DNA of 64,000 nt from Sphingomonas sp. M1-B02 (GTDB taxonomy: Bacteria; Pseudomonadota; Alphaproteobacteria; Sphingomonadales; Sphingomonadaceae), in contig NZ_CP110679.1 in NCBI RefSeq assembly GCF_026167525.1, positions 2,529,501 to 2,593,500 on the forward strand. Reading direction: 5' to 3'. Below, in pieces: positions 1 through 64,000 of the stretch. The translations under genes and the position numbers were made by a program. Position 1 is the stretch's first letter. Every line of letters begins with the position of its first letter. The notes under the pieces were generated by a model. That model searched no databases. It was not told the origin of the DNA and saw only the letters and a list, made by a program, of their open reading frames with translations.

Positions 1-794
1 ATGGGTCGTGGCTCTATCTGCTCCCCTCGGTGATCGACGATGTCGACATGGGCGTGACCCATGTCGTGCGCGGCGAAGACCATGTCTCGAACACCGCGAC
101 CCAGCTCCAGATGTTCGAGGCGATGGGCGCCGCCCCGCCCAGCTTCGCGCATGAGGCGCTGCTGATCGGCGCCGAGGGCAAGCTCTCCAAACGGCTCGGC
201 TCGCTCGGCGTCGAGCATTTCCGCGAGATCGGCATCGAGCCGCAGGCGCTGGTCGCCTTGCTCGCCCGCATCGGCACCAGCGACCCGGTCGAGCCCTTCG
301 CCGATCCCGCGCCGCTGATCGCCAGCTTCGATTTCGGCCGCTTCGGCCGCGCGCCCGCGCGCTTCGACGAAGCCGAGCTTGCCGCGCTCAACGCGCGAAT
401 CGTCCACCAGCTGCCGTTCGCGGCGGTGGCCGAGCGTCTGCCCGCGGGCATGGGCTCTCAAGCATGGGACGCGATCCGCCCCAATCTCTCCACCGTCGCC
501 GACGCGCAGGACTGGTGGCAGGTCGTCGAGGGCCCGATCGCGCCCGCTGAAGTCTCCGCCGAGGACCGCGTCTTCCTCGCTGAAGCCACCACCGTCGCCG
601 CGCAGATCGATTGGGCCACCGATCCCTGGCCGGCGCTCACCGGCGCGCTCAAGGAAATGACCGGACGCAAGGGCCGCGCATTGTTCCTGCCGCTGCGACT
701 CGCGCTTACCGGACGCGAGCATGGCCCCGACATGGCGGCGCTGCTGCCCCTGATCGGCCGCGATCGCGCGCTCGCCCGTCTCGCGACCGACTGA
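1..794 (+). CDS. gltX: Glutamyl-tRNA synthetase, C-terminal part (cut by window edge)
   Basis: Cytoplasmic enzyme that charges tRNA-Glu (or tRNA-Gln in organisms using the amidotransferase route). The reading frame is open from base 3 and the true start lies outside the window; the GTG at 30 is internal. Visible are the end of the class I catalytic domain (VVRGEDH, then the KLSKR signature that corresponds to KMSKS) and the helical anticodon-binding domain down to the TGA. Alphaproteobacteria usually carry two GltX paralogues; which one this is cannot be decided from the fragment. Confidence 0.93.
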   Translation, partial: GSWLYLLPSVIDDVDMGVTHVVRGEDHVSNTATQLQMFEAMGAAPPSFAHEALLIGAEGKLSKRLGSLGVEHFREIGIEPQALVALLARIGTSDPVEPFADPAPLIASFDFGRFGRAPARFDEAELAALNARIVHQLPFAAVAERLPAGMGSQAWDAIRPNLSTVADAQDWWQVVEGPIAPAEVSAEDRVFLAEATTVAAQIDWATDPWPALTGALKEMTGRKGRALFLPLRLALTGREHGPDMAALLPLIGRDRALARLATD

Positions 795-807
795 ACCACG
801 CGCACTT

Positions 808-829
808 TACAACGCCGTGTGACGTTGTA
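808..829. promoter_or_regulatory. Inverted repeat upstream of the TonB-like gene, possible operator
   Basis: TACAACG (808-814) and CGTTGTA (823-829) form a perfect 7-8-7 inverted repeat in the short gap between gltX and the TonB-family gene. The arms lie about 50 bases before the ATG at 877, where a promoter would be expected. This is seen directly; that it binds a repressor is inference. The tail lacks a T-run, so it is a poor terminator. Confidence 0.35.
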
Positions 830-876
830 TCATCTCAGTTGCCGGCATAGACCGGCAGTGGAGAGGAGTGCAGTTC

Positions 877-1545
877 ATGTATGCCGAATCCCGTTACATG
901 CCCCGCCAGTCGCGCAGCGTCAGCCTGGGGGCCGCCTTGGCCATCAACGGCGCGTTGATCGCCGGACTCTGGTTCGCCGCGCCGAACCTCCTGCCCGAGG
1001 ATCCGCCAACGACCCTCGAAGGCAGGAACATCCCGCTGCCGCCCACGCCGCCACCGCCCAAGCCGAGGGACATTCCCAAGACCGATGCGCGCCTAGCCCA
1101 GGCACCCTTGCCGCACGCGCCCGATCCGGTCGTCGACACCCCCAGCCGCAATCCGGTCGAGACGACCGACATAATCTACCCGCCGCTGCCGCCGCTCCCG
1201 CCAATCGACCGTGCGGGGTCCGTAGTGGAGGTCGATCAGCCCCCCGCGGCGCTCGCACTGGTCGCAGCCACCCCTGATCCGCGCTATCGCGACGGCTTCC
1301 AACCAGCTTACCCCGCCTCCGAGCTCCGCGCCCAGCGCGACGGGGCGGTCAGCGTGCGCGTGCTGATCGGCACCGACGGTCGGGTGAAGGCGGTCGAGCA
1401 GGTCAGCGCGACCAGCGCAGCTTTCTTCGAGGCCACCCGCCGCCAGGCGCTCGCGCGATGGCGCTTCAAGCCCGCCAACCGCGGCGGCGTTCCGGAAGAG
1501 AGCTGGAAGATACTCAACGTACGCTTCGAGCTGAAGAACCTGTAG
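877..1545 (+). CDS. TonB-family energy transducer
   Basis: Links the proton-motive force of the inner membrane to outer-membrane receptors. The ATG at 877 is chosen over an upstream GTG (868) because GAGAGGA lies 9 bases before it. The 222-residue protein has one N-terminal membrane segment (about residues 15-35), a proline-rich periplasmic spacer (about 45-115) and a C-terminal TonB domain with YPASELRAQRDGAVSVRVLI and a final beta strand VRFELKN. No exbB/exbD lies beside it; the two TonB-dependent receptors in this window could be clients, which is inference. Confidence 0.85.
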   Translation: MYAESRYMPRQSRSVSLGAALAINGALIAGLWFAAPNLLPEDPPTTLEGRNIPLPPTPPPPKPRDIPKTDARLAQAPLPHAPDPVVDTPSRNPVETTDIIYPPLPPLPPIDRAGSVVEVDQPPAALALVAATPDPRYRDGFQPAYPASELRAQRDGAVSVRVLIGTDGRVKAVEQVSATSAAFFEATRRQALARWRFKPANRGGVPEESWKILNVRFELKNL

Positions 1546-1605
1546 ACCATCCCCGGGGCGGCGGGGGTTTGCCCTTCGCCGCCCGGGTCCCTATCTTCTA
1601 CGCTG

Positions 1606-1953
1606 ATGACCTTTCTCAGATTCTTCTCGCCGATCCACGCGGCACGCGATCTGCGGTTCTTCCTGTCGCAGCGTAAGCCGCACGAACTCGGCTTCGTCAT
1701 GCTGTCGCTGACGCTGACCGGCATCATCCTGTGGATGTTCGTCAAGGATTCGCATTTCGAGCGCCCGTACAAGCGCGAGATCATCTATGTCGAAAGCTGG
1801 CCGCTCGATCGCAGCCTCGAGCAGATCCGCGCGCAGCAGGCGATCGACGAGCCGATCCGCCAGGCGCGGATCGCCGAGCTCGAAAAGAAGCGCAAGGCGC
1901 GCCAGGCCGAGTTCAAGAAGGTCGACGATTGGCTGACCGCGCGCGGCATCTGA
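1606..1953 (+). CDS. Hypothetical inner-membrane protein with charged C-terminal helix
   Basis: No family recognised. The 115-residue product has one strong membrane segment (about residues 29-46, ending WMFV) and then a long Arg/Lys/Glu-rich stretch (about 66-110) likely to be a coiled coil. It ends within 20 bases of ribD and may be co-transcribed with it. No Shine-Dalgarno stands out before the ATG. A GC-rich imperfect hairpin (1551-1587) precedes the gene without a T-run. A role in riboflavin metabolism is not indicated by the sequence. Confidence 0.6.
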   Translation: MTFLRFFSPIHAARDLRFFLSQRKPHELGFVMLSLTLTGIILWMFVKDSHFERPYKREIIYVESWPLDRSLEQIRAQQAIDEPIRQARIAELEKKRKARQAEFKKVDDWLTARGI

Positions 1954-1967
1954 ACGATCTGCGCTGG

Positions 1968-2918
1968 ATGGCGGCGGCGCTGGCCTTGTCCGAGCGTGGC
2001 CGGGGGCGGACCGCGCCCAATCCCAATGTCGGCTGCGTGATCGTGCAGGACGACCGAGTCGTCGGCCGCGGCTGGACCCAGCCCGGCGGTCGCCCGCACG
2101 CCGAGGCGATGGCGCTCGCCCAGGCCGGCGCAAAGTCGCGCGGCGCAACTTGCTACGTCACGCTCGAACCCTGCGCGCATGTCTCCGAACGCGGACCCGC
2201 CTGTGCGGATCTGCTGATCGAAGCCGGCGTCGCGGGCGTCGTCATAGCGCTCGGCGATCCCGATCCCCGCACCAATGGGCAAGGCATCACCCGCCTCCGC
2301 GCTGCCGGCATCGAGGTCGCGGAAGGCGTCGGCGAGGCCTCCGCGCGCGAGGCGATGGCGGGCTTTCTTACCCGCCGTGCAAAGGGCCGCCCCTTCGTCA
2401 CGCTCAAGCTCGCCACCTCGCTCGACGGCCGCATCGCGCTGGAGTCGGGGGAAAGCCGCTGGATCACCGGCCCCCAGGCCCGCGCCCACGCCCATCTCGA
2501 ACGCGCGCGACACGACGCAATATTGGTGGGCCGAGGCACGCGCGCGATGGATACACCCAGCCTCGACGTGCGCCTTCCCGGGTTGGAAGACCGCACTCCA
2601 CGCCGCTTCCTCCTCACCGGTCAGCCCGGCGCAGGGGATGACGCGTGGGGAATCGTGAATGCACCTTCCAGCATCGCCGACCTCGAGGGGGTCGACCATC
2701 TACTCGTCGAAGGCGGCGCTGAAACCGCCGCGAGCTTCCTCCGCGAAGGCCTGGTCGACCGCCTGCTCCTCTACCGCGCGCCGATCCTGATCGGTGCCGG
2801 CAAGCCCGCGCTCGGCGACATCGGCTTGTCTGATCTCGCCACCGCCCACAATCGCTGGCGCCTCGCCGACACGCGCATGCTTGGCAGCGACCGTCTCGAA
2901 GTCTACGCGAGCCAATAA
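1968..2918 (+). CDS. ribD: Bifunctional pyrimidine deaminase / reductase RibD
   Basis: Catalyses the second and third steps of riboflavin synthesis: deamination and then NADPH-dependent reduction of the pyrimidine made from GTP. The N-terminal deaminase domain shows the zinc motifs PHAEAMAL and EPCAHVSERGPAC; the C-terminal reductase domain shows VTLKLATSLDGRIA and LLVEGGAETA. ATG 1968 is the first conventional start after the previous gene, but family members usually have a few residues before RWMAAALAL, so a non-ATG start near 1950 is possible. The stop overlaps the ribE start (TAATG). Confidence 0.93.
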   Translation: MAAALALSERGRGRTAPNPNVGCVIVQDDRVVGRGWTQPGGRPHAEAMALAQAGAKSRGATCYVTLEPCAHVSERGPACADLLIEAGVAGVVIALGDPDPRTNGQGITRLRAAGIEVAEGVGEASAREAMAGFLTRRAKGRPFVTLKLATSLDGRIALESGESRWITGPQARAHAHLERARHDAILVGRGTRAMDTPSLDVRLPGLEDRTPRRFLLTGQPGAGDDAWGIVNAPSSIADLEGVDHLLVEGGAETAASFLREGLVDRLLLYRAPILIGAGKPALGDIGLSDLATAHNRWRLADTRMLGSDRLEVYASQ

Positions 2919-3526
2919 TGTTCACCGGAATCGTCACCGACATCGGCACCATCGCCGCCGCCGACCCGCAGGGCGACCTGCGCGTCCGGGTGTCGACCAG
3001 CTATGACGTGGATACCGTCGATCTCGGTGCCTCGATCTCTTGCTCGGGCGTCTGCCTGACGGTGGTCGACAAGGCGCCCGGCTGGGTCGCCTTCGATGTC
3101 TCGGGCGAAACCGTCTCGCGCACCGCGCGCGATCAATGGACACCGGGAAGGCGCCTCAATCTCGAACGTGCGTTGCGGCTGGGCGACGAACTTGGCGGCC
3201 ATATCGTCACCGGCCATGTCGACGGCATCGGTACGGTCCGTGAGGTACGCGAGGAAGGCGGGTCGCACCGCGTGACGATCGCCGCCAGCCACGAGATCGC
3301 GCCTTATGTCGCGCCGAAGGGTTCGATCACCGTCGACGGCGTCTCGCTCACCGTCAATGCGGTGCACGACGTTGCCGACGGCGTCCTCTTCGAACTCAAC
3401 ATCATCCCCCACACCGCCGCCGTCACCACCTTCGACGGCATCGAAGCAGGCCGCCAGGTCAATCTCGAGATCGACGTGCTCGCCCGCTATCTGCAGCGCA
3501 TGGAGGCGCTTCGTGCCAAGTCCTGA
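2918..3526 (+). CDS. ribE: Riboflavin synthase alpha chain
   Basis: Converts two molecules of dimethyl-ribityl-lumazine into riboflavin and a pyrimidine. Begins with the diagnostic MFTGIV and contains the two lumazine-binding repeats expected of the trimeric enzyme, the second starting near GGHIVTGHVDGIG; 202 residues is the normal length. It overlaps ribD by one base and its last 14 bases also encode the start of ribB, so translation of the operon is probably coupled. Confidence 0.95.
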   Translation: MFTGIVTDIGTIAAADPQGDLRVRVSTSYDVDTVDLGASISCSGVCLTVVDKAPGWVAFDVSGETVSRTARDQWTPGRRLNLERALRLGDELGGHIVTGHVDGIGTVREVREEGGSHRVTIAASHEIAPYVAPKGSITVDGVSLTVNAVHDVADGVLFELNIIPHTAAVTTFDGIEAGRQVNLEIDVLARYLQRMEALRAKS

Positions 3527-4661
3527 ACGCGCCAACGAACTCGCCCGCCTCAAGCACGGCTTTCTCTCCTCGCCCGAGGAACTGATCGACGAGGCGCGCA
3601 ACGGGCGCATGTTCATCCTCGTCGACGATGAGGATCGCGAGAATGAGGGCGATCTCGTGATCCCGGCGCAGATGGCGACTCCCGATGCGATCAACTTCAT
3701 GGCGCGCTACGGCCGCGGGCTGATCTGCCTCGCGCTCACCAAGGATCGAGTCGAGCAGCTCGGGCTCGACCTGATGTCGCGCAACAACGGCACGCGGCAC
3801 GAGACCGCCTTCACCGTCTCCATCGAGGCGCGCGAAGGCGTCACCACCGGCATTTCCGCGGCCGATCGCGCGCGCACCGTCTCGGTCGCGATCGACGCGT
3901 CGAAGGGGCGCGATGCGCTGGTGAGCCCCGGACATGTCTTCCCGCTGGTCGCGCGCGACGGCGGCGTGCTCGTCCGTACCGGCCACACCGAGGCGGCGGT
4001 CGACGTCGCCCGCCTCGCCGGGCTCAACCCCTCCGGCGTGATCTGCGAGATCATGAAGGATGACGGGACGATGGCCCGGCTCGACGATCTCGTCTCCTTC
4101 GCGCAGTTCCACAATCTCAAGATCGGCACGATCCGCGATCTGATCGCCTATCGCCGCCGCCACGATCATCTGGTCGAGAAGCGCGCCGAGGCCCGCTTCA
4201 CCAGCGCCTGGGGCGGCGAATGGACCGCGCTGACTTTCTGGAACAAGGCGACCGAGAGCGAGCAGGTCGCTTTGGTCAAGGGCAAGGTCGACCCGACCAA
4301 GCCCACCCTCGTCCGCATGCACGCATTGTCTCCCTTCGGCGACATCTTCGGCGAGGACGGCGCGCGCGGCGGGCTGCTGCGCCGCTCGATGGAGATCATC
4401 GGCGCCGAGGGGGCGGGCGTCGTCGTGGTGATCAACAAGTCGCGCGCCGATCCGTTCAGCGTTGCGCTCCAGGCCAAGGCCGGCACGCTCGAGCCCAAGG
4501 ATATGGACGAGCTGCGCGACTATGGCGTCGGCGCGACGATCCTGACCGAGCTTGGCGTCCGCGACATGATCCTGCTCACCAATACCCACCACACGCTGGT
4601 CGGCCTCGACGGCTACGGCCTGTCGATCGTCGGCGAGCGCCCGATCGACGGAGTCGCCTGA
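3513..4661 (+). CDS. ribB: 3,4-dihydroxy-2-butanone-4-phosphate synthase with degenerate GTP cyclohydrolase II domain
   Basis: Makes the four-carbon precursor of riboflavin from ribulose 5-phosphate. GTG 3513 is preferred because GGAGG (3502-3506) sits 6 bases upstream inside ribE; product 382 residues. The N-terminal half keeps the RibB acidic loop ([11 protein letters not shown]), YGRGL and the [10 protein letters not shown] region. The C-terminal half (about 215-382) aligns with RibA, but the three zinc cysteines of the canonical SECLTG...CDC region are replaced ([17 protein letters not shown]) and the RQEGRNIGL catalytic loop is missing. It is therefore a RibB with an inactive RibA-like domain, not a true bifunctional RibBA; GTP cyclohydrolase II must be encoded elsewhere. 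Confidence 0.92.
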
Positions 4662-5080
4662 TGGCCAAGATCCTCATCGTCGAGGCGCGCTTCTACGCGC
4701 ATCTCAACGACCTTTTGCTCAAGGGCGCGACCGCCGCGATCGAGCAGGCCGGCCATAGCTTTGAGGTCGTAACCGTCCCCGGCGCGTTGGAAATCCCCGG
4801 CGCAGTCGCGCTGGCGGTCGAGAGCGGCAAATATGATGCCTTCGTCGCCTTGGGCGTGGTCATCCGTGGCGAGACCTATCATTTCGAGATTGTCGCGGGC
4901 GAGAGCGCGCGCGGGCTGATGGCGCTCTCGATGGACGGCGTCGCGATCGGCAACGGCATCCTTACCGTCGAAAACGAGGCCCAGGCGCTCGCGCGCGCCC
5001 GGCCCGAGGAAAAGAATAAGGGCGGCGAGGCGGCGCAAGCGGCGCTGGCGATGCTCGCGCTCCAGGCCCGCTTCGCATGA
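4661..5080 (+). CDS. ribH: 6,7-dimethyl-8-ribityllumazine synthase
   Basis: Condenses the ribB product with the RibD-derived pyrimidine to give lumazine, the substrate of RibE. The 139-residue protein carries the family core: PGALEIP, the [14 protein letters not shown] segment with the catalytic histidine, and [13 protein letters not shown] overlap with ribB; ATGA overlap with the next gene. With ribD, ribE and ribB it completes the pathway after GTP opening. No FMN riboswitch was seen before the operon. Confidence 0.95.
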
Positions 5081-5526
5081 CGATGCGGCTGCCCCCCACC
5101 CGCTACAAGGTGGTGGAGCGCGGCCGCCGCCTCGAAGTCATCGACACCTGGACCGGCGGCCCCGCCTCGCCGCGGCTCGTCGATCACGAACGGCCGGCGG
5201 AGCGCGGCACGCTGGCGGCGCCGCTCCACGCGCCCAAGCTCGACTCTCGCGGCCGGCGGGTTTTTACGTCGGCCGGCTGGTATGATGCCAAGGGCCCGCG
5301 CGAGATCGTGTTGAGCGAGGCAGGCGAGCGACGGGTGGCCGGGCTCAAGATCGGCGCGATCGTCCTGCTCGTCCTGATCGCGATCGTCGCCTTCATCTTC
5401 TGGCCGCTGCTGTTGCTGCTGCCCTTCCTGCTGTTGCGCGCCGATACGAGGAAGGCATTGCGCACGCAGGGCGCCGCCTTCCTCGACGGGATCAATCAGC
5501 CGCTGACCGGCTCCAGTAGCGGATAA
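5077..5526 (+). CDS. Hypothetical membrane protein
   Basis: Unrecognised 149-residue protein. The first 85 residues are soluble and rich in Arg and Pro; a single strong hydrophobic region follows (about 89-121, [21 protein letters not shown]), long enough for a hairpin or one segment, and a short cytoplasmic tail. It overlaps ribH by 4 bases, suggesting co-expression, and its 3' end overlaps the convergent reductase gene by 31 bases. Nothing links it to flavin chemistry except position. Confidence 0.6.
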
Positions 5527-6584
5527 TCGGTATAGCCCTCGCTGCCCTGGCTGTAGAGGGTGGTGACATCGAGCGCATTGAGCGGCGCATCGGTGCGCAG
5601 CCGCTCGACCAGGTCCGGATTGGCGATGAACGGCCGGCCGAAGGCGATGCCATCGGCGTTGCCCGATTCCAGCTCGGCCTCGGCACGCGCCAGGTCATAA
5701 TCCTGGTTGAGGATCAGCGGCCCCTTGAACACCTTGCGGATCGCCGGCGAGATGCGCGGCTGGTCCGATCGGCCGAACGTGCCCTCGGGCCCCTGCTCGC
5801 GCAGCTCGAGGAAGGCGATGCCCTGGTCGGAGAGATACTGCGCCGCCGGCACGAATACCGCCTCGGGATTGCTGTCCTGCACGCCCTGCGCATCGCCATT
5901 GGGCGAGAAGCGCACCGCGACTCGATCGGCGCCCAGCTCGGTGATCAGCCGCTCGGTCGCCTCGCGCAGCAGGCGGCCGCGATTCTCCGGGCTGCCGCCA
6001 TATGCGTCTTCGCGGAAGTTCGAATTCTCGCGCAGGAACTGGTCGATCAGATAGCCATTGGCGGCATGCAGCTGCACGCCGTCGAAGCCGGCCGCCTTCG
6101 CATTACGGGCGGCGCGCGAATAATCGTCGAGCACGCGGGCAATGTCGTCGGTCGTCGCGGAGCGCGCCTCGCGATAATCCTGCTTGCCGGCATAGGTGTG
6201 CGCCGAGCCCGGGGCGGTGGTGGCGGATGCCGAAAGCGGCGGCGCGCCCTCCAGGAAATCGGGATGGACGATCCGGCCCATATGCCAAAGCTGGGCGAAG
6301 ATTCGCCCGCCCGCGGCATGGAATTTCTCGAGCACCGGCTTCCAGCCCTCGACCTGCTCGTCGGTCCACAGCCCCGGCGCAAACGGCCAGCCCAGCCCTT
6401 CGCGGCTGATCCCGGTCGCCTCGGAGATGATCAGCCCGGCGCCGGCACGCTGCGCATAATAATCGCCCATGATCGCCGTCGGCACATGCTCGCGCGTTGC
6501 GCGCGCGCGGGTCAACGGCGCCATCAAGATGCGGTTCGGGGCGTTGATCGCGCCCAGCTGGATCGGATCGAACAGGGTCGGCAT
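5496..6584 (-). CDS. Old yellow enzyme family FMN-dependent ene-reductase (NemA-like)
   Basis: Cytosolic NAD(P)H:flavin oxidoreductase that reduces activated alkenes or nitro/nitrate esters. The 362-residue TIM-barrel protein shows LMAPLTRARA near the N terminus, QLWHMGR, the substrate-binding HAANGYLIDQFL (His and Asn of the active site), DAYGGSPENRGR and the C-terminal IAFGRPFIANPDLVERL. It is divergent from the EamA transporter gene 55 bases away, so the two may share a regulatory region. Physiological substrate unknown. Confidence 0.92.
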   Translation of the reverse strand: MPTLFDPIQLGAINAPNRILMAPLTRARATREHVPTAIMGDYYAQRAGAGLIISEATGISREGLGWPFAPGLWTDEQVEGWKPVLEKFHAAGGRIFAQLWHMGRIVHPDFLEGAPPLSASATTAPGSAHTYAGKQDYREARSATTDDIARVLDDYSRAARNAKAAGFDGVQLHAANGYLIDQFLRENSNFREDAYGGSPENRGRLLREATERLITELGADRVAVRFSPNGDAQGVQDSNPEAVFVPAAQYLSDQGIAFLELREQGPEGTFGRSDQPRISPAIRKVFKGPLILNQDYDLARAEAELESGNADGIAFGRPFIANPDLVERLRTDAPLNALDVTTLYSQGSEGYTDYPLLEPVSG

Positions 6585-6639
6585 GCAGGCATTTCCTCAG
6601 AGATTGTGGCGTCCGCGAGATAGGGCGCTACAGGGCGAC

Positions 6640-7572
6640 ATGCACGAATCCGCCGCCACAAGAAAAACTGTCCTCCTGCAAAGGGCCCCCGTCGCGGCGC
6701 TGGTCGCGGTAGCGGTGGCGAACATCGCGCTGGCGTTCGGGCCGCTGTTCGTACGGCTGACCGACGTCGGACCTGTGGCGGCGGGCTTTTGGCGGCTGGC
6801 GCTCGCCACGCCGATATTGCTCGGCGCAGCGTTCGTGATGGGGCAGAAGCCGATCGCATCGGCCAAGGGGCTGTGGTGGATTCTCGCCATCGCCGGGCTC
6901 GCCTTCGCCGCCGATCTGGCTAGCTGGCATGTCGGCATCGTCCGCACCACCCTCGCCAATTCGACCCTCTTCGGTAATTCGGCGACGTTGATTTATCCGA
7001 TCTACGGCTTCCTCGCCGCGCGGATGTGGCCCTCGCGCCCGCAGGCGGCGGCGCTTTTGCTCGCGGCTGTGGGAGGAGGGCTGCTGCTCGGGCGCTCGGC
7101 CGAACTCTCGTCGCGCCATCTGGCCGGCGATCTCTTCTGCCTGCTCGCCGGCATTCTCTATGCGGTCTATTTCATCTTCATGGCGCGCGCCCGCGAACGG
7201 ATGGCGCCGGTGCCGGCGCTGGCTTTGTCCTCGCTCGCGACGATCCCGCCCTTGCTGATCCTGGCGATCGTGCTGGGCGAAGACATTCTTCCCGGAAACT
7301 GGTGGCCGCTGGTCGGGCTCGCGGTGGTCAGCCAGCTGATCGGGCAGGGGCTGATGATCTATGCGCTCGGCCATCTCTCGCCGTTGGTCGTCGGGCTTGC
7401 GCTGCTGCTCCAGCCGATCGTCGCCGCCACGATCGGCTGGATCGTCTATGACGAGCGGCTGGGGTTCGCCGATCTGCTCGGCGCCGCGCTGATCGCCGCC
7501 GCGCTGGTGCTGGTGCGGCGCGGCCCGAAGGAGGTGCTTGCGCCTGCCCCGCAGGAGCCTAAATCAGGATGA
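6640..7572 (+). CDS. EamA / drug-metabolite transporter family permease
   Basis: Inner-membrane permease of 310 residues with about ten hydrophobic segments in two homologous halves, the DMT-superfamily plan. The ATG at 6640 starts a short cytoplasmic tail before the first membrane segment (about 18-40); the frame is open upstream but that part is antisense to the reductase gene. Its stop overlaps the COQ9 start. Substrate cannot be told from sequence; relatives export amino acids or metabolites. Confidence 0.85.
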   Translation: MHESAATRKTVLLQRAPVAALVAVAVANIALAFGPLFVRLTDVGPVAAGFWRLALATPILLGAAFVMGQKPIASAKGLWWILAIAGLAFAADLASWHVGIVRTTLANSTLFGNSATLIYPIYGFLAARMWPSRPQAAALLLAAVGGGLLLGRSAELSSRHLAGDLFCLLAGILYAVYFIFMARARERMAPVPALALSSLATIPPLLILAIVLGEDILPGNWWPLVGLAVVSQLIGQGLMIYALGHLSPLVVGLALLLQPIVAATIGWIVYDERLGFADLLGAALIAAALVLVRRGPKEVLAPAPQEPKSG

Positions 7573-8228
7573 TGGACCTCGCCGACGCAACCCTCGACGA
7601 ACTGCGTGCAGCCCTTGCGCCGATCGTCGCCGCCAACGCCGCGTTCGACGGCTGGAACGTCCGCGCACTCGATGCCGCGGCCGACAGCCTCGGCGTCGAT
7701 CGCGACGTCGCCCATGTGACCTTCCCCGGCGGCGCGGTCGAGATGATCGACGCCTGGTTCGCCTCGGTCGATGCGGAGATGGCGACGCGGTTACCCCCCG
7801 AGATGCTCGCGGCGATGAAGATCCGCGCCCGCATAACGGCTCTGGTCGAGGCGCGGCTCGATATCCTCGCGCCGCACCGCGATGCCCTGCGCCGCGCCGT
7901 CTCGATCCTCGCCATGCCGCAGAACGCCTTGCGCGCCGCCAGGCTCGGCTGGCGCTCGGCCGATGCGATGTGGCGCCTCGCCGGCGACACCGCGACCGAC
8001 TATAACCACTATACCAAGCGCGGCCTGCTCGGCACCGTCTATGCCGCGACGATCGCGGTCTTCCTCCAGGACGAGAGCGACGCCCATGCCGACACCCGCG
8101 CCTTTCTCGCGCGGCGGATCGAGAACATCATGCAGTTCGAGAAAGCCAAGGCCGGCTTCCTTTCGCGTACCGAACATCGCCCCAGCCTCTCGCGCTTCAT
8201 CGGCCGGCTACGCTACCCTGTGGTCTGA
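7569..8228 (+). CDS. COQ9 family protein (ubiquinone biosynthesis)
   Basis: COQ9 homologues are lipid-binding proteins related to TetR folds that assist ubiquinone ring hydroxylation. This 219-residue protein matches the alphaproteobacterial family: an N-terminal helical part with FDGWNVRALDAAADSLGVD, then the C-terminal DUF with WRSADAMWRLAGDTATDYNHYTKRGLL. It overlaps the transporter stop by 4 bases (start could also be the ATG at 7572). No other coq gene is adjacent. Confidence 0.88.
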   Translation: MMDLADATLDELRAALAPIVAANAAFDGWNVRALDAAADSLGVDRDVAHVTFPGGAVEMIDAWFASVDAEMATRLPPEMLAAMKIRARITALVEARLDILAPHRDALRRAVSILAMPQNALRAARLGWRSADAMWRLAGDTATDYNHYTKRGLLGTVYAATIAVFLQDESDAHADTRAFLARRIENIMQFEKAKAGFLSRTEHRPSLSRFIGRLRYPVV

Positions 8229-8258
8229 TCCGAACTAAGCGCTGGCGAAGCCGCGCCG

Positions 8259-8279
8259 TTATTGATAATCAGTCGCATC
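8259..8279 (+). promoter_or_regulatory. Fur-box-like operator before feoAB
   Basis: On the minus strand the bases read ATGCGACTGATTATCAATAA, close to the GATAAT-type Fur box known from proteobacteria (GCGAnTGATTATCATT pattern). The site abuts the feoA ATG and would cover its ribosome-binding region or promoter. Sequence match is by eye; Fur-dependent repression of ferrous iron uptake in high iron is established for feo genes in other bacteria, and inferred here. Confidence 0.55.
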
Positions 8280-8552
8280 ATGAACGCCACCGCTGCGATT
8301 CCCACCTCGATCACGCTCGCCCAGCTCCCTCGCGCCAAATGCGGCACCGTTGCCGCGGTCGATTGGCATCTGCTGTCCGAGCCGGAGGGCCGCCGTCTGC
8401 GCGAGCTCGGGCTCGACGAAGGCGTTGAAGTCGAACTGCTCCACGGCGCCGGCTTCTTCGGTCGCGGCCCGGTCGCCGCGCGCATCGGCCGGATGACGGT
8501 GGCGCTGCGCCGCCACGTCGCGCACGCGATCCACGTCAGCCCGCAACAATGA
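8280..8552 (+). CDS. feoA: Ferrous iron transport protein A
   Basis: Small cytoplasmic SH3-like protein that supports FeoB. From the ATG at 8280 the product is 90 residues with the family core GRRLRELGLDEGVEVELLH and VAARIGRMTVALRRHVAHAIHV. A TTG at 8262 would add six residues but lies inside the Fur-box-like site. Its stop overlaps the feoB start (ATGA), so the two are translationally coupled. Confidence 0.9.
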   Translation: MNATAAIPTSITLAQLPRAKCGTVAAVDWHLLSEPEGRRLRELGLDEGVEVELLHGAGFFGRGPVAARIGRMTVALRRHVAHAIHVSPQQ

Positions 8553-10405
8553 TGCAAGCTCCGCTGGTGGCGTTGGTCGGCAATCCCAATGCCGGCAAGA
8601 GCGCCCTGTTCAATGCGCTCACCGGCGCCCGGCAAAAGGTCGGCAATTATCCCGGCGTCACCGTCGAGCGCCACGCCGGCCGCATGGCGCTGCCCGATGG
8701 GCGCCCGGTCGAATTGCTCGATCTCCCCGGTGCCTACAGCCTCGATCCCTCGTCGCCCGACGAGCGGGTGACGCGCGACGTGCTGGTCGGACGCCAGACC
8801 GGCGAGCGGCTGCCCGATGCGATCCTGACCGTCGTCGACGCCTCGAACCTCGACAATCATCTGCGCTTCACGCTCCAGCTGATCGCGCTGGGTCTGCCGA
8901 TCGTCGTCGCGCTCAATATGGTCGATCTTGCCGAGCGCGACGGGCTCAAGCTCGACCCGGAAGCGCTCGAGCGCGAGCTGGGCGTTCCCGTTGTCCCCAC
9001 CGTGGCCGTCCGCCGCAAGGGGCTCGACGAACTCCGCACCCGGCTGGCCGAAGTCGTCCGCCAGGTGCACGAAATCCGCCCTAGCGCCGGCGTCGAGCAT
9101 GACATCGTCCTGCTCCAGCGCCGCGCCCGCCAGATCGCCACCGCGGTCACCGTCTCGGAAACCGCCGCGCGCCGCTGGACGCACCGGGTCGATGCCGTCG
9201 CGCTGCATCCCGTCTTCGGCACGATCACGCTGCTCGCCTTGATGTTCCTGATGTTCCAGGCGGTGTTCGCCTGGTCGGAAGCGCCGATCGGCTGGGTCGA
9301 GGGCGGCATGGCCGGGCTCGCCGACGCCGCGAACGCGTCGCTGCCCGAGGGTTTCCTGCGCTCGCTGGTCGTCGACGGCGTCATCGCCGGGGTGGGGGCG
9401 GTGGTCGTCTTCCTGCCGCAGATCCTGATCCTGTTCGCCTTCATCCTCGTGCTCGAGGCGAGCGGCTACATGGTCCGCGCTGCCTTCCTGATGGATCGGG
9501 TGATGGCCGGCGTGGGCCTGTCGGGCCGCGCCTTCATACCCCTGCTCTCCAGCTTCGCCTGCGCCGTCCCCGGCATCATGGCGACCCGGACGATCTCGGA
9601 CGAGAAGGAGCGGCTGACCACGATCCTGATCGCGCCGCTCACCACCTGCTCGGCGCGGCTGCCGGTCTATACGATCATCATCGGCGCGATGATCCCCGAT
9701 CGCAGCGTGCTGCCCGGGGTCGGGCTGCAGGGGCTGGTGCTCTTCTCGCTCTACATCTTCGGCATCGTCGGCGCCTTCGCCGCGGCTTATTTCCTGCGCC
9801 GCACCGTCACCAAGGGCGCGACGAGCGGCTTCATGATGGAGATGCCCAAATATCAGCTGCCGCGCCTGCGGGATATCGGCATCGGCCTGTGGCAGCGCGC
9901 CTCGATCTTCCTCAAGCGCGCCGGCAGCATCATCCTGGTGACGACGGTCATCCTCTGGGCGCTGCTGACCTTCCCCAGGGTGCCGGAGGGCAGCCCGATC
10001 AGCCAGGTCGATTATTCGATCGCCGGCCGCATCGGCAACGGCCTCCAGGTCGTCGTCGCGCCGATCGGCTTCAACCGCGACATCGCGCTCGCGCTGATCC
10101 CGGCAATGGCGGCGCGCGAAGTCGCAGTCGCGGCGATCGGCACCGTCTATGCCGTCGACGACAGCGAGGGCGAATCGGGCCAGGCGACGATCCGCGAGAA
10201 GCTCCAGGCCAATTGGAGCCTCCCCACCGCGCTGGCCTTCCTGATGTGGTTCGTCTTCGCACCGCAGTGCATCTCGACGATCGCGGTCACCCGGCGCGAG
10301 ACCAACGGCTGGAGATGGCCGGCCTTCATGGTCGGATATCTGTTCGTGCTCGCTTATGTCGCGGCGGGGCTGACCTATTGGAGCGCGGTCGCGCTCGGGC
10401 TCTAG
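8549..10405 (+). CDS. feoB: Ferrous iron transporter FeoB
   Basis: Inner-membrane Fe(II) transporter with a GTPase-like N-terminal domain. G1 is GNPNAGKS (about residues 11-18), G3 is DLPG, G4 is NMVD; the membrane domain begins near residue 225 and shows two Gate-type repeats, with cysteines in [14 protein letters not shown] and [10 protein letters not shown]. At 618 residues it is shorter than E. coli FeoB. The ATG at 8552 is an alternative start. No feoC was seen; the downstream minus-strand gene overlaps its stop by 4 bases. Confidence 0.95.
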
Positions 10406-10575
10406 TCGCGCTTCGAATCGTCCAGCAGCCGGGCCACTTTCGCAGTCTCGACGGCATCCGCCTGCCGCTCCGCTTTGGTCCGCCCGAAACGAATGCGGTT
10501 TTCGTCGGCTTTGGCCGACTTATCCACGCGTGCCTTCGCCTTGCGGGCTTTGTTCAGGTTGATGATCGCGCCCAT
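10402..10575 (-). CDS. Small DUF4169-type protein
   Basis: A 57-residue basic protein starting [16 protein letters not shown] and ending in LLDDSKRD, found by reading the minus strand between feoB and ssb. The pattern IINLNKxRKxxxRxxKxxxAxxNRxxFGRTKAE is that of the DUF4169 family widespread in alphaproteobacteria; its function is unknown. It is convergent with feoB (4-base overlap) and divergent from ssb, 54 bases away, so it could share the ssb upstream region. Confidence 0.8.
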
Positions 10576-10629
10576 CGAGAGTACCCTGTTCGTTCACCCT
10601 ATCCTTATCGATCTCACAGCGGAGTTTCC

Positions 10630-11178
10630 ATGGCCGGCAGCGTCAACAAGGTCATTCTGGTCGGCAATCTGGGCAAGGACCCCGAATCGCGCAGCTTCCA
10701 GAATGGCGGCAAGGTGGTCGAGCTCCGCATCGCCACGTCCGAAAGCTGGAAGGACCGCAATTCGGGCGAGCGCAAGGAAAAGACCGAGTGGCACACGGTC
10801 AAGGTCTTCAACGAAGGCCTGGCCAACGTCGCCGAGAAATATCTGCGCAAGGGCAGCAAGGTCTATATCGAAGGCGCGCTCACCACGCGGAAGTGGCAGG
10901 ACCAGACCGGCGCCGATCGCTATTCGACCGAGGTCGTGCTCCAGGGCTTCAATTCGGTGCTGACCATGCTCGATGGCGCACCCGGCTCGGGCGGCGGCGC
11001 AGGCCGTAGCGCACCCGCCGGCGGCGACGATTGGGGCGGCGGCGGCGATGACTTCTCCGGCCAGTCCTCGAGCCGAGGCGGCAGCGGTGGCGGGGGCAAC
11101 TTCAACGGCGGCGGCCAGCGCGGCGGCAGCAGCGGCGGCGGCTTCCCCGACGATCTCGACGACGACGTTCCCTTCTGA
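10630..11178 (+). CDS. ssb: Single-stranded DNA-binding protein
   Basis: Binds and protects single-stranded DNA in replication, repair and recombination. The ATG at 10630 follows GGAG (10621-10624). The first ~112 residues form the OB fold ([36 protein letters not shown]); then comes a Gly/Ser-rich disordered linker and the acidic tip DDDVPF that recruits partner proteins. Product 182 residues, normal for the family. The stop overlaps the start of the following lipoprotein gene. Confidence 0.96.
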
Positions 11179-11624
11179 TGCGTGGCCTCCTCGCCGCAGC
11201 CTTGCTTCTCGCCGGCTGCGGCGGCGGCGAGGGCGAATCGGAGAACGTTACCGATCCGACTGCGCTCAACGTCATCGACGCCGCGGCGAACGGCAAGCCG
11301 GCGGTGGTCACCGCGGCGGCCGATTGCAGCAACAAGCCCGATTTCGTGCCCATCTATGACGATGCCCGGATCACCACCTGCATCTCGGGCGAGGATGGCC
11401 TGCCGCGCCATGTCAGCGGCAACATCGTCTATGTGACCGCGGCCGATCCCGCCAAAGTATTGGGCTGGTCGCGCGCGCAGGCCAATGCCTCGGGCCTCGG
11501 CCAGGTCCAGCTAACCCCCAGCAAATATGAAGCCGGCGAGAAATCGAAGCGCAGCATCCTCGTGGTGGTCGAGCCCGAGGGCACCGGCAGCAGGGTGAGC
11601 ATCAACTGGGGCCGCGAAACCTAG
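11178..11624 (+). CDS. Hypothetical lipoprotein
   Basis: Unrecognised 148-residue protein with a short signal peptide and a lipobox-like LLLAGC (cysteine at about residue 14), so probably membrane-anchored in the periplasm. Two further cysteines (about residues 49 and 68, in AADCSN and TTCISG) may form a disulfide. The start overlaps the ssb stop by one base, implying co-expression; the 3' end overlaps the convergent pirin gene by 4 bases. No enzymatic motif seen. Confidence 0.65.
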   Translation: MRGLLAAALLLAGCGGGEGESENVTDPTALNVIDAAANGKPAVVTAAADCSNKPDFVPIYDDARITTCISGEDGLPRHVSGNIVYVTAADPAKVLGWSRAQANASGLGQVQLTPSKYEAGEKSKRSILVVVEPEGTGSRVSINWGRET

Positions 11625-12481
11625 GCCTCGACGATCTCCGCCACGCCGAACTTGCCCGCCTGATAATCGGCGAACGCCGCACGGATTTCCTCGGCGCTGT
11701 TCATCACGAACGGCCCGTGGGCAACGATCGGCTCGTCGATCGGCGCGGCATGGCCGAACAGGAAGAGCGCGGCTTCCGAAGCCGTCACCGTAACCGAATC
11801 ACCCGCGCCCAGCGAAGCCAGGTTGAACTGCGGCACCGATACGCCCCCGACGGCGATCGCCCCGCGCGCCGCGTAGAGAAACAGGTCCCGCCCCGCCAAC
11901 CCGTCGAACCTGACCGAAGCACCGGGCTCCAGCTCCACCCAGCTCAGGAACACCCCCGTCAGCGACTCCACGGCGCCGCGCGCCTCGCCAAACTCGCCCG
12001 AGACCAGATGCACCGTCGCGCCGGCGGCCCGCACCGCCGGAATCCCCTCGGCCTGCACCCCCACATAACGCGGCGCCGTCATCTTCAGCCGCGCCGGCAG
12101 ATTCACCCACAGCTGGAGAATCTCCATTCCCCCGCCCGCGCGCTTGAACCCCTCGGGCGAAACCTCGGCATGGACGATCCCGCGCCCCGCCGTCATCCAC
12201 TGCACCCCGCCGGCGCGGATCACGCTCTCATGCCCCGCCGAATCGGTATGCGCCAATTCGCCGTCGAGGATGAAGGTCACCGTCTCGAACCCGCGGTGCG
12301 GGTGCGGCCCGAACGGCAGCCCGCGATTGTTCGGTGGATAGGTCTGCGGACCGTGATGGTTGAGAAACAGGAACGCGCCGACATTTTCGAGCCCCGGTCC
12401 GGGCACCGGCCGCCGCGTCACCAGATCGCCGATATCGTCGCGATAGGCGGGGTGGAGGCACGTCACGCGGCAGTCGGTCAT
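11621..12481 (-). CDS. Pirin family protein
   Basis: Bicupin protein of the pirin family; some bacterial members act as quercetin dioxygenases, others as regulators of metabolic enzymes. Metal-site residues are visible in the N-terminal cupin: PHPHRGFETVTFILDGELAHTDS and later GRGIVHAE. The 286-residue length is typical. The ATG overlaps the metW stop (ATGA), so it is the last gene of the metX-GNAT-metW-pirin transcript. The link to methionine synthesis is only positional. Confidence 0.9.
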   Translation of the reverse strand: MTDCRVTCLHPAYRDDIGDLVTRRPVPGPGLENVGAFLFLNHHGPQTYPPNNRGLPFGPHPHRGFETVTFILDGELAHTDSAGHESVIRAGGVQWMTAGRGIVHAEVSPEGFKRAGGGMEILQLWVNLPARLKMTAPRYVGVQAEGIPAVRAAGATVHLVSGEFGEARGAVESLTGVFLSWVELEPGASVRFDGLAGRDLFLYAARGAIAVGGVSVPQFNLASLGAGDSVTVTASEAALFLFGHAAPIDEPIVAHGPFVMNSAEEIRAAFADYQAGKFGVAEIVEA

Positions 12482-13071
12482 GCGTCTTTCCTCAGCAGGA
12501 ACACGGCATGCTCGGCAAACAGGTTCGCCATCGCCGATCCGGTCCGTTGGTCGCCCGACAGGAACCAGCAATCCTCGACGATGATCCCCCGCTCGGCGAC
12601 GAAGGCGCGGAAATCGTCGACGGTCACATGGTGGATGTTCGGCGTCGCATACCATTCCACCGCCAGCACCCGGGTCACCGGCATCCGCCCGCCCCACAGC
12701 AACGAAGCCCGCACCCGCCAATGCGCGAAATTGGGGAAGGAGACGAACGCCCGCCGCCCGATCCGCAGCAATTGGTCGAGCACCCAATCGGGCCGCCGCG
12801 TCGTCTGCAGCGTCTGGCTCAGGATTGCATAGTCGAAGCTGGCATCGGGATAGTCGGCCAGATCGCTGTCGGCGTCGCCCTGCACCACCGACAGGCCCTT
12901 CGCCATCGCCGCCGAGACATTGGCCGGATCGATCTCCAGCCCCCGCGCGTCGCATCCTCGCTGGTCGCGCAGCGCCGCCATCAGCGCGCCGTCTCCGCAG
13001 CCGACATCGAGCACCCGCGTCACCGGCTGGACGTTTGCGGCGATGATCGCGAGATCGGGACGGAGACTCAT
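12478..13071 (-). CDS. metW: Methionine biosynthesis protein MetW (SAM-methyltransferase fold)
   Basis: MetW partners MetX in many proteobacteria and is required for full homoserine acyltransferase function. Start at 13071 ([14 protein letters not shown]) rather than an upstream in-frame codon that would lie within the acetyltransferase gene. The SAM-binding motif VLDVGCGDGALM is near residue 18, with ISFDYAILSQTLQ-type motif 4 and the MetW signature FPNFAHWRVR. Product 197 residues, usual length. Confidence 0.93.
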   Translation of the reverse strand: MSLRPDLAIIAANVQPVTRVLDVGCGDGALMAALRDQRGCDARGLEIDPANVSAAMAKGLSVVQGDADSDLADYPDASFDYAILSQTLQTTRRPDWVLDQLLRIGRRAFVSFPNFAHWRVRASLLWGGRMPVTRVLAVEWYATPNIHHVTVDDFRAFVAERGIIVEDCWFLSGDQRTGSAMANLFAEHAVFLLRKDA

Positions 13072-13484
13072 GAATAGACCCCCGGATTGTCGCGCAGCAT
13101 CAGCCGCTCCGGATGCGCGCTCTGCTCCCAACCGAGCTTCGAATAAAGCGGCTGCATGTCGCGCGTGAACAGGATCCAGCGGCGCAGCCCCTGCAGATCG
13201 GGGTGGGCGTACAGCGCCTCGAGCATCGCCTTCGCGAGTCCCTGCCCGCGATGCGTCTCGAGCACGAACACGTCGGCGAGATAGGCCATCGTCGCATGAT
13301 CGCTTACCACCCGCGCCATCCCTACCTGCGCCTCGCCGTCGAACGCGGACACGGTCAGCGATCCCGCCAGCGCCCGCGCTACCGTCTCACGCGGAATCCC
13401 CGGCGACCAGTAACTTGCCGTCAGGAAGCCGTGGATCACGTCGATCTGCTGCTCCGCCGGATCGAAGGAGAGGCGAATGCTCAA
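13068..13484 (-). CDS. GNAT family N-acetyltransferase
   Basis: 138-residue acetyltransferase fold with the acetyl-CoA-binding motif [23 protein letters not shown] (about 69-90), and a C-terminal half with LYSKLGWE. Substrate unknown. It overlaps both metX and metW by 4 bases, so is inserted within the metX-metW transcript. Metabolic link to methionine synthesis is not shown by the sequence. Confidence 0.85.
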
Positions 13485-14599
13485 GCCCCCGCCCCCAGAA
13501 ACCCGCGCATCACCCGGTCCAGCTCCGGGCTCTCCAGCAAAAACGCGTCATGCCCGAAGGGCGAGCTGAGCTCGACGAAGCTCACCGGCGCCCCCGCCGC
13601 GTTCAGCGCATGCACGATCGTCCGCGATTCCCGAGTCGGATACAGCCAGTCGGTGTCGAAGCTCACCAGGCAGAAGCGCGGCCCCCCCGCCTTGAAGGCA
13701 TTGGCCAGCGTTCCGCCATGCTCTTCGGCCAGGTCGAAATAATCGAGCGCGCGGGTTATGTAGAGATAGGAGTTCGCGTCGAAGCGATCGACGAAGCTTA
13801 TCCCCTGGTGGCGCAGATAGCTTTCCACCTGGAAGTCCGCGTCGAAGCCGAACGTCTTGACGTCCCGCCCCTGCAGCTTGCGCCCGAACTTGGCAGTGAG
13901 GCCGGCCTCGGAAAGATAGGTGATGTGCGCCGCCATCCGCGCTACCGCCAGCCCCGAAGCGGGCGGATCATTGTCGGCGTAATAATCCCCCCCGCGCCAG
14001 CGATGATCGGCCATGATCGCCTGTCGTCCCACCTCGTGGAAGGCGATATTCTGCGCCGAATGCCGCGCCGCGCTGGCGATAACCACTGCCGACGCCACCC
14101 GCTCTGGGAAGGTCGCCGCCCAGCTCAGCGCCTGCATGCCGCCCATCGATCCGCCGATCACCGCGGCCAGCCGCGCGATCCCCAGATGATCGAGCAGCAT
14201 CGCCTGCGCGCGCACCATGTCGCGGATCGTGATAACCGGGAACTGCATCCCCCACGGCTTGCCCGTCGCCGGATTGAGGCTCGCCGGCCCCGAAGAGCCG
14301 AGGCAACTGCCCAGCACGTTCGCGCATATCACGAAATAGCGGTCGGTATCCACCGGCTTGCCGGGCCCCACCATCCGCGTCCACCAGCCCGCCTTGCCGG
14401 TCACCGGATGGTTCGACGCAAGATGCTGGTCGCCGGTCAGCGCATGGCAGACCAGTATCGCATTGCCGCCGTCGGGCGCCAACGTGCCATAGGTCTCGTA
14501 GGCAATGTCGACCGGCGAAAGCAAAACCCCGCCATCGAGACGCAGCGGCCCCGGCAGCGTCACCGAGCGGGCAAGGCCAAAGCGCGGGTCGTTCGACAT
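13481..14599 (-). CDS. metX: Homoserine O-acyltransferase MetX
   Basis: Activates homoserine for methionine synthesis by acyl transfer (acetyl or succinyl; not decided by sequence). The 372-residue alpha/beta-hydrolase shows [19 protein letters not shown], the nucleophile elbow IGGSMGGMQ (serine near 150), and catalytic Asp in FDTDWLYP and His in FGHDAFLLE. First gene of the metX-GNAT-metW-pirin run. The 73-base upstream gap was inspected for a SAM-II riboswitch and none was recognised. Confidence 0.95.
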
Positions 14600-14672
14600 G
14601 GCGTGTAGCTAGGGGGTGGGCGGGGGGCTGGCAATGCCTGTCCGCATCCGCCTTGCCGTCATCCGGCGAGCC

Positions 14673-16241
14673 TCAGGCTACCCTCGCCTGGCCCAACTTT
14701 CGCCCCGTAATCGCCTCGGCCGCCATCCGCCCGGTCTGCGCCGCGCCGTTCATATATCCCGGAAACGCATCGGACAGATGCTCCCCCGCGAAGCGAACCC
14801 GCCCCGCCCCCGACGCACGATGCGCCGCCGGATCGTCCGATTCGACGCACAGCAGATGCGCGAAGCGAGTCAGCTGACCTGGCTTGAAATTGCTGTACGC
14901 CCCCAGGGTCAGCGCATGCGCATGCCAGTTGGTCCGCGCGAACGGCCCCGTCGCCGCTTCCTGCAATCCCGGAATGGCCGGCGAAGCGCTCTCGGCGAAG
15001 CGGCCTGCCAGCGCAGACGGCGCCTTCGACCGGGCCGCGCGCACTTCGTCGCCCCCGAGGAACCAGGTCCAAACCGGGTCGATCCGCCCGGCCAGATGGA
15101 CGCTGCCATCCCAGCCCAAGGCCCATCCGGCGTCGCCGCGCGTCTGCCACAGCTCGCCGCCAACCCCCATCGGCCCCTTCCACGGTATGGCGTCGGTAGC
15201 CGATTGGACCTTCTCGTTATGCCCAAGATCCATCTCGGCGATGAAGCCGCGCCAAGCCGCGGGCAGCGGCACCGCGAAATCGATCTGCCGCGTCAGCGGC
15301 GCGGGCACCGCGACGATCAGCGTCTCGGCCTCGGCGCTCGATCCGTCGAGAAAGTCGAGCCGCAGCCCTGCGCCCCGCGTCGTCACCCGGCCCAGCCGCC
15401 TGCCCGTCGTGATCCGCGCGCCATAGCGCGCGGTCATCGCATCGATCAGCGCGCTGCTGCCGCCCTCCATCACATAGCGTTCGTCCGATCCGCCCAGCAC
15501 TTCGGCGCGCCGGCCATCTACGGTCGGCAGGTTGAAGATCAATTCGATCGCCGAGGCGTTGGCCGGCTCGACGCCATATTCGGTCCGGCTGGTCGCCTCG
15601 AGCAAGTGCCGCACCCATGCGTCGCCGATCATCGCGCGATGCAGGTCGAGATAATCGCGGATCGAGATGCGATCGAGGTCGGGCGCCACCCGCCCGTAAT
15701 CCTTGTCGAGGCGATCGGCATCGCGGCCGATCTGCGCGGCGATCGGGCGCAGCGCCTCGGCCAGCTCGGAATCGCTCACCAGCCGGCCATCGGCCAGGAT
15801 CAGCGTCTCGTGCGCCTCGGACTTGCGGTCGATCAGTGGGACGCCAAAGCGCTTCGTCAGTGCCTGCATGTCGTGATGGTCGCTGTTGACCAGCTGCCCG
15901 CCGGCCTCGAACGCCGGCCCGGTGGCGGGGCGATGCGTGAACATCCGCCCGCCGCTGCGATTGCGCGCTTCGAACAGATGCGCATCCACCCCCGCCTCGC
16001 GCAGATGGTGGAGCGCGCTCAGCCCGGCGATCCCGCCGCCGACGATCACCGCCCGCCCGCCGGCATATCCCTCGGCGTGGCGGGGCAAGGCCGGAGCAAG
16101 CCCCGCCGCCGCAAGCGCTTTCAGCACCGCGCGCCGCGTCGCCCCGCGCTGGCCCGCAATTGGCGCAGCCTCGCCCGCGGCCGCCAGGTTCTGCGCGCGC
16201 GCGGCGGCCAGCGCCCGCCAGAATATTCCGCTTCCCCGCAT
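14673..16241 (-). CDS. Tat-exported flavin monoamine oxidase family protein
   Basis: FAD enzyme oxidising amines or amino acids, probably periplasmic. Start 16241 is chosen over 16262 because AGGGGGAGA immediately precedes it; product 522 residues. A twin-arginine signal ([19 protein letters not shown]) sits unusually deep, near residues 36-54, behind a 35-residue leader. The FAD-binding [20 protein letters not shown] with [10 protein letters not shown] follows, and the C-terminal [20 protein letters not shown] is typical of the amine oxidase family. Divergent from hisC. Substrate unknown. Confidence 0.88.
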
Positions 16242-16317
16242 CGTCTCCCCCTCAGCGTGCAAGGCTGTAGCGCGCTACCCTTGCCATCCGGTAACCGTTC
16301 GGCCAAGCCGCCGCCCC

Positions 16318-17412
16318 ATGAACGCACCCGTCCCCAAGCCCTGGATCATGGAAATCGCGCCCTACGTCCCGGGCCGATCGACCACCGACTCCGGCAAGAA
16401 GGCCGCCAAGCTCTCGTCGAACGAAAATCCGCTCGGCACTGCCGAGGCCGCACGCACCGCTTTCGATGCTGCACGGGTCGACCTCGAACGCTATCCCGAT
16501 GCCGGCGCTACCGCGCTGCGCGAAGCGATCGGCGCCCACTACGGCCTCGATCCAGCGCGCATCATCTACGGCACGGGCTCGGACGAAGTACTCCATCTCG
16601 CCGCAGGGGCCTATGCCGGCCCGGGGGACGAAGTGATCTTCGTCCATTACGGCTTCGCGGTGTACGAGATCGCCGCGCGGCGGGTCGGCGCCGTGCCGGT
16701 AATCGCCCCCGATCAGGATTATGCGACCGATGTCGACGCGATTCTCGCCTGCGTGACAGAGAAGACGCGCGTCATCTTCATCGCCAATCCCAACAATCCG
16801 ACCGGCACGTTCACTTCCCGCGCCGAGATCGTGCGCCTCCACGCCGCGCTGCCGAAAAGCGTGTTGCTGGTGCTCGATCAGGCCTATTCCGAATATCTCG
16901 ACGCCGAGGATGACGATGGCGGGCTCGATCTGGCCCGGACCGAGTCCAACGTCCTCGTCACCCGCACCTTCTCCAAGATCTTCGGCCTCGCCGCCGAACG
17001 CATCGGCTGGGGCTATGCGAGCGCGGAGATCATCGGTGCGATGCATCGCATCCGCGCGCCGTTCAACGTAACCATCGCCGGCCAGATGGCCGCGATCGCC
17101 GCGCTCGGCGCGACCGATTTCGTCGAGCAGAGCCGCACGCACAACAAGCAGTGGCGGGGCTGGTTCGCCGATCAGATCGCGTCGATGGGAAACAAGGGGC
17201 TGCGCGCGGTCGCGTCGAAGGCCAATTTCATCCTCGTCCTGTTCGAGGGCGATGTCAGCGCCGAGACCGCGTATAAGGGGCTGATGGATCGTGGCTATAT
17301 CGTCCGCTGGCTCCCCGGCCAAGGCCTGCCCCACGGGCTGCGCATCACCATCGGCACCGCCGAGGAAGCGCAGGGCGTCGCGGCGGCCCTGCGCGATATA
17401 GTCGGCGGCTAG
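16318..17412 (+). CDS. hisC: Histidinol-phosphate / aromatic aminotransferase HisC
   Basis: PLP-dependent aminotransferase of 364 residues (fold type I). SSNENPLG, the PNNPTG cofactor loop and the PLP lysine in RTFSKIFGL (about residue 220) are present. The gene directly precedes tyrC with 4 bases between, the arrangement reported for Zymomonas, where this enzyme serves histidine and aromatic amino acid synthesis. Dual function here is inferred from that linkage. Confidence 0.93.
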
Positions 17413-17416
17413 GGCG

Positions 17417-18325
17417 ATGCTGCCCTTCGCCCGCGTGACGGTGATCGGTCTGGGCCTGATCGGCTCCTCTATCGCCCGTGCGGTCGCCCAGTCGATGCCC
17501 AGCGTGCGCGTCACCGGCTATGACCGCGATACTGCAGTGCGCGAGACGGCGGTGCGCATCGGCCTGTGCGACGATGTCGCCGATACCGCCGGCACCGCGG
17601 TGATCGACGCCGATCTGGTGATCCTCTGCGTGCCGGTCGGCGCCATGGGCGAGGCGGCGGCGGAGCTTGCCGCCGATCTACCCGCCGATGCGATCGTCAG
17701 CGACGTCGGCTCGTGCAAGGTCAGCGTGATCGAGGCGGTCCGCGCCGCGCTTCCCCATGCCACCTTCGTCCCCGCGCATCCGGTTGCCGGCACCGAGAAT
17801 AGCGGCCCCGAAGCGGGCTTCGCCACGCTCTTCAACCATCGCTGGTGCATCGTAACCCCGCCCGAGGGCAGCGATCCGCTCGCCGTCGAGCGCGTGCTCG
17901 AATTCTGGCGTCGATTGGGCGCCGAAGTCGAGACGATGGAGCCCGCGCATCACGATCTCGTCCTCGCGGTCACCAGCCATCTGCCGCATCTGATTGCCTA
18001 TACGATCGTCGGCACCGCGTCGGACCTCGAGGAAGTCACCGCGTCCGAGGTGATCAAATATTCGGCAGGGGGCTTCCGCGATTTCACCCGCATCGCCGCG
18101 TCGGACCCGACGATGTGGCGCGACGTCTTCCTGGCGAACCGCGAGGCCGTGCTCGAGATGCTCCAGCGCTTCACTGAGGATTTGACTACGCTCCAGCGCG
18201 CGATCCGCTGGGGCAAGGGCGATGAATTGTTCGATCTGTTCACCCGTACCCGCGCCGTCCGCCGCTCGATCGTCGAACAGGGTCAGGACGATGCACGGCC
18301 CGATTTCGGGCGCTCGCACGAATAA
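17417..18325 (+). CDS. tyrC: Prephenate / arogenate (cyclohexadienyl) dehydrogenase
   Basis: Oxidative decarboxylation step of tyrosine synthesis. The 302-residue protein has the Rossmann motif VIGLGLIGSS (about residues 9-18), SDVGSCK, the PAHPVAGTENSG segment and a catalytic histidine region TSHLPHLIAYTI. No chorismate mutase or ACT domain is fused. It follows hisC and stops exactly where the convergent plsC gene stops. Substrate range (prephenate versus arogenate) cannot be read from sequence. Confidence 0.93.
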   Translation: MLPFARVTVIGLGLIGSSIARAVAQSMPSVRVTGYDRDTAVRETAVRIGLCDDVADTAGTAVIDADLVILCVPVGAMGEAAAELAADLPADAIVSDVGSCKVSVIEAVRAALPHATFVPAHPVAGTENSGPEAGFATLFNHRWCIVTPPEGSDPLAVERVLEFWRRLGAEVETMEPAHHDLVLAVTSHLPHLIAYTIVGTASDLEEVTASEVIKYSAGGFRDFTRIAASDPTMWRDVFLANREAVLEMLQRFTEDLTTLQRAIRWGKGDELFDLFTRTRAVRRSIVEQGQDDARPDFGRSHE

Positions 18326-19006
18326 TCAGTTCAATGCGTTGATCGCCGCATGCACCCGCGCCTCGATCTCCGCGCGCTTGAGCCCCGGCGGGATCGGTTC
18401 GCCAAACTGAAGAGTCACGGTTCCAGGGCGCATCGGACCGACCTTGGGCCAAACGCGCGCGGTATCGAGCGCGACGGGCACCACCGGCAGCCCGATCGCC
18501 CGGTATAATCCCGCCAGGCCGGAGCGCAGCGGCGGCGCCTCTCCGAGGGCCGAGCGGGTGCCTTCGGGAAAGAGCACGATCGAACGGCCTTCGGCACCCG
18601 CCGCCTTGGCCTCGCGCATCATCTGGCGCAGCGCCGCCGCCGCGCCGCTACGGTCAATCACGATTACGCCATAGCGCCGCGCCGCCCACCCCCAGATCGG
18701 GATGCGTGCATATTCCTGACGCATCACGACCGCCGGCCCTGCGAGCATCCGGACGAGTTCGAATGTCTCGAAGAAGCTCTGATGCTTGACCGCGTAGAGC
18801 GCAGGATTGGCCAGTGGCGCCCCCTCGACCCGTACGCGAATGCCGGCGATCCATCGAGCGCATAGCGCATGATATTGCGTCCACAGCAAAACCCAGCGCC
18901 GAAATGCGCGCTGCCCGAACAGCGCCACGACGGGCGCCAGCAGCACAATGGGAACCGACACGCCGTAAAACAGGATCGCGAAGACGATCGTCCGCATGCG
19001 ATTCAT
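18326..19006 (-). CDS. plsC: 1-acyl-sn-glycerol-3-phosphate acyltransferase
   Basis: Transfers an acyl group to lysophosphatidic acid in phospholipid synthesis. One N-terminal membrane segment (about 7-28) is followed by block I KHQSFFETF (HX4E, a known variant of HX4D), block III FPEGTRS and block IV LPVVPVALDT. Length 226 residues. ATG 19006 overlaps the stop of the YdcF-like gene by one base, so it is the last gene of an ftsE-ftsX-ydcF-plsC transcript. Confidence 0.92.
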   Translation of the reverse strand: MNRMRTIVFAILFYGVSVPIVLLAPVVALFGQRAFRRWVLLWTQYHALCARWIAGIRVRVEGAPLANPALYAVKHQSFFETFELVRMLAGPAVVMRQEYARIPIWGWAARRYGVIVIDRSGAAAALRQMMREAKAAGAEGRSIVLFPEGTRSALGEAPPLRSGLAGLYRAIGLPVVPVALDTARVWPKVGPMRPGTVTLQFGEPIPPGLKRAEIEARVHAAINALN

Positions 19007-19539
19007 CAACCCGCGCCCGTCCAAAGCGCGATCCGGCGCACCAGATATTTGTGATATTCGCGAAACAGCACGTTCCAGTTCGGCCGGCTGCGCACGCCGT
19101 CGCCGATTACGTCGACATCGCCGCCCAGCAGCTGCGCCAGCTCCATCCGCGCGCGCGGCATATGCCAGTCGGTCGTCACCAGCCGCACAGACTTGAAGCC
19201 GTGCCGTGTCACCCATTTGGCGGTCTCGTCGGCATTGGAGCGCGTGTCGACGGCCTGCCAGCCGAGATCGATGCAGCAGCGCATTAGCCCGCGATCGATC
19301 TTATATTCGGCGGCCAGCTCGCCCGGCCGCACGTCGGGGTCGACCCCGCTGACCAGCATCCGCTTGGCGTCCTTCGCCTGCAGCACTTGCAGCCCGCGGT
19401 CGATCCGCCCGGGCCCGCCGGTCAGCACCACGATCGCATCGGTCTTCTGCGCATCCAGCGGCTTGCCGAGCGAAAGCATGAACAGCCCGAAACCCAGCAG
19501 CCAGGCAACCAGCGCCAGCAAGACGATCCGCCAGATCAT
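19006..19539 (-). CDS. YdcF family (DUF218) membrane protein
   Basis: 177-residue protein with an N-terminal membrane anchor (about residues 4-24) and a DUF218 core: DAIVVLTGGPGRIDRGL, a conserved SNADETAKW segment and VTTDWHMPRARM. Relatives (SanA, ElyC, YdcF) act in envelope and peptidoglycan homeostasis. Overlaps ftsX and plsC by 4 and 1 bases. An envelope role with FtsEX is inferred from gene order. Confidence 0.88.
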   Translation of the reverse strand: MIWRIVLLALVAWLLGFGLFMLSLGKPLDAQKTDAIVVLTGGPGRIDRGLQVLQAKDAKRMLVSGVDPDVRPGELAAEYKIDRGLMRCCIDLGWQAVDTRSNADETAKWVTRHGFKSVRLVTTDWHMPRARMELAQLLGGDVDVIGDGVRSRPNWNVLFREYHKYLVRRIALWTGAG

Positions 19540-20420
19540 AGCCGCCGCGCCAGTGCGCGCAGCACCGCAAACCGCGCCGCCACGGTCGCCAGCAGCGCGA
19601 AGCTGAGCGGCAGCAGCAGCAAGAGGAACCAGTCGCGCTGCTCCAGCGCCACCCCGCTCAGCATCTCGGAGCCCAGCGCCGCCATCCGCGCCTGCAGGAA
19701 CCAGACGAGCGCCAGCGCCGCGACCGTGCCGATCAGCCCGCCGAGCATCGTGTCGAACGCTATGCGCCGTTGAAACAGGCGCGCAACCTGAACGTCGGTA
19801 GAACCCAGCATGTGGAGCACTTCGATCGTGCCACGATGCGTGTCCAGCCCCGATCGTGCGGCCAGCAGCACCACGGCGGCGGTCGCGGTCGCGATCAGCA
19901 GCATCAGCCCCAGCGCTAGCCAGCTCATCGTCGTCATGAAGCTGCGCACCGGCGAAAGCCACTGCGCGTGCCGATCGACGCGTGCGCCGGGGGCGATCCG
20001 CCGCGCCGCCTGCTCGACCGCCGTGCCGTCCTGACCGCGCAGCTCGACGTCGATCATCGCCGGCATCGGCAGATCGGGATCGAGCCCGGCGTCGCCGAGC
20101 CAGGGCTTGAGCATCTCGGCGAGCCGCGCACGGTCGACTTCCCGGGCGTTCGCTACACCGGGTGTCTTCGAAAGCGCGGCGACCAGTGCCGCCGCCTGGG
20201 CATCGCGCACTTCCGCATTGGACTCGACGATCTGCACCGTCAGCCGTCCGGCCAGCTCGCGGTCGAGCTGCGCGGTCGCCGCGAACATGCCCAGACCCAG
20301 CGCGCCCGCGAGCACGGTCAGGAACAGCATGATCGCCATGATCCAGGTCATCGCGCGCGTCGGCCGCCCTTCGTCGAGCAGCCGCCGGTCGGGCGTATTG
20401 GGGTGCAGGGTCAGTTTCAT
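19536..20420 (-). CDS. ftsX: Cell division protein FtsX
   Basis: Membrane subunit of the FtsEX ABC-type complex that regulates septal peptidoglycan hydrolases. The 294-residue protein has four hydrophobic segments: about 26-47, 163-189, 218-240 and 262-286, with a periplasmic loop between the first two. Overlaps ftsE by 4 bases. Sequence similarity to E. coli FtsX is low, as usual for alphaproteobacteria, so the call relies on topology and ftsE linkage. Confidence 0.9.
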   Translation of the reverse strand: MKLTLHPNTPDRRLLDEGRPTRAMTWIMAIMLFLTVLAGALGLGMFAATAQLDRELAGRLTVQIVESNAEVRDAQAAALVAALSKTPGVANAREVDRARLAEMLKPWLGDAGLDPDLPMPAMIDVELRGQDGTAVEQAARRIAPGARVDRHAQWLSPVRSFMTTMSWLALGLMLLIATATAAVVLLAARSGLDTHRGTIEVLHMLGSTDVQVARLFQRRIAFDTMLGGLIGTVAALALVWFLQARMAALGSEMLSGVALEQRDWFLLLLLPLSFALLATVAARFAVLRALARRL

Positions 20421-21118
20421 GCCTGGCCCGGCGGGTTGCGCAGCGCGCCGGTGGGGTCGTTGAGGCGGCCCTTCTCCAGCCGCATCATATGCGCATTCGG
20501 AATCCGGTTGAGCAGATGGAAGTCGTGGGTCGCGACCACGACGGTCGTTCCCAGTCGGTTGAGCGAGTCGAACAGATGCAGCAGCCGCTCCGCCATGTCG
20601 GGATCGACATTGCCGGTGGGCTCGTCGGCGACGAGCAGTTCTGGCCGCCCGATCACCGCCCGGGCGATGGCGATACGCTGCTGCTCGCCGCCCGAAAGGG
20701 TCGGCGGCTTGGCCTGGCCCCGGTCGGTCAGCCCCACCCAGGCGAGCATCTCGCGCACCGGCGCCTCGATATCGCCCTCCGATACGCCTGCTACGCGCAA
20801 GGGAAGCGCGATATTGTCATGCGCCGAGAGGTGCGGGACGAGCCGGAAATCCTGGAACACCACGCCGATCCTGCGCCGGAAGCCCGGCAGCCGCTGGCGC
20901 GGCAGCATCCCTGCATCCTCTCCGAACAGCCGGACGACCCCGCGGCTCGGCCGCTGGTCGAGGTACAGCAATTTGAGCAACGACGTCTTGCCCGCGCCCG
21001 AGGGCCCGGTCAGGAAATAGAAGGACCCGCTCTTGAGCGTGAAGCTGACGTCGGAAAGCGTTTCCGCCCCGGTGCCATAGCGCAGGCCGACATTTTCGAA
21101 TTGGACGATATTGGCCAT
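20417..21118 (-). CDS. ftsE: Cell division ATP-binding protein FtsE
   Basis: Cytoplasmic ATPase partner of FtsX. Start 21118 (MANIVQFENVGLRYG) gives 233 residues. Walker A GPSGAGKTSL (about 38-47), signature LSGGEQQR, Walker B LLVADEPTGNVD and the H-loop ATHDF are all present. First gene of ftsE-ftsX-ydcF-plsC; 172 bases separate it from the divergent zinc-ribbon gene, in which I saw no clear motif. Confidence 0.95.
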   Translation of the reverse strand: MANIVQFENVGLRYGTGAETLSDVSFTLKSGSFYFLTGPSGAGKTSLLKLLYLDQRPSRGVVRLFGEDAGMLPRQRLPGFRRRIGVVFQDFRLVPHLSAHDNIALPLRVAGVSEGDIEAPVREMLAWVGLTDRGQAKPPTLSGGEQQRIAIARAVIGRPELLVADEPTGNVDPDMAERLLHLFDSLNRLGTTVVVATHDFHLLNRIPNAHMMRLEKGRLNDPTGALRNPPGQA

Positions 21119-21290
21119 TCGCCGGCGCGGGCCGCTCCTTGCCTGGTGGAGCGAGCGGCATCGCACAGCCGCAACGCGGGCTCAAGCGACAGGCGCACCG
21201 GACCGCGCGCGAAACGCTTGGCAGTGCGAGTCGATGCGTCTAGAATCCCTTATGCCGGCCAGTGGGCAGCCGGCCCGTGGAACGCTTTGA

Positions 21291-22031
21291 ATGATCCTGG
21301 AATGCACTCAGTGCCGTACGCGGTACCTCGTACCCGATAGTGCAATCGGCAACGATGGACGAACGGTTCGCTGCGCCAGTTGCAAGCATAGCTGGTTCCA
21401 GGCGCCTGCGCCGGCAGATCTCGCGAGCCGTCCGGCAGCGCCGGTCAAAGTTGTCTCCGCGCCGAAGCCCGCCCCCGAACCGCGACCGGCGGCGCCCGTG
21501 CCGCCCGCGGCCCCGCGTCTCTACGAAGATCCCCTGGCAGCGGCGCCACCCACACCGGAATATGATCCGTTCGCGCCCCAGCCACCGTTCAAGTCGCGCC
21601 GCAATCCCGCACGCCGCTGGACCGCCGCGGCCTGCGTCGCCGGCTTCTCGATGCTGCTCGGCACCGGCGCCATACTATACACCGGCGCGCCGAGCCTCGC
21701 CGCGCAGTTCGGCCTCGGCATCGGCGGCGTGGCGGAAACCCCGCTGCGCTTCACCGACAAGAATGTCGAACTGCGTACCATGCCCAACGGCAGCGAGCTG
21801 TTCGCGGTCTCGGGCAAGGTCGTGAATCCCACCGGGGTCAGCCAGCGCGTGCCCGATATCCGCGTGGAGCTTCGCGACGGTTCGGATCGGCTGGTCTATA
21901 GCTGGCGCATCACGCCGCAGAGCCGCGCACTCGGCGCGAAGGGAGCGATCGACTTCAACGGCGCCAAGCTCGATGTGCCGCCCAACGCGCGAGTCGTCGA
22001 ACTCAGCTTCGCGAGCGAAATCGGCGGCTGA
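21291..22031 (+). CDS. MJ0042-type zinc-ribbon membrane protein (DUF3426-like)
   Basis: 246 residues. The N terminus holds a zinc finger of the MJ0042 type: ECTQCRTRYLVPD...VRCASCKHSW, two CxxC pairs. A proline/alanine-rich linker (about 45-100) leads to one membrane segment (about 110-128) and a C-terminal extracytoplasmic domain (about 150-246) resembling DUF3426. Such proteins are common near ftsE in alphaproteobacteria; their function is unknown. The 3' end overlaps the convergent MATE gene by 29 bases. Confidence 0.85.
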   Translation: MILECTQCRTRYLVPDSAIGNDGRTVRCASCKHSWFQAPAPADLASRPAAPVKVVSAPKPAPEPRPAAPVPPAAPRLYEDPLAAAPPTPEYDPFAPQPPFKSRRNPARRWTAAACVAGFSMLLGTGAILYTGAPSLAAQFGLGIGGVAETPLRFTDKNVELRTMPNGSELFAVSGKVVNPTGVSQRVPDIRVELRDGSDRLVYSWRITPQSRALGAKGAIDFNGAKLDVPPNARVVELSFASEIGG

Positions 22032-23361
22032 ACCAGGCCAGACGGCCGCCATTGAGCAAGGCGGCCGCCACCATCCCGGCGCCCGATGCGATGACCAGCC
22101 CGGTCGCGCCCACGCCGTTCTGCACCAGCAGCACCCCCGCGCCTCCGGTGATCACGAAGAAGGCAAGGATGCCGTTGATCCCCGCCGCAACCTGGTCGCC
22201 CAGCGAGCGCAGCGCATAGACGAACACCACCTGCACCCCGTCGAACAGGATGAACGGCGCCCAGACCAGCAGCATCGCCGCCGCCAGCGTGTGGACGGGG
22301 GCGATTGCGGGGAACAGCGCCACCACCGGCATCGCGAACAGCATCAGCAGCACCGCCAACAATCCGGTCGCGCCGGCCGACAGCGCCACCGCGATCATCG
22401 TCCGCCCCGCCGCTTGCTCCGGCACCCCTTCGCCCACCGCATTGCCCGCGCGTACCCCCGCTGCCGATCCCAGCCCCAGCGCGACCGCGAAGGTGACGTT
22501 GTGGATCGAGAAGACGATCTGGAAGGCATGCGCGGTCAGGTCGCCCAATTGCGTCGATAGCGCGATCAGGATCGCGAAGCCGATCAGCTCGAGCCCCGAT
22601 GCCACCGCCGGCACCAGCCCGAACCCCGCCAGCCGCAGCGCCCCGCGCCACGTCTCGCGCGTCGCCAATGTCCGCAGGTCATGCACCCCGCGCTGCTTCG
22701 CCCGCGGCAGCGTCCATGCCGCCACCACCATGCCGACCGCGCCGATCGCCGAGGCGATCGCGGTCGCCAGCGCGGCCCCGACCGCACCCATTGCCGGCAG
22801 CCCCATATGTCCGCCGGCGAGCATCCAGGCGAGCAAAGCGTTGAGTGGCAGGATCGACAGATTGACCACCGCCACGCGCCGCGGCCGGCTGACCCCCTCC
22901 AGGAAGAAGCTCGCCGCCACGATCACCAATTGGCACGGATAGGCGACGGCCATCACCCGCACGACGCGCGCCGCCTCGGGCACGGTCGCGGGCGCTACGC
23001 CCAGCCCCAGCAGCATCGGCTCGGGAAACAGGAACAGCGCCAGCGCGCTCGCGAGCCCCAGCAGCAGCGCCAGCAGCATGCCCTGGTGCAGAACGCGCCC
23101 GGTTTCCTTGAGGTCGCCGGCGCCGTCGGCGCGCGAGACGAAGACGAGTATTCCGGTCAGCGCGCCCAGCCCCATGACGATGCCCGGAAAGGTCAGCGAC
23201 CGGCTCGCGCCCAGCGCCGCCGCCTCGCCGGTGCTGGTCAGCCCAACCACGACCACGTCGGTGACGTGCAGGATCGTCCAGTTGAGCCCGGTCAGCATCA
23301 CCGGCCAGGCGAGCGCGAGGATACGGCGCATCTCGGCGTAAAGGGCGGGGGAGAGCGTCAT
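22003..23361 (-). CDS. MATE family efflux transporter
   Basis: Inner-membrane antiporter of 452 residues with about twelve hydrophobic segments in two halves, first segment near residues 12-30 (LAWPVMLTGLNWTILHVTDVV). The family exports drugs or organic cations in exchange for Na+ or H+. The sequence resembles NorM/DinF-type members. Substrate unknown. Divergently placed from tRNA-Leu. Confidence 0.9.
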   Translation of the reverse strand: MTLSPALYAEMRRILALAWPVMLTGLNWTILHVTDVVVVGLTSTGEAAALGASRSLTFPGIVMGLGALTGILVFVSRADGAGDLKETGRVLHQGMLLALLLGLASALALFLFPEPMLLGLGVAPATVPEAARVVRVMAVAYPCQLVIVAASFFLEGVSRPRRVAVVNLSILPLNALLAWMLAGGHMGLPAMGAVGAALATAIASAIGAVGMVVAAWTLPRAKQRGVHDLRTLATRETWRGALRLAGFGLVPAVASGLELIGFAILIALSTQLGDLTAHAFQIVFSIHNVTFAVALGLGSAAGVRAGNAVGEGVPEQAAGRTMIAVALSAGATGLLAVLLMLFAMPVVALFPAIAPVHTLAAAMLLVWAPFILFDGVQVVFVYALRSLGDQVAAGINGILAFFVITGGAGVLLVQNGVGATGLVIASGAGMVAAALLNGGRLAWFSRRFRSRS

Positions 23362-23486
23362 GGCGTGCCCGCGCTTAGGCGCATCGGCTTATTGGGGAAA
23401 GCGCCGGACTGCGCTTGCATTCCCTGAAACGCGTTGCTAGGGGCCGCTGCCTTACCAGCCGCCGGGTTACCGGCGGAGTTTCACGG

Positions 23487-23573
23487 GCGGCCGTGGCGGA
23501 ACTGGTAGACGCGCAACGTTGAGGTCGTTGTGGGCGAAAGCCCGTGGAAGTTCGAGTCTTCTCGGCCGCACCA
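23487..23573 (+). tRNA. tRNA-Leu (anticodon GAG)
   Basis: Folds as an 87-base class II tRNA with encoded CCA. The acceptor stem GCGGCCG pairs with CGGCCGC; anticodon stem CAACG/CGTTG encloses loop TTGAGGT with anticodon GAG at 23521-23523; the long variable arm is TGGGCGAAAGCCCGT, and the T arm is GGAAG-TTCGAGT-CTTCT. It reads CUC and CUU leucine codons, CUC being frequent in this GC-rich window. Confidence 0.95.
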
Positions 23574-23595
23574 GTGAAACCAGCCCCGGCCCGCA

Positions 23596-23622
23596 ATTGC
23601 GGCGCCGCGGCAATTTTATTTC
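23596..23622 (+). terminator. Probable intrinsic terminator after tRNA-Leu
   Basis: ATTGC (23596-23600) pairs with GCAAT (23610-23614) around a GC-rich loop, and a T-rich run TTTTATTT follows directly. It sits 23 bases after the tRNA 3' end. A competing palindrome CCGCAATTGCGG overlaps it. Outer stem is only five pairs, so strength is uncertain. Confidence 0.5.
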
Positions 23623-23711
23623 CTTGGCACAATTATGCGACAAGTGGGCGTTAGCCAGCCGGTGACGGCGGCGCAGGGGCTGCCGCGTGTAGCGTGCAGG
23701 GAGTTGGAACG

Positions 23712-26700
23712 ATGCTGAAATGGGGATGCGCCCTCGCCGGGCTGATGGTCGGCGCGATGCCGATCGCCGCCGCCGCGCAGGACCAGGCGCCTGCTGCGCC
23801 GCAGCCCCAGACGGCGCCTGCGACCCCTCCGGCCGAAACCGAGGGCCAGGATGAAATGCTTGACGATGGTCCGGAGATCGTCGTCAGCGGCGAACTGCGC
23901 GGCGCCGTCCCCGGCGACATCAAGCCCGAATCCCAGCTCAGCCCGGCGGACATCCGCTCCTATGGCGCGTCGAACGTCAGCGAGTTGATGAACGCGCTGT
24001 CGGCGCAGCTCGGCAGCGGCTCGGGCCGCGGCGACGAGCAGCCGGTGATCCTGCTCAGCGGCCGCCGCTCCAATCTCGCCGAGATCCGCAACATTCCGAC
24101 CGAGGCGATCGAGCGGATGGACATCCTGCCCGAGGAAGCCGCGCTGCAATATGGCTTCGGCGCCAATCAGAAGGTGGTCAACTTCGTCCTGCGCCGCCGC
24201 TTCCAGGCGGTAACCACTGTCCTCGAGGCCGCCATGCCCACTGCCGGCGGCAATTTCGCGGGCGGCGGAAACGCCAACCTCCAGAATATCCGCCGCGACA
24301 GTCGCTTCGAGCTCGACGTAAAATATGGCCAGAGCACCGGCCTCCTCGAAAGCGAACGCGGGGTATCGCGAGCTACGCCCTCCTTGTTCGATACGCTGGG
24401 CAACATCACCGGCTTCAGCGGCGCGGAAATCGATCCTGCGTTGAGCGCTGCGGCCGGAAGCCCTGTTACCGTGGCGGGCGTGCCGCTCGGCGCGGACGGT
24501 TCGGCCCCGACGCTTGCCGGCTTCGCTGCCAATGCCAACACCGCCAACGTCACCGACGTCCGCCCCTATCGCACGCTTTCGGGCGGGGGCGGGCGCTCGC
24601 GCCAGTTCGGGGACACGGTCGCACCGCTCAACGGCACACCGCAGCGCAACTTCGCGATCACCGGCACCTATACGCCGGCGATCTCCGAGACGATCAGCGC
24701 AGTCGCGACGCTGGGCCTCACCAGCAACCACAGCAAATCGCTGCTCGGCCTTCCCAGCGCGACGCTGCGGCTACCCGCCGGCAACCCCTTCTCGCCCTTT
24801 GCGCGCGACGTCCAGCTGCTGCGCTATTATGACAATCTGGCGCCGCTGACCCGCACCAGCGACAGCCGCACCGTCGATGCCCGGCTGAGCGTCAATGGCG
24901 ATAGCTCGCCCTGGCTGAAGAGCTGGCGCTGGTCGCTCCAGGCCAATTACAGCTTCAGCGATTCCGATACCTTCACTACCACCGGTATCGATACCATCCA
25001 GGCGCAGGCGCTGCTGAACGCACGCGATCCCGGCTTCAATCCCTTCGCGCCGATCGACTCCACCACGGTCCGCTATCGCCCGGATCAGAGCTCGAGCTCG
25101 ATAAGGAAGAACGCCCAGATCGACTTTGCGACGTTCGGATCGCTGTTCAAGCTCCCCGCCGGCGACGTCCGGGCCACGCTTCGCGTGGCCGGACGGAGCG
25201 AGGACCAGCGCAGCGATTCCTTCGTCAATGGCATCTTCCGATCCGGAAAGATTGCGCGTGACAGCGGCAGTGTGCGCGGCAATCTCACCTTGCCGATCAC
25301 CAGCCGCAGCCGTGAGGTGCTCGGCGCGGTCGGCGATCTGTCGCTCACCGGCAATCTGGAAGTCGAGGAACTCTCCGATCTCGGGCGGCTCACGTCGACG
25401 ACTTTCGGGGTCAACTGGATACCGATCCGGCAGATCCGCGCGATCGTCAACATCAGCAGCGATCAGAACGCCCCCAGCGCGGGCCAGCTCGGCGATCCGG
25501 TACTGGTGACGCCAAACCGCCGCGTGTTCGATTTCGTGCGCAACGAGAGTGTCGACATCACCGCGATCGACGGCGGCAACGCCTTGCTACGCGCAGACAG
25601 TCGCCGCGTGTTCAACGCCCGCCTCAACGTCCGGCCGTTCAGCAACACCAATCTGAGCCTCAACGCCAATTACAGCAACGCGCGCTACCGCAATTCGACC
25701 GAAACCTTCCCCGGCGCGACCGCAGAGATCGAGGCAGCCTTCCCCGAACGATTCATGCGCGATGCAAGCGGGCGTCTGACCAGCATCGATTATCGCGCGA
25801 TCAACGTCGAGCGCCGCGAAACCTCGCAATTGCGCTGGGGCATCGAATTCTCGATGCCGATTTCCTCGCCGCAGGCGACGCGCCTGCGGGCGCAACGCGA
25901 GAGCTTCCAGGCGGCGATGGCCGAATCACGCCGCACCGGGCAGCCGCTTCCCCCCGAATTCACGGCGCAGCGGGAACAGTTCCGCCGGCTCGGCCAGCAG
26001 CAAAGTCTGTTCGCCGGCAACGAGCGTGGCCAGGGGCAGGGCGCACGGCGGCGCCAGGGCCAGGGCTTAGAGCAGCAGGGACAAGGGACGCCCCCGGCTC
26101 AGCAGCAGGGAATGCCCACTCCCCCTCCGGAGCAAGGCCAGGCGCCTGAATCACCTCCAAATCGAGGTGAGGGCCAGGGCGCCGGCGCAGGCGGCTTCCG
26201 CGGCGGAGGCGGTGGTGGTCGCGGGTTCGGCGGCGGTCGCGGCGGCTTTGGCGGGGGCGGCAATCAGGTCCGCTTCACGCTCAACCATGTCTGGCTGTTC
26301 AAGGACGAGATCCTGATCCGGAGCGGATTGCCTACGATCGACAGGCTCGACGGCTCGTCCTCGCAGAACGTCGCCGCGCACAAGATCGACGCGCAAGTGT
26401 CGGTCAAGCGCGATGCGTGGCTGCTGCGGACCACCGGCAATTGGCAGAGTGGATCGCAGCGGCTGACCGGCGCGCTCGGCAGCCAAACCCAGCTCGATTA
26501 TGATAGCCTGACGACGATCGGTCTGCTCGCCGAGTTCAACCCGGGCCAGGATGTCGATTTCCTGCTCAAGCATCCCTGGTTTCGCGGATCACGAATTCAG
26601 TTTCAGGTGGAAAATGTCTTTAACGCCAAGCAGCGCGTGACCGACCCGACTGGGGGGACGCCCTCCGCCTTAGCGCCGAACGTACTCGATCCGCTGGGCC

Positions 26701-26738
26701 GGGTGGTCCGCCTGACCTTCCGCAAGCAGTTCTTCTAA
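23712..26738 (+). CDS. TonB-dependent outer-membrane receptor with Gly/Gln-rich insertion
   Basis: 1008 residues from the ATG at 23712, which has AGGGAG 8 bases upstream. A signal peptide (about 1-22, ending AAAAQ) is followed by a TonB-box-like EIVVSG, a plug domain (SNVSELMNALSAQLG, ILLSGRRSNLAEIRNIP, VVNFVLRRRF) and a long barrel ending in RKQFF. About residues 765-853 are low complexity: Gln/Gly/Arg repeats, a proline patch and a run of GGG-rich sequence, after which barrel strands resume. The ligand is unknown; no substrate genes are adjacent. Its stop lies 4 bases from the convergent motB stop. Confidence 0.85.
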   Translation: MLKWGCALAGLMVGAMPIAAAAQDQAPAAPQPQTAPATPPAETEGQDEMLDDGPEIVVSGELRGAVPGDIKPESQLSPADIRSYGASNVSELMNALSAQLGSGSGRGDEQPVILLSGRRSNLAEIRNIPTEAIERMDILPEEAALQYGFGANQKVVNFVLRRRFQAVTTVLEAAMPTAGGNFAGGGNANLQNIRRDSRFELDVKYGQSTGLLESERGVSRATPSLFDTLGNITGFSGAEIDPALSAAAGSPVTVAGVPLGADGSAPTLAGFAANANTANVTDVRPYRTLSGGGGRSRQFGDTVAPLNGTPQRNFAITGTYTPAISETISAVATLGLTSNHSKSLLGLPSATLRLPAGNPFSPFARDVQLLRYYDNLAPLTRTSDSRTVDARLSVNGDSSPWLKSWRWSLQANYSFSDSDTFTTTGIDTIQAQALLNARDPGFNPFAPIDSTTVRYRPDQSSSSIRKNAQIDFATFGSLFKLPAGDVRATLRVAGRSEDQRSDSFVNGIFRSGKIARDSGSVRGNLTLPITSRSREVLGAVGDLSLTGNLEVEELSDLGRLTSTTFGVNWIPIRQIRAIVNISSDQNAPSAGQLGDPVLVTPNRRVFDFVRNESVDITAIDGGNALLRADSRRVFNARLNVRPFSNTNLSLNANYSNARYRNSTETFPGATAEIEAAFPERFMRDASGRLTSIDYRAINVERRETSQLRWGIEFSMPISSPQATRLRAQRESFQAAMAESRRTGQPLPPEFTAQREQFRRLGQQQSLFAGNERGQGQGARRRQGQGLEQQGQGTPPAQQQGMPTPPPEQGQAPESPPNRGEGQGAGAGGFRGGGGGGRGFGGGRGGFGGGGNQVRFTLNHVWLFKDEILIRSGLPTIDRLDGSSSQNVAAHKIDAQVSVKRDAWLLRTTGNWQSGSQRLTGALGSQTQLDYDSLTTIGLLAEFNPGQDVDFLLKHPWFRGSRIQFQVENVFNAKQRVTDPTGGTPSALAPNVLDPLGRVVRLTFRKQFF

Positions 26739-26742
26739 CCGC

Positions 26743-27690
26743 TCAAAGCCCGCCGGCGCGCATCCCCGGCCGGAATCGCCCGCGCGAATCCTGGTCCAGA
26801 ATCCGGCGGTAAAGCAGAGTGATCGCCACCCGCCGGTTGCGCGGATCGGCGGGGTTGGCGACGATCAGCGGTTCGCGGTCGGCGACGCCTTCGATCCGCT
26901 CGAAACGATCCTCGACGACCCCGCCCGCCGATAGCCGGCGGCGGGTCGCTTCGGAACGTCCGCTCGAGAGCATCCAGTTGTTCATGTTGCGCGGGTCGCC
27001 ATAGCCCAGGCTGTCGGTGTGGCCGCGGATCATGATCGGGTTCTCGAGGCCCTTGATCGATTCGGCGATGGTGCCGATCAGCGTGCTCGCATCGTTCACC
27101 AGCGCCGTCGTGCCCAGGTCGAACATCGAATAGTTGACGTCGTCGAGCAGGTCGATCCGCATCCCGTCGCGCGTCGGCACGAAGCGGATATGCTTGGCGA
27201 GCTTCGCCAGCGCGGGCGTCGCGCGCATCCGCGCCTGGATACGCTTGCTGGTCTCGGCGAAATTCTTCTTGTCCTGCTCGGTGAGCTTGCTCTGGTCCTT
27301 GAGCGATCCCTTGTCGCCGGTGCCGACATCGTTGCCGCCGACCCCGCCGATCGGAATCGTCATCGATCGCGTGCCGGCGCCCGAGGCCTTGGTGGGATAA
27401 TTGTCCTTGGCGTTGAGCGCGTCGCCGCCGAGCAGCCCGTTCGATCCAGCGCTGTTCTGCTTGAACTCGATCAGCGTCGGCGCGAAATAATCGGCCAGCG
27501 CCTTTCGCTGTTTCTCGGTAGTCGCGCCCAACAGCCACATCAGTAGGAAGAAGGCCATCATCGCCGTCACGAAATCGGCATAAGCGACCTTCCAGGCCCC
27601 GCCGTGGTGGCCGCCATGTCCTTCGATATAGATCTTCTTGACGATGATCCGGGGGGGCTGGTTGGTTCCGTGGGGTGCTCGCGCGGCCAT
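26743..27690 (-). CDS. motB: Flagellar motor stator protein MotB
   Basis: Peptidoglycan-anchored half of the stator. The N terminus IIVKKIYIEGHGGHHGGAWKVAYADFVTAMMAFFLLMWLLG carries the essential channel aspartate in YADF; a plug and linker follow, and the OmpA-like domain (about 165-300) has the IRGHTDSLGYGDP and SSGRSEATRRRL peptidoglycan-binding motifs. 315 residues. It follows motA by 3 bases. Confidence 0.95.
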   Translation of the reverse strand: MAARAPHGTNQPPRIIVKKIYIEGHGGHHGGAWKVAYADFVTAMMAFFLLMWLLGATTEKQRKALADYFAPTLIEFKQNSAGSNGLLGGDALNAKDNYPTKASGAGTRSMTIPIGGVGGNDVGTGDKGSLKDQSKLTEQDKKNFAETSKRIQARMRATPALAKLAKHIRFVPTRDGMRIDLLDDVNYSMFDLGTTALVNDASTLIGTIAESIKGLENPIMIRGHTDSLGYGDPRNMNNWMLSSGRSEATRRRLSAGGVVEDRFERIEGVADREPLIVANPADPRNRRVAITLLYRRILDQDSRGRFRPGMRAGGL

Positions 27691-27693
27691 GGA

Positions 27694-28557
27694 TCAGCGC
27701 CCGCGCAGTCCGTCGAACACCTCGCCGAAGTTCGGCTGGTTCGAGTGCGCGATGCCCGAGCGCGCGGCCTCGATCACCAGCGGCTGCGGATGGCCGTGGA
27801 GCGAGGCGATGATGATCTGCTTCACCACATGATAGATCGCCGCGTCGGCATCGATCACCTGCTGGAGCCGCGTCGCCAGCGGCCCGACCAGCCCGTATGC
27901 AAGCAACACGCCCAGGAAGGTGCCGACCAGCGCCGATCCGATCATCCCGCCCAGAATCGCGGGCGGCTTGTCGATCGATCCCATCGTCTTCACCACGCCC
28001 AGCACCGCGGCGACGATGCCGAGCGCCGGCAGCGCGTCGGCGAGGCCCTGCAGCGTCGTCTGCGGCCCCTGCACCTCGTGGTGGTGGGTCTTGATCGCAT
28101 TATCCATCACTTCCTCGACCGCGTGCACGTCGAGCGTGCCCGACGAGACGACCACGAGGCGCAGCGTATCGGTGACGAGGTTGATCAGCGTATGGTCTTT
28201 GAGCAGGCGCGGATATTCGGCGAAGATCGCGGAGGATTTGGGATCCTCGACATGCGGCTCGAGCGCGATCGGCCCGTCGGTGCGGAGCATCTTCATCAGC
28301 TTCGACACCAGGAAGATCGTGTCGAGATAATCCTGCTTCTTATATTTCGGGCCCTTGATGACCATCATGAAGCCGCTGCCCAGCGCCTTCAATTCCTTCA
28401 TCGAATTGCCGATGATCAAAGCGCCCAGCGCGGCGCCGCCGATGATCAGCATCTCGTGCGGCAGCGCATGCATGACGGGGCCCAGCGCGCCGCCGGTGAT
28501 GGCGAAGCCGCCAAAGACCATGGCGATCAGGACGACGAAGCCGATCAGCGGAAACAT
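27694..28557 (-). CDS. motA: Flagellar motor stator protein MotA
   Basis: Four-segment channel subunit of the stator. ATG 28557 (MFPLIGFVVL) is chosen over an upstream GTG; a run of G lies about 11 bases before it. Two N-terminal segments, a large cytoplasmic loop with RLVVVSSGTLDVHAVEEVMD, and the channel segments with DALPALGIVAAVLGVVKTMG (conserved proline) and the final hydrophobic helix are seen. 287 residues, E. coli-type. About 110 bases separate it from flgL; no promoter recognised there. Confidence 0.95.
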   Translation of the reverse strand: MFPLIGFVVLIAMVFGGFAITGGALGPVMHALPHEMLIIGGAALGALIIGNSMKELKALGSGFMMVIKGPKYKKQDYLDTIFLVSKLMKMLRTDGPIALEPHVEDPKSSAIFAEYPRLLKDHTLINLVTDTLRLVVVSSGTLDVHAVEEVMDNAIKTHHHEVQGPQTTLQGLADALPALGIVAAVLGVVKTMGSIDKPPAILGGMIGSALVGTFLGVLLAYGLVGPLATRLQQVIDADAAIYHVVKQIIIASLHGHPQPLVIEAARSGIAHSNQPNFGEVFDGLRGR

Positions 28558-28665
28558 GGTGTCGAAATCCCCCCGTGGCACGGACTGGCCACCCTTTGGT
28601 AAACGGCCGGTTTGTCGAGAACTTCAGCGCAAAGTGGCGCCGAAATGATTAGAAAAGCCAAGGAA

Positions 28666-29562
28666 TCAGCGCAAATAATCGAACAGGGTCAGGCTGGAGA
28701 GCTTGCTGAAGCTGGCCTGCGTTGCCTGAAGGATGGTGAGCGTCTTCTGGAGCTGGGTGACGGCAACGGTGACGTCGGTGTCTTCCAGCCCCGAACGGAC
28801 ATCCTCGCGGGCTTCGCCGGCGGCGATCAGCCGGTCGCTATCGAGTTCCAGCCGCGCCGCACGGGCGCCCCCCGATGCCCGGGCGAGCGTTACGCTTTCC
28901 AACGACGCCTTTATCCCGGTCATCGCGCTGTCGGCGGCAGCCTTGACGTCACCGCCCGCCTGAAGTGCGGTGGCAAAGCTCGCCAGCACCGCGAACATGT
29001 CGCTGCCCCCGGCGGCAAAGGCCGCCACGCCGGTCACGGTGCCTTGGATCGTCGCGCCCTCGCCGATCGGAATCGCCGAAGGCTCGCCGGTTCCCGCGAA
29101 GCTGATCGTCCCGTCGGTCGCGCGGACATAGGCCACGTCTCCGCTCGCCCCACCGAACAAAGGCTGACCGCGCACGTCCTTGGTGTTGGCGAGCCCGAAC
29201 AAGGCGTCGCGGATCGAATCCAGTTCCTTGCCGATCGCCGCGCGATTGGTGTCCGACAGCGTGCCGTTGGACGCCTGCGTGGTAAGCTCCAGCGCGCGCT
29301 GGAGCTGCGCCTCGACGCCGTCGAGCGTGGTGTCGGTCTGTGCCAGCAATCCCTGCGCCATGCCGATATTGGCAGCATAGGCACCGTCGTCCGCGGTCCG
29401 CTGCTTCAGGCCCTGCAGCCGCAGATAGGCCCCGGGATTGTCCGAAGGGTTGAGCAACTTATTGCCCGTCGCGATTTGCATCTGGATCGAATCTGCCTCG
29501 GCGGTGAGCCGAGTCATCATCGACGCGGGGCGATTATACATCTGGGAGGTCGCGATACGCAT
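28666..29562 (-). CDS. flgL: Flagellar hook-filament junction protein FlgL
   Basis: Second hook-associated protein, joining FlgK to the filament. 298 residues; the N-terminal flagellin-like helix MRIATSQMYNRPASMMTRLTAEADSIQMQIATG and C-terminal LEDTDVTVAVTQLQKTLTILQATQASFSK-type coiled coil mark the family. ATG 29562 is preferred on homology, although an in-frame GTG at 29574 overlaps the flgK stop and could also serve. Confidence 0.92.
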   Translation of the reverse strand: MRIATSQMYNRPASMMTRLTAEADSIQMQIATGNKLLNPSDNPGAYLRLQGLKQRTADDGAYAANIGMAQGLLAQTDTTLDGVEAQLQRALELTTQASNGTLSDTNRAAIGKELDSIRDALFGLANTKDVRGQPLFGGASGDVAYVRATDGTISFAGTGEPSAIPIGEGATIQGTVTGVAAFAAGGSDMFAVLASFATALQAGGDVKAAADSAMTGIKASLESVTLARASGGARAARLELDSDRLIAAGEAREDVRSGLEDTDVTVAVTQLQKTLTILQATQASFSKLSSLTLFDYLR

Positions 29563-29570
29563 GGCAGGGC

Positions 29571-30911
29571 TCACCGGATCTCGAGGATGGATTGCAGGGT
29601 CTCGCGCGCGATCTGGATCACGCGGCTCGACGCCTGATAGGCTTGCTGGAAGCGAAGCAGGTCGACGGCTTCCTCGTCGATATTGACTCCCACCGCGGCG
29701 GCGCGCTCGGCGATCGCCGAATCGCGCATCGCAGTCTGCGCCTCGGCCACGGTGGTCCGCGCCGAAAGTGCGGCCGCATTCGCGGACGTCATGCTCGCCA
29801 CGCTGTCTTCAAACTTGCCGGTGCCGCGGAGGCTATCGAGGCCGGCGAGATTGCCATTGTCGCGGATACCCTTGTCGGTCGACGCCGCGGCGATTCCGCG
29901 GGGATCCGAAAGCGCAAGCGTCAGCCTCGACGCGGGATCGCCCACCACGAACATCGGCGCTCCGGGATCGCCCTGCAGGTCGTCGCCGGCGGCCTGGACC
30001 GCATTGACGCCCTCGGCGAAGTCGGTCGCGAGCGTGTTCAGTTCGTCGCGGGCGCCGGCGATGCGCTGGGCGCCTTCGACGAAGCCCGCGAGCACGCCCC
30101 CATTGGGGAACATCGCGCTGCTCTCGCCCTGGAAGTTGAGCGTGTAGGTCAGCACGCCCTCGTCGCTGCGCTTGAAGGTCACGCCGCCGGCATTCTCGCC
30201 GGAGACCAGGACGGGGCCCGCGACGCCGCCCGCACGAACGATCGCGCGCCCGACATGATCGGTGGTGACCGAGACGTCGGTGATGACGCTCATCTGTTCG
30301 AGCAGACGATCGCGCTCGTCGAGCAAGGCGGCCTGGCCGCTGCTGCCTGCCTGCGCGCGGCCGAGCCCTGCGTTCACACGTCCCAGCGCCTTGGCGAGGC
30401 CGTTGAGCTCGGTTGCCGCGGCGCCCGCGCTTGCGTCGAGATCCTCCATCGCCCCGTCCAGCGCGATGCCGGTCGCCGCGAAGGCAGACGCGATGCTCGA
30501 TGCCGCCTCGATCATCGCCGCGCGCGGTGCAAGCGATGCCGGGTCGGCCGCCACGGCCTTGGCCGAATTGAAGAATGCGGTCAGCCGGCTGCCCAGCTGG
30601 TTGCCGGTCAGCGATTGTTCGATCCGCTGGAGCCAGGTCGCGCCGGTTTCGGTCTTGGCCAGTTCCGCGGAGGCGGTGCGCACCTCGGCGGTCTTGTAGA
30701 CGTCGGCGGCGCGGGTGATGCCATTGACGACCACGCCCATGCCCGTCGCCGAGCCGGTCGAGATGCCGGCGGGCGCCACGACTTCGCGAACATTCGTGGT
30801 GCGCCGCGAATAGCCGGCATTGCCCGCACTCGCGATATTCTCGGAAGTGGTGGTCAGCGCCGTTTGGTAGGCCTTCAGGCTCGAAAGCCCGATCGAAAGC
30901 ATGTCGCTCAT
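29571..30911 (-). CDS. flgK: Flagellar hook-associated protein FlgK
   Basis: First hook-filament junction protein (HAP1). 446 residues with the rod/hook N-terminal motif LSSLKAYQTALTTTSENIASAGNAGYSRR and the C-terminal DLLRFQQAYQASSRVIQIARETLQSILEIR. The start overlaps the flgJ stop (ATGA), and its Shine-Dalgarno AGGGG is in a hairpin (30919-30933) formed by flgJ codons. Confidence 0.95.
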   Translation of the reverse strand: MSDMLSIGLSSLKAYQTALTTTSENIASAGNAGYSRRTTNVREVVAPAGISTGSATGMGVVVNGITRAADVYKTAEVRTASAELAKTETGATWLQRIEQSLTGNQLGSRLTAFFNSAKAVAADPASLAPRAAMIEAASSIASAFAATGIALDGAMEDLDASAGAAATELNGLAKALGRVNAGLGRAQAGSSGQAALLDERDRLLEQMSVITDVSVTTDHVGRAIVRAGGVAGPVLVSGENAGGVTFKRSDEGVLTYTLNFQGESSAMFPNGGVLAGFVEGAQRIAGARDELNTLATDFAEGVNAVQAAGDDLQGDPGAPMFVVGDPASRLTLALSDPRGIAAASTDKGIRDNGNLAGLDSLRGTGKFEDSVASMTSANAAALSARTTVAEAQTAMRDSAIAERAAAVGVNIDEEAVDLLRFQQAYQASSRVIQIARETLQSILEIR

Positions 30912-31240
30912 GGCTTTGTCCCCTCAGGAGGGGCGGCCGGATCGACCGCCGCCGCCTTGGCGAGGAAGTCCGTCATCGCCTTGCCGATCCCGATCGGCGC
31001 ATGCGCCGCCATCGATTGCGCAAGCTGCTGGTCCTGCATGTCGCGGAACTGCTCGGTCGCCTTGCTATCGAACAGGCCGTCGCCAAGCTTGGCCGACCGC
31101 ATCGACTTGAGCATCATGCCAACGAAGATCGCCTCGAAGCGCTTGCCCGCGGCTTCGAGATTCTCCTTGGACTGCAGCCGCGACGTGTCCGTGGACGCGC
31201 CGCTGCCGATGCCGCCGACAGGGCCGAGCGGAGCGCTCAC
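30908..31240 (-). CDS. flgJ: Rod-capping protein FlgJ, rod-binding domain only
   Basis: Caps the growing rod in the periplasm. Only 110 residues: the rod-binding domain with AAGKRFEAIFVGMMLKSMRSAK and LFDSKATEQFRDMQDQQLAQSMA. The C-terminal muramidase found in enterobacterial FlgJ is absent. A separate lytic transglycosylase gene lies in the same flagellar cluster at 40074-40958 and probably supplies the wall-cutting activity. Overlaps flgI and flgK by 4 bases. Confidence 0.93.
   Translation of the reverse strand: MSAPLGPVGGIGSGASTDTSRLQSKENLEAAGKRFEAIFVGMMLKSMRSAKLGDGLFDSKATEQFRDMQDQQLAQSMAAHAPIGIGKAMTDFLAKAAAVDPAAPPEGTKP
30919..30934 (-). promoter_or_regulatory. Hairpin masking the flgK ribosome-binding site
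   Basis: In the transcript the sequence CCCCT-CCTG-AGGGG folds into a 5-pair GC-rich hairpin whose 3' arm is the flgK Shine-Dalgarno. The hairpin lies inside the last codons of flgJ, so ribosomes finishing flgJ would open it. Translational coupling is inferred. Confidence 0.45.
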
Positions 31241-32331
31241 AGGATGACGAGCTCCGCCTTGAGCGCGCCGGCTTCCTTGAGCGCCTCTAGGATCGCGACC
31301 AGATCGGCCGGCGAAGCGCCGATCGCGTTGACCGCCTTCACCACGTCGGCAAGCTTCGGGCCGGGAGACAGCAAGAACATCGGACGCTTTTCCTCCTCGA
31401 CGCCGACGGTGCTGTTCTGCTCCATCGCGGTCTGGCCCTGGCTGAACGGATTCGGCTGGCTGACCCTCTGGGCTTCATCAATACGAACGGTCAGTTTACC
31501 ATGTGTTACCGCGGCAGGGCTGACGCGCACTGCAGAGTTGATCACCACGGTTCCGGTGCGGGCATTGACGATCACCCGCGCCGGCGCCTCGGCCGCTTCC
31601 ACGGTGAGATTTTCGATCTCGGACATCATTTCGGCGCGCACGTCCGAGCCGGGAGGCGCGGAGACGGCGATCGAGACGCCGTCGATCGCGCGGGCGCGGC
31701 CGCCGCCGAAGCGGACGTTGATCGCATCCTGCACACGCTGCGCGGTCGTGAAATCCGCCCGCGCCAGGTTGAAGGTGAGGAACGGCGCCTTGTCGAACCC
31801 GGTGTCGACCACGCGCTCGACGGTGGCGCCCTCGGGAATGCGTCCGCTGGACGGGGTGTTGACGACGATCGACGAACCGTCGGCGCCTTCCGCGCCCAGC
31901 CCGCCGACAGCAAGGTTGCCCTGCGCCATTGCATAGATCTGGCCGTCGGCGCCGAGCAACGGCGTCATGATCAGCGTGCCGCCGCGCAGCGACTTGGACT
32001 TGCCCATCGACGATACGGTGATGTCGAGCTTTTGGCCGGGCTTTGCGAAGGCAGGCAGCTCGGCGGTGATCATCACCACCGCGGCGTTCTTCAGGCTCGG
32101 GCTCACCCCGGCCGGCAGCTGGAAGCCGAAGCGCGAGGTGACGCCGCGCATCGACTGGACGGTATACTCCAGATTGTCGTCGCCGGTGCCGGGCAGGCCG
32201 ACCACCACGCCATAGCCGGTCAGCTGGTTGGTGCGGATGCCCTGGAAGCCGCCCAGATCCTTCACGCGCTGCGCGCTCGCGGGCAATGCCGCAAGGCTGG
32301 CGATCAGGAGTGCGAGGAAGATACGGATCAT
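31237..32331 (-). CDS. flgI: Flagellar P-ring protein FlgI
   Basis: Periplasmic ring around the rod. 364 residues with a cleavable signal peptide (about 1-20, LPASAQ) and the family sequence VKDLGGFQGIRTNQLTGYGVVVGLPGTGDD near the mature N terminus; TGVVVIN-type repeat VIVNARTGTVVINSAVRVSPAAVTHG and the C-terminal KLADVVKAVNAIGASPADLVAILEALKEAGAL are intact. It depends on FlgA, also encoded in this window, for assembly. Confidence 0.96.
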   Translation of the reverse strand: MIRIFLALLIASLAALPASAQRVKDLGGFQGIRTNQLTGYGVVVGLPGTGDDNLEYTVQSMRGVTSRFGFQLPAGVSPSLKNAAVVMITAELPAFAKPGQKLDITVSSMGKSKSLRGGTLIMTPLLGADGQIYAMAQGNLAVGGLGAEGADGSSIVVNTPSSGRIPEGATVERVVDTGFDKAPFLTFNLARADFTTAQRVQDAINVRFGGGRARAIDGVSIAVSAPPGSDVRAEMMSEIENLTVEAAEAPARVIVNARTGTVVINSAVRVSPAAVTHGKLTVRIDEAQRVSQPNPFSQGQTAMEQNSTVGVEEEKRPMFLLSPGPKLADVVKAVNAIGASPADLVAILEALKEAGALKAELVIL

Positions 32332-32345
32332 ATTGGAGCTCCGCC

Positions 32346-33035
32346 TCAGAAGGGGCTGATGATCTGGAAAAAGCGGCTCAGCCAGCCCTGACGGCTGGCG
32401 CGGGCGATATCGCCCTTGCCGGTGTAAGCGATGCGGGCATCGGCGACGCGGGTGCTGGCCACGCGATTATAGGCGTCGATGTCGGCGGTGCGGACGATGC
32501 CCTTGATCTGGATGAACTCGTCGCCGCGATTGAGCGTGACTCGCTTCTGCCCGCGCACCAGCATCGTCCCGTTAGGATAGACTTCGGCCACGGTGACGCT
32601 GACTTCGCCAGACAGCGCATTGGCCTGGTCGGCGGTGCCGGTGCCGGCGAAGTTGCGGTTGCCGCTGATCGACGCGTCGCTCTTGTTGAACAGGTTGAGG
32701 GCGCCGGTGGTCGGCGGGGTGAGCGAGAAGCCGCCGCCGCTGTCGAGCTTGGTCGCAGCCGACTTGGAGGCGCTGGTACGCTCGACGAGCACGATCGTCA
32801 GCGGATCGCCCACACGACGCGCGCGCAGGCCCTCGTACAGGGCGGCGTAGCCGTCGCCCGCCTGGAAGATGCTGCCATTGGCCACCGGTACCACCGTCGC
32901 CGGCGCTGAAAGCGTTGCCGAATAGTCTTCCTTCGGCTTCTTCTTGCCGAACAATTGCGCCTTGGCCGGCGTGGCGGTGAACGCCATCGCCGCTGCGACC
33001 AGTGATCCGGCGGCAATACCTGCAAGAAACTTCAC
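32346..33035 (-). CDS. flgH: Flagellar L-ring protein FlgH, without lipobox cysteine
   Basis: Outer-membrane ring of the basal body. GTG 33035 is preferred: it gives MKFLAGIAAGSLVAAAMAFTA-type signal peptide ending AKA|Q, and AGGTG lies upstream; the ORF start at 33065 would overlap flgG. Core: SIFQAGDGYAALYEGLRARRVGDPLTI, GEVSVTVAEVYPNGTMLVRGQKRVTLNRGDEFIQIKGIVR, and the C-terminal ARASRQGWLSRFFQIISPF. 229 residues. No cysteine occurs anywhere, so it cannot be lipidated as canonical FlgH is. Confidence 0.93.
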   Translation of the reverse strand: MKFLAGIAAGSLVAAAMAFTATPAKAQLFGKKKPKEDYSATLSAPATVVPVANGSIFQAGDGYAALYEGLRARRVGDPLTIVLVERTSASKSAATKLDSGGGFSLTPPTTGALNLFNKSDASISGNRNFAGTGTADQANALSGEVSVTVAEVYPNGTMLVRGQKRVTLNRGDEFIQIKGIVRTADIDAYNRVASTRVADARIAYTGKGDIARASRQGWLSRFFQIISPF

Positions 33036-33045
33036 GGAGCGCACC

Positions 33046-33834
33046 TCAGATGTTCTGATTGACATATTTGAGCATCTCGTCGGTCGCCGAGATCATCTTC
33101 GAATTGACTTCATAGGCACGCTGCGTCTCGATCATGTCGACCAGCTCCTCGACGACATTGACGTTCGATGCTTCGAGCGCACCCTGGCGGATCTTGCCGC
33201 GGCCTGCTTCTCCCGGCGCACCCAGGCTGGAAGCACCGCTCGCCGATGTCTCGATCAGGAAATTATCGCCGGTCGCCTGCAGCCCGCCCGGATTGGGAAA
33301 GGTCGCGACCTGGATCTGGCCGAGCTGGCTCGATTCGGTCTGGCCGGCAATCTGCGCGGAAACCGTGCCGTCGGCGCCGATCGTGATGCCGGTCGTGCCC
33401 TCGGGGATCGAGATGCCGGGCATCACCTGATAGCCGTCGCTGGTCACCATCATGCCCTCGGGCGAGCGCGAGAAATTGCCGGCGCGGGTGTAGCCGAGCT
33501 GGCCGCCGGGCAGCTGCACCTGGAAATAGCCATCGCCTTCCAGCGCCAGATCGAGCGAGCCGCCGGTATTCTGGAACGAACCCTGCGTATCGACCCGCGC
33601 CGTGCCCTGGATACGCACGCCGGTGCCCAGGTTCAGGCCCGTTGCATATTTCGTCTCCGCGGTGCTCGCGGCGCCGGGCGCGGTGACCACCTGGTAAGCG
33701 AGCGTCTGGAACGAGGCACGATCACGCTTGAACGCGGTCGTGTTCACGTTGGCGAGGTTGTTCGAGATCACGCGCATGCGCATGTCCTGGGCGTCGAGCC
33801 CAGTGCGCGCGATATGCATTGCCGACGAACCCAT
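33046..33834 (-). CDS. flgG: Flagellar distal rod protein FlgG
   Basis: Distal rod subunit. 262 residues, with the N-terminal motif MRVISNNLANVNTTAFKRDRASFQ, central GYFQVQLPGGQLGYTRAGNFSRSPEG and C-terminal ALEASNVNVVEELVDMIETQRAYEVNSKMISATDEML. Complete at both ends. Eleven bases overlap or separate from flgH depending on its start. Confidence 0.97.
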   Translation of the reverse strand: MGSSAMHIARTGLDAQDMRMRVISNNLANVNTTAFKRDRASFQTLAYQVVTAPGAASTAETKYATGLNLGTGVRIQGTARVDTQGSFQNTGGSLDLALEGDGYFQVQLPGGQLGYTRAGNFSRSPEGMMVTSDGYQVMPGISIPEGTTGITIGADGTVSAQIAGQTESSQLGQIQVATFPNPGGLQATGDNFLIETSASGASSLGAPGEAGRGKIRQGALEASNVNVVEELVDMIETQRAYEVNSKMISATDEMLKYVNQNI

Positions 33835-33850
33835 GTTCTAAGTCCTTTCC

Positions 33851-34594
33851 TTAGGCGGGCATCCGCATCAGCGATGCGGCGCTCTCGTCCATGTTCTTGG
33901 CTTCCTTGAGCAGGTTGGCCTGCACTTCGTAGCTGCGCTGGTTCTCGATCATGTCGACCAGCGCCTGTGTCAGATTGACGTTAGACTGCTCCAGCGAGCC
34001 GACCTGGAACGTGCCGTCGAGATCGGCCGGCAGCACGCCGCCGCCCTTCACGTGGAGCAGATTGTCCAGCCCCTTGGTGGTCTGGCTACCCTCGGTGCTG
34101 ACCAGCTTGATCCGGTCGATCACCTGCGGCTGCGTTTCGTCACCACCTAGCGGCACGATCGAAACGGAGCCGTCCGGGGCGATCGAGATCGACTGGTGGG
34201 GCGGCACGGTGATGGGGCCCCCCGACCCCATCACCGGGAAACCGTCGCCGGTTTCCAACACGCCCGACGGCGCGACGGTGAGGTCGCCGCGCCTCGTATA
34301 GGCTTCCTGGCCATCCTTGGCCTGCACCGCGATCCAGGAATCGGTGGTCACGGCCACATCGAGCGGGCGGTTGGTCTGGACGATCGTGCCGGCGCGCCGG
34401 TCGAAATCGTTGACTTCCTCTGCCGCCATCTGGCGCGAATCCATGCCCGAGCCCTGGAGCACCATCCGGTCGAAGCTGACGCGATCGGCGCGGAAGCCGA
34501 TCGTGGACGCGTTCGCGATATTGTTCGCGATCGTGCCCTGCGCCGACATCTGGCTCTTGAGCCCCGAAAGCGCGGTGTAGACAAGCCGGTCCAT
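33851..34594 (-). CDS. flgF: Flagellar proximal rod protein FlgF
   Basis: Proximal rod subunit of 247 residues. N-terminal SAQGTIANNIANASTIGFRADRVSF and C-terminal GSLEQSNVNLTQALVDMIENQRSYEVQANLLKEAKNMDESAA match the rod/hook family; the middle segment is shorter than in FlgG and FlgE. It follows flgE by 26 bases and precedes flgG by 16. Confidence 0.95.
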   Translation of the reverse strand: MDRLVYTALSGLKSQMSAQGTIANNIANASTIGFRADRVSFDRMVLQGSGMDSRQMAAEEVNDFDRRAGTIVQTNRPLDVAVTTDSWIAVQAKDGQEAYTRRGDLTVAPSGVLETGDGFPVMGSGGPITVPPHQSISIAPDGSVSIVPLGGDETQPQVIDRIKLVSTEGSQTTKGLDNLLHVKGGGVLPADLDGTFQVGSLEQSNVNLTQALVDMIENQRSYEVQANLLKEAKNMDESAASLMRMPA

Positions 34595-34620
34595 GGCGTG
34601 ACTTTCTGTGACTTTTCAGA

Positions 34621-35928
34621 TCAGCTGCGGATGTTGAAGATGGTCTGCGAGATCTGGCTCGCGGTATCGAGCGCCTTGGCGTTCGCCTGGAAGTTGCGCT
34701 GCGCCGCGATCAGGCCGACCAGTTCCTCGGTGATGTCGACGTTGGAGCGTTCGATCGCCCCCGACATCAGCCCGCCGAAACCGTTGGCGCCGGGCTCGCC
34801 CAGGCGAGCCTCGCCCGACAGGCCCGATGCGGACCAGGTGCTGCTGCCCTGCTGGCGCATGCCGGCGGGGTTGGAGAAGCTGGCCAGCACCACCTTGCCC
34901 AGTGCCTGGCTGTCGCCGTTGGAGAAGCTTGCCGACACCGTGCCGTCGTCGGCGATCGTCACGCCTTCCAGCTGGCCGACGGGCGAGCCGTCCTGGGTGC
35001 TCGCATTGACGCTGAACGGTGAATAGACTTGCGTGGTCGCATCGCCGAAATCGAGGTTGATAACCTGCTCGGCAGTGGCGCCCGGTGCCAGGAATCCGGC
35101 AAAGGTGGTCGGTCCGGTCGGTGCGGTGAGCTTGCCCGTGGCGTCGAATGTCAGCGTGATCGGCTCTTGGATGTCGGGATCGGGGTTGGTGGTCAGCTGC
35201 TTGTCGCCGACAAAGGAATAAGCGGTCCATTCGCTGTTCGGATCGCCCGTGGTCGGCGCGGTCTCGCGCACGAAATAGGTCGTCATCGTCAGCGCATTGC
35301 CGTTCGCGTCGTAGATCGTCGTCTGCGCCGAATGGTTGTAGGTGGCCGGATCAAAGCGATCGAAGGCATAGGGCTCATCTTCCCAGCGATCGTCGTCCTT
35401 GGGGATCAGCTGGTTGGCGTTGAGGTTCAGCGACATGCTGACATTCTGCGATGCCTCGGGCTTGCCGCTGGTCTGCGGCAGGCGAAGGCTGACCGTCGAG
35501 GCGAGGCCGGTGGCGACCACCGAGCCCGAACCGTCGACCGGATAGACCTGCAGCTTGTTGCCCTGGCCATCGACGACATAGCGGTCCGAATTTACCAGGA
35601 AGCTGCCGTTGCGGGTGAACGAGACGTTGTTGCCGCTCGCGTCGCCGCCCTTGACGATGAAGAAGCCCTCGCCCGAGATCGCCACGTCGAGCGCCGAGGT
35701 CGATTGCGTGAAGCCGCCCTGACTGAACTGCTGACGCACCGATTTCACGACCGTGCCCGAGCCGACCATCTGGGTCGGGTTCGAGTTGGAGGTGGAGGCG
35801 ATGACGTCGGCGAACTGCGTCGTCGAACGCTTGAAGCCGTTGGTCGAGACGTTCGCAAGGTTGTGCGAGATCGTCGACATTTCGGTCTGGGCTGCCTGGA
35901 GCCCGCTGAGCGAAGTAAAGAAGGACAT
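34621..35928 (-). CDS. flgE: Flagellar hook protein FlgE
   Basis: Main hook subunit. 435 residues with the N-terminal SGLQAAQTEMSTISHNLANVSTNGFKRSTTQF, an internal domain (about 150-330) rich in Asp/Thr, and C-terminal GAIERSNVDITEELVGLIAAQRNFQANAKALDTASQISQTIFNI. Hook length is set by FliK, encoded at 55061. Upstream flgD supplies the hook cap. Confidence 0.97.
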   Translation of the reverse strand: MSFFTSLSGLQAAQTEMSTISHNLANVSTNGFKRSTTQFADVIASTSNSNPTQMVGSGTVVKSVRQQFSQGGFTQSTSALDVAISGEGFFIVKGGDASGNNVSFTRNGSFLVNSDRYVVDGQGNKLQVYPVDGSGSVVATGLASTVSLRLPQTSGKPEASQNVSMSLNLNANQLIPKDDDRWEDEPYAFDRFDPATYNHSAQTTIYDANGNALTMTTYFVRETAPTTGDPNSEWTAYSFVGDKQLTTNPDPDIQEPITLTFDATGKLTAPTGPTTFAGFLAPGATAEQVINLDFGDATTQVYSPFSVNASTQDGSPVGQLEGVTIADDGTVSASFSNGDSQALGKVVLASFSNPAGMRQQGSSTWSASGLSGEARLGEPGANGFGGLMSGAIERSNVDITEELVGLIAAQRNFQANAKALDTASQISQTIFNIRS

Positions 35929-35946
35929 GACAGTTACTCCTGAAGA

Positions 35947-36636
35947 TCAGCCGACTTGCCAGACGGCGGAGAGGGGGACCTGGCCGACGCCAGGCAGGGT
36001 TAGAACGGGTTGGCCATCGGCACCGAGCGAGACCGTGGAGACCGGCGCCCAGACGAGCGGGGCGGCGTTGACGGCGCCATCGGCATTGCGCGCGCTGACC
36101 TTGACGGTGAACGGACCCTCGCCGGCATCTTCGCCCGCCGCATTCTTGCCGTCCCAGTCGAACGCGACCGCGCCGGCGTCCTGCTTGCCGAGCACCAGCG
36201 TCTTGAGCGTCTTGCCGTCGGCGTCCGAGATGGTGACGCTGACGTCGGTCGCCGCCTTCTCCAGCGCAACGGCGCCGGCGATGCCGCCGGCCTCGCGTGG
36301 ATAGGCAGTCGAGCCTTCGGTCAGCACCGTCTTGCCGACATAGCCGAGCGCATCGCTCAGCGACGTCCCGCTGAGTTTCGAAGCGATCGCCTTCAGGGTC
36401 GTGCTCATCTCGGTAATGCCCGAGAGCGACGAGAATTGCGCCATCTGCGCAACCATCTGGGTGTTGTCGACGGGCTCGAACGGATCCTGGTTCTTAAGCT
36501 GCGCCGTCATCAGCGTCAGGAAGTCGTTCTGGTCCATCTCGGTCTTGCCGAGGTTCGAGGTATCCGTCTTCGTCGTCGACGTCGTCCCGCTATAGCGATT
36601 GACGCCCAGCGTCTGCAGGGTGGTGTCGAAATCCAT
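35947..36636 (-). CDS. flgD: Flagellar hook-capping protein FlgD
   Basis: Scaffold at the tip of the growing hook. 229 residues: the N-terminal region has LGKTEMDQNDFLTLMTAQLKNQDPFEPVDNTQMVAQMAQFSSLSGI, the FlgD hallmark, followed by an Ig-like/TUDOR-like C-terminal domain (KNAAGEDAGEGPFTVKV). Complete. Two bases from flgC. Confidence 0.95.
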   Translation of the reverse strand: MDFDTTLQTLGVNRYSGTTSTTKTDTSNLGKTEMDQNDFLTLMTAQLKNQDPFEPVDNTQMVAQMAQFSSLSGITEMSTTLKAIASKLSGTSLSDALGYVGKTVLTEGSTAYPREAGGIAGAVALEKAATDVSVTISDADGKTLKTLVLGKQDAGAVAFDWDGKNAAGEDAGEGPFTVKVSARNADGAVNAAPLVWAPVSTVSLGADGQPVLTLPGVGQVPLSAVWQVG

Positions 36637-36638
36637 GA

Positions 36639-37049
36639 TCAGCGGCCCAGCTTGAGGGTGTCGACGATCAGCTGCTTTGCAGTCTGCATCACTTCGACAT
36701 TGTTCTGATAAGTGCGCGCGCTCTCGAGCATGTCGACCAGCTCGCGCGTCTCATCCACCGCGCTTTCCCAGACGTTGCCGTCCTTGTCGGCCATCGGATT
36801 GCCCGGATCGTAGCGCTTGGTCGGCTCGGAGCCGGCGGTGACGACCTGTTCGACGTCGACGGTCGACATGCCGCTCATCTCGTCGAAGGCGGTGCGGAAT
36901 ACCGGCTTGATCGTGCGATAGGCGGCGTTGGCACTCGATGCGACGGTGCCGGCATTGGCCAGGTTCGACGCGGTGGTGTTCATCCGCACCAGTTGCGCGG
37001 ACATCGCCCGGCCGGAGACCTGGAAGATCGAAAGCGGTTGATCGCCCAT
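36639..37049 (-). CDS. flgC: Flagellar proximal rod protein FlgC
   Basis: Proximal rod subunit, 136 residues, N-terminal VSGRAMSAQLVRMNTTASNLANAGTVASS and C-terminal DPGNPMADKDGNVWESAVDETRELVDMLESARTYQNNVEVMQTAKQLIVDTLKL typical of FlgC. Downstream of flgB in the same transcript with two bases between. Confidence 0.96.
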   Translation of the reverse strand: MGDQPLSIFQVSGRAMSAQLVRMNTTASNLANAGTVASSANAAYRTIKPVFRTAFDEMSGMSTVDVEQVVTAGSEPTKRYDPGNPMADKDGNVWESAVDETRELVDMLESARTYQNNVEVMQTAKQLIVDTLKLGR

Positions 37050-37051
37050 GC

Positions 37052-37402
37052 TTATTCTCCCCTCAGCGCGCGCGTGATCGTCGAGATGCGGCCGTTCAGG
37101 AACGACAAGGTCGTCTGATAGGCCACGGCATTCTCGGCGAAGGCGGTTTGTTCGGTGGCGAGCTCGACGGTGTTGCCATCCTGGCTCGACTGCTGCGGAA
37201 TGCGGAACAGCGTTGCGTCGTCGATCGCGCTGTCCGAGCCGCCCGGCGCCTCGATCCCCTGGAGCGCGGCGCGGAAGTCGATGTCCTTCGCTTTATATCC
37301 GGGCGTGGACGCATTGGCGATGTTCGACGCCAGCACGCCCATGCGCTGCGAGCGCACAGTCAGCGCTGCGCCATGTACTCCGAATAGGCTGTCGTTCGAC
37401 AA
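37052..37402 (-). CDS. flgB: Flagellar proximal rod protein FlgB
   Basis: First gene of the flgBCDEFGHIJKL-motAB run. A TTG start at 37402 is chosen: it has GGGAG 7 bases upstream, lies about 25 bases after the predicted sigma-54 start site, and gives the normal FlgB N terminus LSNDSLFGVHGAALTVRSQRMGVLASNIANASTPGYKAKDIDF. The longer reading to 37570 would run through the promoter. Product 116 residues. Confidence 0.93.
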   Translation of the reverse strand: MSNDSLFGVHGAALTVRSQRMGVLASNIANASTPGYKAKDIDFRAALQGIEAPGGSDSAIDDATLFRIPQQSSQDGNTVELATEQTAFAENAVAYQTTLSFLNGRISTITRALRGE

Positions 37403-37437
37403 TGCAGGTCTCCCGCACGAAAGTTCATGCGTGTCTG

Positions 37438-37453
37438 TGCAATGGGCGTGCCA
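37438..37453 (-). promoter_or_regulatory. Sigma-54 promoter for flgB operon
   Basis: Minus-strand reading TGGCAC-GCCCA-TTGCA, an exact match to the sigma-54 consensus with ten bases between the GG and GC. It would start transcription near 37427, about 25 bases before the flgB TTG. The flanking CGGCAA/TTGCCG elements are the proposed activator sites. Confidence 0.88.
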
Positions 37454-37505
37454 GTTTGCCGACAAGAGCCTGAGGCTACGCGAAATCGAGCCTTTTGACG
37501 GTAAC

Positions 37506-37543
37506 CGGCAAGTCTTTGCCGCTTTGGCGGCAACCGGCTGCCG
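37506..37543. promoter_or_regulatory. Two tandem FlbD-site-like palindromes (ftr-like) between divergent sigma-54 promoters
   Basis: CGGCAA-GTCT-TTGCCG at 37506-37521 and CGGCAA-CCGG-CTGCCG at 37528-37543, 22 bases apart start to start. Extra CGGCAA half sites occur at 37549-37554 and 37579-37584, and TTGCCG at 37456-37461. They sit between the flgB and PomA-like promoters and resemble, as I recall them, the GGCA/TGCC ftr elements bound by FlbD in Caulobacter. Confidence 0.65.
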
Positions 37544-37585
37544 CACGTCGGCAAGGCGGCAGTCCGCCATGCGGGTGGCGGCAAC

Positions 37586-37601
37586 TGGCCCGCCTTTTGC
37601 A
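37586..37601 (+). promoter_or_regulatory. Sigma-54 promoter for the stator-like pair
   Basis: TGGCCC-GCCTT-TTGCA, one mismatch to consensus, exact GG-N10-GC spacing. A start site about 12 bases after the GC would fall at 37611-37613, so the mRNA would have almost no leader before ATG 37613. A CGGCAA half site overlaps its upstream edge. Confidence 0.8.
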
Positions 37602-37612
37602 AACCCGAGCGC

Positions 37613-38281
37613 ATGGACTTGACCGCCTTGCCTCCCCTCGCGCCCTTCCTCGATCCCGTCGCGTTCGGCATCGTTGGCGGCGGCACTCTCGTCGCAGTGA
37701 TCCTGCGTACCCCGCTGTCCGACCTCGGCCGCGGGATCGCCGCGCTCCGCGTGCTCGGGCGGCGGCGCTTCGACGTCGAACCGTTGCTAGATCAGTCCGC
37801 CGCGCTGGCACGCATCGCCAGGCGGCACGGGCTGATCGCGCTCGATCGCTCGATCCTGAAGGATCCGGACATGGCCGCCGCGGTGGCCGAGATCGTCGAC
37901 GGCGCCACGGCCGAGGATGTCGCGACATTGCTCCGGCACCGCATCCTCGCCCGCTTCGAGCGCCACCGCGCCGCGGCCGAGACGTGGAGCGGTATGGCCG
38001 ATATCGCACCGGCTATGGGAATGATCGGCACGCTCGTCGGCCTCGTCCAGATGTTCACCGCGATGCAGGACCCTGCGGCGATTGGCGGGGCGATGGCGAT
38101 AGCCTTGCTCACCACGCTCTACGGCGCGATCCTCGCCAGCCTGATCGCCTTGCCGATCGCGTCGCGGCTCAAGCAGCGCGCGCGTTACGAGGCGCAGGAA
38201 CGCGCACGGCTCGAAGGTCCGCTCCTCGTGCTCACCCGGCTCGAACCCGTACGCAGCGATCTGCGCGGGATGGCGGCATGA
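37613..38281 (+). CDS. PomA/MotA-like stator channel subunit lacking the first membrane segment
   Basis: 222 residues resembling the Vibrio PomA sequence I recall: the channel helices MADIAPAMGMIGTLVGLVQMF and IGGAMAIALLTTLYGAILASL are nearly identical to it, including the proline and threonines. The N terminus FLDPVAFGIVGGGTLVAVILR aligns with PomA segment 2, so segment 1 is missing, giving ExbB-like three-segment topology. In the loop, PomA LALEEME is LALDRSI here, so charges that contact the rotor differ. No in-frame start exists upstream that could add a segment. First gene after a sigma-54 promoter; overlaps the PomB-like gene by 4 bases. ExbB/TolQ is less likely. Confidence 0.82.
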   Translation: MDLTALPPLAPFLDPVAFGIVGGGTLVAVILRTPLSDLGRGIAALRVLGRRRFDVEPLLDQSAALARIARRHGLIALDRSILKDPDMAAAVAEIVDGATAEDVATLLRHRILARFERHRAAAETWSGMADIAPAMGMIGTLVGLVQMFTAMQDPAAIGGAMAIALLTTLYGAILASLIALPIASRLKQRARYEAQERARLEGPLLVLTRLEPVRSDLRGMAA

Positions 38282-38763
38282 CCTTGCCCGAGGACGCGCC
38301 CGCCCGGCCGATTTGGCTGACGACGCTTGCCGATCTCGCACTGCTGCTGCTCGGCTTCTTCGTGCTGCTCCAGGCGAACAAGATCGATCCGGGCACGCTC
38401 GCGGCCAGCTTTCGCGCCGGCTTCGATTCGCGCGAAGCCGCGATGCCGGTCGAAATGGCGCTCGTGCGCTTCGATCCCGGCTCCGCCGAGCCGCTCGACA
38501 TCTTTGCCGCCGCCGCCTGGGCGCGGGATGCCGCGCGCGATCCGCGCACGCGGCTGCGCATCACCGGGGAGATCGATGGCAGCGTGGCCGACGTCGATCC
38601 GCTCACCAATAGCGGTCCCTTGCTTGCCGCCGATCGTGCTCGCGCCGTCGCCGCCCTGCTCGTCGCCTCGGGCGCCGTCTCCCCCGATCGCATCGCCATC
38701 GCCACCGCCGCCGGCCAGCGCCGCGCGGTCCTCACCCTTGGTTTTGAGGGAGGCCGGCAATGA
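38278..38763 (+). CDS. Minimal PomB/MotB-like stator partner
   Basis: 161 residues, about half a normal MotB. N terminus PARPIWLTTLADLALLLLGFFVLLQ matches the PomB segment PxWxxTFADLxxLLxxFFVLL with the channel aspartate (Asp19) kept. A very short linker leads to a compressed OmpA-like domain (about 60-160): RFDPGSAEPLD, RITGEIDGS in place of GHTDS, and LLAADRARAVAALLVASG with the conserved arginine. Peptidoglycan anchoring is plausible but the domain is degenerate. Start 38278 overlaps its partner's stop. Confidence 0.8.
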   Translation: MTLPEDAPARPIWLTTLADLALLLLGFFVLLQANKIDPGTLAASFRAGFDSREAAMPVEMALVRFDPGSAEPLDIFAAAAWARDAARDPRTRLRITGEIDGSVADVDPLTNSGPLLAADRARAVAALLVASGAVSPDRIAIATAAGQRRAVLTLGFEGGRQ

Positions 38764-38770
38764 TTTGCCG
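38755..38770. promoter_or_regulatory. FlbD-site-like palindrome upstream of flgA
   Basis: CGGCAA-TGAT-TTGCCG, perfect inverted repeat over the stop of the PomB-like gene and 50 bases before the flgA ATG; a further CGGCAA (38773) and CTGCCG (38786) follow. I did not find a good sigma-54 promoter right beside it; the best is a weak CGGTCC-N5-TTGCC near 38613. Confidence 0.55.
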
Positions 38771-38819
38771 CCCGGCAACGCGCAACTGCCGCCACATTCC
38801 CGTTTCGAAGGAGAAGATC

Positions 38820-39344
38820 ATGTTCCTGACCCTAGCGCTGGCTTTGGCGGCGCCCGCCGCTGCGCAGGATTTCCAGTCGACCGTGTTGCTTGACACCGTC
38901 GTCGCGCAGTTCACCGGCAAGCCGGTGGGCGAGGTGGGCGGCGCGCGCACCCCGGTCGACGCGCGGCTGAAGCTGCAAGCCTGCGCGGCGCCCCAGCTCG
39001 AATGGCGCAGCGAGGCCAAGGATACGGTGATCGTGCGCTGCATAGCGCCCAACTGGCGGATCTTCGTGCCAGTGAACGCGCTGCCTCAGCCCAAGCCGGC
39101 CCCGGCGCCGCTCGCGCAGCGTCCTGCCGCTGCGGTCGCGAAGGCAGAGCCGGTGATCCGCCGCGGTGATCCGCTGACGGTCGAGGCGGGCTCGCCGGGC
39201 TTCTCGATAACTCGCGACGGCATCGCGATGGGAGACGCTGCCGCCGGCGCCCGGCTGATGGTCAAGGTCGATCCGAAGAAGCCACCGATCCAGGCGGTGG
39301 CGCTTGAATCCGGCCGCGCCCGGCTGCCCGGCTGGGCGGAGTGA
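38820..39344 (+). CDS. flgA: Flagellar P-ring assembly chaperone FlgA
   Basis: Periplasmic chaperone for FlgI. ATG 38820 with AAGGAG 6 bases upstream gives a 174-residue precursor with a short signal peptide (MFLTLALALAAPAAAQ). Pairs of cysteines (LQACAAP, VRCIAPN) and the C-terminal SAF-like domain (VIRRGDPLTVEAGSPGFSITRDGIAMGDAAAGARLMVKV) are present. A sigma-28 promoter starts directly behind it. Confidence 0.9.
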   Translation: MFLTLALALAAPAAAQDFQSTVLLDTVVAQFTGKPVGEVGGARTPVDARLKLQACAAPQLEWRSEAKDTVIVRCIAPNWRIFVPVNALPQPKPAPAPLAQRPAAAVAKAEPVIRRGDPLTVEAGSPGFSITRDGIAMGDAAAGARLMVKVDPKKPPIQAVALESGRARLPGWAE

Positions 39345-39353
39345 CATTTCTGC

Positions 39354-39380
39354 TAAAGTGAAGCCGGGTCCGGCCGTTAT
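39354..39380 (+). promoter_or_regulatory. Sigma-28 (FliA) promoter for flgM-flgN
   Basis: TAAA (39354-39357), 15 bases, then GCCGTTAT (39373-39380), matching the FliA consensus TAAA-N15-GCCGATAA with 7 of 8 bases at -10. It lies about 40 bases before the flgM ATG at 39419. Confidence 0.8.
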
Positions 39381-39418
39381 CCTCCTTGCAGGGCATCGCT
39401 TTCCAAGGAATGCAGGCA

Positions 39419-39712
39419 ATGGTGGATCCAATCGGCAACAAGGCAGGAGTGGCTTCGGCCCGTCGCGTCGCGTCGGTCGGCGCTGTCGCTTCCGTAACGA
39501 CGCTGAAACCGGCGGCCAAGGAGGCCGGTCTGGTCGAATCTTCCGCGGCGCAGCTCGCCGGCACCATGGCCTCGCAGGCCCCGGTCGACGCCGAGCGCGT
39601 CTCGAAGATCCGCAAGGCGATCCAGGACGGCCGCTTCCCGCTGGTCCCGTCGACCGTCGCCGATCGGTTGCTCGCCTTGAAGCTGGAATGGAATCCGAAT
39701 GACCAGGCGTGA
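39419..39712 (+). CDS. flgM: Anti-sigma-28 factor FlgM
   Basis: Binds FliA until the hook is complete and is then secreted. ATG 39419 chosen because AAGGA lies 9 bases upstream; product 97 residues. Low-complexity Ala/Val N-terminal half, then the FliA-binding C-terminal helices APVDAERVSKIRKAIQDGRFPLVPSTVADRLLAL typical of FlgM. A sigma-28 promoter precedes it, giving the usual feedback loop. Confidence 0.88.
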   Translation: MVDPIGNKAGVASARRVASVGAVASVTTLKPAAKEAGLVESSAAQLAGTMASQAPVDAERVSKIRKAIQDGRFPLVPSTVADRLLALKLEWNPNDQA

Positions 39713-40010
39713 TGCGCTCATCAACGTGATCGAGGCGCTGCATGCCGAAATTGCCGCGCTGAAGGCCAATGATTCAAGCGCCTTGGAAGCCGCAACCGGT
39801 GCCAAATTGGCGGCGATCGACACGGTGGCGCTCTATGACGGCGAAGCGCCCTCGATCGAGGTCAAGGAGCTCGCCGCGGAGGCCCACCGCCTCAATGAGA
39901 GCTGCCGCATCTATGTGAACCTGATGGCGGCAAATGTTCGCCGCCGCCTGCAACTTCTTTCCGGCGAGATGACGCCTGCCTACCGTCCCGGAGGCTATGC
40001 CCTCGCCTGA
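39699..40010 (+). CDS. flgN: FlgN-like export chaperone
   Basis: Putative chaperone for FlgK/FlgL. 103 residues, strongly helical: LINVIEALHAEIAALKANDSSALEAATGAKLAAID and a C-terminal amphipathic region. Position after flgM and size fit FlgN; sequence similarity within this family is weak, so the call rests on context. It overlaps flgM by 14 bases and its 3' part carries a FlbD-site-like palindrome (39928-39943). Confidence 0.7.
   Translation: MTRRDALINVIEALHAEIAALKANDSSALEAATGAKLAAIDTVALYDGEAPSIEVKELAAEAHRLNESCRIYVNLMAANVRRRLQLLSGEMTPAYRPGGYALA
39928..39943. promoter_or_regulatory. FlbD-site-like palindrome, one mismatch, within flgN
   Basis: CGGCAA-ATGT-TCGCCG differs from the perfect palindrome by one base. 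It lies 77 bases upstream of the sigma-54 promoter at 40020, a usual distance for an enhancer. Being inside a gene it could be a coding coincidence. Confidence 0.4.
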
Positions 40011-40019
40011 GGCGTAAGC

Positions 40020-40035
40020 TGGCACGGTCCTTGCT
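40020..40035 (+). promoter_or_regulatory. Sigma-54 promoter for sltF-flhA-fliA
   Basis: TGGCAC-GGTCC-TTGCT, consensus match with ten bases between GG and GC. Predicted start near 40046; the coding sequence begins at 40074. The preceding flgN stop is only 10 bases upstream. Confidence 0.85.
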
Positions 40036-40073
40036 GATGCGTCCCTGTACAAGGGCAATCGGACAGGGGCTCG

Positions 40074-40958
40074 ATGAGCATCGTATCGGTCGACAGCAAG
40101 GCTGGCATTCAGACGGCGATCGCCGCGGCGAGCCGCAAGACCGGAATCGACTTCAACTATCTGATGGGGCAGGCGCAGGTCGAAAGCGGCATGCGCGCCG
40201 ACGCGCGCGCCCAGACCTCCAGCGCCACCGGGCTTTACCAGTTCATTGAACAAAGCTGGCTCGGCGTGGTCAAAGATCATGGCGCCGAGCATGGCCTGGG
40301 CTGGGCCGCGGATTCGATCCGCCAGACTTCCAGCGGCCGCTACGTCGTGAGCGATCCGGCGACGCGCAGGGCGATCCTCGACATGCGCAGCGATCCGCAG
40401 ACCGCGGCGATCATGGCGGCCGAACATGCCTCGGACAACAAGGCCGCGCTCGAGGACAAGCTCGGCCGCCCCGCCACCGGCACCGATCTCTACATGGCCC
40501 ATTTTCTGGGGCAGGGGGGGGCGGCCAAGTTCCTCGGCGCGATGGAAGCCAGCCCGGATCGCGCGGGCGCTGCGCTCTTCCCGGCTGCCGCCCGTGCCAA
40601 TCGCAACATCTTTTACGCTGCCAACGGCCAAGCCCGTTCGCTGAGCGACATTTATGCGCGCTTCGCCGGCAAGCTCGATCAGGGCGCCGCCTCGGTCGGT
40701 GCCGCTGGAAGTGCCTCCGGGCTCGACGGGCTCTCCGCGCAGCTCGACCAGTTCGGTGCGAGTCTCGGCGAATCCGAGGTTATCCTGGGCAATGATGCGG
40801 CCGGCGGCGATCGCCACTGGATCGAGACGACGCTGGCCCAGCTCAACACCTCGCGCAGCGGCGCCAATCCGCTCGCCCGCGAGGCAATCAATCCGCTGCG
40901 GCCCACGCCCGAAAATGCCCGGCTCGCTTATCTCATGCTCGCCAATCTGGGGGCGTAA
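40074..40958 (+). CDS. Flagellar lytic transglycosylase (SltF-like)
   Basis: Opens the peptidoglycan for rod passage, replacing the FlgJ muramidase. Catalytic glutamate in GQAQVESGMRADARAQTSSATGLYQFIEQSW (near residue 40), then KDHGAEHGLGWAADSI, typical of the SLT fold; the last 100 residues are low complexity and may bind the rod cap. 294 residues. No signal peptide is seen, so export would use the flagellar secretion system or another route; this is inference. Confidence 0.85.
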   Translation: MSIVSVDSKAGIQTAIAAASRKTGIDFNYLMGQAQVESGMRADARAQTSSATGLYQFIEQSWLGVVKDHGAEHGLGWAADSIRQTSSGRYVVSDPATRRAILDMRSDPQTAAIMAAEHASDNKAALEDKLGRPATGTDLYMAHFLGQGGAAKFLGAMEASPDRAGAALFPAAARANRNIFYAANGQARSLSDIYARFAGKLDQGAASVGAAGSASGLDGLSAQLDQFGASLGESEVILGNDAAGGDRHWIETTLAQLNTSRSGANPLAREAINPLRPTPENARLAYLMLANLGA

Positions 40959-40963
40959 TCCAC

Positions 40964-43042
40964 GTGAACGCAATGACGCTTCCCGCCGGCTTCGCCCCGG
41001 CAGTCCGCAGCTTCTCGCTGCCTTCGGCGATCCTGTTGCTCGTCGCCTTGATGGTCGTGCCGATCCCGGCCTTCCTGCTCGACGTCTTCTTCATCATGAA
41101 CATCATGATCAGCCTCGCGGTGCTGATGGTGGCGCTCAATGCACAGAAGCCGCTCGATTTCTCGGCCTTTCCCAGCGTCCTGCTTTTCGCCACGCTGTTT
41201 CGGCTGGGCCTCAACGTCGCTTCGACCCGCGTCGTGCTGGTCCACGGTCATGAAGGCGAAGCCGCTGCGGGCCATGTCATCGAGGCGTTCGGCAATTTCC
41301 TGATCGGCGGCGACTATGTCGTCGGTTTGTTGGTCTTCTCGATCCTGATCATCATTAACATGATCGTCGTCACCAAGGGCGCGGGCCGCGTGTCGGAAGT
41401 TTCCGCCCGCTTCACCCTCGATGCCTTGCCGGGCAAGCAGATGGCGATCGATGCCGATCTCAACGCCGGCCTGATCAGCCCCGACGAAGCCCGCGCCCGT
41501 CGCGCCGAAGTCTCGACCGAAGCCGATTTCTACGGCTCGATGGACGGTTCGTCGAAGTTCGTGAAGGGCGACGCGATCGCCGGCCTGTTGATCTTGTTCA
41601 TCAACATTATCGGCGGCTTGATCCTGGGCGTCGTCAGCCACCAGATGGCCGTGGGCGAAGCCGCGCAGACCTATATCCTGCTCGCGATCGGCGACGCGCT
41701 GGTGGCGCAGGTGCCGGCACTTTTGCTCTCGATCGCTGCCGCGGCGATCGTCACGCGGGTTACTTCGAAGCACGATCTGGCGGGCCAGATCGGCAGTCAG
41801 TTCGGCAGCTACAAGACCTGGATGCCGGTCGCGGTGATCCTGGCTTTGCTCGGCATCCTGCCCGGAATGCCGCATTTCGTGATCCTGCCCGCAGCCGCCG
41901 GCGCCGGCTTCGCGGCGTGGAGGCTCTACAAGAACGCCAATCTGCCGCCCCCGCCGGAACCCGCCGCCGAGCCAGCCGATCTGTCGCGGATCAGCTGGGA
42001 CGAAGTCACCGACAATATGCAGGTGATGCTCGACATCGGTTATGGGCTGGTGCCGCTGGTCGACGAAAGGCGCGGCGGCCCCTTGATGGGCCGCATCACC
42101 GGGGTGCGCCGCCAGCTGTCGAAGGATCTCGGCTTCGTCGTGCCGCAGGTGCGCGTCCGCGACGACATCAACCTGGCACCCTTCACCTATCGGATTGTGA
42201 TCGGCGGAGTCGTCGTCGGCGAAGACAATGTCTCGCCCGATGAGGTGCTCGCGCTTGATACCGGGCAAGCGGTTGGCACGCTGCGCGGCAAGCCGGTCAA
42301 GGACCCGACCTTCGGGCTCGACGCGATCTGGATTCCATCGGGCGATGCCGATGCCGCCACGGGTGCCGGTTACCTGGTCGTCGATCCCGGCACGGTGGTC
42401 GCAACGCACCTCAACCAGGTGCTGATCCAGCACGCCGCGGACCTGCTCGGCCCCGACGAGGTGCAATCGCTGCTCGACGGCCTCAAGGAGCGCGCCGCCG
42501 CTTTGGTCGCCGCGCTCTGCCCGAACCCGGTGCCGCTCACTACGCTCACCACGGTATTGCGCGGGCTGCTTGCGGAGAATGTCCCGCTCAAGGAGTTCCG
42601 CCGGATCGCCGCGGCGATCGCGGTCGCGTCGCAGCGTACGCTCGATGCCGACGAGATTCTCGAGCTGATCCGCCCCGATCTCGGGCCGCTGATCATCCAG
42701 CGGCTGTGCGGCGTGCGCGAGCCGCTGCGGGTGATGACGCTCGAAGGCCAGCTCGAAGCGCTGCTCGGCCAGGCGGTCCGCTCGGACCCGTCGAAGCGCC
42801 ACACGATCGAGCCCGATCTCGGCCGCCGCATCGCCGATGCGCTCCAGCGCGCCGCGGGTCCGCTGATCGCGGAGGCCAAGCCCTTCGCGCTCGTCGTCCA
42901 GCCCTCGATCCGCGTCGCGATCCGCAAGCTGGTCAAGACCGTCCTGCCCGACACGCCGGTGATGAGCTTCTTCGAAGTGCCCGAAGACAAGGCGGTCGAA
43001 GTCGTCGCGGTGATCGGCGCGCCGGAGGCGCTGCCCGCATGA
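40964..43042 (+). CDS. flhA: Flagellar export gate protein FlhA
   Basis: Large membrane component of the type III export gate. 692 residues from GTG 40964 (GGGGG 10 bases upstream; ATG 40973 also possible). Eight membrane segments in the first ~330 residues, with the conserved RFTLDALPGKQMAIDADLNAG loop, and a cytoplasmic ring-forming domain. The 3' end overlaps the fliA start region (ATGA). Confidence 0.96.
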   Translation: MNAMTLPAGFAPAVRSFSLPSAILLLVALMVVPIPAFLLDVFFIMNIMISLAVLMVALNAQKPLDFSAFPSVLLFATLFRLGLNVASTRVVLVHGHEGEAAAGHVIEAFGNFLIGGDYVVGLLVFSILIIINMIVVTKGAGRVSEVSARFTLDALPGKQMAIDADLNAGLISPDEARARRAEVSTEADFYGSMDGSSKFVKGDAIAGLLILFINIIGGLILGVVSHQMAVGEAAQTYILLAIGDALVAQVPALLLSIAAAAIVTRVTSKHDLAGQIGSQFGSYKTWMPVAVILALLGILPGMPHFVILPAAAGAGFAAWRLYKNANLPPPPEPAAEPADLSRISWDEVTDNMQVMLDIGYGLVPLVDERRGGPLMGRITGVRRQLSKDLGFVVPQVRVRDDINLAPFTYRIVIGGVVVGEDNVSPDEVLALDTGQAVGTLRGKPVKDPTFGLDAIWIPSGDADAATGAGYLVVDPGTVVATHLNQVLIQHAADLLGPDEVQSLLDGLKERAAALVAALCPNPVPLTTLTTVLRGLLAENVPLKEFRRIAAAIAVASQRTLDADEILELIRPDLGPLIIQRLCGVREPLRVMTLEGQLEALLGQAVRSDPSKRHTIEPDLGRRIADALQRAAGPLIAEAKPFALVVQPSIRVAIRKLVKTVLPDTPVMSFFEVPEDKAVEVVAVIGAPEALPA

Positions 43043-43071
43043 ACGCATATTCCCCAAGGAGCTTGAAGCAA

Positions 43072-43800
43072 ATGGCTTCCCTGGCCCAATCCCCGCTCGT
43101 TTACGAACGCGTTGCCCCGCGCGATGCCGAAGCACTAGTGCGAAAGCACCTGCCGCTGGTGCGGCGGATCGCATGGCACGTCCACGGATCGATGAGCTCG
43201 ATCGTCGAGGTCGAGGACCTTATCCAGATTGGCATGGTCGCACTGATCGAGGCGGTGACTGCGTTCGAAGATCGCGGCCAGGTCACGTTCGAGCAATATC
43301 TGGTAACGCGGCTGCGGGGATCGATGATCGACGAGCTACGCCGCCAGGCGACGCTCACCCGCGGGGCGATGCGCCGTCGCCGTGCCTATCAGGAAACCGT
43401 CGCCGCGCTTGCCGCCGAACTCGGGCATGCGCCCAGTGATATCGAAGTCGCTGAGAAGCTCGACGTCACTCCCGAGAAGCTCCGCGCCGAATATGTGACC
43501 GCGGAGGCAGTGCGCTTCGACTCGATCGACGATCTCTATTCGGACGAGAGCCCCTGGTTTATGTCCGACGAGCCCGACGCCTTCGATCAGCTCGCCGATT
43601 CGGACCAGCGCGAGGCGCTGATTGCCGCGATCACCGGTCTGCCCGAGCGCGAGGCGCAAGTGGTCCAGCTTTATTATGTCGAGGAGTTGAACCTCGAGGA
43701 AATCGGCCAGGTGCTCGGCGTTGGCGCCGCGCGCATTTGCCAGATCAAGGCGTCAGCGCATGCCCGGCTGAAACGCGCACTCCAGCGCCGCATGAGTTGA
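43072..43800 (+). CDS. fliA: RNA polymerase sigma-28 factor FliA
   Basis: Late flagellar sigma factor. ATG 43072 has AAGGAG upstream; the ATG at 43039, overlapping flhA's stop, adds 11 residues. Region 2 (HLPLVRRIAWHVHG, VEVEDLIQIGMVALIEA) and region 4 (TGLPEREAQVVQLYYVEELNLEEIGQVLGVGAARICQIKASA) are clear. 242 residues. Held in check by FlgM (39419) and predicted to read the promoters before flgM and fliD. Confidence 0.95.
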   Translation: MASLAQSPLVYERVAPRDAEALVRKHLPLVRRIAWHVHGSMSSIVEVEDLIQIGMVALIEAVTAFEDRGQVTFEQYLVTRLRGSMIDELRRQATLTRGAMRRRRAYQETVAALAAELGHAPSDIEVAEKLDVTPEKLRAEYVTAEAVRFDSIDDLYSDESPWFMSDEPDAFDQLADSDQREALIAAITGLPEREAQVVQLYYVEELNLEEIGQVLGVGAARICQIKASAHARLKRALQRRMS

Positions 43801-43803
43801 GCC

Positions 43804-43846
43804 TAAAAACGAAAACGGCGACCTCCACAAGGGAAGCCGCCGTTCT
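43804..43846 (-). terminator. Intrinsic terminator downstream of receptor gene, probably shared
   Basis: Minus-strand reading: AACGGCG (43844-43838) pairs with CGCCGTT (43820-43814), with inner CTTCC/GGAGG pairs and loop TTGT, followed by TTCGTTTTT. It sits 21 bases after the receptor stop. On the plus strand it lacks a T-run but may still slow polymerase leaving fliA. Confidence 0.72.
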
Positions 43847-43866
43847 CCTGCGAGGGAGCTCTTAGA

Positions 43867-46800
43867 TCAGAAGCTGAACGACGCGCCCGCCTTGAACGTC
43901 CGCCCGATCAGACCGGCATAGTGCCAGGTGGTCAGGAAGTTTGGCGAGCTGGCATAAGATGCCGGTGCAATCGGTGCACGTGCCCCGAATACGTTGCCGA
44001 CGTTCGCGAAGAAGGTGAAATCGTCGTTCACGGCGTAGGTCAGGTTCATGTCGACGTTGATGAAGCTGTTCACGTAGCAGAAGTTCTTGCCGCTGGGATC
44101 CGACGCCGTCTTGTAGAGGCTGGCGGCGCAATCCAGCGACAAATTGCCCTGGTCGGTCGCGACTTCCTTGATCTTGCCGACATAATAAGCAGTCGCGCTG
44201 ATCGAGAGATCGTCGAGTTCCAGCGTATTCTGCCAATTGCCGCGCCAGTTCGGCGTGCCGTTGCCGGACGAGAGGTCGTACGGCCCGAGCGTACCTGCGA
44301 ACTTCTGTACACCCGATGCCGTGTGGCGATCATATTGGATCACGTGGGTCGCTTCGATCCGGCTCGTGAAGCGAACCCCCTCGGCCAGCGGAATACGCGC
44401 GGTTGCCGAGAAATCGATGCCTGACGTCTGATCGAAGTTCACATTCACGAACGGCGCGTTGATGATCAGCAGCCGCGGCAATGCGTTGGGGAACGCAGGA
44501 TCAATGCCGTCGATCGTGTTCACCGAATAGCCCGGCCCGATCGCCGCAACCGCCGCGGTCGCTGCCGCGAGCGTCGATTGGCTATAATAAGCGGTGATAG
44601 CCCGCCCGGCGTCGGGACCGTTAGCGATGAGGTTCGACTTCTTGACGTTGTAATAGTCCACCGTCGCGCTGAACCAGGGCGTCGGCTCGAAGATTATGCC
44701 GCCGGTAAAGCTGCGCGACGTCTCAGGCTTGAGGTCGGGATTGCCGACGAAGCCGCGGCCGACCGAGTAAGACAGGTTGTACGGATTGCCGCCGGTGACG
44801 CAGGCATTGCCGGCGCCCGCCGAACCACCATGGAGCGCGCAGAAATTGCCCGGAGGCTGGGTGGTAACGAAGCCCGCATATTGCGAACGGGGGCCCGATT
44901 CGGCGAAGGTCGGCGCGCGGAAGCCCTGCGAATAGGTGCCGCGGATGCCGACCTGCCGGATCGGCGTGAACTTGAAGCCGATCTTCGGCGAGAAGCGTCC
45001 GAAGCCTTCCGAATAATGATCGTAGCGGCCCGATCCGTTGATCTCGAGTATATCGAGCACGGGAGCCTGGATCTCGAAATATCCGGCCGAGACGGTGTGC
45101 TCGCCGAAGGCCGAAGACGTCGTCAACCCGTAGGTGTCGAGTGCGGCGTTCTGGTTGTTGTTCTCGAGCGACTCGCGCCGCACCTGGCCGCCGATCGCCA
45201 CCATCAGCGGGCCGCCGGGAAGCTCGAACAGCTTCTTGGTGATCGAGGCGTCCGCCGAATACATCTCGGAGAAGGACGGGGTGATCTTGTCGGGCGCGAT
45301 GGCGTTGCGCACCGCTGCCGAGTTGAGCGACGGATTGACGAAATTATAGGCGCCGGTGTTGATCGCATTCAGCGTGGCGGCGATGTTCAGGAAGCCGTGC
45401 TGGACGATCTCCAGATTGTCGCGGGCATAGACGCCGTTGATCTGCCAGGTCCAATCGTCGCCGAAGCTGCCGTTTAGGCCTGCCGCGACCCGATACACTT
45501 CGTTGGTGCGATCGCTTCCGGCGGGAATGTCGCCGAACAGATAATAGATCCGCGCCGCGCCGTTGGCGGGATCATTCGCAAACGCCGCTGCATAAGGGTT
45601 GTTGGGGTTCAGCCTGCGGCCGGGCGTGGTTGCCACGGCGCAGTTGATACCGGTTGGGCAGACATACACCGGCAGAACGATGCCAGGGTTGCTCGACGCC
45701 AGCGAGGGCGCTCCGCCATAAGGCTGCGTATTGCGCAACGCGCGGGGCGCATTTTTGATGCTGACATAGCTGTTCGAATAGCTGCCGGTGATGAAGGCTT
45801 CGATATTATCGGCCAGGCGGGCGCTGATGCGGCCGTTGATCGACCATTTGCGCTGGAGCGGGGCGAGCTGGAAATATTCGTCTTCGATATTGTGCCGGCA
45901 ACCGACGCCGTTGGCCGAGCCAGTCTGCGTATAGGTGCCGCCCGCGCAATCCGTGAGGTTGAGCGTCGTATAGTTGGTATTGAACAATGCCGTACCGCCG
46001 CTCAGCGGATTGTTGAGATTGGTCTGCGACGTGCGCACGACGACTGCGTTCGGGGTCGCCGTGGTCAGCGAATTGTCGGCGCCATTATTGTCGTTGCCGC
46101 CGATCGAGGTCAGATCGCGGTTGTTGTACGGGAAGCCGCGGCTGTTCGCGGTAACGCGCCCATCGCGCTGATACTCGCCATTGAGATAGACGTTCCAGCC
46201 CTGCGTGTCATAGTCGCCATAGCCGACGGTCAGATTGGCGCGCTGGCGCGCAGCGTCGCCCTTTTCCGACACGCCGCCTTCGATCGTGCCGGCGATTCCG
46301 ACGAACTGCTTCTTGAGGATAAGATTGACCACGCCGCCGATTGCATCGGCGCCATAGGTCGACGAGGCGCCGTCCTTGAGCACTTCGACGCGCTCGATCA
46401 GGCTGAACGGAATCGAGTTGAGGTCGACATAGGCGTTGTGGCCATCGTCGTTGATGGGGAAGTTGGTCGAGCGCAGCCCGTCGATAAGGACGAGCGTAGA
46501 AGAGACGCCGAGGCCGCGCAGCGAAACGGCGACGCCGCCGGCCGAGAAGCCGCTCTGGAAGCCGACGCCGATCGAACCGCCGCTATCCGCCGAGACCGAG
46601 CGCACCGCGTCGGCGACCGTCGTGATGCCGGCGCGCTCGAGTGTCTCGGAGGTCAGCACAGTGACGGGCGAAGGGGTCTCGGTGTCGGTGCGGCGGAAGA
46701 GCGAGCCGGTGACGACGATCGCGTTGTCTTCAGAATCCTGCGCCGACGCGACGGGGGCCTGGTCTTGGACTGCAGGCTGGGGGGCGTCCTGCGCGACGGC

Positions 46801-46887
46801 CGGAGCGGCGGCGAGGCTGATCGCCAGGGCGAAAGGCGCGGCGCTGCGGCGCAACAGCGCCGCCGGGGACGAATAGTGAAGATGCAT
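43867..46887 (-). CDS. TonB-dependent outer-membrane receptor
   Basis: 1006 residues from the ATG at 46887 (AGGGAG 7 bases upstream). Signal peptide about 1-32 (ending AVAQ), TonB-box-like NAIVVTGS near 55, a plug (ITTVADAVRSVSADSGGSIGVGF, VLIDGLRSTNFPI, VEVLKDGASSTYGADAIGGVVNLILKKQF) and a barrel ending FKAGASFSF. Several cysteines lie in extracellular loops. Its ligand is unknown. It lies between fliA and fliC with reversed orientation and splits the flagellar block. Confidence 0.92.
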   Translation of the reverse strand: MHLHYSSPAALLRRSAAPFALAISLAAAPAVAQDAPQPAVQDQAPVASAQDSEDNAIVVTGSLFRRTDTETPSPVTVLTSETLERAGITTVADAVRSVSADSGGSIGVGFQSGFSAGGVAVSLRGLGVSSTLVLIDGLRSTNFPINDDGHNAYVDLNSIPFSLIERVEVLKDGASSTYGADAIGGVVNLILKKQFVGIAGTIEGGVSEKGDAARQRANLTVGYGDYDTQGWNVYLNGEYQRDGRVTANSRGFPYNNRDLTSIGGNDNNGADNSLTTATPNAVVVRTSQTNLNNPLSGGTALFNTNYTTLNLTDCAGGTYTQTGSANGVGCRHNIEDEYFQLAPLQRKWSINGRISARLADNIEAFITGSYSNSYVSIKNAPRALRNTQPYGGAPSLASSNPGIVLPVYVCPTGINCAVATTPGRRLNPNNPYAAAFANDPANGAARIYYLFGDIPAGSDRTNEVYRVAAGLNGSFGDDWTWQINGVYARDNLEIVQHGFLNIAATLNAINTGAYNFVNPSLNSAAVRNAIAPDKITPSFSEMYSADASITKKLFELPGGPLMVAIGGQVRRESLENNNQNAALDTYGLTTSSAFGEHTVSAGYFEIQAPVLDILEINGSGRYDHYSEGFGRFSPKIGFKFTPIRQVGIRGTYSQGFRAPTFAESGPRSQYAGFVTTQPPGNFCALHGGSAGAGNACVTGGNPYNLSYSVGRGFVGNPDLKPETSRSFTGGIIFEPTPWFSATVDYYNVKKSNLIANGPDAGRAITAYYSQSTLAAATAAVAAIGPGYSVNTIDGIDPAFPNALPRLLIINAPFVNVNFDQTSGIDFSATARIPLAEGVRFTSRIEATHVIQYDRHTASGVQKFAGTLGPYDLSSGNGTPNWRGNWQNTLELDDLSISATAYYVGKIKEVATDQGNLSLDCAASLYKTASDPSGKNFCYVNSFINVDMNLTYAVNDDFTFFANVGNVFGARAPIAPASYASSPNFLTTWHYAGLIGRTFKAGASFSF

Positions 46888-47192
46888 TGCTGAACTCCCT
46901 GGATGCCCGCCTTGTGGCGGATCGGAACCGGCACGCGGAGCCCAGCCCCAGTGCCAATATGTCCAGCATGTGCCTCGGCTGACACATTTGCGCAATACTC
47001 CAGATAAATTGTGTAGCGCTGTGGTATGTCTGCAACACGGTCGCGCCTGTCGCGGTCCGGCCCCGCGGATAAACACAGAAAAGCCCCGATGGTCGCGTGG
47101 ACCATCGGGGCTCCCCATGCGCCCTTTCTCCGAGAAGAAAGGTGACCGGCCGCGGTGCCTGTCAGGGGGGTGACACCCCGACCGGCACGCGC
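46888..47192. other. Intergenic region between the receptor and fliC genes
   Basis: 305 bases without a gene. The part next to fliC holds three inverted repeats: GGGGTG/CACCCC around 47166, CTTTCT/AGAAAG around 47130, and the strong terminator at 47082-47112. The receptor-proximal half should contain the receptor promoter, but I recognised no clear -35/-10 or operator. Confidence 0.6.
47071..47112 (-). terminator. Strong intrinsic terminator of fliC
   Basis: In minus-strand orientation AGCCCCGATGGTC (47112-47100) pairs perfectly with GACCATCGGGGCT (47094-47082) around a five-base loop, followed by TTTCTGTGTTT. A 13-pair stem is unusually long. It lies about 80 bases after the flagellin stop. 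Confidence 0.88.
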
Positions 47193-48023
47193 TTAACGGA
47201 GCAGGCTAAGCACCCCCTGCTGGCTCTGGTTCGCCTGGGCGAGCATCGCCGTCGAAGCCTGAGACAGGATCTGTGCCTTTGCGAGCGCGGTCGTTTCGGC
47301 CGAGAAATCGGCGTCCTCGATGCGGCTGCGTGCGTCGGTCAGGTTGGTGACGTTGGTCGAAAGGTTGTTGATCACCGATTCCAGCCGGCTCTGCGACGCA
47401 CCGAGACCGGCGCGGGCGGTGTTGACTGCGGTGATCGCGGTATCGGCGTTGGTCAGCGTGGTGCCCGCTGCGGTTGCCGTATCGACCTTGAAGTCAGCGG
47501 CTTCGAAATTGTCGCTGTCGAAAAAGGCCTTGGTCAGCGCCACCGTGTCTGCGCTGTTGATGCCGACCTGGATCGATACGTCGTCGCTCGCCGTGTCGGT
47601 CGCGGCATAATCGAACACCGCAACGCCGTTGAACTTGGTGTTGGTAAGGATCGACTGGATCTGCGTGGTCAGCGCAACGGCTTCCTTGTCGAGATTGGCG
47701 CGGTCGGTGGTGCTGTAGGTGCCCGATGCCGACTGGACCGCCAGCTCGCGGATGCGCTGCAGCATGTTGCTCACTTCGTCCAGCGCGCCGTCGGCGGTCT
47801 GGGCGAGCGAGATGCCGTCGTTCGCGTTGCGGATCGCCTGGTTCATGCCGCGGATCGACGAGGTCATCGTCGATGCGATGGCGAGGCCGGCGGCGTCGTC
47901 CTTGGCGCTGTTGATGCGCTTGCCGGTCGACAGGCGCTCCATTGCGTTGCCAAGCAGCTTGTTCGCCTGGTTGGATGCGTTGCTTGCGCGCACCGCCCCG
48001 ATATTGGTTCCGATAACCGTCAT
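47193..48023 (-). CDS. fliC: Flagellin
   Basis: Filament subunit. The N terminus [50 protein letters not shown] and C terminus [39 protein letters not shown] form the conserved D0/D1 coiled coils; the variable centre is short, so the product is only about 276 residues. ATG 48023 has GGAG 6 bases upstream; ATGs at 48029 and 48035 are alternatives. I found no convincing sigma-28 or sigma-54 promoter in the 210 bases before it. Confidence 0.96.
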
Positions 48024-48240
48024 GTTCATCTCCATGCTTGCCGGCTTCCCGCGTCCCCCCTGAACGGGAGCCCGGAGCCGCCAAGCCAAGGAACGGCCGC
48101 GCATCGGCGGGCTTAAGCAGAAAATTCGTTCTTACGCGCGCGGGCACTCGCCCGCCCGGAGCGCAGAAGCCGCGGGATAGGTAGATTTACGGAGCGTTAA
48201 CCACCTTAGCGGCAAATACGGATCAACAAGGGGGAAATCC

Positions 48241-49485
48241 ATGCGGTCCATCGTTCCATCGGCGGCTGTGCTTCGGCAAAAATATGCGCTCGTCTCGGCG
48301 CTCCGGGCGCAGGGGCTTGCCATCGGCTCGAGTGAGGATGTGCGCCCCGGCGGGCAGGACATGTTTCTGATTGCCGACGGCGAAGTCCCGCCGGCGCCCG
48401 CCCGCACGCTCATCCTGGGCGAGGGGGAGCGCGAGGCAATCCCCTTCCGCGACGGCAATCCCGCCCGCCTTACCTATGCCGGCGAAGATGCCGCGATCGG
48501 TAATGGCTTCGCCAGCGCGATGGCGCGCGGCCCGTTCGAGCCCGTCGCGTCCGATCCCGAGAGCCTCGCGCTGCTGGCGCTGGCCGAGCGCGTCGCCGCG
48601 TCGGACATCACCGTGCTGATCAACGGCCCCACCGGCACCGGCAAGGAAGTGCTCGCCCGTGCGATCCACAACGGTTCCGCGCGTCGGGACGGCCCTTTCG
48701 TCGCGGTCAATTGCGCGGCGCTTCCCGAGTCGATGCTGGAGGCGATGCTGTTCGGTCACCAGAAGGGCGCCTTCACCGGCGCTTCGGCGGGCGGGCAGGG
48801 CTTCTTCCGCGCCGCGAACGGCGGCACGCTGCTGCTCGACGAGATCGCCGAGATGCCGATTCAGCTCCAGGCAAAGCTGCTGCGCGCGCTCCAGGAACGC
48901 GAAGTCGTGCCGATAGGTGGAACGCTTCCCGAGAAGATCGACGTCCGCGTGATCGCCTGCGCCAATCGCGACTTGCAGGGCGAGGTCCTCGCCGGCCGGT
49001 TCCGCGCCGATCTCTATTATCGGCTCGCGGTGTTCCCGCTGGCGACCAAGCCGCTGGCCGAGCGCCCCGGCGACATCGCCGCGCTCGCCGCGGCGATGGT
49101 GCTGCGCCACGCCGGCGAGCGCCGCACGCTTCCCTGGGTCACCCGCGATGCGCTCGAAATCCTCACCGATCATGATTGGCCGGGCAATGTCCGCGAGCTG
49201 GAAAACGTCCTCCAGCGCGCCTTGCTGCTCGCGCCGGGCGACGAGATTACGCCCGAGCATCTGATCTTCGACCGCCGCGCCGAAACGCGGGTGGAGGCGA
49301 TCGGCACGCTGAGCAACATCGTCCAGATCCACGAATTCCAGGCGATCCGCGAAGTGCTGGCCGAATGCAATGGCAGCCGGATCGAGACCGCGCGCCGGCT
49401 CGGCATCTCCGAGCGCACGCTTCGTTATCGCCTCGCCAAAGCTCGCGAACAGGGTGACGACATCACCCGGGCGGCGTTCGCATGA
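48241..49485 (+). CDS. flbD: Sigma-54-dependent flagellar activator (FlbD-like)
   Basis: 414-residue enhancer-binding protein. Walker A GPTGTGKE (about 128-135), the sigma-54 loop GAFTGA (about 176-181), Walker [13 protein letters not shown] (about 194-205) and a C-terminal Fis-type helix-turn-helix [26 protein letters not shown] are intact. The first ~110 residues contain no complete receiver domain or phospho-aspartate pocket. Start has AGGGGG upstream. It heads a transcript with fliEFGHIJ and is the natural partner of the four sigma-54 promoters in this window. Confidence 0.9.
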
Positions 49486-49850
49486 GCGGCGTCGGCGGCA
49501 TCGGTGGCGCAGGCGGCGCGATGAGCATCGATCGCGTGCTGGCGCTGCGCTCGCAGATACTCGAGCGCAACGCGGCGCTCAGCCGGGCGAGCGAGATGCC
49601 GTCGGCGCCTGCCGCGAGCGAAAGCAAGCCTGCGAGCTTTGGATCCACGCTCGAAGACGCGTTCAAGCAGGTCAACCAGGCGCAGGGCAAGGCCGGCGAA
49701 CTCTCGGCCGCCTATGAACGCGGCGAGACCGTCGACATCGCCAAGGTCATGCTGGCCCGCCAGCAGGCGTCGGTCGGCTTCGAGGCGACGCTGCAAGTCC
49801 GCAACAAACTTCTGTCCGCCTACAAGGACATCATGAGCATGCCGGTCTGA
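49482..49850 (+). CDS. fliE: Flagellar MS-ring/rod junction protein FliE
   Basis: 122 residues, joining the MS ring to the rod. C-terminal [71 protein letters not shown] is the FliE core. Overlaps flbD by 4 bases. Confidence 0.94.
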
Positions 49851-49854
49851 TCCG

Positions 49855-51534
49855 ATGAGCAACGCACTCACCTCCACAGAAGTCGCCGGCGCGCCGGCCG
49901 CTTTCAATCCGCTCAAGCAGGTCTCGGGCCTGCTCGGCCAGCCCGCGGTCAAACGCGCGCTGCCGTTCGTCTTCCTCGTTGGGCTGGTCATGGCCGGGCT
50001 GTTGGCCTGGTCGATGGTCGCGACATCGCCGCAGCGGATCCTGTTCGCCAATGTAAGCGACAGCGACAAGGCGGCGATCTCGAGCGCGCTCGATACGGCC
50101 AGCATCGCCAGCAGCATCGACAGTTCGGGCTCGATCATGGTCGCAGAAGACGATTATCACAAGGCGCGGATGCTCCTCGCCAGCCAGGACCTGCCCAAGG
50201 CATCGCCCGGCGGCTATCAGATCCTCGACAATCTGCCGATGGGCGTCAGCCGCGCGGTGGAGGGCGAGCGATTGCGCCAGGCGCGCGAGACCGAGCTGGC
50301 CCGATCGATCAAGGAAATCGACGCCGTCGCCGAGGCGCGCGTCCATCTCGCCACGCCCGAGGCGTCGGCCTTCGTGCGCGACCGCGCCCAGCCCTCGGCC
50401 AGCGTCATCGTCACGCTCCAGCCCGGCCGCGTGCTCGGAGATTCGCAGATCCGCGCGATCGTCAATCTGGTCGCCTCGTCGGTGCCCAGCATGCAGCCCG
50501 AAGCGGTGACGATCGTCGATCAGATGGGGGCGTTGCTCTCCAAATCGGGCAGCGCCGGGGGCGCTTCCGCCGGCGACACCCGCATCGATTTCCAGCGCCG
50601 GGTCGAAGACAAATATCGAGAGCAGCTCAACCAGCTGCTTACGCCGCTGGTCGGCGCCGGCAATTTCACCGCCGAAGTCCAGGCCGATGTCGATCTCGAC
50701 GAGAGCCAGGCGACGCGCGAAAGCTTCGACAAGCAGGGCGCGGTCGTCCGCGCCGAGCAGGGCGCCTGGACCGGCGCGAAGGATGCCTCGCAGGCGCCGG
50801 GCGGAATACCGGGCGCCCTGTCGAACACCCCGCCGCCTGCCAGCACGCTTTCGGCACCAAATGCCCAGCCACCCGCGCCCGGCGCGGCGCCGGTCGCCGG
50901 CACCCCGGTCTCCGCACCGGCGACCACGGGCGCGACTCAAGGCAAGCAGAGCGACAGCTTCACCCGCACCTATGAAACCGGCAAGGAAGTCTCGGTCACG
51001 CGTCAGATGCCGGGCGGCATCCGGCGGCTCTCGGTCGCGGTGCTGCTCCGCGAAGAGACCGGCAAGCCGCGCGGCACCGTCGAGATCAACCAGATCAACG
51101 AACTGGTCCGCGCCGCGGTCGGCTACAGCCCCGCGCGCCAGGATCAGGTCACCGTGGTCAGCCGCAAATTCTCGGCGAGCGCCGATGCCGCCAGCGACGG
51201 TCCTCCCTGGTACGATGCCGCCTGGGTGCCGCTTGTTGCGCGCAATGCGACTGCGCTGATCATCGCCTTGCTCGTTTTGTTTCTCGGCGTGCGGCCGCTC
51301 GCCAAGGCGCTGCTCAAGAAGCGCGAAGATACCGGCAGCCGCCCCGCGCTGGCGATCGGTGGCCATAATCCCGATGGCACGCAGGCGGCGATGCCCTCGG
51401 TCAGCATCGATATGCTCCAGGATCGCGGCAACAGCTATGACGATCGCGTCGGGCTGGTCCGCGGCTTCACCCGCGAAAACCCTGCGCGCGCCGCGCTTGC
51501 CGTGCGCGACATGATCAAGGCCGACCCGCAATGA
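49855..51534 (+). CDS. fliF: Flagellar MS-ring protein FliF
   Basis: 559 residues. Membrane segments at about 36-56 and 458-478 bracket the periplasmic ring-building domains (YscJ-like, with EGERLRQARETELARSIKEIDAVAEARVHLA). The C-terminal cytoplasmic tail, which binds FliG, ends RDMIKADPQ. A Pro/Ala-rich loop (about 315-365) is variable. Overlaps fliG by 4 bases. Confidence 0.96.
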   Translation: MSNALTSTEVAGAPAAFNPLKQVSGLLGQPAVKRALPFVFLVGLVMAGLLAWSMVATSPQRILFANVSDSDKAAISSALDTASIASSIDSSGSIMVAEDDYHKARMLLASQDLPKASPGGYQILDNLPMGVSRAVEGERLRQARETELARSIKEIDAVAEARVHLATPEASAFVRDRAQPSASVIVTLQPGRVLGDSQIRAIVNLVASSVPSMQPEAVTIVDQMGALLSKSGSAGGASAGDTRIDFQRRVEDKYREQLNQLLTPLVGAGNFTAEVQADVDLDESQATRESFDKQGAVVRAEQGAWTGAKDASQAPGGIPGALSNTPPPASTLSAPNAQPPAPGAAPVAGTPVSAPATTGATQGKQSDSFTRTYETGKEVSVTRQMPGGIRRLSVAVLLREETGKPRGTVEINQINELVRAAVGYSPARQDQVTVVSRKFSASADAASDGPPWYDAAWVPLVARNATALIIALLVLFLGVRPLAKALLKKREDTGSRPALAIGGHNPDGTQAAMPSVSIDMLQDRGNSYDDRVGLVRGFTRENPARAALAVRDMIKADPQ

Positions 51535-52541
51535 ACGCGCTGCGCACCTTCAACGGCACCGAACGCGCCGCCGTGCTGATGATGCTGGTCGGCGAGGAGG
51601 AGGCCGCGGCCATCCTCCAGAAGCTCGATCCCGACGAAGTGCGTGCGCTGGGCAAGGCGATGTTCACCGTTGCCGACGTCAGCGAGGCCGAAGTCGAGCA
51701 GGTGCTCGACGATTTCGTGTTCAAGGCGCGCGAGCGAAGCGGCGTCAGCTTCGATCCCGCGCCCCGCATCGAAGGCATCATGAACCGCGCGCTTGGCCCC
51801 GAGCGGGCGGAAAGCGTGCTCTCGCGGATCATGCCGCCCCAGGCGGCCGCCGGACTCGAGCAGTTGCAATGGTATGAGCCCGAGGAAATCGCGGCGATGG
51901 TCGAGGAAGAGCATCCCCAGATCGCCGCGGTGCTGCTCGCCAATCTCGATCCCGATATCGCCGCCAAGGTGTTCGAACATCTGCCCGAAGGCGTCCAGCC
52001 GCAGATCCTGCGCCGGATCGCCAAGCTCGGCCCCGTTCCGCCCGAGGCGATGGAGACGCTGAAGGCGATGCTCGCCAATCGATCGGGGGGCGCGCGCAAA
52101 TCGGTCGGTCTCCAGCTCGGCGGCACCCGCGAGGCAGCCAAGATCCTGTCCGGCGCGCGGAAAATCACCGAGCGGCGGGTGATGCCCAAGCTCGCCAAGA
52201 TCGACCGCGACGTCGCCAAGGCGATCGAGGAGGCGATGTTCGTCTTCGACAATCTGCTCGAGCTCGACGACAAGAATCTCTCGACCCTCATCCGCAGCGT
52301 CGACAGCGAAATATTGGTCAAGTCGCTCAAGGGCGTTGAGGAGGATGTCCGCAACCGCTTCCTCGGCTGCATGTCGAGCCGCGCCGCCGACGGCATTCGC
52401 GACGAGATGGAAGCGCGCGGGCCGATGAAGCTCGCCGATGTGCTCGAGGCGCAGAAGGCGATGATCGCCTTGGCCCGTGGGCTGGTGAAGGATGGCACGC
52501 TGCAAATGCCGAGCAAGGGTGGCGACGACGATTATGTCTGA
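51531..52541 (+). CDS. fliG: Flagellar motor switch protein FliG
   Basis: Torque-generating rotor protein, 336 residues. ERAAVLMMLVGEEEAAAILQKLDPDEVR at the N terminus, EEHPQIAAVLLANLDPDIAAKVFEHLPE in the middle (containing the EHPQ motif), and the charged C-terminal helix VEEDVRNRFLGCMSSRAADGIRDEMEARGP. Interacts with both stator types inferred for this cell. Overlaps fliF and fliH. Confidence 0.97.
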   Translation: MNALRTFNGTERAAVLMMLVGEEEAAAILQKLDPDEVRALGKAMFTVADVSEAEVEQVLDDFVFKARERSGVSFDPAPRIEGIMNRALGPERAESVLSRIMPPQAAAGLEQLQWYEPEEIAAMVEEEHPQIAAVLLANLDPDIAAKVFEHLPEGVQPQILRRIAKLGPVPPEAMETLKAMLANRSGGARKSVGLQLGGTREAAKILSGARKITERRVMPKLAKIDRDVAKAIEEAMFVFDNLLELDDKNLSTLIRSVDSEILVKSLKGVEEDVRNRFLGCMSSRAADGIRDEMEARGPMKLADVLEAQKAMIALARGLVKDGTLQMPSKGGDDDYV

Positions 52542-53259
52542 CTTCGCACCCGGCTTCGCCAATCGCATCCACGCGGCCGAGCACATCCGGCAAAAGGCGT
52601 TCGGCGGCGCGGCGGGCTTTGCCGCCACCCATCTCGACGAGATCGGTCGCCGGTCGTTCGAGGAGGAGCCCGTCGCACCGCGCCACTTCGCGCCTGCCGA
52701 CCCTGAAACCAATCCGACCGAAGGATGGGACCCGTTCGCGCCCGACGTGACGGGCCATCACGGCGCGTTCAGCGATCCGATCGCGGCCGCGCACGCCGCC
52801 GGCGTTGCCGAGGGTCGCGCCGCGATGCTCGCCGAGATTGAGGCGAGCAGGGCCCAGGAGGCGGCGTTGATCGAGCAGATCTCGACGGCGCTTGCCACCG
52901 GCGCGCATTTCGATCGCGAGCGGATGGCCGGGCATCTGCGCCAGACCGTGCTGCATCTGGTGTCGCGCATGGTCGGCGAAGTCGGCGTCGCGCCCGAGAT
53001 TCTCGCGGCACGCATCGGCGCCGCGGTCGACATGCTCGCGGACAATGCCGAATCGGCGCTGCTCCGGCTGCACCCCGACGATGTCGCCCTGATCGAGGGC
53101 AAGCTGTCGGGGAGCGTCTTCCCGGTCGGCGATCCGCATATTCCGCGCGGCGGCTTCGTGATCGAGAGCGCGTCGACCATCGTCGAGGACGGTCCCGAAA
53201 TCTGGCTCGAGCAACTCGCGCTCGCCATCGATCGCGTGCCGATCCCGCCCGCATGCTGA
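52534..53259 (+). CDS. fliH: Flagellar export apparatus protein FliH
   Basis: Regulator of the FliI ATPase, 241 residues. An N-terminal Pro/Asp-rich stretch precedes the coiled coil (AAHAAGVAEGRAAMLAEIEASRAQEAALIEQ, about 85-120) and a C-terminal domain with LHPDDVALIEGKL and GGFVIES. ATG 52534 overlaps the fliG stop; its 3' end overlaps fliI by 7 bases. Confidence 0.9.
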   Translation: MSDFAPGFANRIHAAEHIRQKAFGGAAGFAATHLDEIGRRSFEEEPVAPRHFAPADPETNPTEGWDPFAPDVTGHHGAFSDPIAAAHAAGVAEGRAAMLAEIEASRAQEAALIEQISTALATGAHFDRERMAGHLRQTVLHLVSRMVGEVGVAPEILAARIGAAVDMLADNAESALLRLHPDDVALIEGKLSGSVFPVGDPHIPRGGFVIESASTIVEDGPEIWLEQLALAIDRVPIPPAC

Positions 53260-54581
53260 ACCGCTTCACCCAGGATTATCTCGACGGGCTCGGCTGCCGC
53301 GATTTCGCGCCGCAGCCCAAGGTCTCGGGGCGGCTGTCTTCCTATGACGGGTTGCTGATGGAGGCGATCGGCCTTTCCCTGCCGGTCGGCACGGTCTGCG
53401 CGATCGGGACCGGCCCGGGGAGGATCGAGGCCGAGGTGATCGGCTTTCGCGGCGGCAAGACCCTGCTGATGAATCTGGGCGGGCCCGCCGCCTTGCTGCC
53501 CAATGCGCCGGTGCGGCCGATCGGCCCTCCGGGCGAGGCCGATGTCGGTCCAGCCTTGCTCGGCCGCGTCGTCGATGGCGCGGGCAAGCCGATCGACGGG
53601 CTCGGCCCGATCCGCGGCGCGCAGCGCTGGCCGCTCGCGGGCAAGCTACAGTCGCCGCTCGACCGGGGCAGGGTGCTCCAGCCCATGGATGTCGGCGTCC
53701 GTGCGATCAACGGCCTGCTCACGATCGGCCAGGGTCAGCGCGTCGGCATCATGGCCGGGTCGGGGGTCGGCAAGTCGGTGCTGCTCGGGATGATCGTCCG
53801 TGCGGCGGAGGCCGATGTCGTCGTCGTCGGGCTGATCGGCGAGCGCAGCCGCGAAGTCGCCGATTTCCTCGAGACCAAGATCTTCGGCGCCGCGCGGGCA
53901 CGGTCGGTCGTCGTCGCGGTCCCGGCAAACCATTCGCCAGTGCTCCGAATTCGCGGCGCGCTGCGCGCCACTGCGATTGCCGAGGCGTTCCGCGCCGAAG
54001 GCAAGAAGGTGCTGCTGATCATGGATTCGCTCACCCGCGTCGCGCATGCCGGCCGTGAGATCGGGCTCGCGCTCGGCGAACCCGCTTCGGCGCGCGGCTA
54101 TCCGCCCTCGGCGATCGCGATGCTGCCGAGCCTGATCGAGCGCGCCGGCACCGATGTTCATTCGGGCGGCTCGATCACTGCGATCTACACCGTCCTTGCC
54201 GACGGCGACGATGGCAACGATCCGGTCGTCGATTCCGCACGCTCGATCCTCGATGGCCATATCGTGCTGAGCCGGGCGCTTGCCGAGCGCGGCGTCTATC
54301 CGGCGATCGACATCGGCCCCTCGGTCAGCCGGGTGATGACCGATATCGCCGCCAAGGATCATATCCACGCCGCGCGCGTCCTGCGCCGCCACCTCGCCAC
54401 CTATGAGGAGAATCGCGATCTGGTGCTGATGGGCGCCTATCGCGCCGGCGCCGACCCCGAGATCGACGCCGCGATCGCCTGCCACCCCGCGGTCATGGAA
54501 TATGTCCGCCAGGGCGCCGACGAGATCGTGACGCTGCCCGATGCCGTCGCCGAACTCACCGGCGTGTTCGGCGATGGCTGA
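53253..54581 (+). CDS. fliI: Flagellum-specific ATPase FliI
   Basis: ATPase energising flagellar export, 442 residues. P-loop GSGVGKSVLL (about 170-179), catalytic glutamate GLIGERSREV, Walker B VLLIMDSLTRVAHAGREIGLALGEPASARGYPPS, all F-type ATPase landmarks. First half contains the N-terminal beta-barrel. Followed by fliJ after 17 bases. Confidence 0.96.
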   Translation: MLNRFTQDYLDGLGCRDFAPQPKVSGRLSSYDGLLMEAIGLSLPVGTVCAIGTGPGRIEAEVIGFRGGKTLLMNLGGPAALLPNAPVRPIGPPGEADVGPALLGRVVDGAGKPIDGLGPIRGAQRWPLAGKLQSPLDRGRVLQPMDVGVRAINGLLTIGQGQRVGIMAGSGVGKSVLLGMIVRAAEADVVVVGLIGERSREVADFLETKIFGAARARSVVVAVPANHSPVLRIRGALRATAIAEAFRAEGKKVLLIMDSLTRVAHAGREIGLALGEPASARGYPPSAIAMLPSLIERAGTDVHSGGSITAIYTVLADGDDGNDPVVDSARSILDGHIVLSRALAERGVYPAIDIGPSVSRVMTDIAAKDHIHAARVLRRHLATYEENRDLVLMGAYRAGADPEIDAAIACHPAVMEYVRQGADEIVTLPDAVAELTGVFGDG

Positions 54582-54598
54582 CGCCCGGTTCCGCGCGA

Positions 54599-55024
54599 AT
54601 GGCTAATCCCCGCAAGCTCGATCGGCTGTTGCGCGTGCGCACGCTCCAGCTCGATCTGATCCGCGCGGACGAAGTGCGCGCACGCCAGCGCGTCGATCAG
54701 GAGGCGGCGCTGCGCGAGCGGATCGCCGCGCTCGCCGCCAACGTCGCCCCCTCCGCGGTCGAAGGCGAAACCTTCGCCACTTCGCTGATCGCGGCGGCGC
54801 ATCTGCGCGATCGACTCAACCAATCGGCACAGGCCGCCGATCGCCGCGTCGTCGTCGCTGAGGAAAGCCTCGAATCGGCGCGTGCCGCCACGCGCGAGGC
54901 GCGCCGCGATCAGAGCGCGATCGAGAAGCTCATCGTCCGCGAGGAGGCCGAGGCAGCACTCAAGATGCTGCGCTCGCTGGAGACCTTGCCCCCCGGCGGC
55001 AGAAAACGGCACGATCTTTGCTAA
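54599..55024 (+). CDS. fliJ: Flagellar export protein FliJ
   Basis: 141 residues, almost entirely helical coiled coil rich in Arg/Glu/Ala (DLIRADEVRARQRVDQEAALRERIAAL...). FliJ stimulates FliI and links it to FlhA. Called from position after fliI and from architecture. Its last codons contain the sigma-54 promoter at 55007-55022. Confidence 0.85.
   Translation: MANPRKLDRLLRVRTLQLDLIRADEVRARQRVDQEAALRERIAALAANVAPSAVEGETFATSLIAAAHLRDRLNQSAQAADRRVVVAEESLESARAATREARRDQSAIEKLIVREEAEAALKMLRSLETLPPGGRKRHDLC
55007..55022 (+). promoter_or_regulatory. Sigma-54 promoter for fliK and downstream genes
   Basis: CGGCAC-GATCT-TTGCT, one mismatch in the -24 element and exact GG-N10-GC spacing, at the very end of fliJ. 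Predicted start near 55033, 28 bases before the fliK TTG. Two FlbD-site-like palindromes lie about 200 bases downstream. Confidence 0.65.
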
Positions 55025-55060
55025 TGGCTGAGCGAATGTTCAATTCGCCGGGGTTCGCAC

Positions 55061-56737
55061 TTGATCCAGCTCTCGCTCCTCACCGTCACGCCTACCGCAC
55101 CGGTCCGCGTAGCGCTGCCCGCAGGAGGCGGCGCCAGCAGCTTCGCCATGGCCTTGGCTTCGCTCGTACTGCCGGGCGCGGTACCGAAAGCACAAGCCGA
55201 GGCTGTCGATTCCGCCAAGATCCTTCTGCCCGGGCGGCAGCTGACTGCCGAGAGCGGCAAGGATTTGCCGGTGCCGACGCTCGACGGCGAAGCACTCGCC
55301 GAGGGGGAGGATTCGCCCAGCGAGGATAAGCGGCAGCCCGACGAGGCCGATCCGGCGCTGGCCTGGCTCCCGGCGCCGGTATCGGTCGATCCGGCGCCCG
55401 CGCCGATGCCTGCCCCGCTGGCGGCGGCGCCGCTCCCGGCAGTCGCAGTGACGGACGATCAGGTGGTCGAACTCTCCTATCTCGGCCAGACTTCGGCCAA
55501 GGTTGCAGCTTCCGCTTCCGCCGTTGCCGCACGACCGGCCGACTGCGCTGCAGCGCCAGCAGCCGATATCGCGTCCCGTCTCCAACCCGCGGCGTTGCCG
55601 CTGGCCGAACCGCCGCTGCCGCCTACCGCTGTAGCGCCGGCGACGCCGCAGATAATCGTTGCGCCCGAACACCCAACTGCGTTGCCGGTGATCGAGAGCG
55701 AGCTGGTTCCCGAGAGCAAGCCGGTCGAGCGCCTTGTATCGGCGGTCCCGTCCGCGTCGCCGTCCACCGCCGGACCCGCCGCAGCGGCGTCGTCCGAGGG
55801 GATCGCCACGCAGTCCTTGCAGGCCCTCGTCACACCCGCCGCGGCGCCGGTCGTTGCGCTGTCCCCCGCGCTCGAGCCGACGCCGACACAAGCTGCGCCG
55901 TTCGAACTGGCGGTCGAAGGTGCCGCCCAACCGAGTATCGACGTTCCCCCCGCACCAGCCTCGCCGGTCGAGGCACGGCCGCGGACCGTCGCTGCTGCCG
56001 CCGATATGATCGCTTCGTCCGCCGGACGCACGACGCCGGCCGATCCGATCCAAGCCACTGCGGCCGCAGCCGCCCCTGCTTCCGCCACGACGACCGAGCC
56101 GCGCGCGCGAACGGTCGATCGGCCGCAGCCCGCCGCGCCGTCTTTCGCATCGCGCGCACCGCAGACCATCGTCGAGCCGAGTCCGGCCGCCGCGCCGCAG
56201 ATCGTTGCCGCGGAGGTTCCGCTGCCCGCGGCGCTGCGCCGTGCGTCGAACCGCGACGTCCCGCATTTCTCGCTCGCGCCCGCCGCTGCCGCCGAGTCGC
56301 CGGCCATCGCGACCGTTGCGCCCGCTGGCACCGCCCAGCAGCCCGGCATCGACATGCGCCGCCAGGAATGGACCGGCCAGATGATCGAACATATCGAGGC
56401 GCTGCGCGACGCTGCGCCGATCCGCGAAACGCGCATCCGCTTGGCGCCCGAATCGCTCGGCAACGTCGACGTTTCGATCCGCCATGAAGGCGATCGCGTC
56501 CATGTCCATTTCGCCGCAGAGGCGCCCGCCGCGCGGCAGGCGCTCGCCGACGCCCAGCCGCGCCTCGCCGAACTGGCCGAAGCCAAGGGGCTGAAGCTCG
56601 GCCAGACCAGCGTCGATGCTGGCAGCTCCGGCCAAAGCGGGGCCCGCCAGGAAGGCGAGCAGCGCCAGCCCGCCCGCCCGGCATCCGCGCGCAGCGGCAT
56701 GCCGACCGACACCGACACCGATGAACGCATCGCCTGA
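55061..56737 (+). CDS. fliK: Flagellar hook-length control protein FliK
   Basis: 558 residues, extremely Ala/Pro-rich and probably largely disordered for the first ~430, as expected of a molecular ruler, then the conserved C-terminal domain (about 430-520) with TRIRLAPESLGNVDVSIRHEGDRVHVHFAAEAPAARQAL and LAELAEAKGLKLGQTSVD. The only available start after the fliJ stop is TTG 55061, with GGGG upstream. Interacts with FlhB (60749) to switch export specificity. Confidence 0.88.
   Translation: MIQLSLLTVTPTAPVRVALPAGGGASSFAMALASLVLPGAVPKAQAEAVDSAKILLPGRQLTAESGKDLPVPTLDGEALAEGEDSPSEDKRQPDEADPALAWLPAPVSVDPAPAPMPAPLAAAPLPAVAVTDDQVVELSYLGQTSAKVAASASAVAARPADCAAAPAADIASRLQPAALPLAEPPLPPTAVAPATPQIIVAPEHPTALPVIESELVPESKPVERLVSAVPSASPSTAGPAAAASSEGIATQSLQALVTPAAAPVVALSPALEPTPTQAAPFELAVEGAAQPSIDVPPAPASPVEARPRTVAAAADMIASSAGRTTPADPIQATAAAAAPASATTTEPRARTVDRPQPAAPSFASRAPQTIVEPSPAAAPQIVAAEVPLPAALRRASNRDVPHFSLAPAAAAESPAIATVAPAGTAQQPGIDMRRQEWTGQMIEHIEALRDAAPIRETRIRLAPESLGNVDVSIRHEGDRVHVHFAAEAPAARQALADAQPRLAELAEAKGLKLGQTSVDAGSSGQSGARQEGEQRQPARPASARSGMPTDTDTDERIA
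55235..55270. promoter_or_regulatory. Two tandem FlbD-site-like palindromes within fliK
   Basis: CGGCAG-CTGA-CTGCCG (55235-55250) and CGGCAA-GGAT-TTGCCG (55255-55270), both perfect inverted repeats, 20 bases apart. They lie about 200 bases after the sigma-54 promoter before fliK; enhancers downstream of a promoter are known for FlbD in Caulobacter. Confidence 0.55.
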
Positions 56738-56754
56738 CACCTACGGAGACCATG

Positions 56755-57381
56755 ATGGCCGATAAGACTGACGATACCCAGACCCCGGCGCCCAAGAAGA
56801 AGGGCAAGAAGAAGTTGCTGCTGTTCGTCGGCGCGCCCGTGCTGCTCGGCGGCGGGGGAGCGGCGGCCTATGGCATGCAGGCCGGCTGGTTCAGCGTGGC
56901 CGCAGCGGCCGAAACGCATTCGAACGAGCCCAAGCTGGTGCCGAAGAGCGAGCAAAAGCGCCCGGGCGCAAAGGAAGGCGAAGGCGACCATGGCGGCGCG
57001 GAAGGTGGCGCTGCCGAGGGAGGCCACGGCAAGCCGACGCCAGGCGGGGAGGGCGGCGAGAAATATGCATCCAGCTATTATCCGCTGGAAAAGGAGTTCA
57101 CCTCCAACCTTCAGGATAGCGTCCACTTTATCCAGGTCGGGATCGCCGTCTCGACGCCTTATGACGAGCGCGTCCTCGAGAACATCAAGACCCATGAGAT
57201 CGCGATCCGGTCGCAAGTGCTGATGGCGCTCGGCGAAACGTCAGAGGAGGAGGTCTTCTCCGCCGAGGGCAAGCGCAACATCCAGACGCGGCTGGCCAAG
57301 GCAATCAACGCGGTTTTGAAGGAAAAGGAAGGTTTTGGCGGGGTTAGTAACGTCTACTTTACCAATTTCATTGTTCAGTGA
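56755..57381 (+). CDS. fliL: Flagellar basal-body-associated protein FliL
   Basis: Inner-membrane protein that aids stator function. ATG 56755 chosen since GGAG lies 6 bases upstream (56752 also possible). Lys-rich N terminus, one membrane segment (about 20-40), a Gly/Glu-rich linker (about 70-100) and the FliL domain with PLEKEFTSNLQDSVHFIQVGIAVSTP and TRLAKAINAVLKEKEGFGGVSNVYFTNFIVQ. 208 residues. Followed by fliM after 3 bases. Confidence 0.92.
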   Translation: MADKTDDTQTPAPKKKGKKKLLLFVGAPVLLGGGGAAAYGMQAGWFSVAAAAETHSNEPKLVPKSEQKRPGAKEGEGDHGGAEGGAAEGGHGKPTPGGEGGEKYASSYYPLEKEFTSNLQDSVHFIQVGIAVSTPYDERVLENIKTHEIAIRSQVLMALGETSEEEVFSAEGKRNIQTRLAKAINAVLKEKEGFGGVSNVYFTNFIVQ

Positions 57382-57384
57382 GAC

Positions 57385-58329
57385 ATGGTTAACGCCGCTT
57401 CAGAAGTTTCGGCCGATCGGCGCGAACGGGCCCGGCCCGGCGCAGAGCATGCGCCGGCCTTGGGGACGGCGGCGCTCAACCCTCTCGGCGATCTCGTCAC
57501 TCTCCAGCATCTGAGCGCACGCCTCGCCAAGTCGCTGAAAGGCGTGTTCGAGGCGATGCTGCGGAATGATCTGCGCTGCTGGGCCGAGCCGCTCTCGGTT
57601 CAGCGCTTTGCCGATTACAAGGCCGAGCGCGGCCCCGGCCTCGCCGCCTGGCAGCCGCTGGTGATGGGCACTGCCAAGGCACGCGCGCAACTGGTGATCG
57701 ACGCCAAGCTGGTACTCGAGATGCTCGATGCCTTTTTCGGCGGCGATGGCGACGTTCCGTCCGCGCCGCCCGCCGAATTCACGCCCGCCGCGGAGGCGCT
57801 GGTCGCCCGGCTGGGCGAGATGATCGTGGCGCCGCTCGATGCGGCCTGGGAGCCGCTCACCCGCGTTGCCTTTCGTGCGGTGACCGACGGCAATATCGCC
57901 GCGCTGCCTGATCTGGGCGGCGACGACCCGATCGTCGTCACGCGCTTCGGCATCGCGGTCGGCGAGCGCAAGCCGCTGTTCGTCGATCTTCTCTATCCGG
58001 TCGCCGCGCTCAAGCCGCACAGCGCCTCGCTCATGGTCAAGGTCCACGGCACGGCCGACGAGATCGAACCCGAATGGCGCAGCGGCCTCACCCGTGCGGT
58101 GATGAGCGTCCGCTTCCCGGTCCGCTCGGTGCTCGCCGAGCCGACGATCGGGCTCGGCCGGCTGCTCGAACTCAAGACCGGCGACGTGATTCCGATCGAT
58201 TTCGGTGCCGAGGTGCCGGTGATGGTGGCCGCGCGCCGCCTGGGCACCGGGCTCGTCGGCACTGCCAACGGGCGCGCCGCGGTGCGCCTGACCAGCCTAG
58301 AACCGCTTAGTGAAGAGGACTTCCGATGA
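57385..58329 (+). CDS. fliM: Flagellar motor switch protein FliM, N-terminal CheY peptide missing
   Basis: Rotor C-ring protein, 314 residues. Middle domain (ARLAKSLKGVFEAMLRNDLRCWAEPLSVQRFADYK, LEMLDAFFGGDGD) and C-terminal SpoA domain (VPVRSVLAEPTIGLGRLLELKTGDVIPIDF) are recognisable. The first 30 residues read SADRRERARPGAEHAPALG and lack the LSQxEIDALL peptide that binds CheY-P. Overlaps fliN by 4 bases. Divergence is high, but the fliL-fliM-fliN order supports the call. Confidence 0.88.
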   Translation: MVNAASEVSADRRERARPGAEHAPALGTAALNPLGDLVTLQHLSARLAKSLKGVFEAMLRNDLRCWAEPLSVQRFADYKAERGPGLAAWQPLVMGTAKARAQLVIDAKLVLEMLDAFFGGDGDVPSAPPAEFTPAAEALVARLGEMIVAPLDAAWEPLTRVAFRAVTDGNIAALPDLGGDDPIVVTRFGIAVGERKPLFVDLLYPVAALKPHSASLMVKVHGTADEIEPEWRSGLTRAVMSVRFPVRSVLAEPTIGLGRLLELKTGDVIPIDFGAEVPVMVAARRLGTGLVGTANGRAAVRLTSLEPLSEEDFR

Positions 58330-58622
58330 ACGACATGACCGGTGGGTTTCCGGTCGACGCCGCGCTGGCAGCCAATTTCCGGCTGCTGCAGGACGTCGAC
58401 GTCAAGCTGACCGTCGAGATCGGATCGACCTCGCTCTCCTTGCGCGAACTGCTCGCGCTGGGCGAGACGAGCGTGATCGAGCTCGACCGCGAGGCCAATG
58501 AGCTGCTCGACATCTTCGTAAACGGCACGCTGATCGGCCGCGGCGAAGTCGTCACCGTCGGCGAGAAGTTCGGCGTGCGGATGACCGAGCTGGTCAGCCC
58601 GGAAAAGCGGTCCGCACGCTGA
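58326..58622 (+). CDS. fliN: Flagellar motor switch protein FliN
   Basis: 98 residues forming a SpoA dimer at the bottom of the C-ring: LLQDVDVKLTVEIGSTSLSLRELLALGETSVIELDREANELLDIFVNGTLIGRGEVVTVGEKFGVRMTELV. Nearly the minimal domain, with little N-terminal extension. Overlaps fliM and fliO. Confidence 0.96.
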   Translation: MNDMTGGFPVDAALAANFRLLQDVDVKLTVEIGSTSLSLRELLALGETSVIELDREANELLDIFVNGTLIGRGEVVTVGEKFGVRMTELVSPEKRSAR

Positions 58623-58876
58623 TGATGTGGTCCTATATCCTCAAGCTGGTGATCCTGCTGCCTTTGGTGTGCGGGCTGCTGATCGGCTGTCTCTATGCCT
58701 GGCGCAAGCTCGAGGCGCGGCTGCCCAAGAATCAGGGCACGCGGATGGTCCAGCTCAAGGAAACCATGATGCTCGCCCCCGGGCTGCGCCTCGCGGTCGT
58801 CGAGTTTGAGGGGCGCAAGCTGCTCGTCTCGGTCAGCCGGACCGGCGTTACCCTGGTGGACAAGGCAGGCATCTGA
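58622..58876 (+). CDS. fliO: Flagellar biosynthesis protein FliO
   Basis: 84-residue membrane protein assisting FliP assembly. One N-terminal membrane segment (about 4-26, with ILKLVILLPLVCGLLIGCLYAW) followed by a cytoplasmic domain with VQLKETMMLAPGLRLAVVEFEGRKLLVSVSRTGVTLV, the FliO signature. The start may be the second ATG (58625). Confidence 0.88.
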   Translation: MMWSYILKLVILLPLVCGLLIGCLYAWRKLEARLPKNQGTRMVQLKETMMLAPGLRLAVVEFEGRKLLVSVSRTGVTLVDKAGI

Positions 58877-59703
58877 TGCGCGCGATGGTATCGGCGCCGC
58901 GCACGATCGGCGGCCGGGCGGCCCTGTTCATCGGGGTGCTCGCTTTCTTCATCCTGTTCGCCTTCCCCGCGTTCGCGCAAGGGACGGCGCCGCTGCCGAT
59001 GCCCGCACCCGCCGCGCCCGGTGTCGGCGACGCGGTCGATCGCGCGCTCGGCGACCTCGGCGGCGGCGATGCGCCACTCAGCCTGTCGCTCCAGGTCCTC
59101 ATCATCATGGGCCTGCTCACGGTGTTGCCGGGGATCATCCTGATGATGACCAGCTTCACCCGCATCATAATCGTGCTGTCGCTGCTTCGCTCGGCGCTTG
59201 GGCTCCAGCAGACCCCGCCGAACCAGGTGCTGGTCGGCCTGTCGCTGTTCCTGAGCTTCTTCATCATGTCGCCGGTGATCACCCAGGCGAACAACACTGC
59301 CATCCAGCCTTATGCGGAAGGGCGGATCAGCGCGACGCAGATGGTCGCGGGTACCGGCAACGCGCTCCACGGCTTCATGATCAAGCAGACCCGCAACCGC
59401 GACGTGAAGATGTTTGCCGACATGGCCAAGGTGGGGCCCTTCGCGAGTCCGAACGACGTGCCCTTCTCGGTGCTGCTCCCGGCCTTTGTGACGAGCGAGC
59501 TAAAGACCGCCTTCCAGATCGGCTTCCTGATCTTTTTGCCCTTCATCGTCATCGATCTTGTTGTCGCCACCGTCCTCATGTCGCTCGGCATGATGATGAT
59601 GTCGCCCACGATCATCTCGCTGCCCTTCAAGCTTTTGCTGTTCGTCCTGGTCGATGGCTGGGCGCTGACGATGGGTTCGCTTGCCTCGAGTTTCGCGAGT
59701 TAG
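58876..59703 (+). CDS. fliP: Flagellar export gate protein FliP
   Basis: Core of the FliPQR gate. 275 residues with a cleavable signal peptide (about 1-35) and four membrane segments; LLTVLPGIILMMTSFTRIIIVLSLLRSALGLQQTPPNQVLVGLSLFLSFFIMSPV and VDLVVATVLMSLGMMMMSPTIISLPFKLLLFVLVDGWALTMGSL are highly conserved family sequences. Overlaps fliO by one base. Confidence 0.97.
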   Translation: MRAMVSAPRTIGGRAALFIGVLAFFILFAFPAFAQGTAPLPMPAPAAPGVGDAVDRALGDLGGGDAPLSLSLQVLIIMGLLTVLPGIILMMTSFTRIIIVLSLLRSALGLQQTPPNQVLVGLSLFLSFFIMSPVITQANNTAIQPYAEGRISATQMVAGTGNALHGFMIKQTRNRDVKMFADMAKVGPFASPNDVPFSVLLPAFVTSELKTAFQIGFLIFLPFIVIDLVVATVLMSLGMMMMSPTIISLPFKLLLFVLVDGWALTMGSLASSFAS

Positions 59704-59705
59704 CC

Positions 59706-59975
59706 ATGGACGCCGATTATTTCCTGACCGTCGCCCGCGAGGCGATGTGGATCCTGGCCCTCGCCTCGGCGCCAATCCTGATCCCGGCTCTGCTGTCGGG
59801 CCTGATTCTCGGCATGGTCCAGGCGGCGACCTCGATCCAGGAACAGACGCTGACCTTCGTGCCCAAGCTGATCGTCGTGGCGGTGAGCCTGGTGATCTTC
59901 GGGAGCATGATCCTGGGGCTGCTCGGCGATTTCACGACCAGCATCTTCGAGCGCATTCCCGATCTGGTGAAATAA
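59706..59975 (+). CDS. fliQ: Flagellar export gate protein FliQ
   Basis: 89-residue gate subunit with two membrane helices (about 13-37 and 50-75): MWILALASAPILIPALLSGLILGMVQAATSIQEQTLTFVPKLIVVAVSLVIFG. Short, standard FliQ. Follows fliP by two bases. Confidence 0.96.
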   Translation: MDADYFLTVAREAMWILALASAPILIPALLSGLILGMVQAATSIQEQTLTFVPKLIVVAVSLVIFGSMILGLLGDFTTSIFERIPDLVK

Positions 59976-59978
59976 GCG

Positions 59979-60749
59979 ATGATGGGCTTCGGCCTCTCGA
60001 TCGAGCCGCAGCTCTGGGCGTTGCTGTTCGCGATGGTGCGGATCGGCGCGGCGTTCCTCGCGGCGCCGATCTTCAGCGCGGCGGCGGTTCCGCTACCGGC
60101 GCGAATTGCGCTGACCGGGGCGATCGGGATCCTCGTCATCAACAGCACCGCGATCACCCCCCCTGCCGAGATCTTCGCGCTCAACACCTTCCTGATGGTC
60201 GCGTCCGAAGCGCTGATCGGGCTCGCTCTGGGCTTCATCCTACAGGTCGCCTTCGCGGCGCCGATGGTGGCCAGCGAAGTGATCGGCATGTCGATGGGGC
60301 TGGGCTTCGCCAACGCGGTCGATCCGAACAGCGGCACCTCGACCCCCGCGCTCGGCCAGTTCCTGACGCTGCTGATCACCTTGCTGTTCCTCGCGGTCGA
60401 CGGGCACCTCGTCCTCGTCGATCTGGTCGTGCGCAGCTACACCGCGCTGCCGCCGGGGGCGTGGCTGGCGCCCGAGCGGCTGCTCGGCATCGCCTTGTTC
60501 GGCGGCTATGTGTTCCTCGCCGGGCTGCTGCTGGCGCTTCCGGTCGGCTTCCTGCTGCTCTGCCTCAACGTCGTCGTCGGCATGCTGTCGCGCGCGGCGC
60601 CCGCGCTCAATCTGTTCGCGGTGGGCCTCCCCGCCAGCCTTGCGGTGGGCGTGGTCGCGATCCTGCTCGCGCTACCGGCGATGGGCGATTATCTTCTTAT
60701 CATAATCCGCGAGGCGCTCGAGGCTGCGCCGCGGCTGGTGCTCGGCTGA
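59979..60749 (+). CDS. fliR: Flagellar export gate protein FliR
   Basis: 256-residue membrane subunit completing FliPQR, with about six hydrophobic segments; family motifs ARIALTGAIGILVI, GLALGFILQVAFAAPMVASEVIGMSMGLGFANAVDPNSG and the C-terminal MLSRAAPALNLFAVGLPASLAVGVVAIL. Overlaps flhB (TGATG). Confidence 0.95.
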   Translation: MMGFGLSIEPQLWALLFAMVRIGAAFLAAPIFSAAAVPLPARIALTGAIGILVINSTAITPPAEIFALNTFLMVASEALIGLALGFILQVAFAAPMVASEVIGMSMGLGFANAVDPNSGTSTPALGQFLTLLITLLFLAVDGHLVLVDLVVRSYTALPPGAWLAPERLLGIALFGGYVFLAGLLLALPVGFLLLCLNVVVGMLSRAAPALNLFAVGLPASLAVGVVAILLALPAMGDYLLIIIREALEAAPRLVLG

Positions 60750-61885
60750 TGGCGGAGACTGCGGGCGAAAAGACAGAAGCACCAACCGCCAAGCGCAAGC
60801 GCAAGGCAGTAGAAGACGGCCAGCTTCTAAAATCCAAGGATTTCGGCACCGCGATCGTTATCCTGGCGGGCTGCGTCTGGATGTCGTTCCTCGGCCCGTC
60901 GCTGCTGTCCGCCTGCAAGGAAGTGATGGTCGCCAGCTTTTCCTTCGGCGTCGGCGACGTCGAGGATTTCGAGCCGTGGCGGCCGCTGGCGTCGGCCGGC
61001 TGGAAGCTGGCGCCGTCGCTCGGCGGGCTGTTCGCGCTGGCGATGGCGGCCGCGATCCTCAGCCAGGCCGGTCTCGGTTCGCTCGGGTGGAACAACAAAT
61101 TGTTCGCGCCCAAGGCGTCGCGGGTCAATCCAGCGTCGGGGCTCAAGCGCATGTTCGGCGCCAATGGCTGGATCGAGCTCGGCAAGTCGCTGCTCAAGGT
61201 CACCCTGCTGGGTGCGATCGGCGCCTGGATGCTGTGGTCGCTGACCGCCAGCTCGATGGGGCTGGTCTCGGCCGATCTGCACGGTGCCGTCGGCGCGCTG
61301 GGCGGGCAGTTCATCACCCTGATGTTCGTGATGGCCACGGGCCTGCTGGTCATCGCGGGCATCGACCTGCCGATCCAGATCATCCGCCATCTGCAGCAGC
61401 TGCGTATGTCCAAGCAGGAAGTGCGCGACGAGCATAAGGAGACCGAAGGGTCGCCCGAGCTCAAGGCGCAGCAACGTGCACGCCAACGCGAGATTTTGAA
61501 GGGAGGCTATCGCAAGACCGTCGCCACCGCGCATGTCGTGCTGACCAACCCGACCCATTTCGCGGTCGCTTTGCGCTATGAATCGGGCAAGGATCAGGTG
61601 CCGGTGGTCGTCGCCAAGGGGCGTGGCCAGACCGCGCTGGCGATCCGCGAGCTTGCCGCCGAGTTCGAAGTGCCGGTGCTCGAATATCCCCAGCTCGCCC
61701 GCGCGGTCTATTATACCAGCAAGGAGAATCAGGAGGTCCGCGACGATCTCTATCTCGCGCTCGCCACCGTCCTGGCCTTCGTCTTCGGGGTTAGCCAGCG
61801 CGGCGGGGGCGGCCCGCCTGCGGTCACCGTGCCACCGACCGCGCTTTTCGACGAGAATGGGCAGAAAATCGCCACTCCGGCCTAA
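60749..61885 (+). CDS. flhB: Flagellar export switch protein FlhB
   Basis: 378 residues: four N-terminal membrane segments (about 30-210) and a cytoplasmic domain with the self-cleavage motif NPTH (about residues 269-272) in VVLTNPTHFAVALRYESG, followed by VVVAKGRGQTALAIRELA. N-terminal KTEAPTAKRKRKAVEDGQ is typical. A Gly/Pro tail ends the protein. The stop codon is part of the sigma-28 promoter for fliD. Confidence 0.97.
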   Translation: MAETAGEKTEAPTAKRKRKAVEDGQLLKSKDFGTAIVILAGCVWMSFLGPSLLSACKEVMVASFSFGVGDVEDFEPWRPLASAGWKLAPSLGGLFALAMAAAILSQAGLGSLGWNNKLFAPKASRVNPASGLKRMFGANGWIELGKSLLKVTLLGAIGAWMLWSLTASSMGLVSADLHGAVGALGGQFITLMFVMATGLLVIAGIDLPIQIIRHLQQLRMSKQEVRDEHKETEGSPELKAQQRARQREILKGGYRKTVATAHVVLTNPTHFAVALRYESGKDQVPVVVAKGRGQTALAIRELAAEFEVPVLEYPQLARAVYYTSKENQEVRDDLYLALATVLAFVFGVSQRGGGGPPAVTVPPTALFDENGQKIATPA

Positions 61886-61910
61886 AGCCTGCGGCGCCGC
61901 TGCCGCTTAT
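61883..61910 (+). promoter_or_regulatory. Sigma-28 (FliA) promoter for fliD-fliS
   Basis: TAAA (61883-61886, overlapping the flhB stop), 15 bases, then GCCGCTTA (61902-61909), spaced as in the flgM promoter (TAAA-N15-GCCGTTAT). Predicted start near 61917, about 11 bases before the fliD ATG. Confidence 0.75.
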
Positions 61911-61927
61911 CGGGACAGGGGAAAAGT

Positions 61928-63334
61928 ATGGCCATTGAATCGATCGCAAAGACGCTGGGTACGGGTTCGGGGATCGATGTCTCCGCGCTGGTCACCGGCC
62001 TTGTCGAAGCGCAGTTCGCGACCAAGAATGCGGCGCTCACCGCCAAGAGCGAAAAGCTGACGGCACAGATCAGCAAGGCCGGCGAGCTCAAAAGCACGAT
62101 TTCCGATTTCTCCGCAGCCCTCGCCGCGCTCACCAACGCCGGCACGCTGTCGACTCAGCCGGCAAGCTCGAACAGCAGCATCCTGACGCTGACCCGGCTC
62201 GCCGGCGCGGACCTGACCGGGCTCAGCGCCTCGATGGAGGTTCGCCAGCTCGCCCAGGGCCAGGTCGCCAGCACCAATCCTTTCACCGGCGGGCCAACGA
62301 CGAACGTGGGCACCGGAACGCTGACGCTGACCTTCGGGACGGCGACCGTATCGGGCGGCGCGATGACCGGCTTCACTGCGGGGGCCGCGGCGCCGATCTC
62401 GATCACCATCGATTCGGACCATTCGACGCTCGAAGGTACCGCCGAGGCGATCAATGCCGCCAACGCCGGCGTCACTGCCTCAATCATGACCGACAGCACC
62501 GGATCGCGGCTGGTGGTGAAGAGCGCCACGGGGGCCTCGCAGGCGTTCCAGCTGAAAGGCAGCGGCCAGCTCACCGAGCTCGACATCGGCCGCAACGAGA
62601 CAGGTTCCACGATCAACGCGACCGCGCAGGATGCGATCGTCGCGATGGACGGAGTCCAGGCCAAATATCCGACGAACAGTATCTACGGCCTGATCGAGGG
62701 CGTGAAGGTCGATCTGGTCTCGGCCTCGGTCGGCACGCGGGTCTCGATCAACGCCAAGGTCCCGACTGCCGAAATCACGCAGTCTGTTACCAATTTCGTT
62801 GAGACCTATAACGAAGTCTACAAGATGGCGCGGGCCGCAATCGACGCGTTCGATGGTCCGCTGCGTGGCGATCCCGCCGCCAAGGATTTGGTCCGCCAGT
62901 TGAAGGCGCTGACCATGTCCCTATTGGTCCCCGATGCGCCGGCGGGCTCGCCGTCGCGGCTGGCGGATATCGGCGTGGCAACGGGCCGCGACGGTACGCT
63001 CACGGTCGATCCCGCGCGGCTCTCGACGGCGATGGCGTCGTTCCCACAGCAGATGGAGGCGATCTTTGCGCAGGGGGAGGGGATCACCAAGGCGCTATCG
63101 GCAATTGCCACCAAGGCGGTCGACAAGAATACCGGCCTCGGCGCCAGCGAGACGAATTACGGCAAGGCGCAGACCGCAGTCGCCGAGGACAAGGACGATA
63201 TCCTCGCCGCCACCGAAAAGCTGCGCGCGCGCATGACCCAGCAGTTCGCGGCGATGGATTCGAAGGTGGCCGTGTACAAGTCGACCCAGAGCTTCCTCGA
63301 GCAGCAGATCAAGGCCTGGAATTCGGGCGATTGA
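61928..63334 (+). CDS. fliD: Flagellar filament cap protein FliD
   Basis: 468 residues. N-terminal LGTGSGIDVSALVTGLVEAQFATKNAALTAKSEKLTAQISKAGELKSTISDFSAALAAL and C-terminal coiled coil MTQQFAAMDSKVAVYKSTQSFLEQQIKAWNS are FliD hallmarks; the middle is the D2/D3 variable region. Preceded by a sigma-28 promoter, as expected for a late gene. FliS follows 4 bases later. Confidence 0.96.
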   Translation: MAIESIAKTLGTGSGIDVSALVTGLVEAQFATKNAALTAKSEKLTAQISKAGELKSTISDFSAALAALTNAGTLSTQPASSNSSILTLTRLAGADLTGLSASMEVRQLAQGQVASTNPFTGGPTTNVGTGTLTLTFGTATVSGGAMTGFTAGAAAPISITIDSDHSTLEGTAEAINAANAGVTASIMTDSTGSRLVVKSATGASQAFQLKGSGQLTELDIGRNETGSTINATAQDAIVAMDGVQAKYPTNSIYGLIEGVKVDLVSASVGTRVSINAKVPTAEITQSVTNFVETYNEVYKMARAAIDAFDGPLRGDPAAKDLVRQLKALTMSLLVPDAPAGSPSRLADIGVATGRDGTLTVDPARLSTAMASFPQQMEAIFAQGEGITKALSAIATKAVDKNTGLGASETNYGKAQTAVAEDKDDILAATEKLRARMTQQFAAMDSKVAVYKSTQSFLEQQIKAWNSGD

Positions 63335-63338
63335 TGCA

Positions 63339-63737
63339 GTGACACGCTATTCGACTGCTCTCGCCGCAAATCCTGCGGCCACCTATCGTCAGGTCGAGCT
63401 GGCGGGCCGCACCAGCGGTGCGGATCCGCATGCGCTGATCGGACTGCTGTACGAAGAAGGCGTCTCGGCGTTGCGCGCTGCGGCCTGGGCGGCGGAGAAC
63501 CGGCAGCTTGCCGTCAAGAGCGAGCGCATCGGCCGCGCCACTGCGATCCTGTTCGCGCTCGAGGCGGGGCTGGATTTCGAGAAAGGCGGCGAGGTCGCGC
63601 GGACGTTGGCGACCTTCTACCACGGCCTGCGACAGGCGGTGGTCCATGCCAGCCTCGGCAGTGATTCGGCACCCTTTCGCGAAGCCGCCGACAGTCTCGA
63701 GGAAATCGGCGGCGCCTGGGCGAGCGTTCGCTCCTAG
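63339..63737 (+). CDS. fliS: Flagellin export chaperone FliS
   Basis: 132-residue all-helical chaperone binding flagellin's C terminus. GTG start 63339; TSGADPHALIGLLYEEGVSALRAAAWAAENRQLAVKSERIGRATAILFALEAGLDFEKGGEVARTLATFYHGLRQAV matches FliS helices. 3' end overlaps the convergent GST gene by 4 bases. No fliT follows. Confidence 0.9.
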   Translation: MTRYSTALAANPAATYRQVELAGRTSGADPHALIGLLYEEGVSALRAAAWAAENRQLAVKSERIGRATAILFALEAGLDFEKGGEVARTLATFYHGLRQAVVHASLGSDSAPFREAADSLEEIGGAWASVRS

Positions 63738-64000
63738 AGGTCGAGCTTCTCGTAGTCGGCGGGCGGTGCGATGCCCTCCATCCGCTCGGCGAGCAGTGGC
63801 CGGAAGCTCGGGCGGCTCTTCATGCGAAGATACCAGCCCTTGGCTTCTTCATGTCCCTTCCAGTCGATCCCGCCCAGATAGTCGGCGATCGAGATTTGCG
63901 ATGCGGCGGCGAGATCGGCGAGGCTCATCGTCGAGCCGGCCAACCAGGTGCGGTGATCGAGCAGATAGTCTATATAATCGAGGTGCGAGACCGCGGCCTT
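63734..64000 (-). CDS. Glutathione S-transferase family protein, C-terminal part (cut by window edge)
   Basis: The frame enters from beyond 64000 and reads LDYIDYLLDHRTWLAGSTMSLADLAAASQISIADYLGG...WKGHEEAKGWYLRMKSRPSFRPLL. The SLADLAAASQI motif with the folding N-cap aspartate is characteristic of the GST C-terminal helical domain. The N-terminal thioredoxin-like domain is outside the window. Not part of the flagellar cluster. Confidence 0.85.
   Translation of the reverse strand, partial: KAAVSHLDYIDYLLDHRTWLAGSTMSLADLAAASQISIADYLGGIDWKGHEEAKGWYLRMKSRPSFRPLLAERMEGIAPPADYEKLDL

Follow-up and report, generated by a model that had tools for sequence, protein, structure and literature searches.

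The flagellar cluster of Sphingomonas sp. M1-B02 contains two small overlapping genes whose products resemble PomA and PomB, the subunits of the Na+ stator of Vibrio (TGI4 group), although the A subunit appears to lack the first membrane helix (TM1) that Vibrio PomA possesses, and a normal motAB is present in the same cluster. What this shortened pair is, where it came from and what it may do for the flagellum were addressed here by analysis of a 64,000-nt stretch of DNA (the window) and of related loci. As read from the sequences, the anatomy and descent of the pair are firm, while its function, for which comparison is the guide, is not.

Gene arrangement of the short pair

The short PomA (A subunit; 37613..38281, + strand) is a protein of 222 aa, for which profile, fold and model evidence indicates three membrane helices and no TM1. 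Its first helix (residues 15-32; 37655..37708, +), defined by the structure model, is equivalent to TM2 of PomA. The equivalents of TM3 (about residues 127-149; approximately 37991..38059, +), in which Thr140 corresponds to PomA T158, and of TM4 (about residues 154-181; approximately 38072..38155, +), in which Thr167 and Thr168 correspond to PomA T185 and T186, were placed by structural alignment and model. The second gene (38278..38763, +) encodes a B subunit of 161 aa, here called mini-PomB, which was recognised by profile matches, structural alignment and model. It consists of a channel helix with Asp19 (residues 17-33; 38326..38376, +; model and alignment), a plug-like helix (residues 38-49; 38389..38424, +), which is seen in the model and by structural alignment matches the stretch following the PomB membrane helix, and a compact OmpA-like domain (residues 55-156; 38440..38745, +; model and domain alignment).

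The two genes are sited between the divergent flgB (37052..37402, -), which has homologues in relatives and whose TTG start was judged by sequence, and flgA (38820..39344, +; ChapFlgA, 1.7e-05), the next gene on the same strand; we take the former to be flgB from its sequence and from its position beside flgC and flgD. Classical motA (27694..28557, -; MotA_N, 2.7e-31) and motB (26743..27690, -; MotB_plug, 1e-19; OmpA, 4.1e-10) belong to the same cluster. The genome (3.6 Mb, one contig) carries four MotA/ExbB-family genes, namely the short A, the classical MotA 9 kb off and two others, which were judged to be of the ExbB/TolQ type. Farther along, a third exact sigma-54-type site (40020-40035, +) stands 3' of flgA-flgM-flgN and ahead of a gene (40074-40958, +) with a weak transglycosylase (SLT) match, whose product is possibly a rod-insertion muramidase. 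A TonB-dependent receptor gene (43867-47118, -; beta-barrel, 1.1e-33), adjoining a large ORF (40928-43174), is also located inside the flagellar cluster.

Fifty-nine regions around relatives were fetched, and 55 of them contain a short A at flgB-flgA, in agreement with the expectation that the shortened form would be conserved there in many sphingomonads. The nearest among the named relatives are Sphingomonas. The other four were set aside, as three (L044, L064 and L067) carry a full-length PomA with TM1 beside fliG, and one (L096), assigned to genome G136 by guess, carries classical MotA only. Together with that of M1-B02, the 55 loci gave 56 short A subunits of 215-244 aa, all beginning at the PomA Asp31 region. 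The divergent flgB lies 183-490 nt from the short A in 56/56 loci. Where the script picked a B (52 loci), the stop codon of A and the start codon of B share a 4-nt overlap in 48, and in the loci read the pair adjoins assembly genes, not motAB.

The short A subunit is a PomA without TM1

The short A matched MotA_ExbB (7.9e-25), and its best profile was the PomA model NF006527, which aligned only from position 27 of 254. Among solved structures, chains of Vibrio PomA were its top matches, with alignments that start at PomA residue 24-26. By sequence, fold and tree it groups with flagellar PomA/MotA A subunits, the tree being one made by a quick method with SH-aLRT as its sole support, in which just two ExbB/TolQ rows, both from the same genome and named by judgement, are present and which does not distinguish a gamma-type from an alpha-type PomA affinity of the short clade. 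The PomA/PomB-like descent proposed in the original prediction is thereby upheld for the A subunit by profile, fold and tree. The classical MotA of the cluster, with its MotA_N part and different TM3/TM4 sequence, is separated from the short A in the tree, though both pairs belong to one superfamily and one flagellar cluster.

The four-helix 'square fold' membrane domain is absent from the short A according to the model and alignments, with TM1 gone and three membrane helices left, while the cytoplasmic region, which in flagellar A subunits (FIT group of PMC12505986) provides a torque-generating interface of at least four helices with rotor-facing charges, has about the length of that in PomA (model helices 35-43, 45-48, 56-72 and 85-95). 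TM1 was absent in 56/56 short A subunits read closely, as well as in 23/23 named-record Sphingomonas-type loci (L100-L122). Outside this group, every testable PomA possesses it: 56/56 genes from other taxa (L123-L179, of which L167 runs into a contig end), 26/26 from further Alphaproteobacteria families (L184-L209, the top-scoring loci beyond the host's family) and 15/15 from other families in the order (L266-L279 and L282). Together these make 97/97 testable outside PomA loci, a few of which have identical sequences. By these comparisons, the short pair evidently descends from PomAB, and a single loss of TM1 evidently took place on the branch ancestral to the sphingomonad short-A genes.

The original prediction had named a missed start or a frameshift restoring the first segment as a way in which it could fail, and none was found. 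No hydrophobic stretch occurs upstream of the short A ATG, whether in the open frame or in any frame within 240 nt (best 0.45), and across the 56 loci the upstream hydropathy window stayed below 1.6 in 55, the exception being L098 with a window of 2.04. A missed start codon is hardly conceivable, as the DNA upstream of the pair in Sphingomonas-type genomes holds a promoter, and a missed start, frameshift or assembly error hiding TM1 was likewise rejected in view of the same shortness in the 56 short A subunits and 23 named loci. The lack of a MotA_N match was discarded as evidence for the short form, since full-length PomA rarely matches MotA_N either (1/6, weakly); a MotA_N match was thus taken to count classical MotA only.

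The short A also shows an ExbB/TolQ-like trait, namely three membrane helices with a periplasmic N-terminus, a topology we infer from the model and from charge bias in 56/56 subunits, in which the tail before the first helix has a net charge of -1 to -3 and the region after it 0 to +5. The acidic short tail is accordingly presumed to be periplasmic. Three helices, a small B subunit and names in public records like 'biopolymer transporter ExbB' might suggest an ExbB/TolQ-family pair merely resembling PomA, but this placement, which had also been raised at the outset, is contradicted by profile, fold and tree and has next to no probability. A Zorya ZorAB or other defence pair was rejected as well, with 0 PADLOC families matching A or B at E 0.1.

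Mini-PomB lacks the long tether of PomB

Profile searches of mini-PomB recovered the channel helix of MotB and a weak match to OmpA. Compared with Vibrio PomB, in which the domain match starts at 183, it is short of about 120 tether residues. The channel Asp is present in 52/52 aligned B subunits, for which the script required an acidic residue among positions 1-60, and also in the four remaining loci, which were read without this filter, and hence in all 56 loci; together with the compact fold of the modelled domain, this bears out the Asp19 helix and small OmpA-like domain first noticed in M1-B02. Asp100 and Arg120 of the OmpA-like domain are kept in 24/24 close B relatives.

The B subunits diverge across loci in the alignment, and were classed by eye into class 1 (30), class 2 (17) and neither (five; L041, L048, L059, L068 and L080), the Pfam scans covering the first two. 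Among class-1 B subunits, MotB_plug matched 30/30 and OmpA 28/30 (E 0.1), and the OmpA domain follows the membrane helix after 19-35 residues, with the long linker missing. The class-2 B subunits (L042, L043, L045 and 14 further loci), a group which we take to be Erythrobacter-like, keep the motif W..xLADLxLILF with its Asp; no MotB_plug or OmpA match was obtained in 17/17 scanned, and their remaining periplasmic part gave no consistent Pfam match. A short tether is not universal, since the B subunit of L049, which stands beside an otherwise short A, is about 218 aa long with a longer linker (after 4184); it may represent an intermediate or a regained tether. The smallest functional PomB reported is deleted for 41-120 and retains 121-315 (PMC9093738), and the tether of mini-PomB is shorter than that of this variant.

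Channel residues, rotor-facing charges and ion use

Conservation within the short A is highest at the channel residues. In Vibrio numbering, P151, T158 and G189 occur in 56/56 subunits, Asp31 in 54/56 and Tyr188 in 52/56; position T186 is occupied by Thr in 49 and Ser in seven, and T185 is Thr in 43/56.

R88, E96 and D114 were reported by Hu et al. to be indispensable in Vibrio PomA (PMC10374538); in the short A of M1-B02, Arg70 and Asp96 correspond to R88 and D114. Among 34 Sphingomonas-type A subunits (M1-B02, 23 of the 119 other listed relatives and 10 of the 23 named-record loci), R/K is found at R88 in 29, an acidic residue at E96 in 34 and Asp at D114 in 34. The corresponding counts are 7, 9 and 9 for the nine own-genus subunits of the 56; 3, 22 and 15 for the 22 from other genera with a class-1 B; 4, 7 and 2 for the seven of a third group; and 8, 9 and 0 for the 18 with a class-2 B.

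T185, which is essential in Vibrio PomA (PMC6677748), is represented in the 34 Sphingomonas-type subunits by 17 Thr, 16 Ala and one Ser, with Thr in M1-B02 (residue 167). This Thr/Ala split may reflect a change of coupling ion within a single genus. T158 and T186 alone are no proof of Na+ use, because a role in proton transport is ascribed to the equivalent Thr of TolQ, of ExbB and of an H+ MotA (PMC12965293).

Sigma-54-type promoter

A putative sigma-54-type promoter of the pair, TGGCCCGCCTTTTGCA (37586..37601, +), is an exact match to TGGCMCGNNNNTTGCW, and a divergent site of this type is located upstream of flgB (37438-37453, -). The whole window contains four such sites with at most one mismatch, and 6/100 shuffles have as many, which is not clearly above chance; support for the promoter therefore comes from its position and conservation. 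In 9/9 own-genus loci a site scoring 10-11/12 stands 12-18 nt ahead of the start, and 22/23 named Sphingomonas-type loci score 10-12/12, compared with 14/2300 mononucleotide shuffles. Over all 56 short-A loci, a score of at least 9 was reached in 18, compared with 217/2800 shuffles, and genera beyond Sphingomonas and its nearest kin mostly have no site near the start by the consensus used. The sigma-54 transcript of the original prediction is thus well supported for Sphingomonas. A promoter of the same kind as that of flgB suggests that production of the pair coincides with that of the basal body. In the site ahead of the pair, the -12 GC sits 12 nt before the ATG, and given the usual distance from -12 to the transcript start, the transcript of the pair may begin at or near the start codon and be leaderless.

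Distribution and descent

One draw of 397 genomes of the host's family was sampled. Of these, 249 have FliG, 248 have classical MotA_N and 177 have a gene matching the short-A query (P0001-like), the last count being a maximum for the short form, as some weak matches may be MotA. By eye, a P0001-like gene occurs in at most 173 of the 249 genomes with FliG, again a maximum for the short form, and 174/177 P0001-like genomes also have MotA_N, consistent with the pair standing alongside a normal MotA/MotB as predicted. The three without MotA_N comprise two draft genomes (G143 and G263) and G036, in whose decayed cluster (L286) repeated ORFs, judged to be transposase-like, replace flgK-flagellin-motAB, and the short pair and rod/hook genes remain. 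With its cluster decayed, G036 was rejected as a case of the pair serving as sole stator, and no intact cluster with the short pair as its only stator was found.

Among the 76 FliG genomes without a P0001 match, a more sensitive profile found a near-full-length short A only in G019 and, in two pieces, in G079. The gene flgB was sought in 24 of these genomes and found in 22, and at 20 of the 22 loci flgA is directly divergent, with no match to the short-A or mini-B query in between (L301 and L310 showed no flgA). Such flgA-flgB loci without the pair indicate that it is dispensable for possessing a flagellar cluster. On a FlgB+FlgC+FlgD tree of 76 rows, the presence or absence of the pair needs 3 changes versus 17.9 for shuffled labels, suggesting that the pair travels with the cluster and was gained or lost few times. 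A single origin was followed by spread through dozens of genera with invariant channel residues. In the short A of G079 (L281, about 6000-6530), the reading frame appears to be broken between positions 82 and 114 of the profile.

In other families of the order (L266-L279 and L282), and also in L044, L064 and L067, a full-length PomA with no PomB directly after it occurs in the arrangement fliF-fliG-...-pomA-response-regulator-like gene. Like the short A, this orphan PomA of the other Sphingomonadales families is of the PomA lineage and resides at a flagellar locus; unlike the short A, it has TM1 (15/15), no adjacent PomB and a response-regulator-like gene next to it.

Possible functions of the pair

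With moderate confidence, we favour the pair as a reduced accessory stator-type rotary unit working beside MotAB, because Sphingomonas retains the channel, the plug and the rotor charges alike, and because the pair shares a sigma-54-type promoter in kind with flgB beside a normal MotAB. In such a unit, a ring of five short A subunits would enclose two B subunits, each A having its N-terminus on the periplasmic side like ExbB/TolQ, and the channel would be closed by a plug helix before docking. Ion flow past Asp19 of B and Thr140/Thr168 of A would then drive rotation of the ring about the B dimer. Retention of the rotor-facing charges in Sphingomonas suggests continued contact of the ring with FliG there, and the pair may be a second stator, probably weaker or early-acting, beside MotAB. 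The OmpA domain would be held near the inner membrane or a basal-body partner, given that just 19-35 residues separate it from the membrane helix in the 30 class-1 B subunits, rather than being stretched to the wall as in MotB/PomB.

Dual stators serve one motor in Shewanella (PomAB and MotAB), Pseudomonas (MotAB and MotCD) and Bacillus (MotAB and MotPS). Genomes with the short pair and MotAB resemble these in having two stator-type pairs, but both pairs of the Shewanella, Pseudomonas and Bacillus motors are full-length four-helix stators. The short pair further differs from Vibrio PomAB in being encoded at flgB-flgA and standing beside MotAB. Several observations count against a stator: TM1, suspected by Hu et al. 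of carrying the activation signal (PMC10374538), is missing; the T185 essential in Vibrio (PMC6677748) is Ala in 16/34 Sphingomonas-type subunits; and the rotor charges decay outside Sphingomonas. Against a wall-anchored torque generator in particular speak the absence of a peptidoglycan tether, the loss of charges elsewhere and the class-2 B subunits without a recognisable OmpA domain.

The same losses would suit a non-torque energy transducer like TolQR/ExbBD, in which the ion gradient powers envelope or rod/P-ring assembly during basal-body building, a rival that seems rather unlikely though it is the strongest one. The three-helix A, probably N-out, the small B and the short linker are shared with ExbB/ExbD and TolQ/TolR, to which the pair is not nearest by sequence, fold or tree; the long wall tether is missing, one large group has lost the rotor charges and recognisable OmpA domain with the channel intact, and the neighbours are assembly genes, flgA and further on the transglycosylase-like gene, with motAB not adjacent. 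However, Sphingomonas-type proteins retain the rotor-facing charges and the OmpA Asp/Arg, and an identical flg arrangement occurs in flagellated relatives that lack the pair, which is therefore not generally needed for the cluster. Nor was a TonB/TolA-like gene seen among the next four genes scanned after the pair. A stator-type unit and a TolQR-like transducer may both be true, in different genera.

A more speculative proposal, put forward only tentatively, is that a stator lineage reverted to the ExbB/TolQ architecture and became a sigma-54-timed, ion-driven basal-body machine, with the Erythrobacter-like branch, which has no recognisable OmpA domain or full rotor charges, as its fully converted form. 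If true, such a machine would act at the inner membrane in building or tuning the flagellum, and not as a wall-anchored swimming motor.

It is improbable that the pair is a gated ion channel or competitor which regulates the motor as a brake, ion leak or control of stator number and does no work of its own. Such a role would account for the best-conserved channel residues and the plug region kept in class-1 B subunits, but class-2 B subunits have no plug match, where an ungated channel would cost much, and the Sphingomonas-type charge pattern suggests FliG contact. Least probable of these rivals, a relic of an old PomAB being lost and retained by chance, to which the diverging B subunits, the losses on the tree and the split G079 copy could point, is opposed by one origin, dozens of genera, invariant channel residues and a promoter conserved in Sphingomonas-type genomes.

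Relation to published work

A 2025 survey of MotAB evolution describes the square fold, the plug with linker and an expanded peptidoglycan-binding domain as marks of flagellar A/B subunits (PMC12505986). By those features, the short pair is a widely conserved pair of flagellar lineage without the square fold and, nearly always, without the linker, and it reverses the supposed evolutionary direction. The main text of that survey contains neither 'Sphingo', 'three transmembrane' nor 'TM1', no mention of such a form was found in it, and no report of a three-helix PomA or of the sphingomonad pair was present among the matches listed from the open-licence PMC literature. The pair offers a natural test of the roles of TM1 and the tether, for which relatives having the same cluster without the pair, together with a graded series of losses, are ready controls. 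In public records, the A subunits are named motility protein A, chemotaxis protein MotA or biopolymer transporter ExbB, and the B subunits flagellar motor protein MotB or OmpA family protein.
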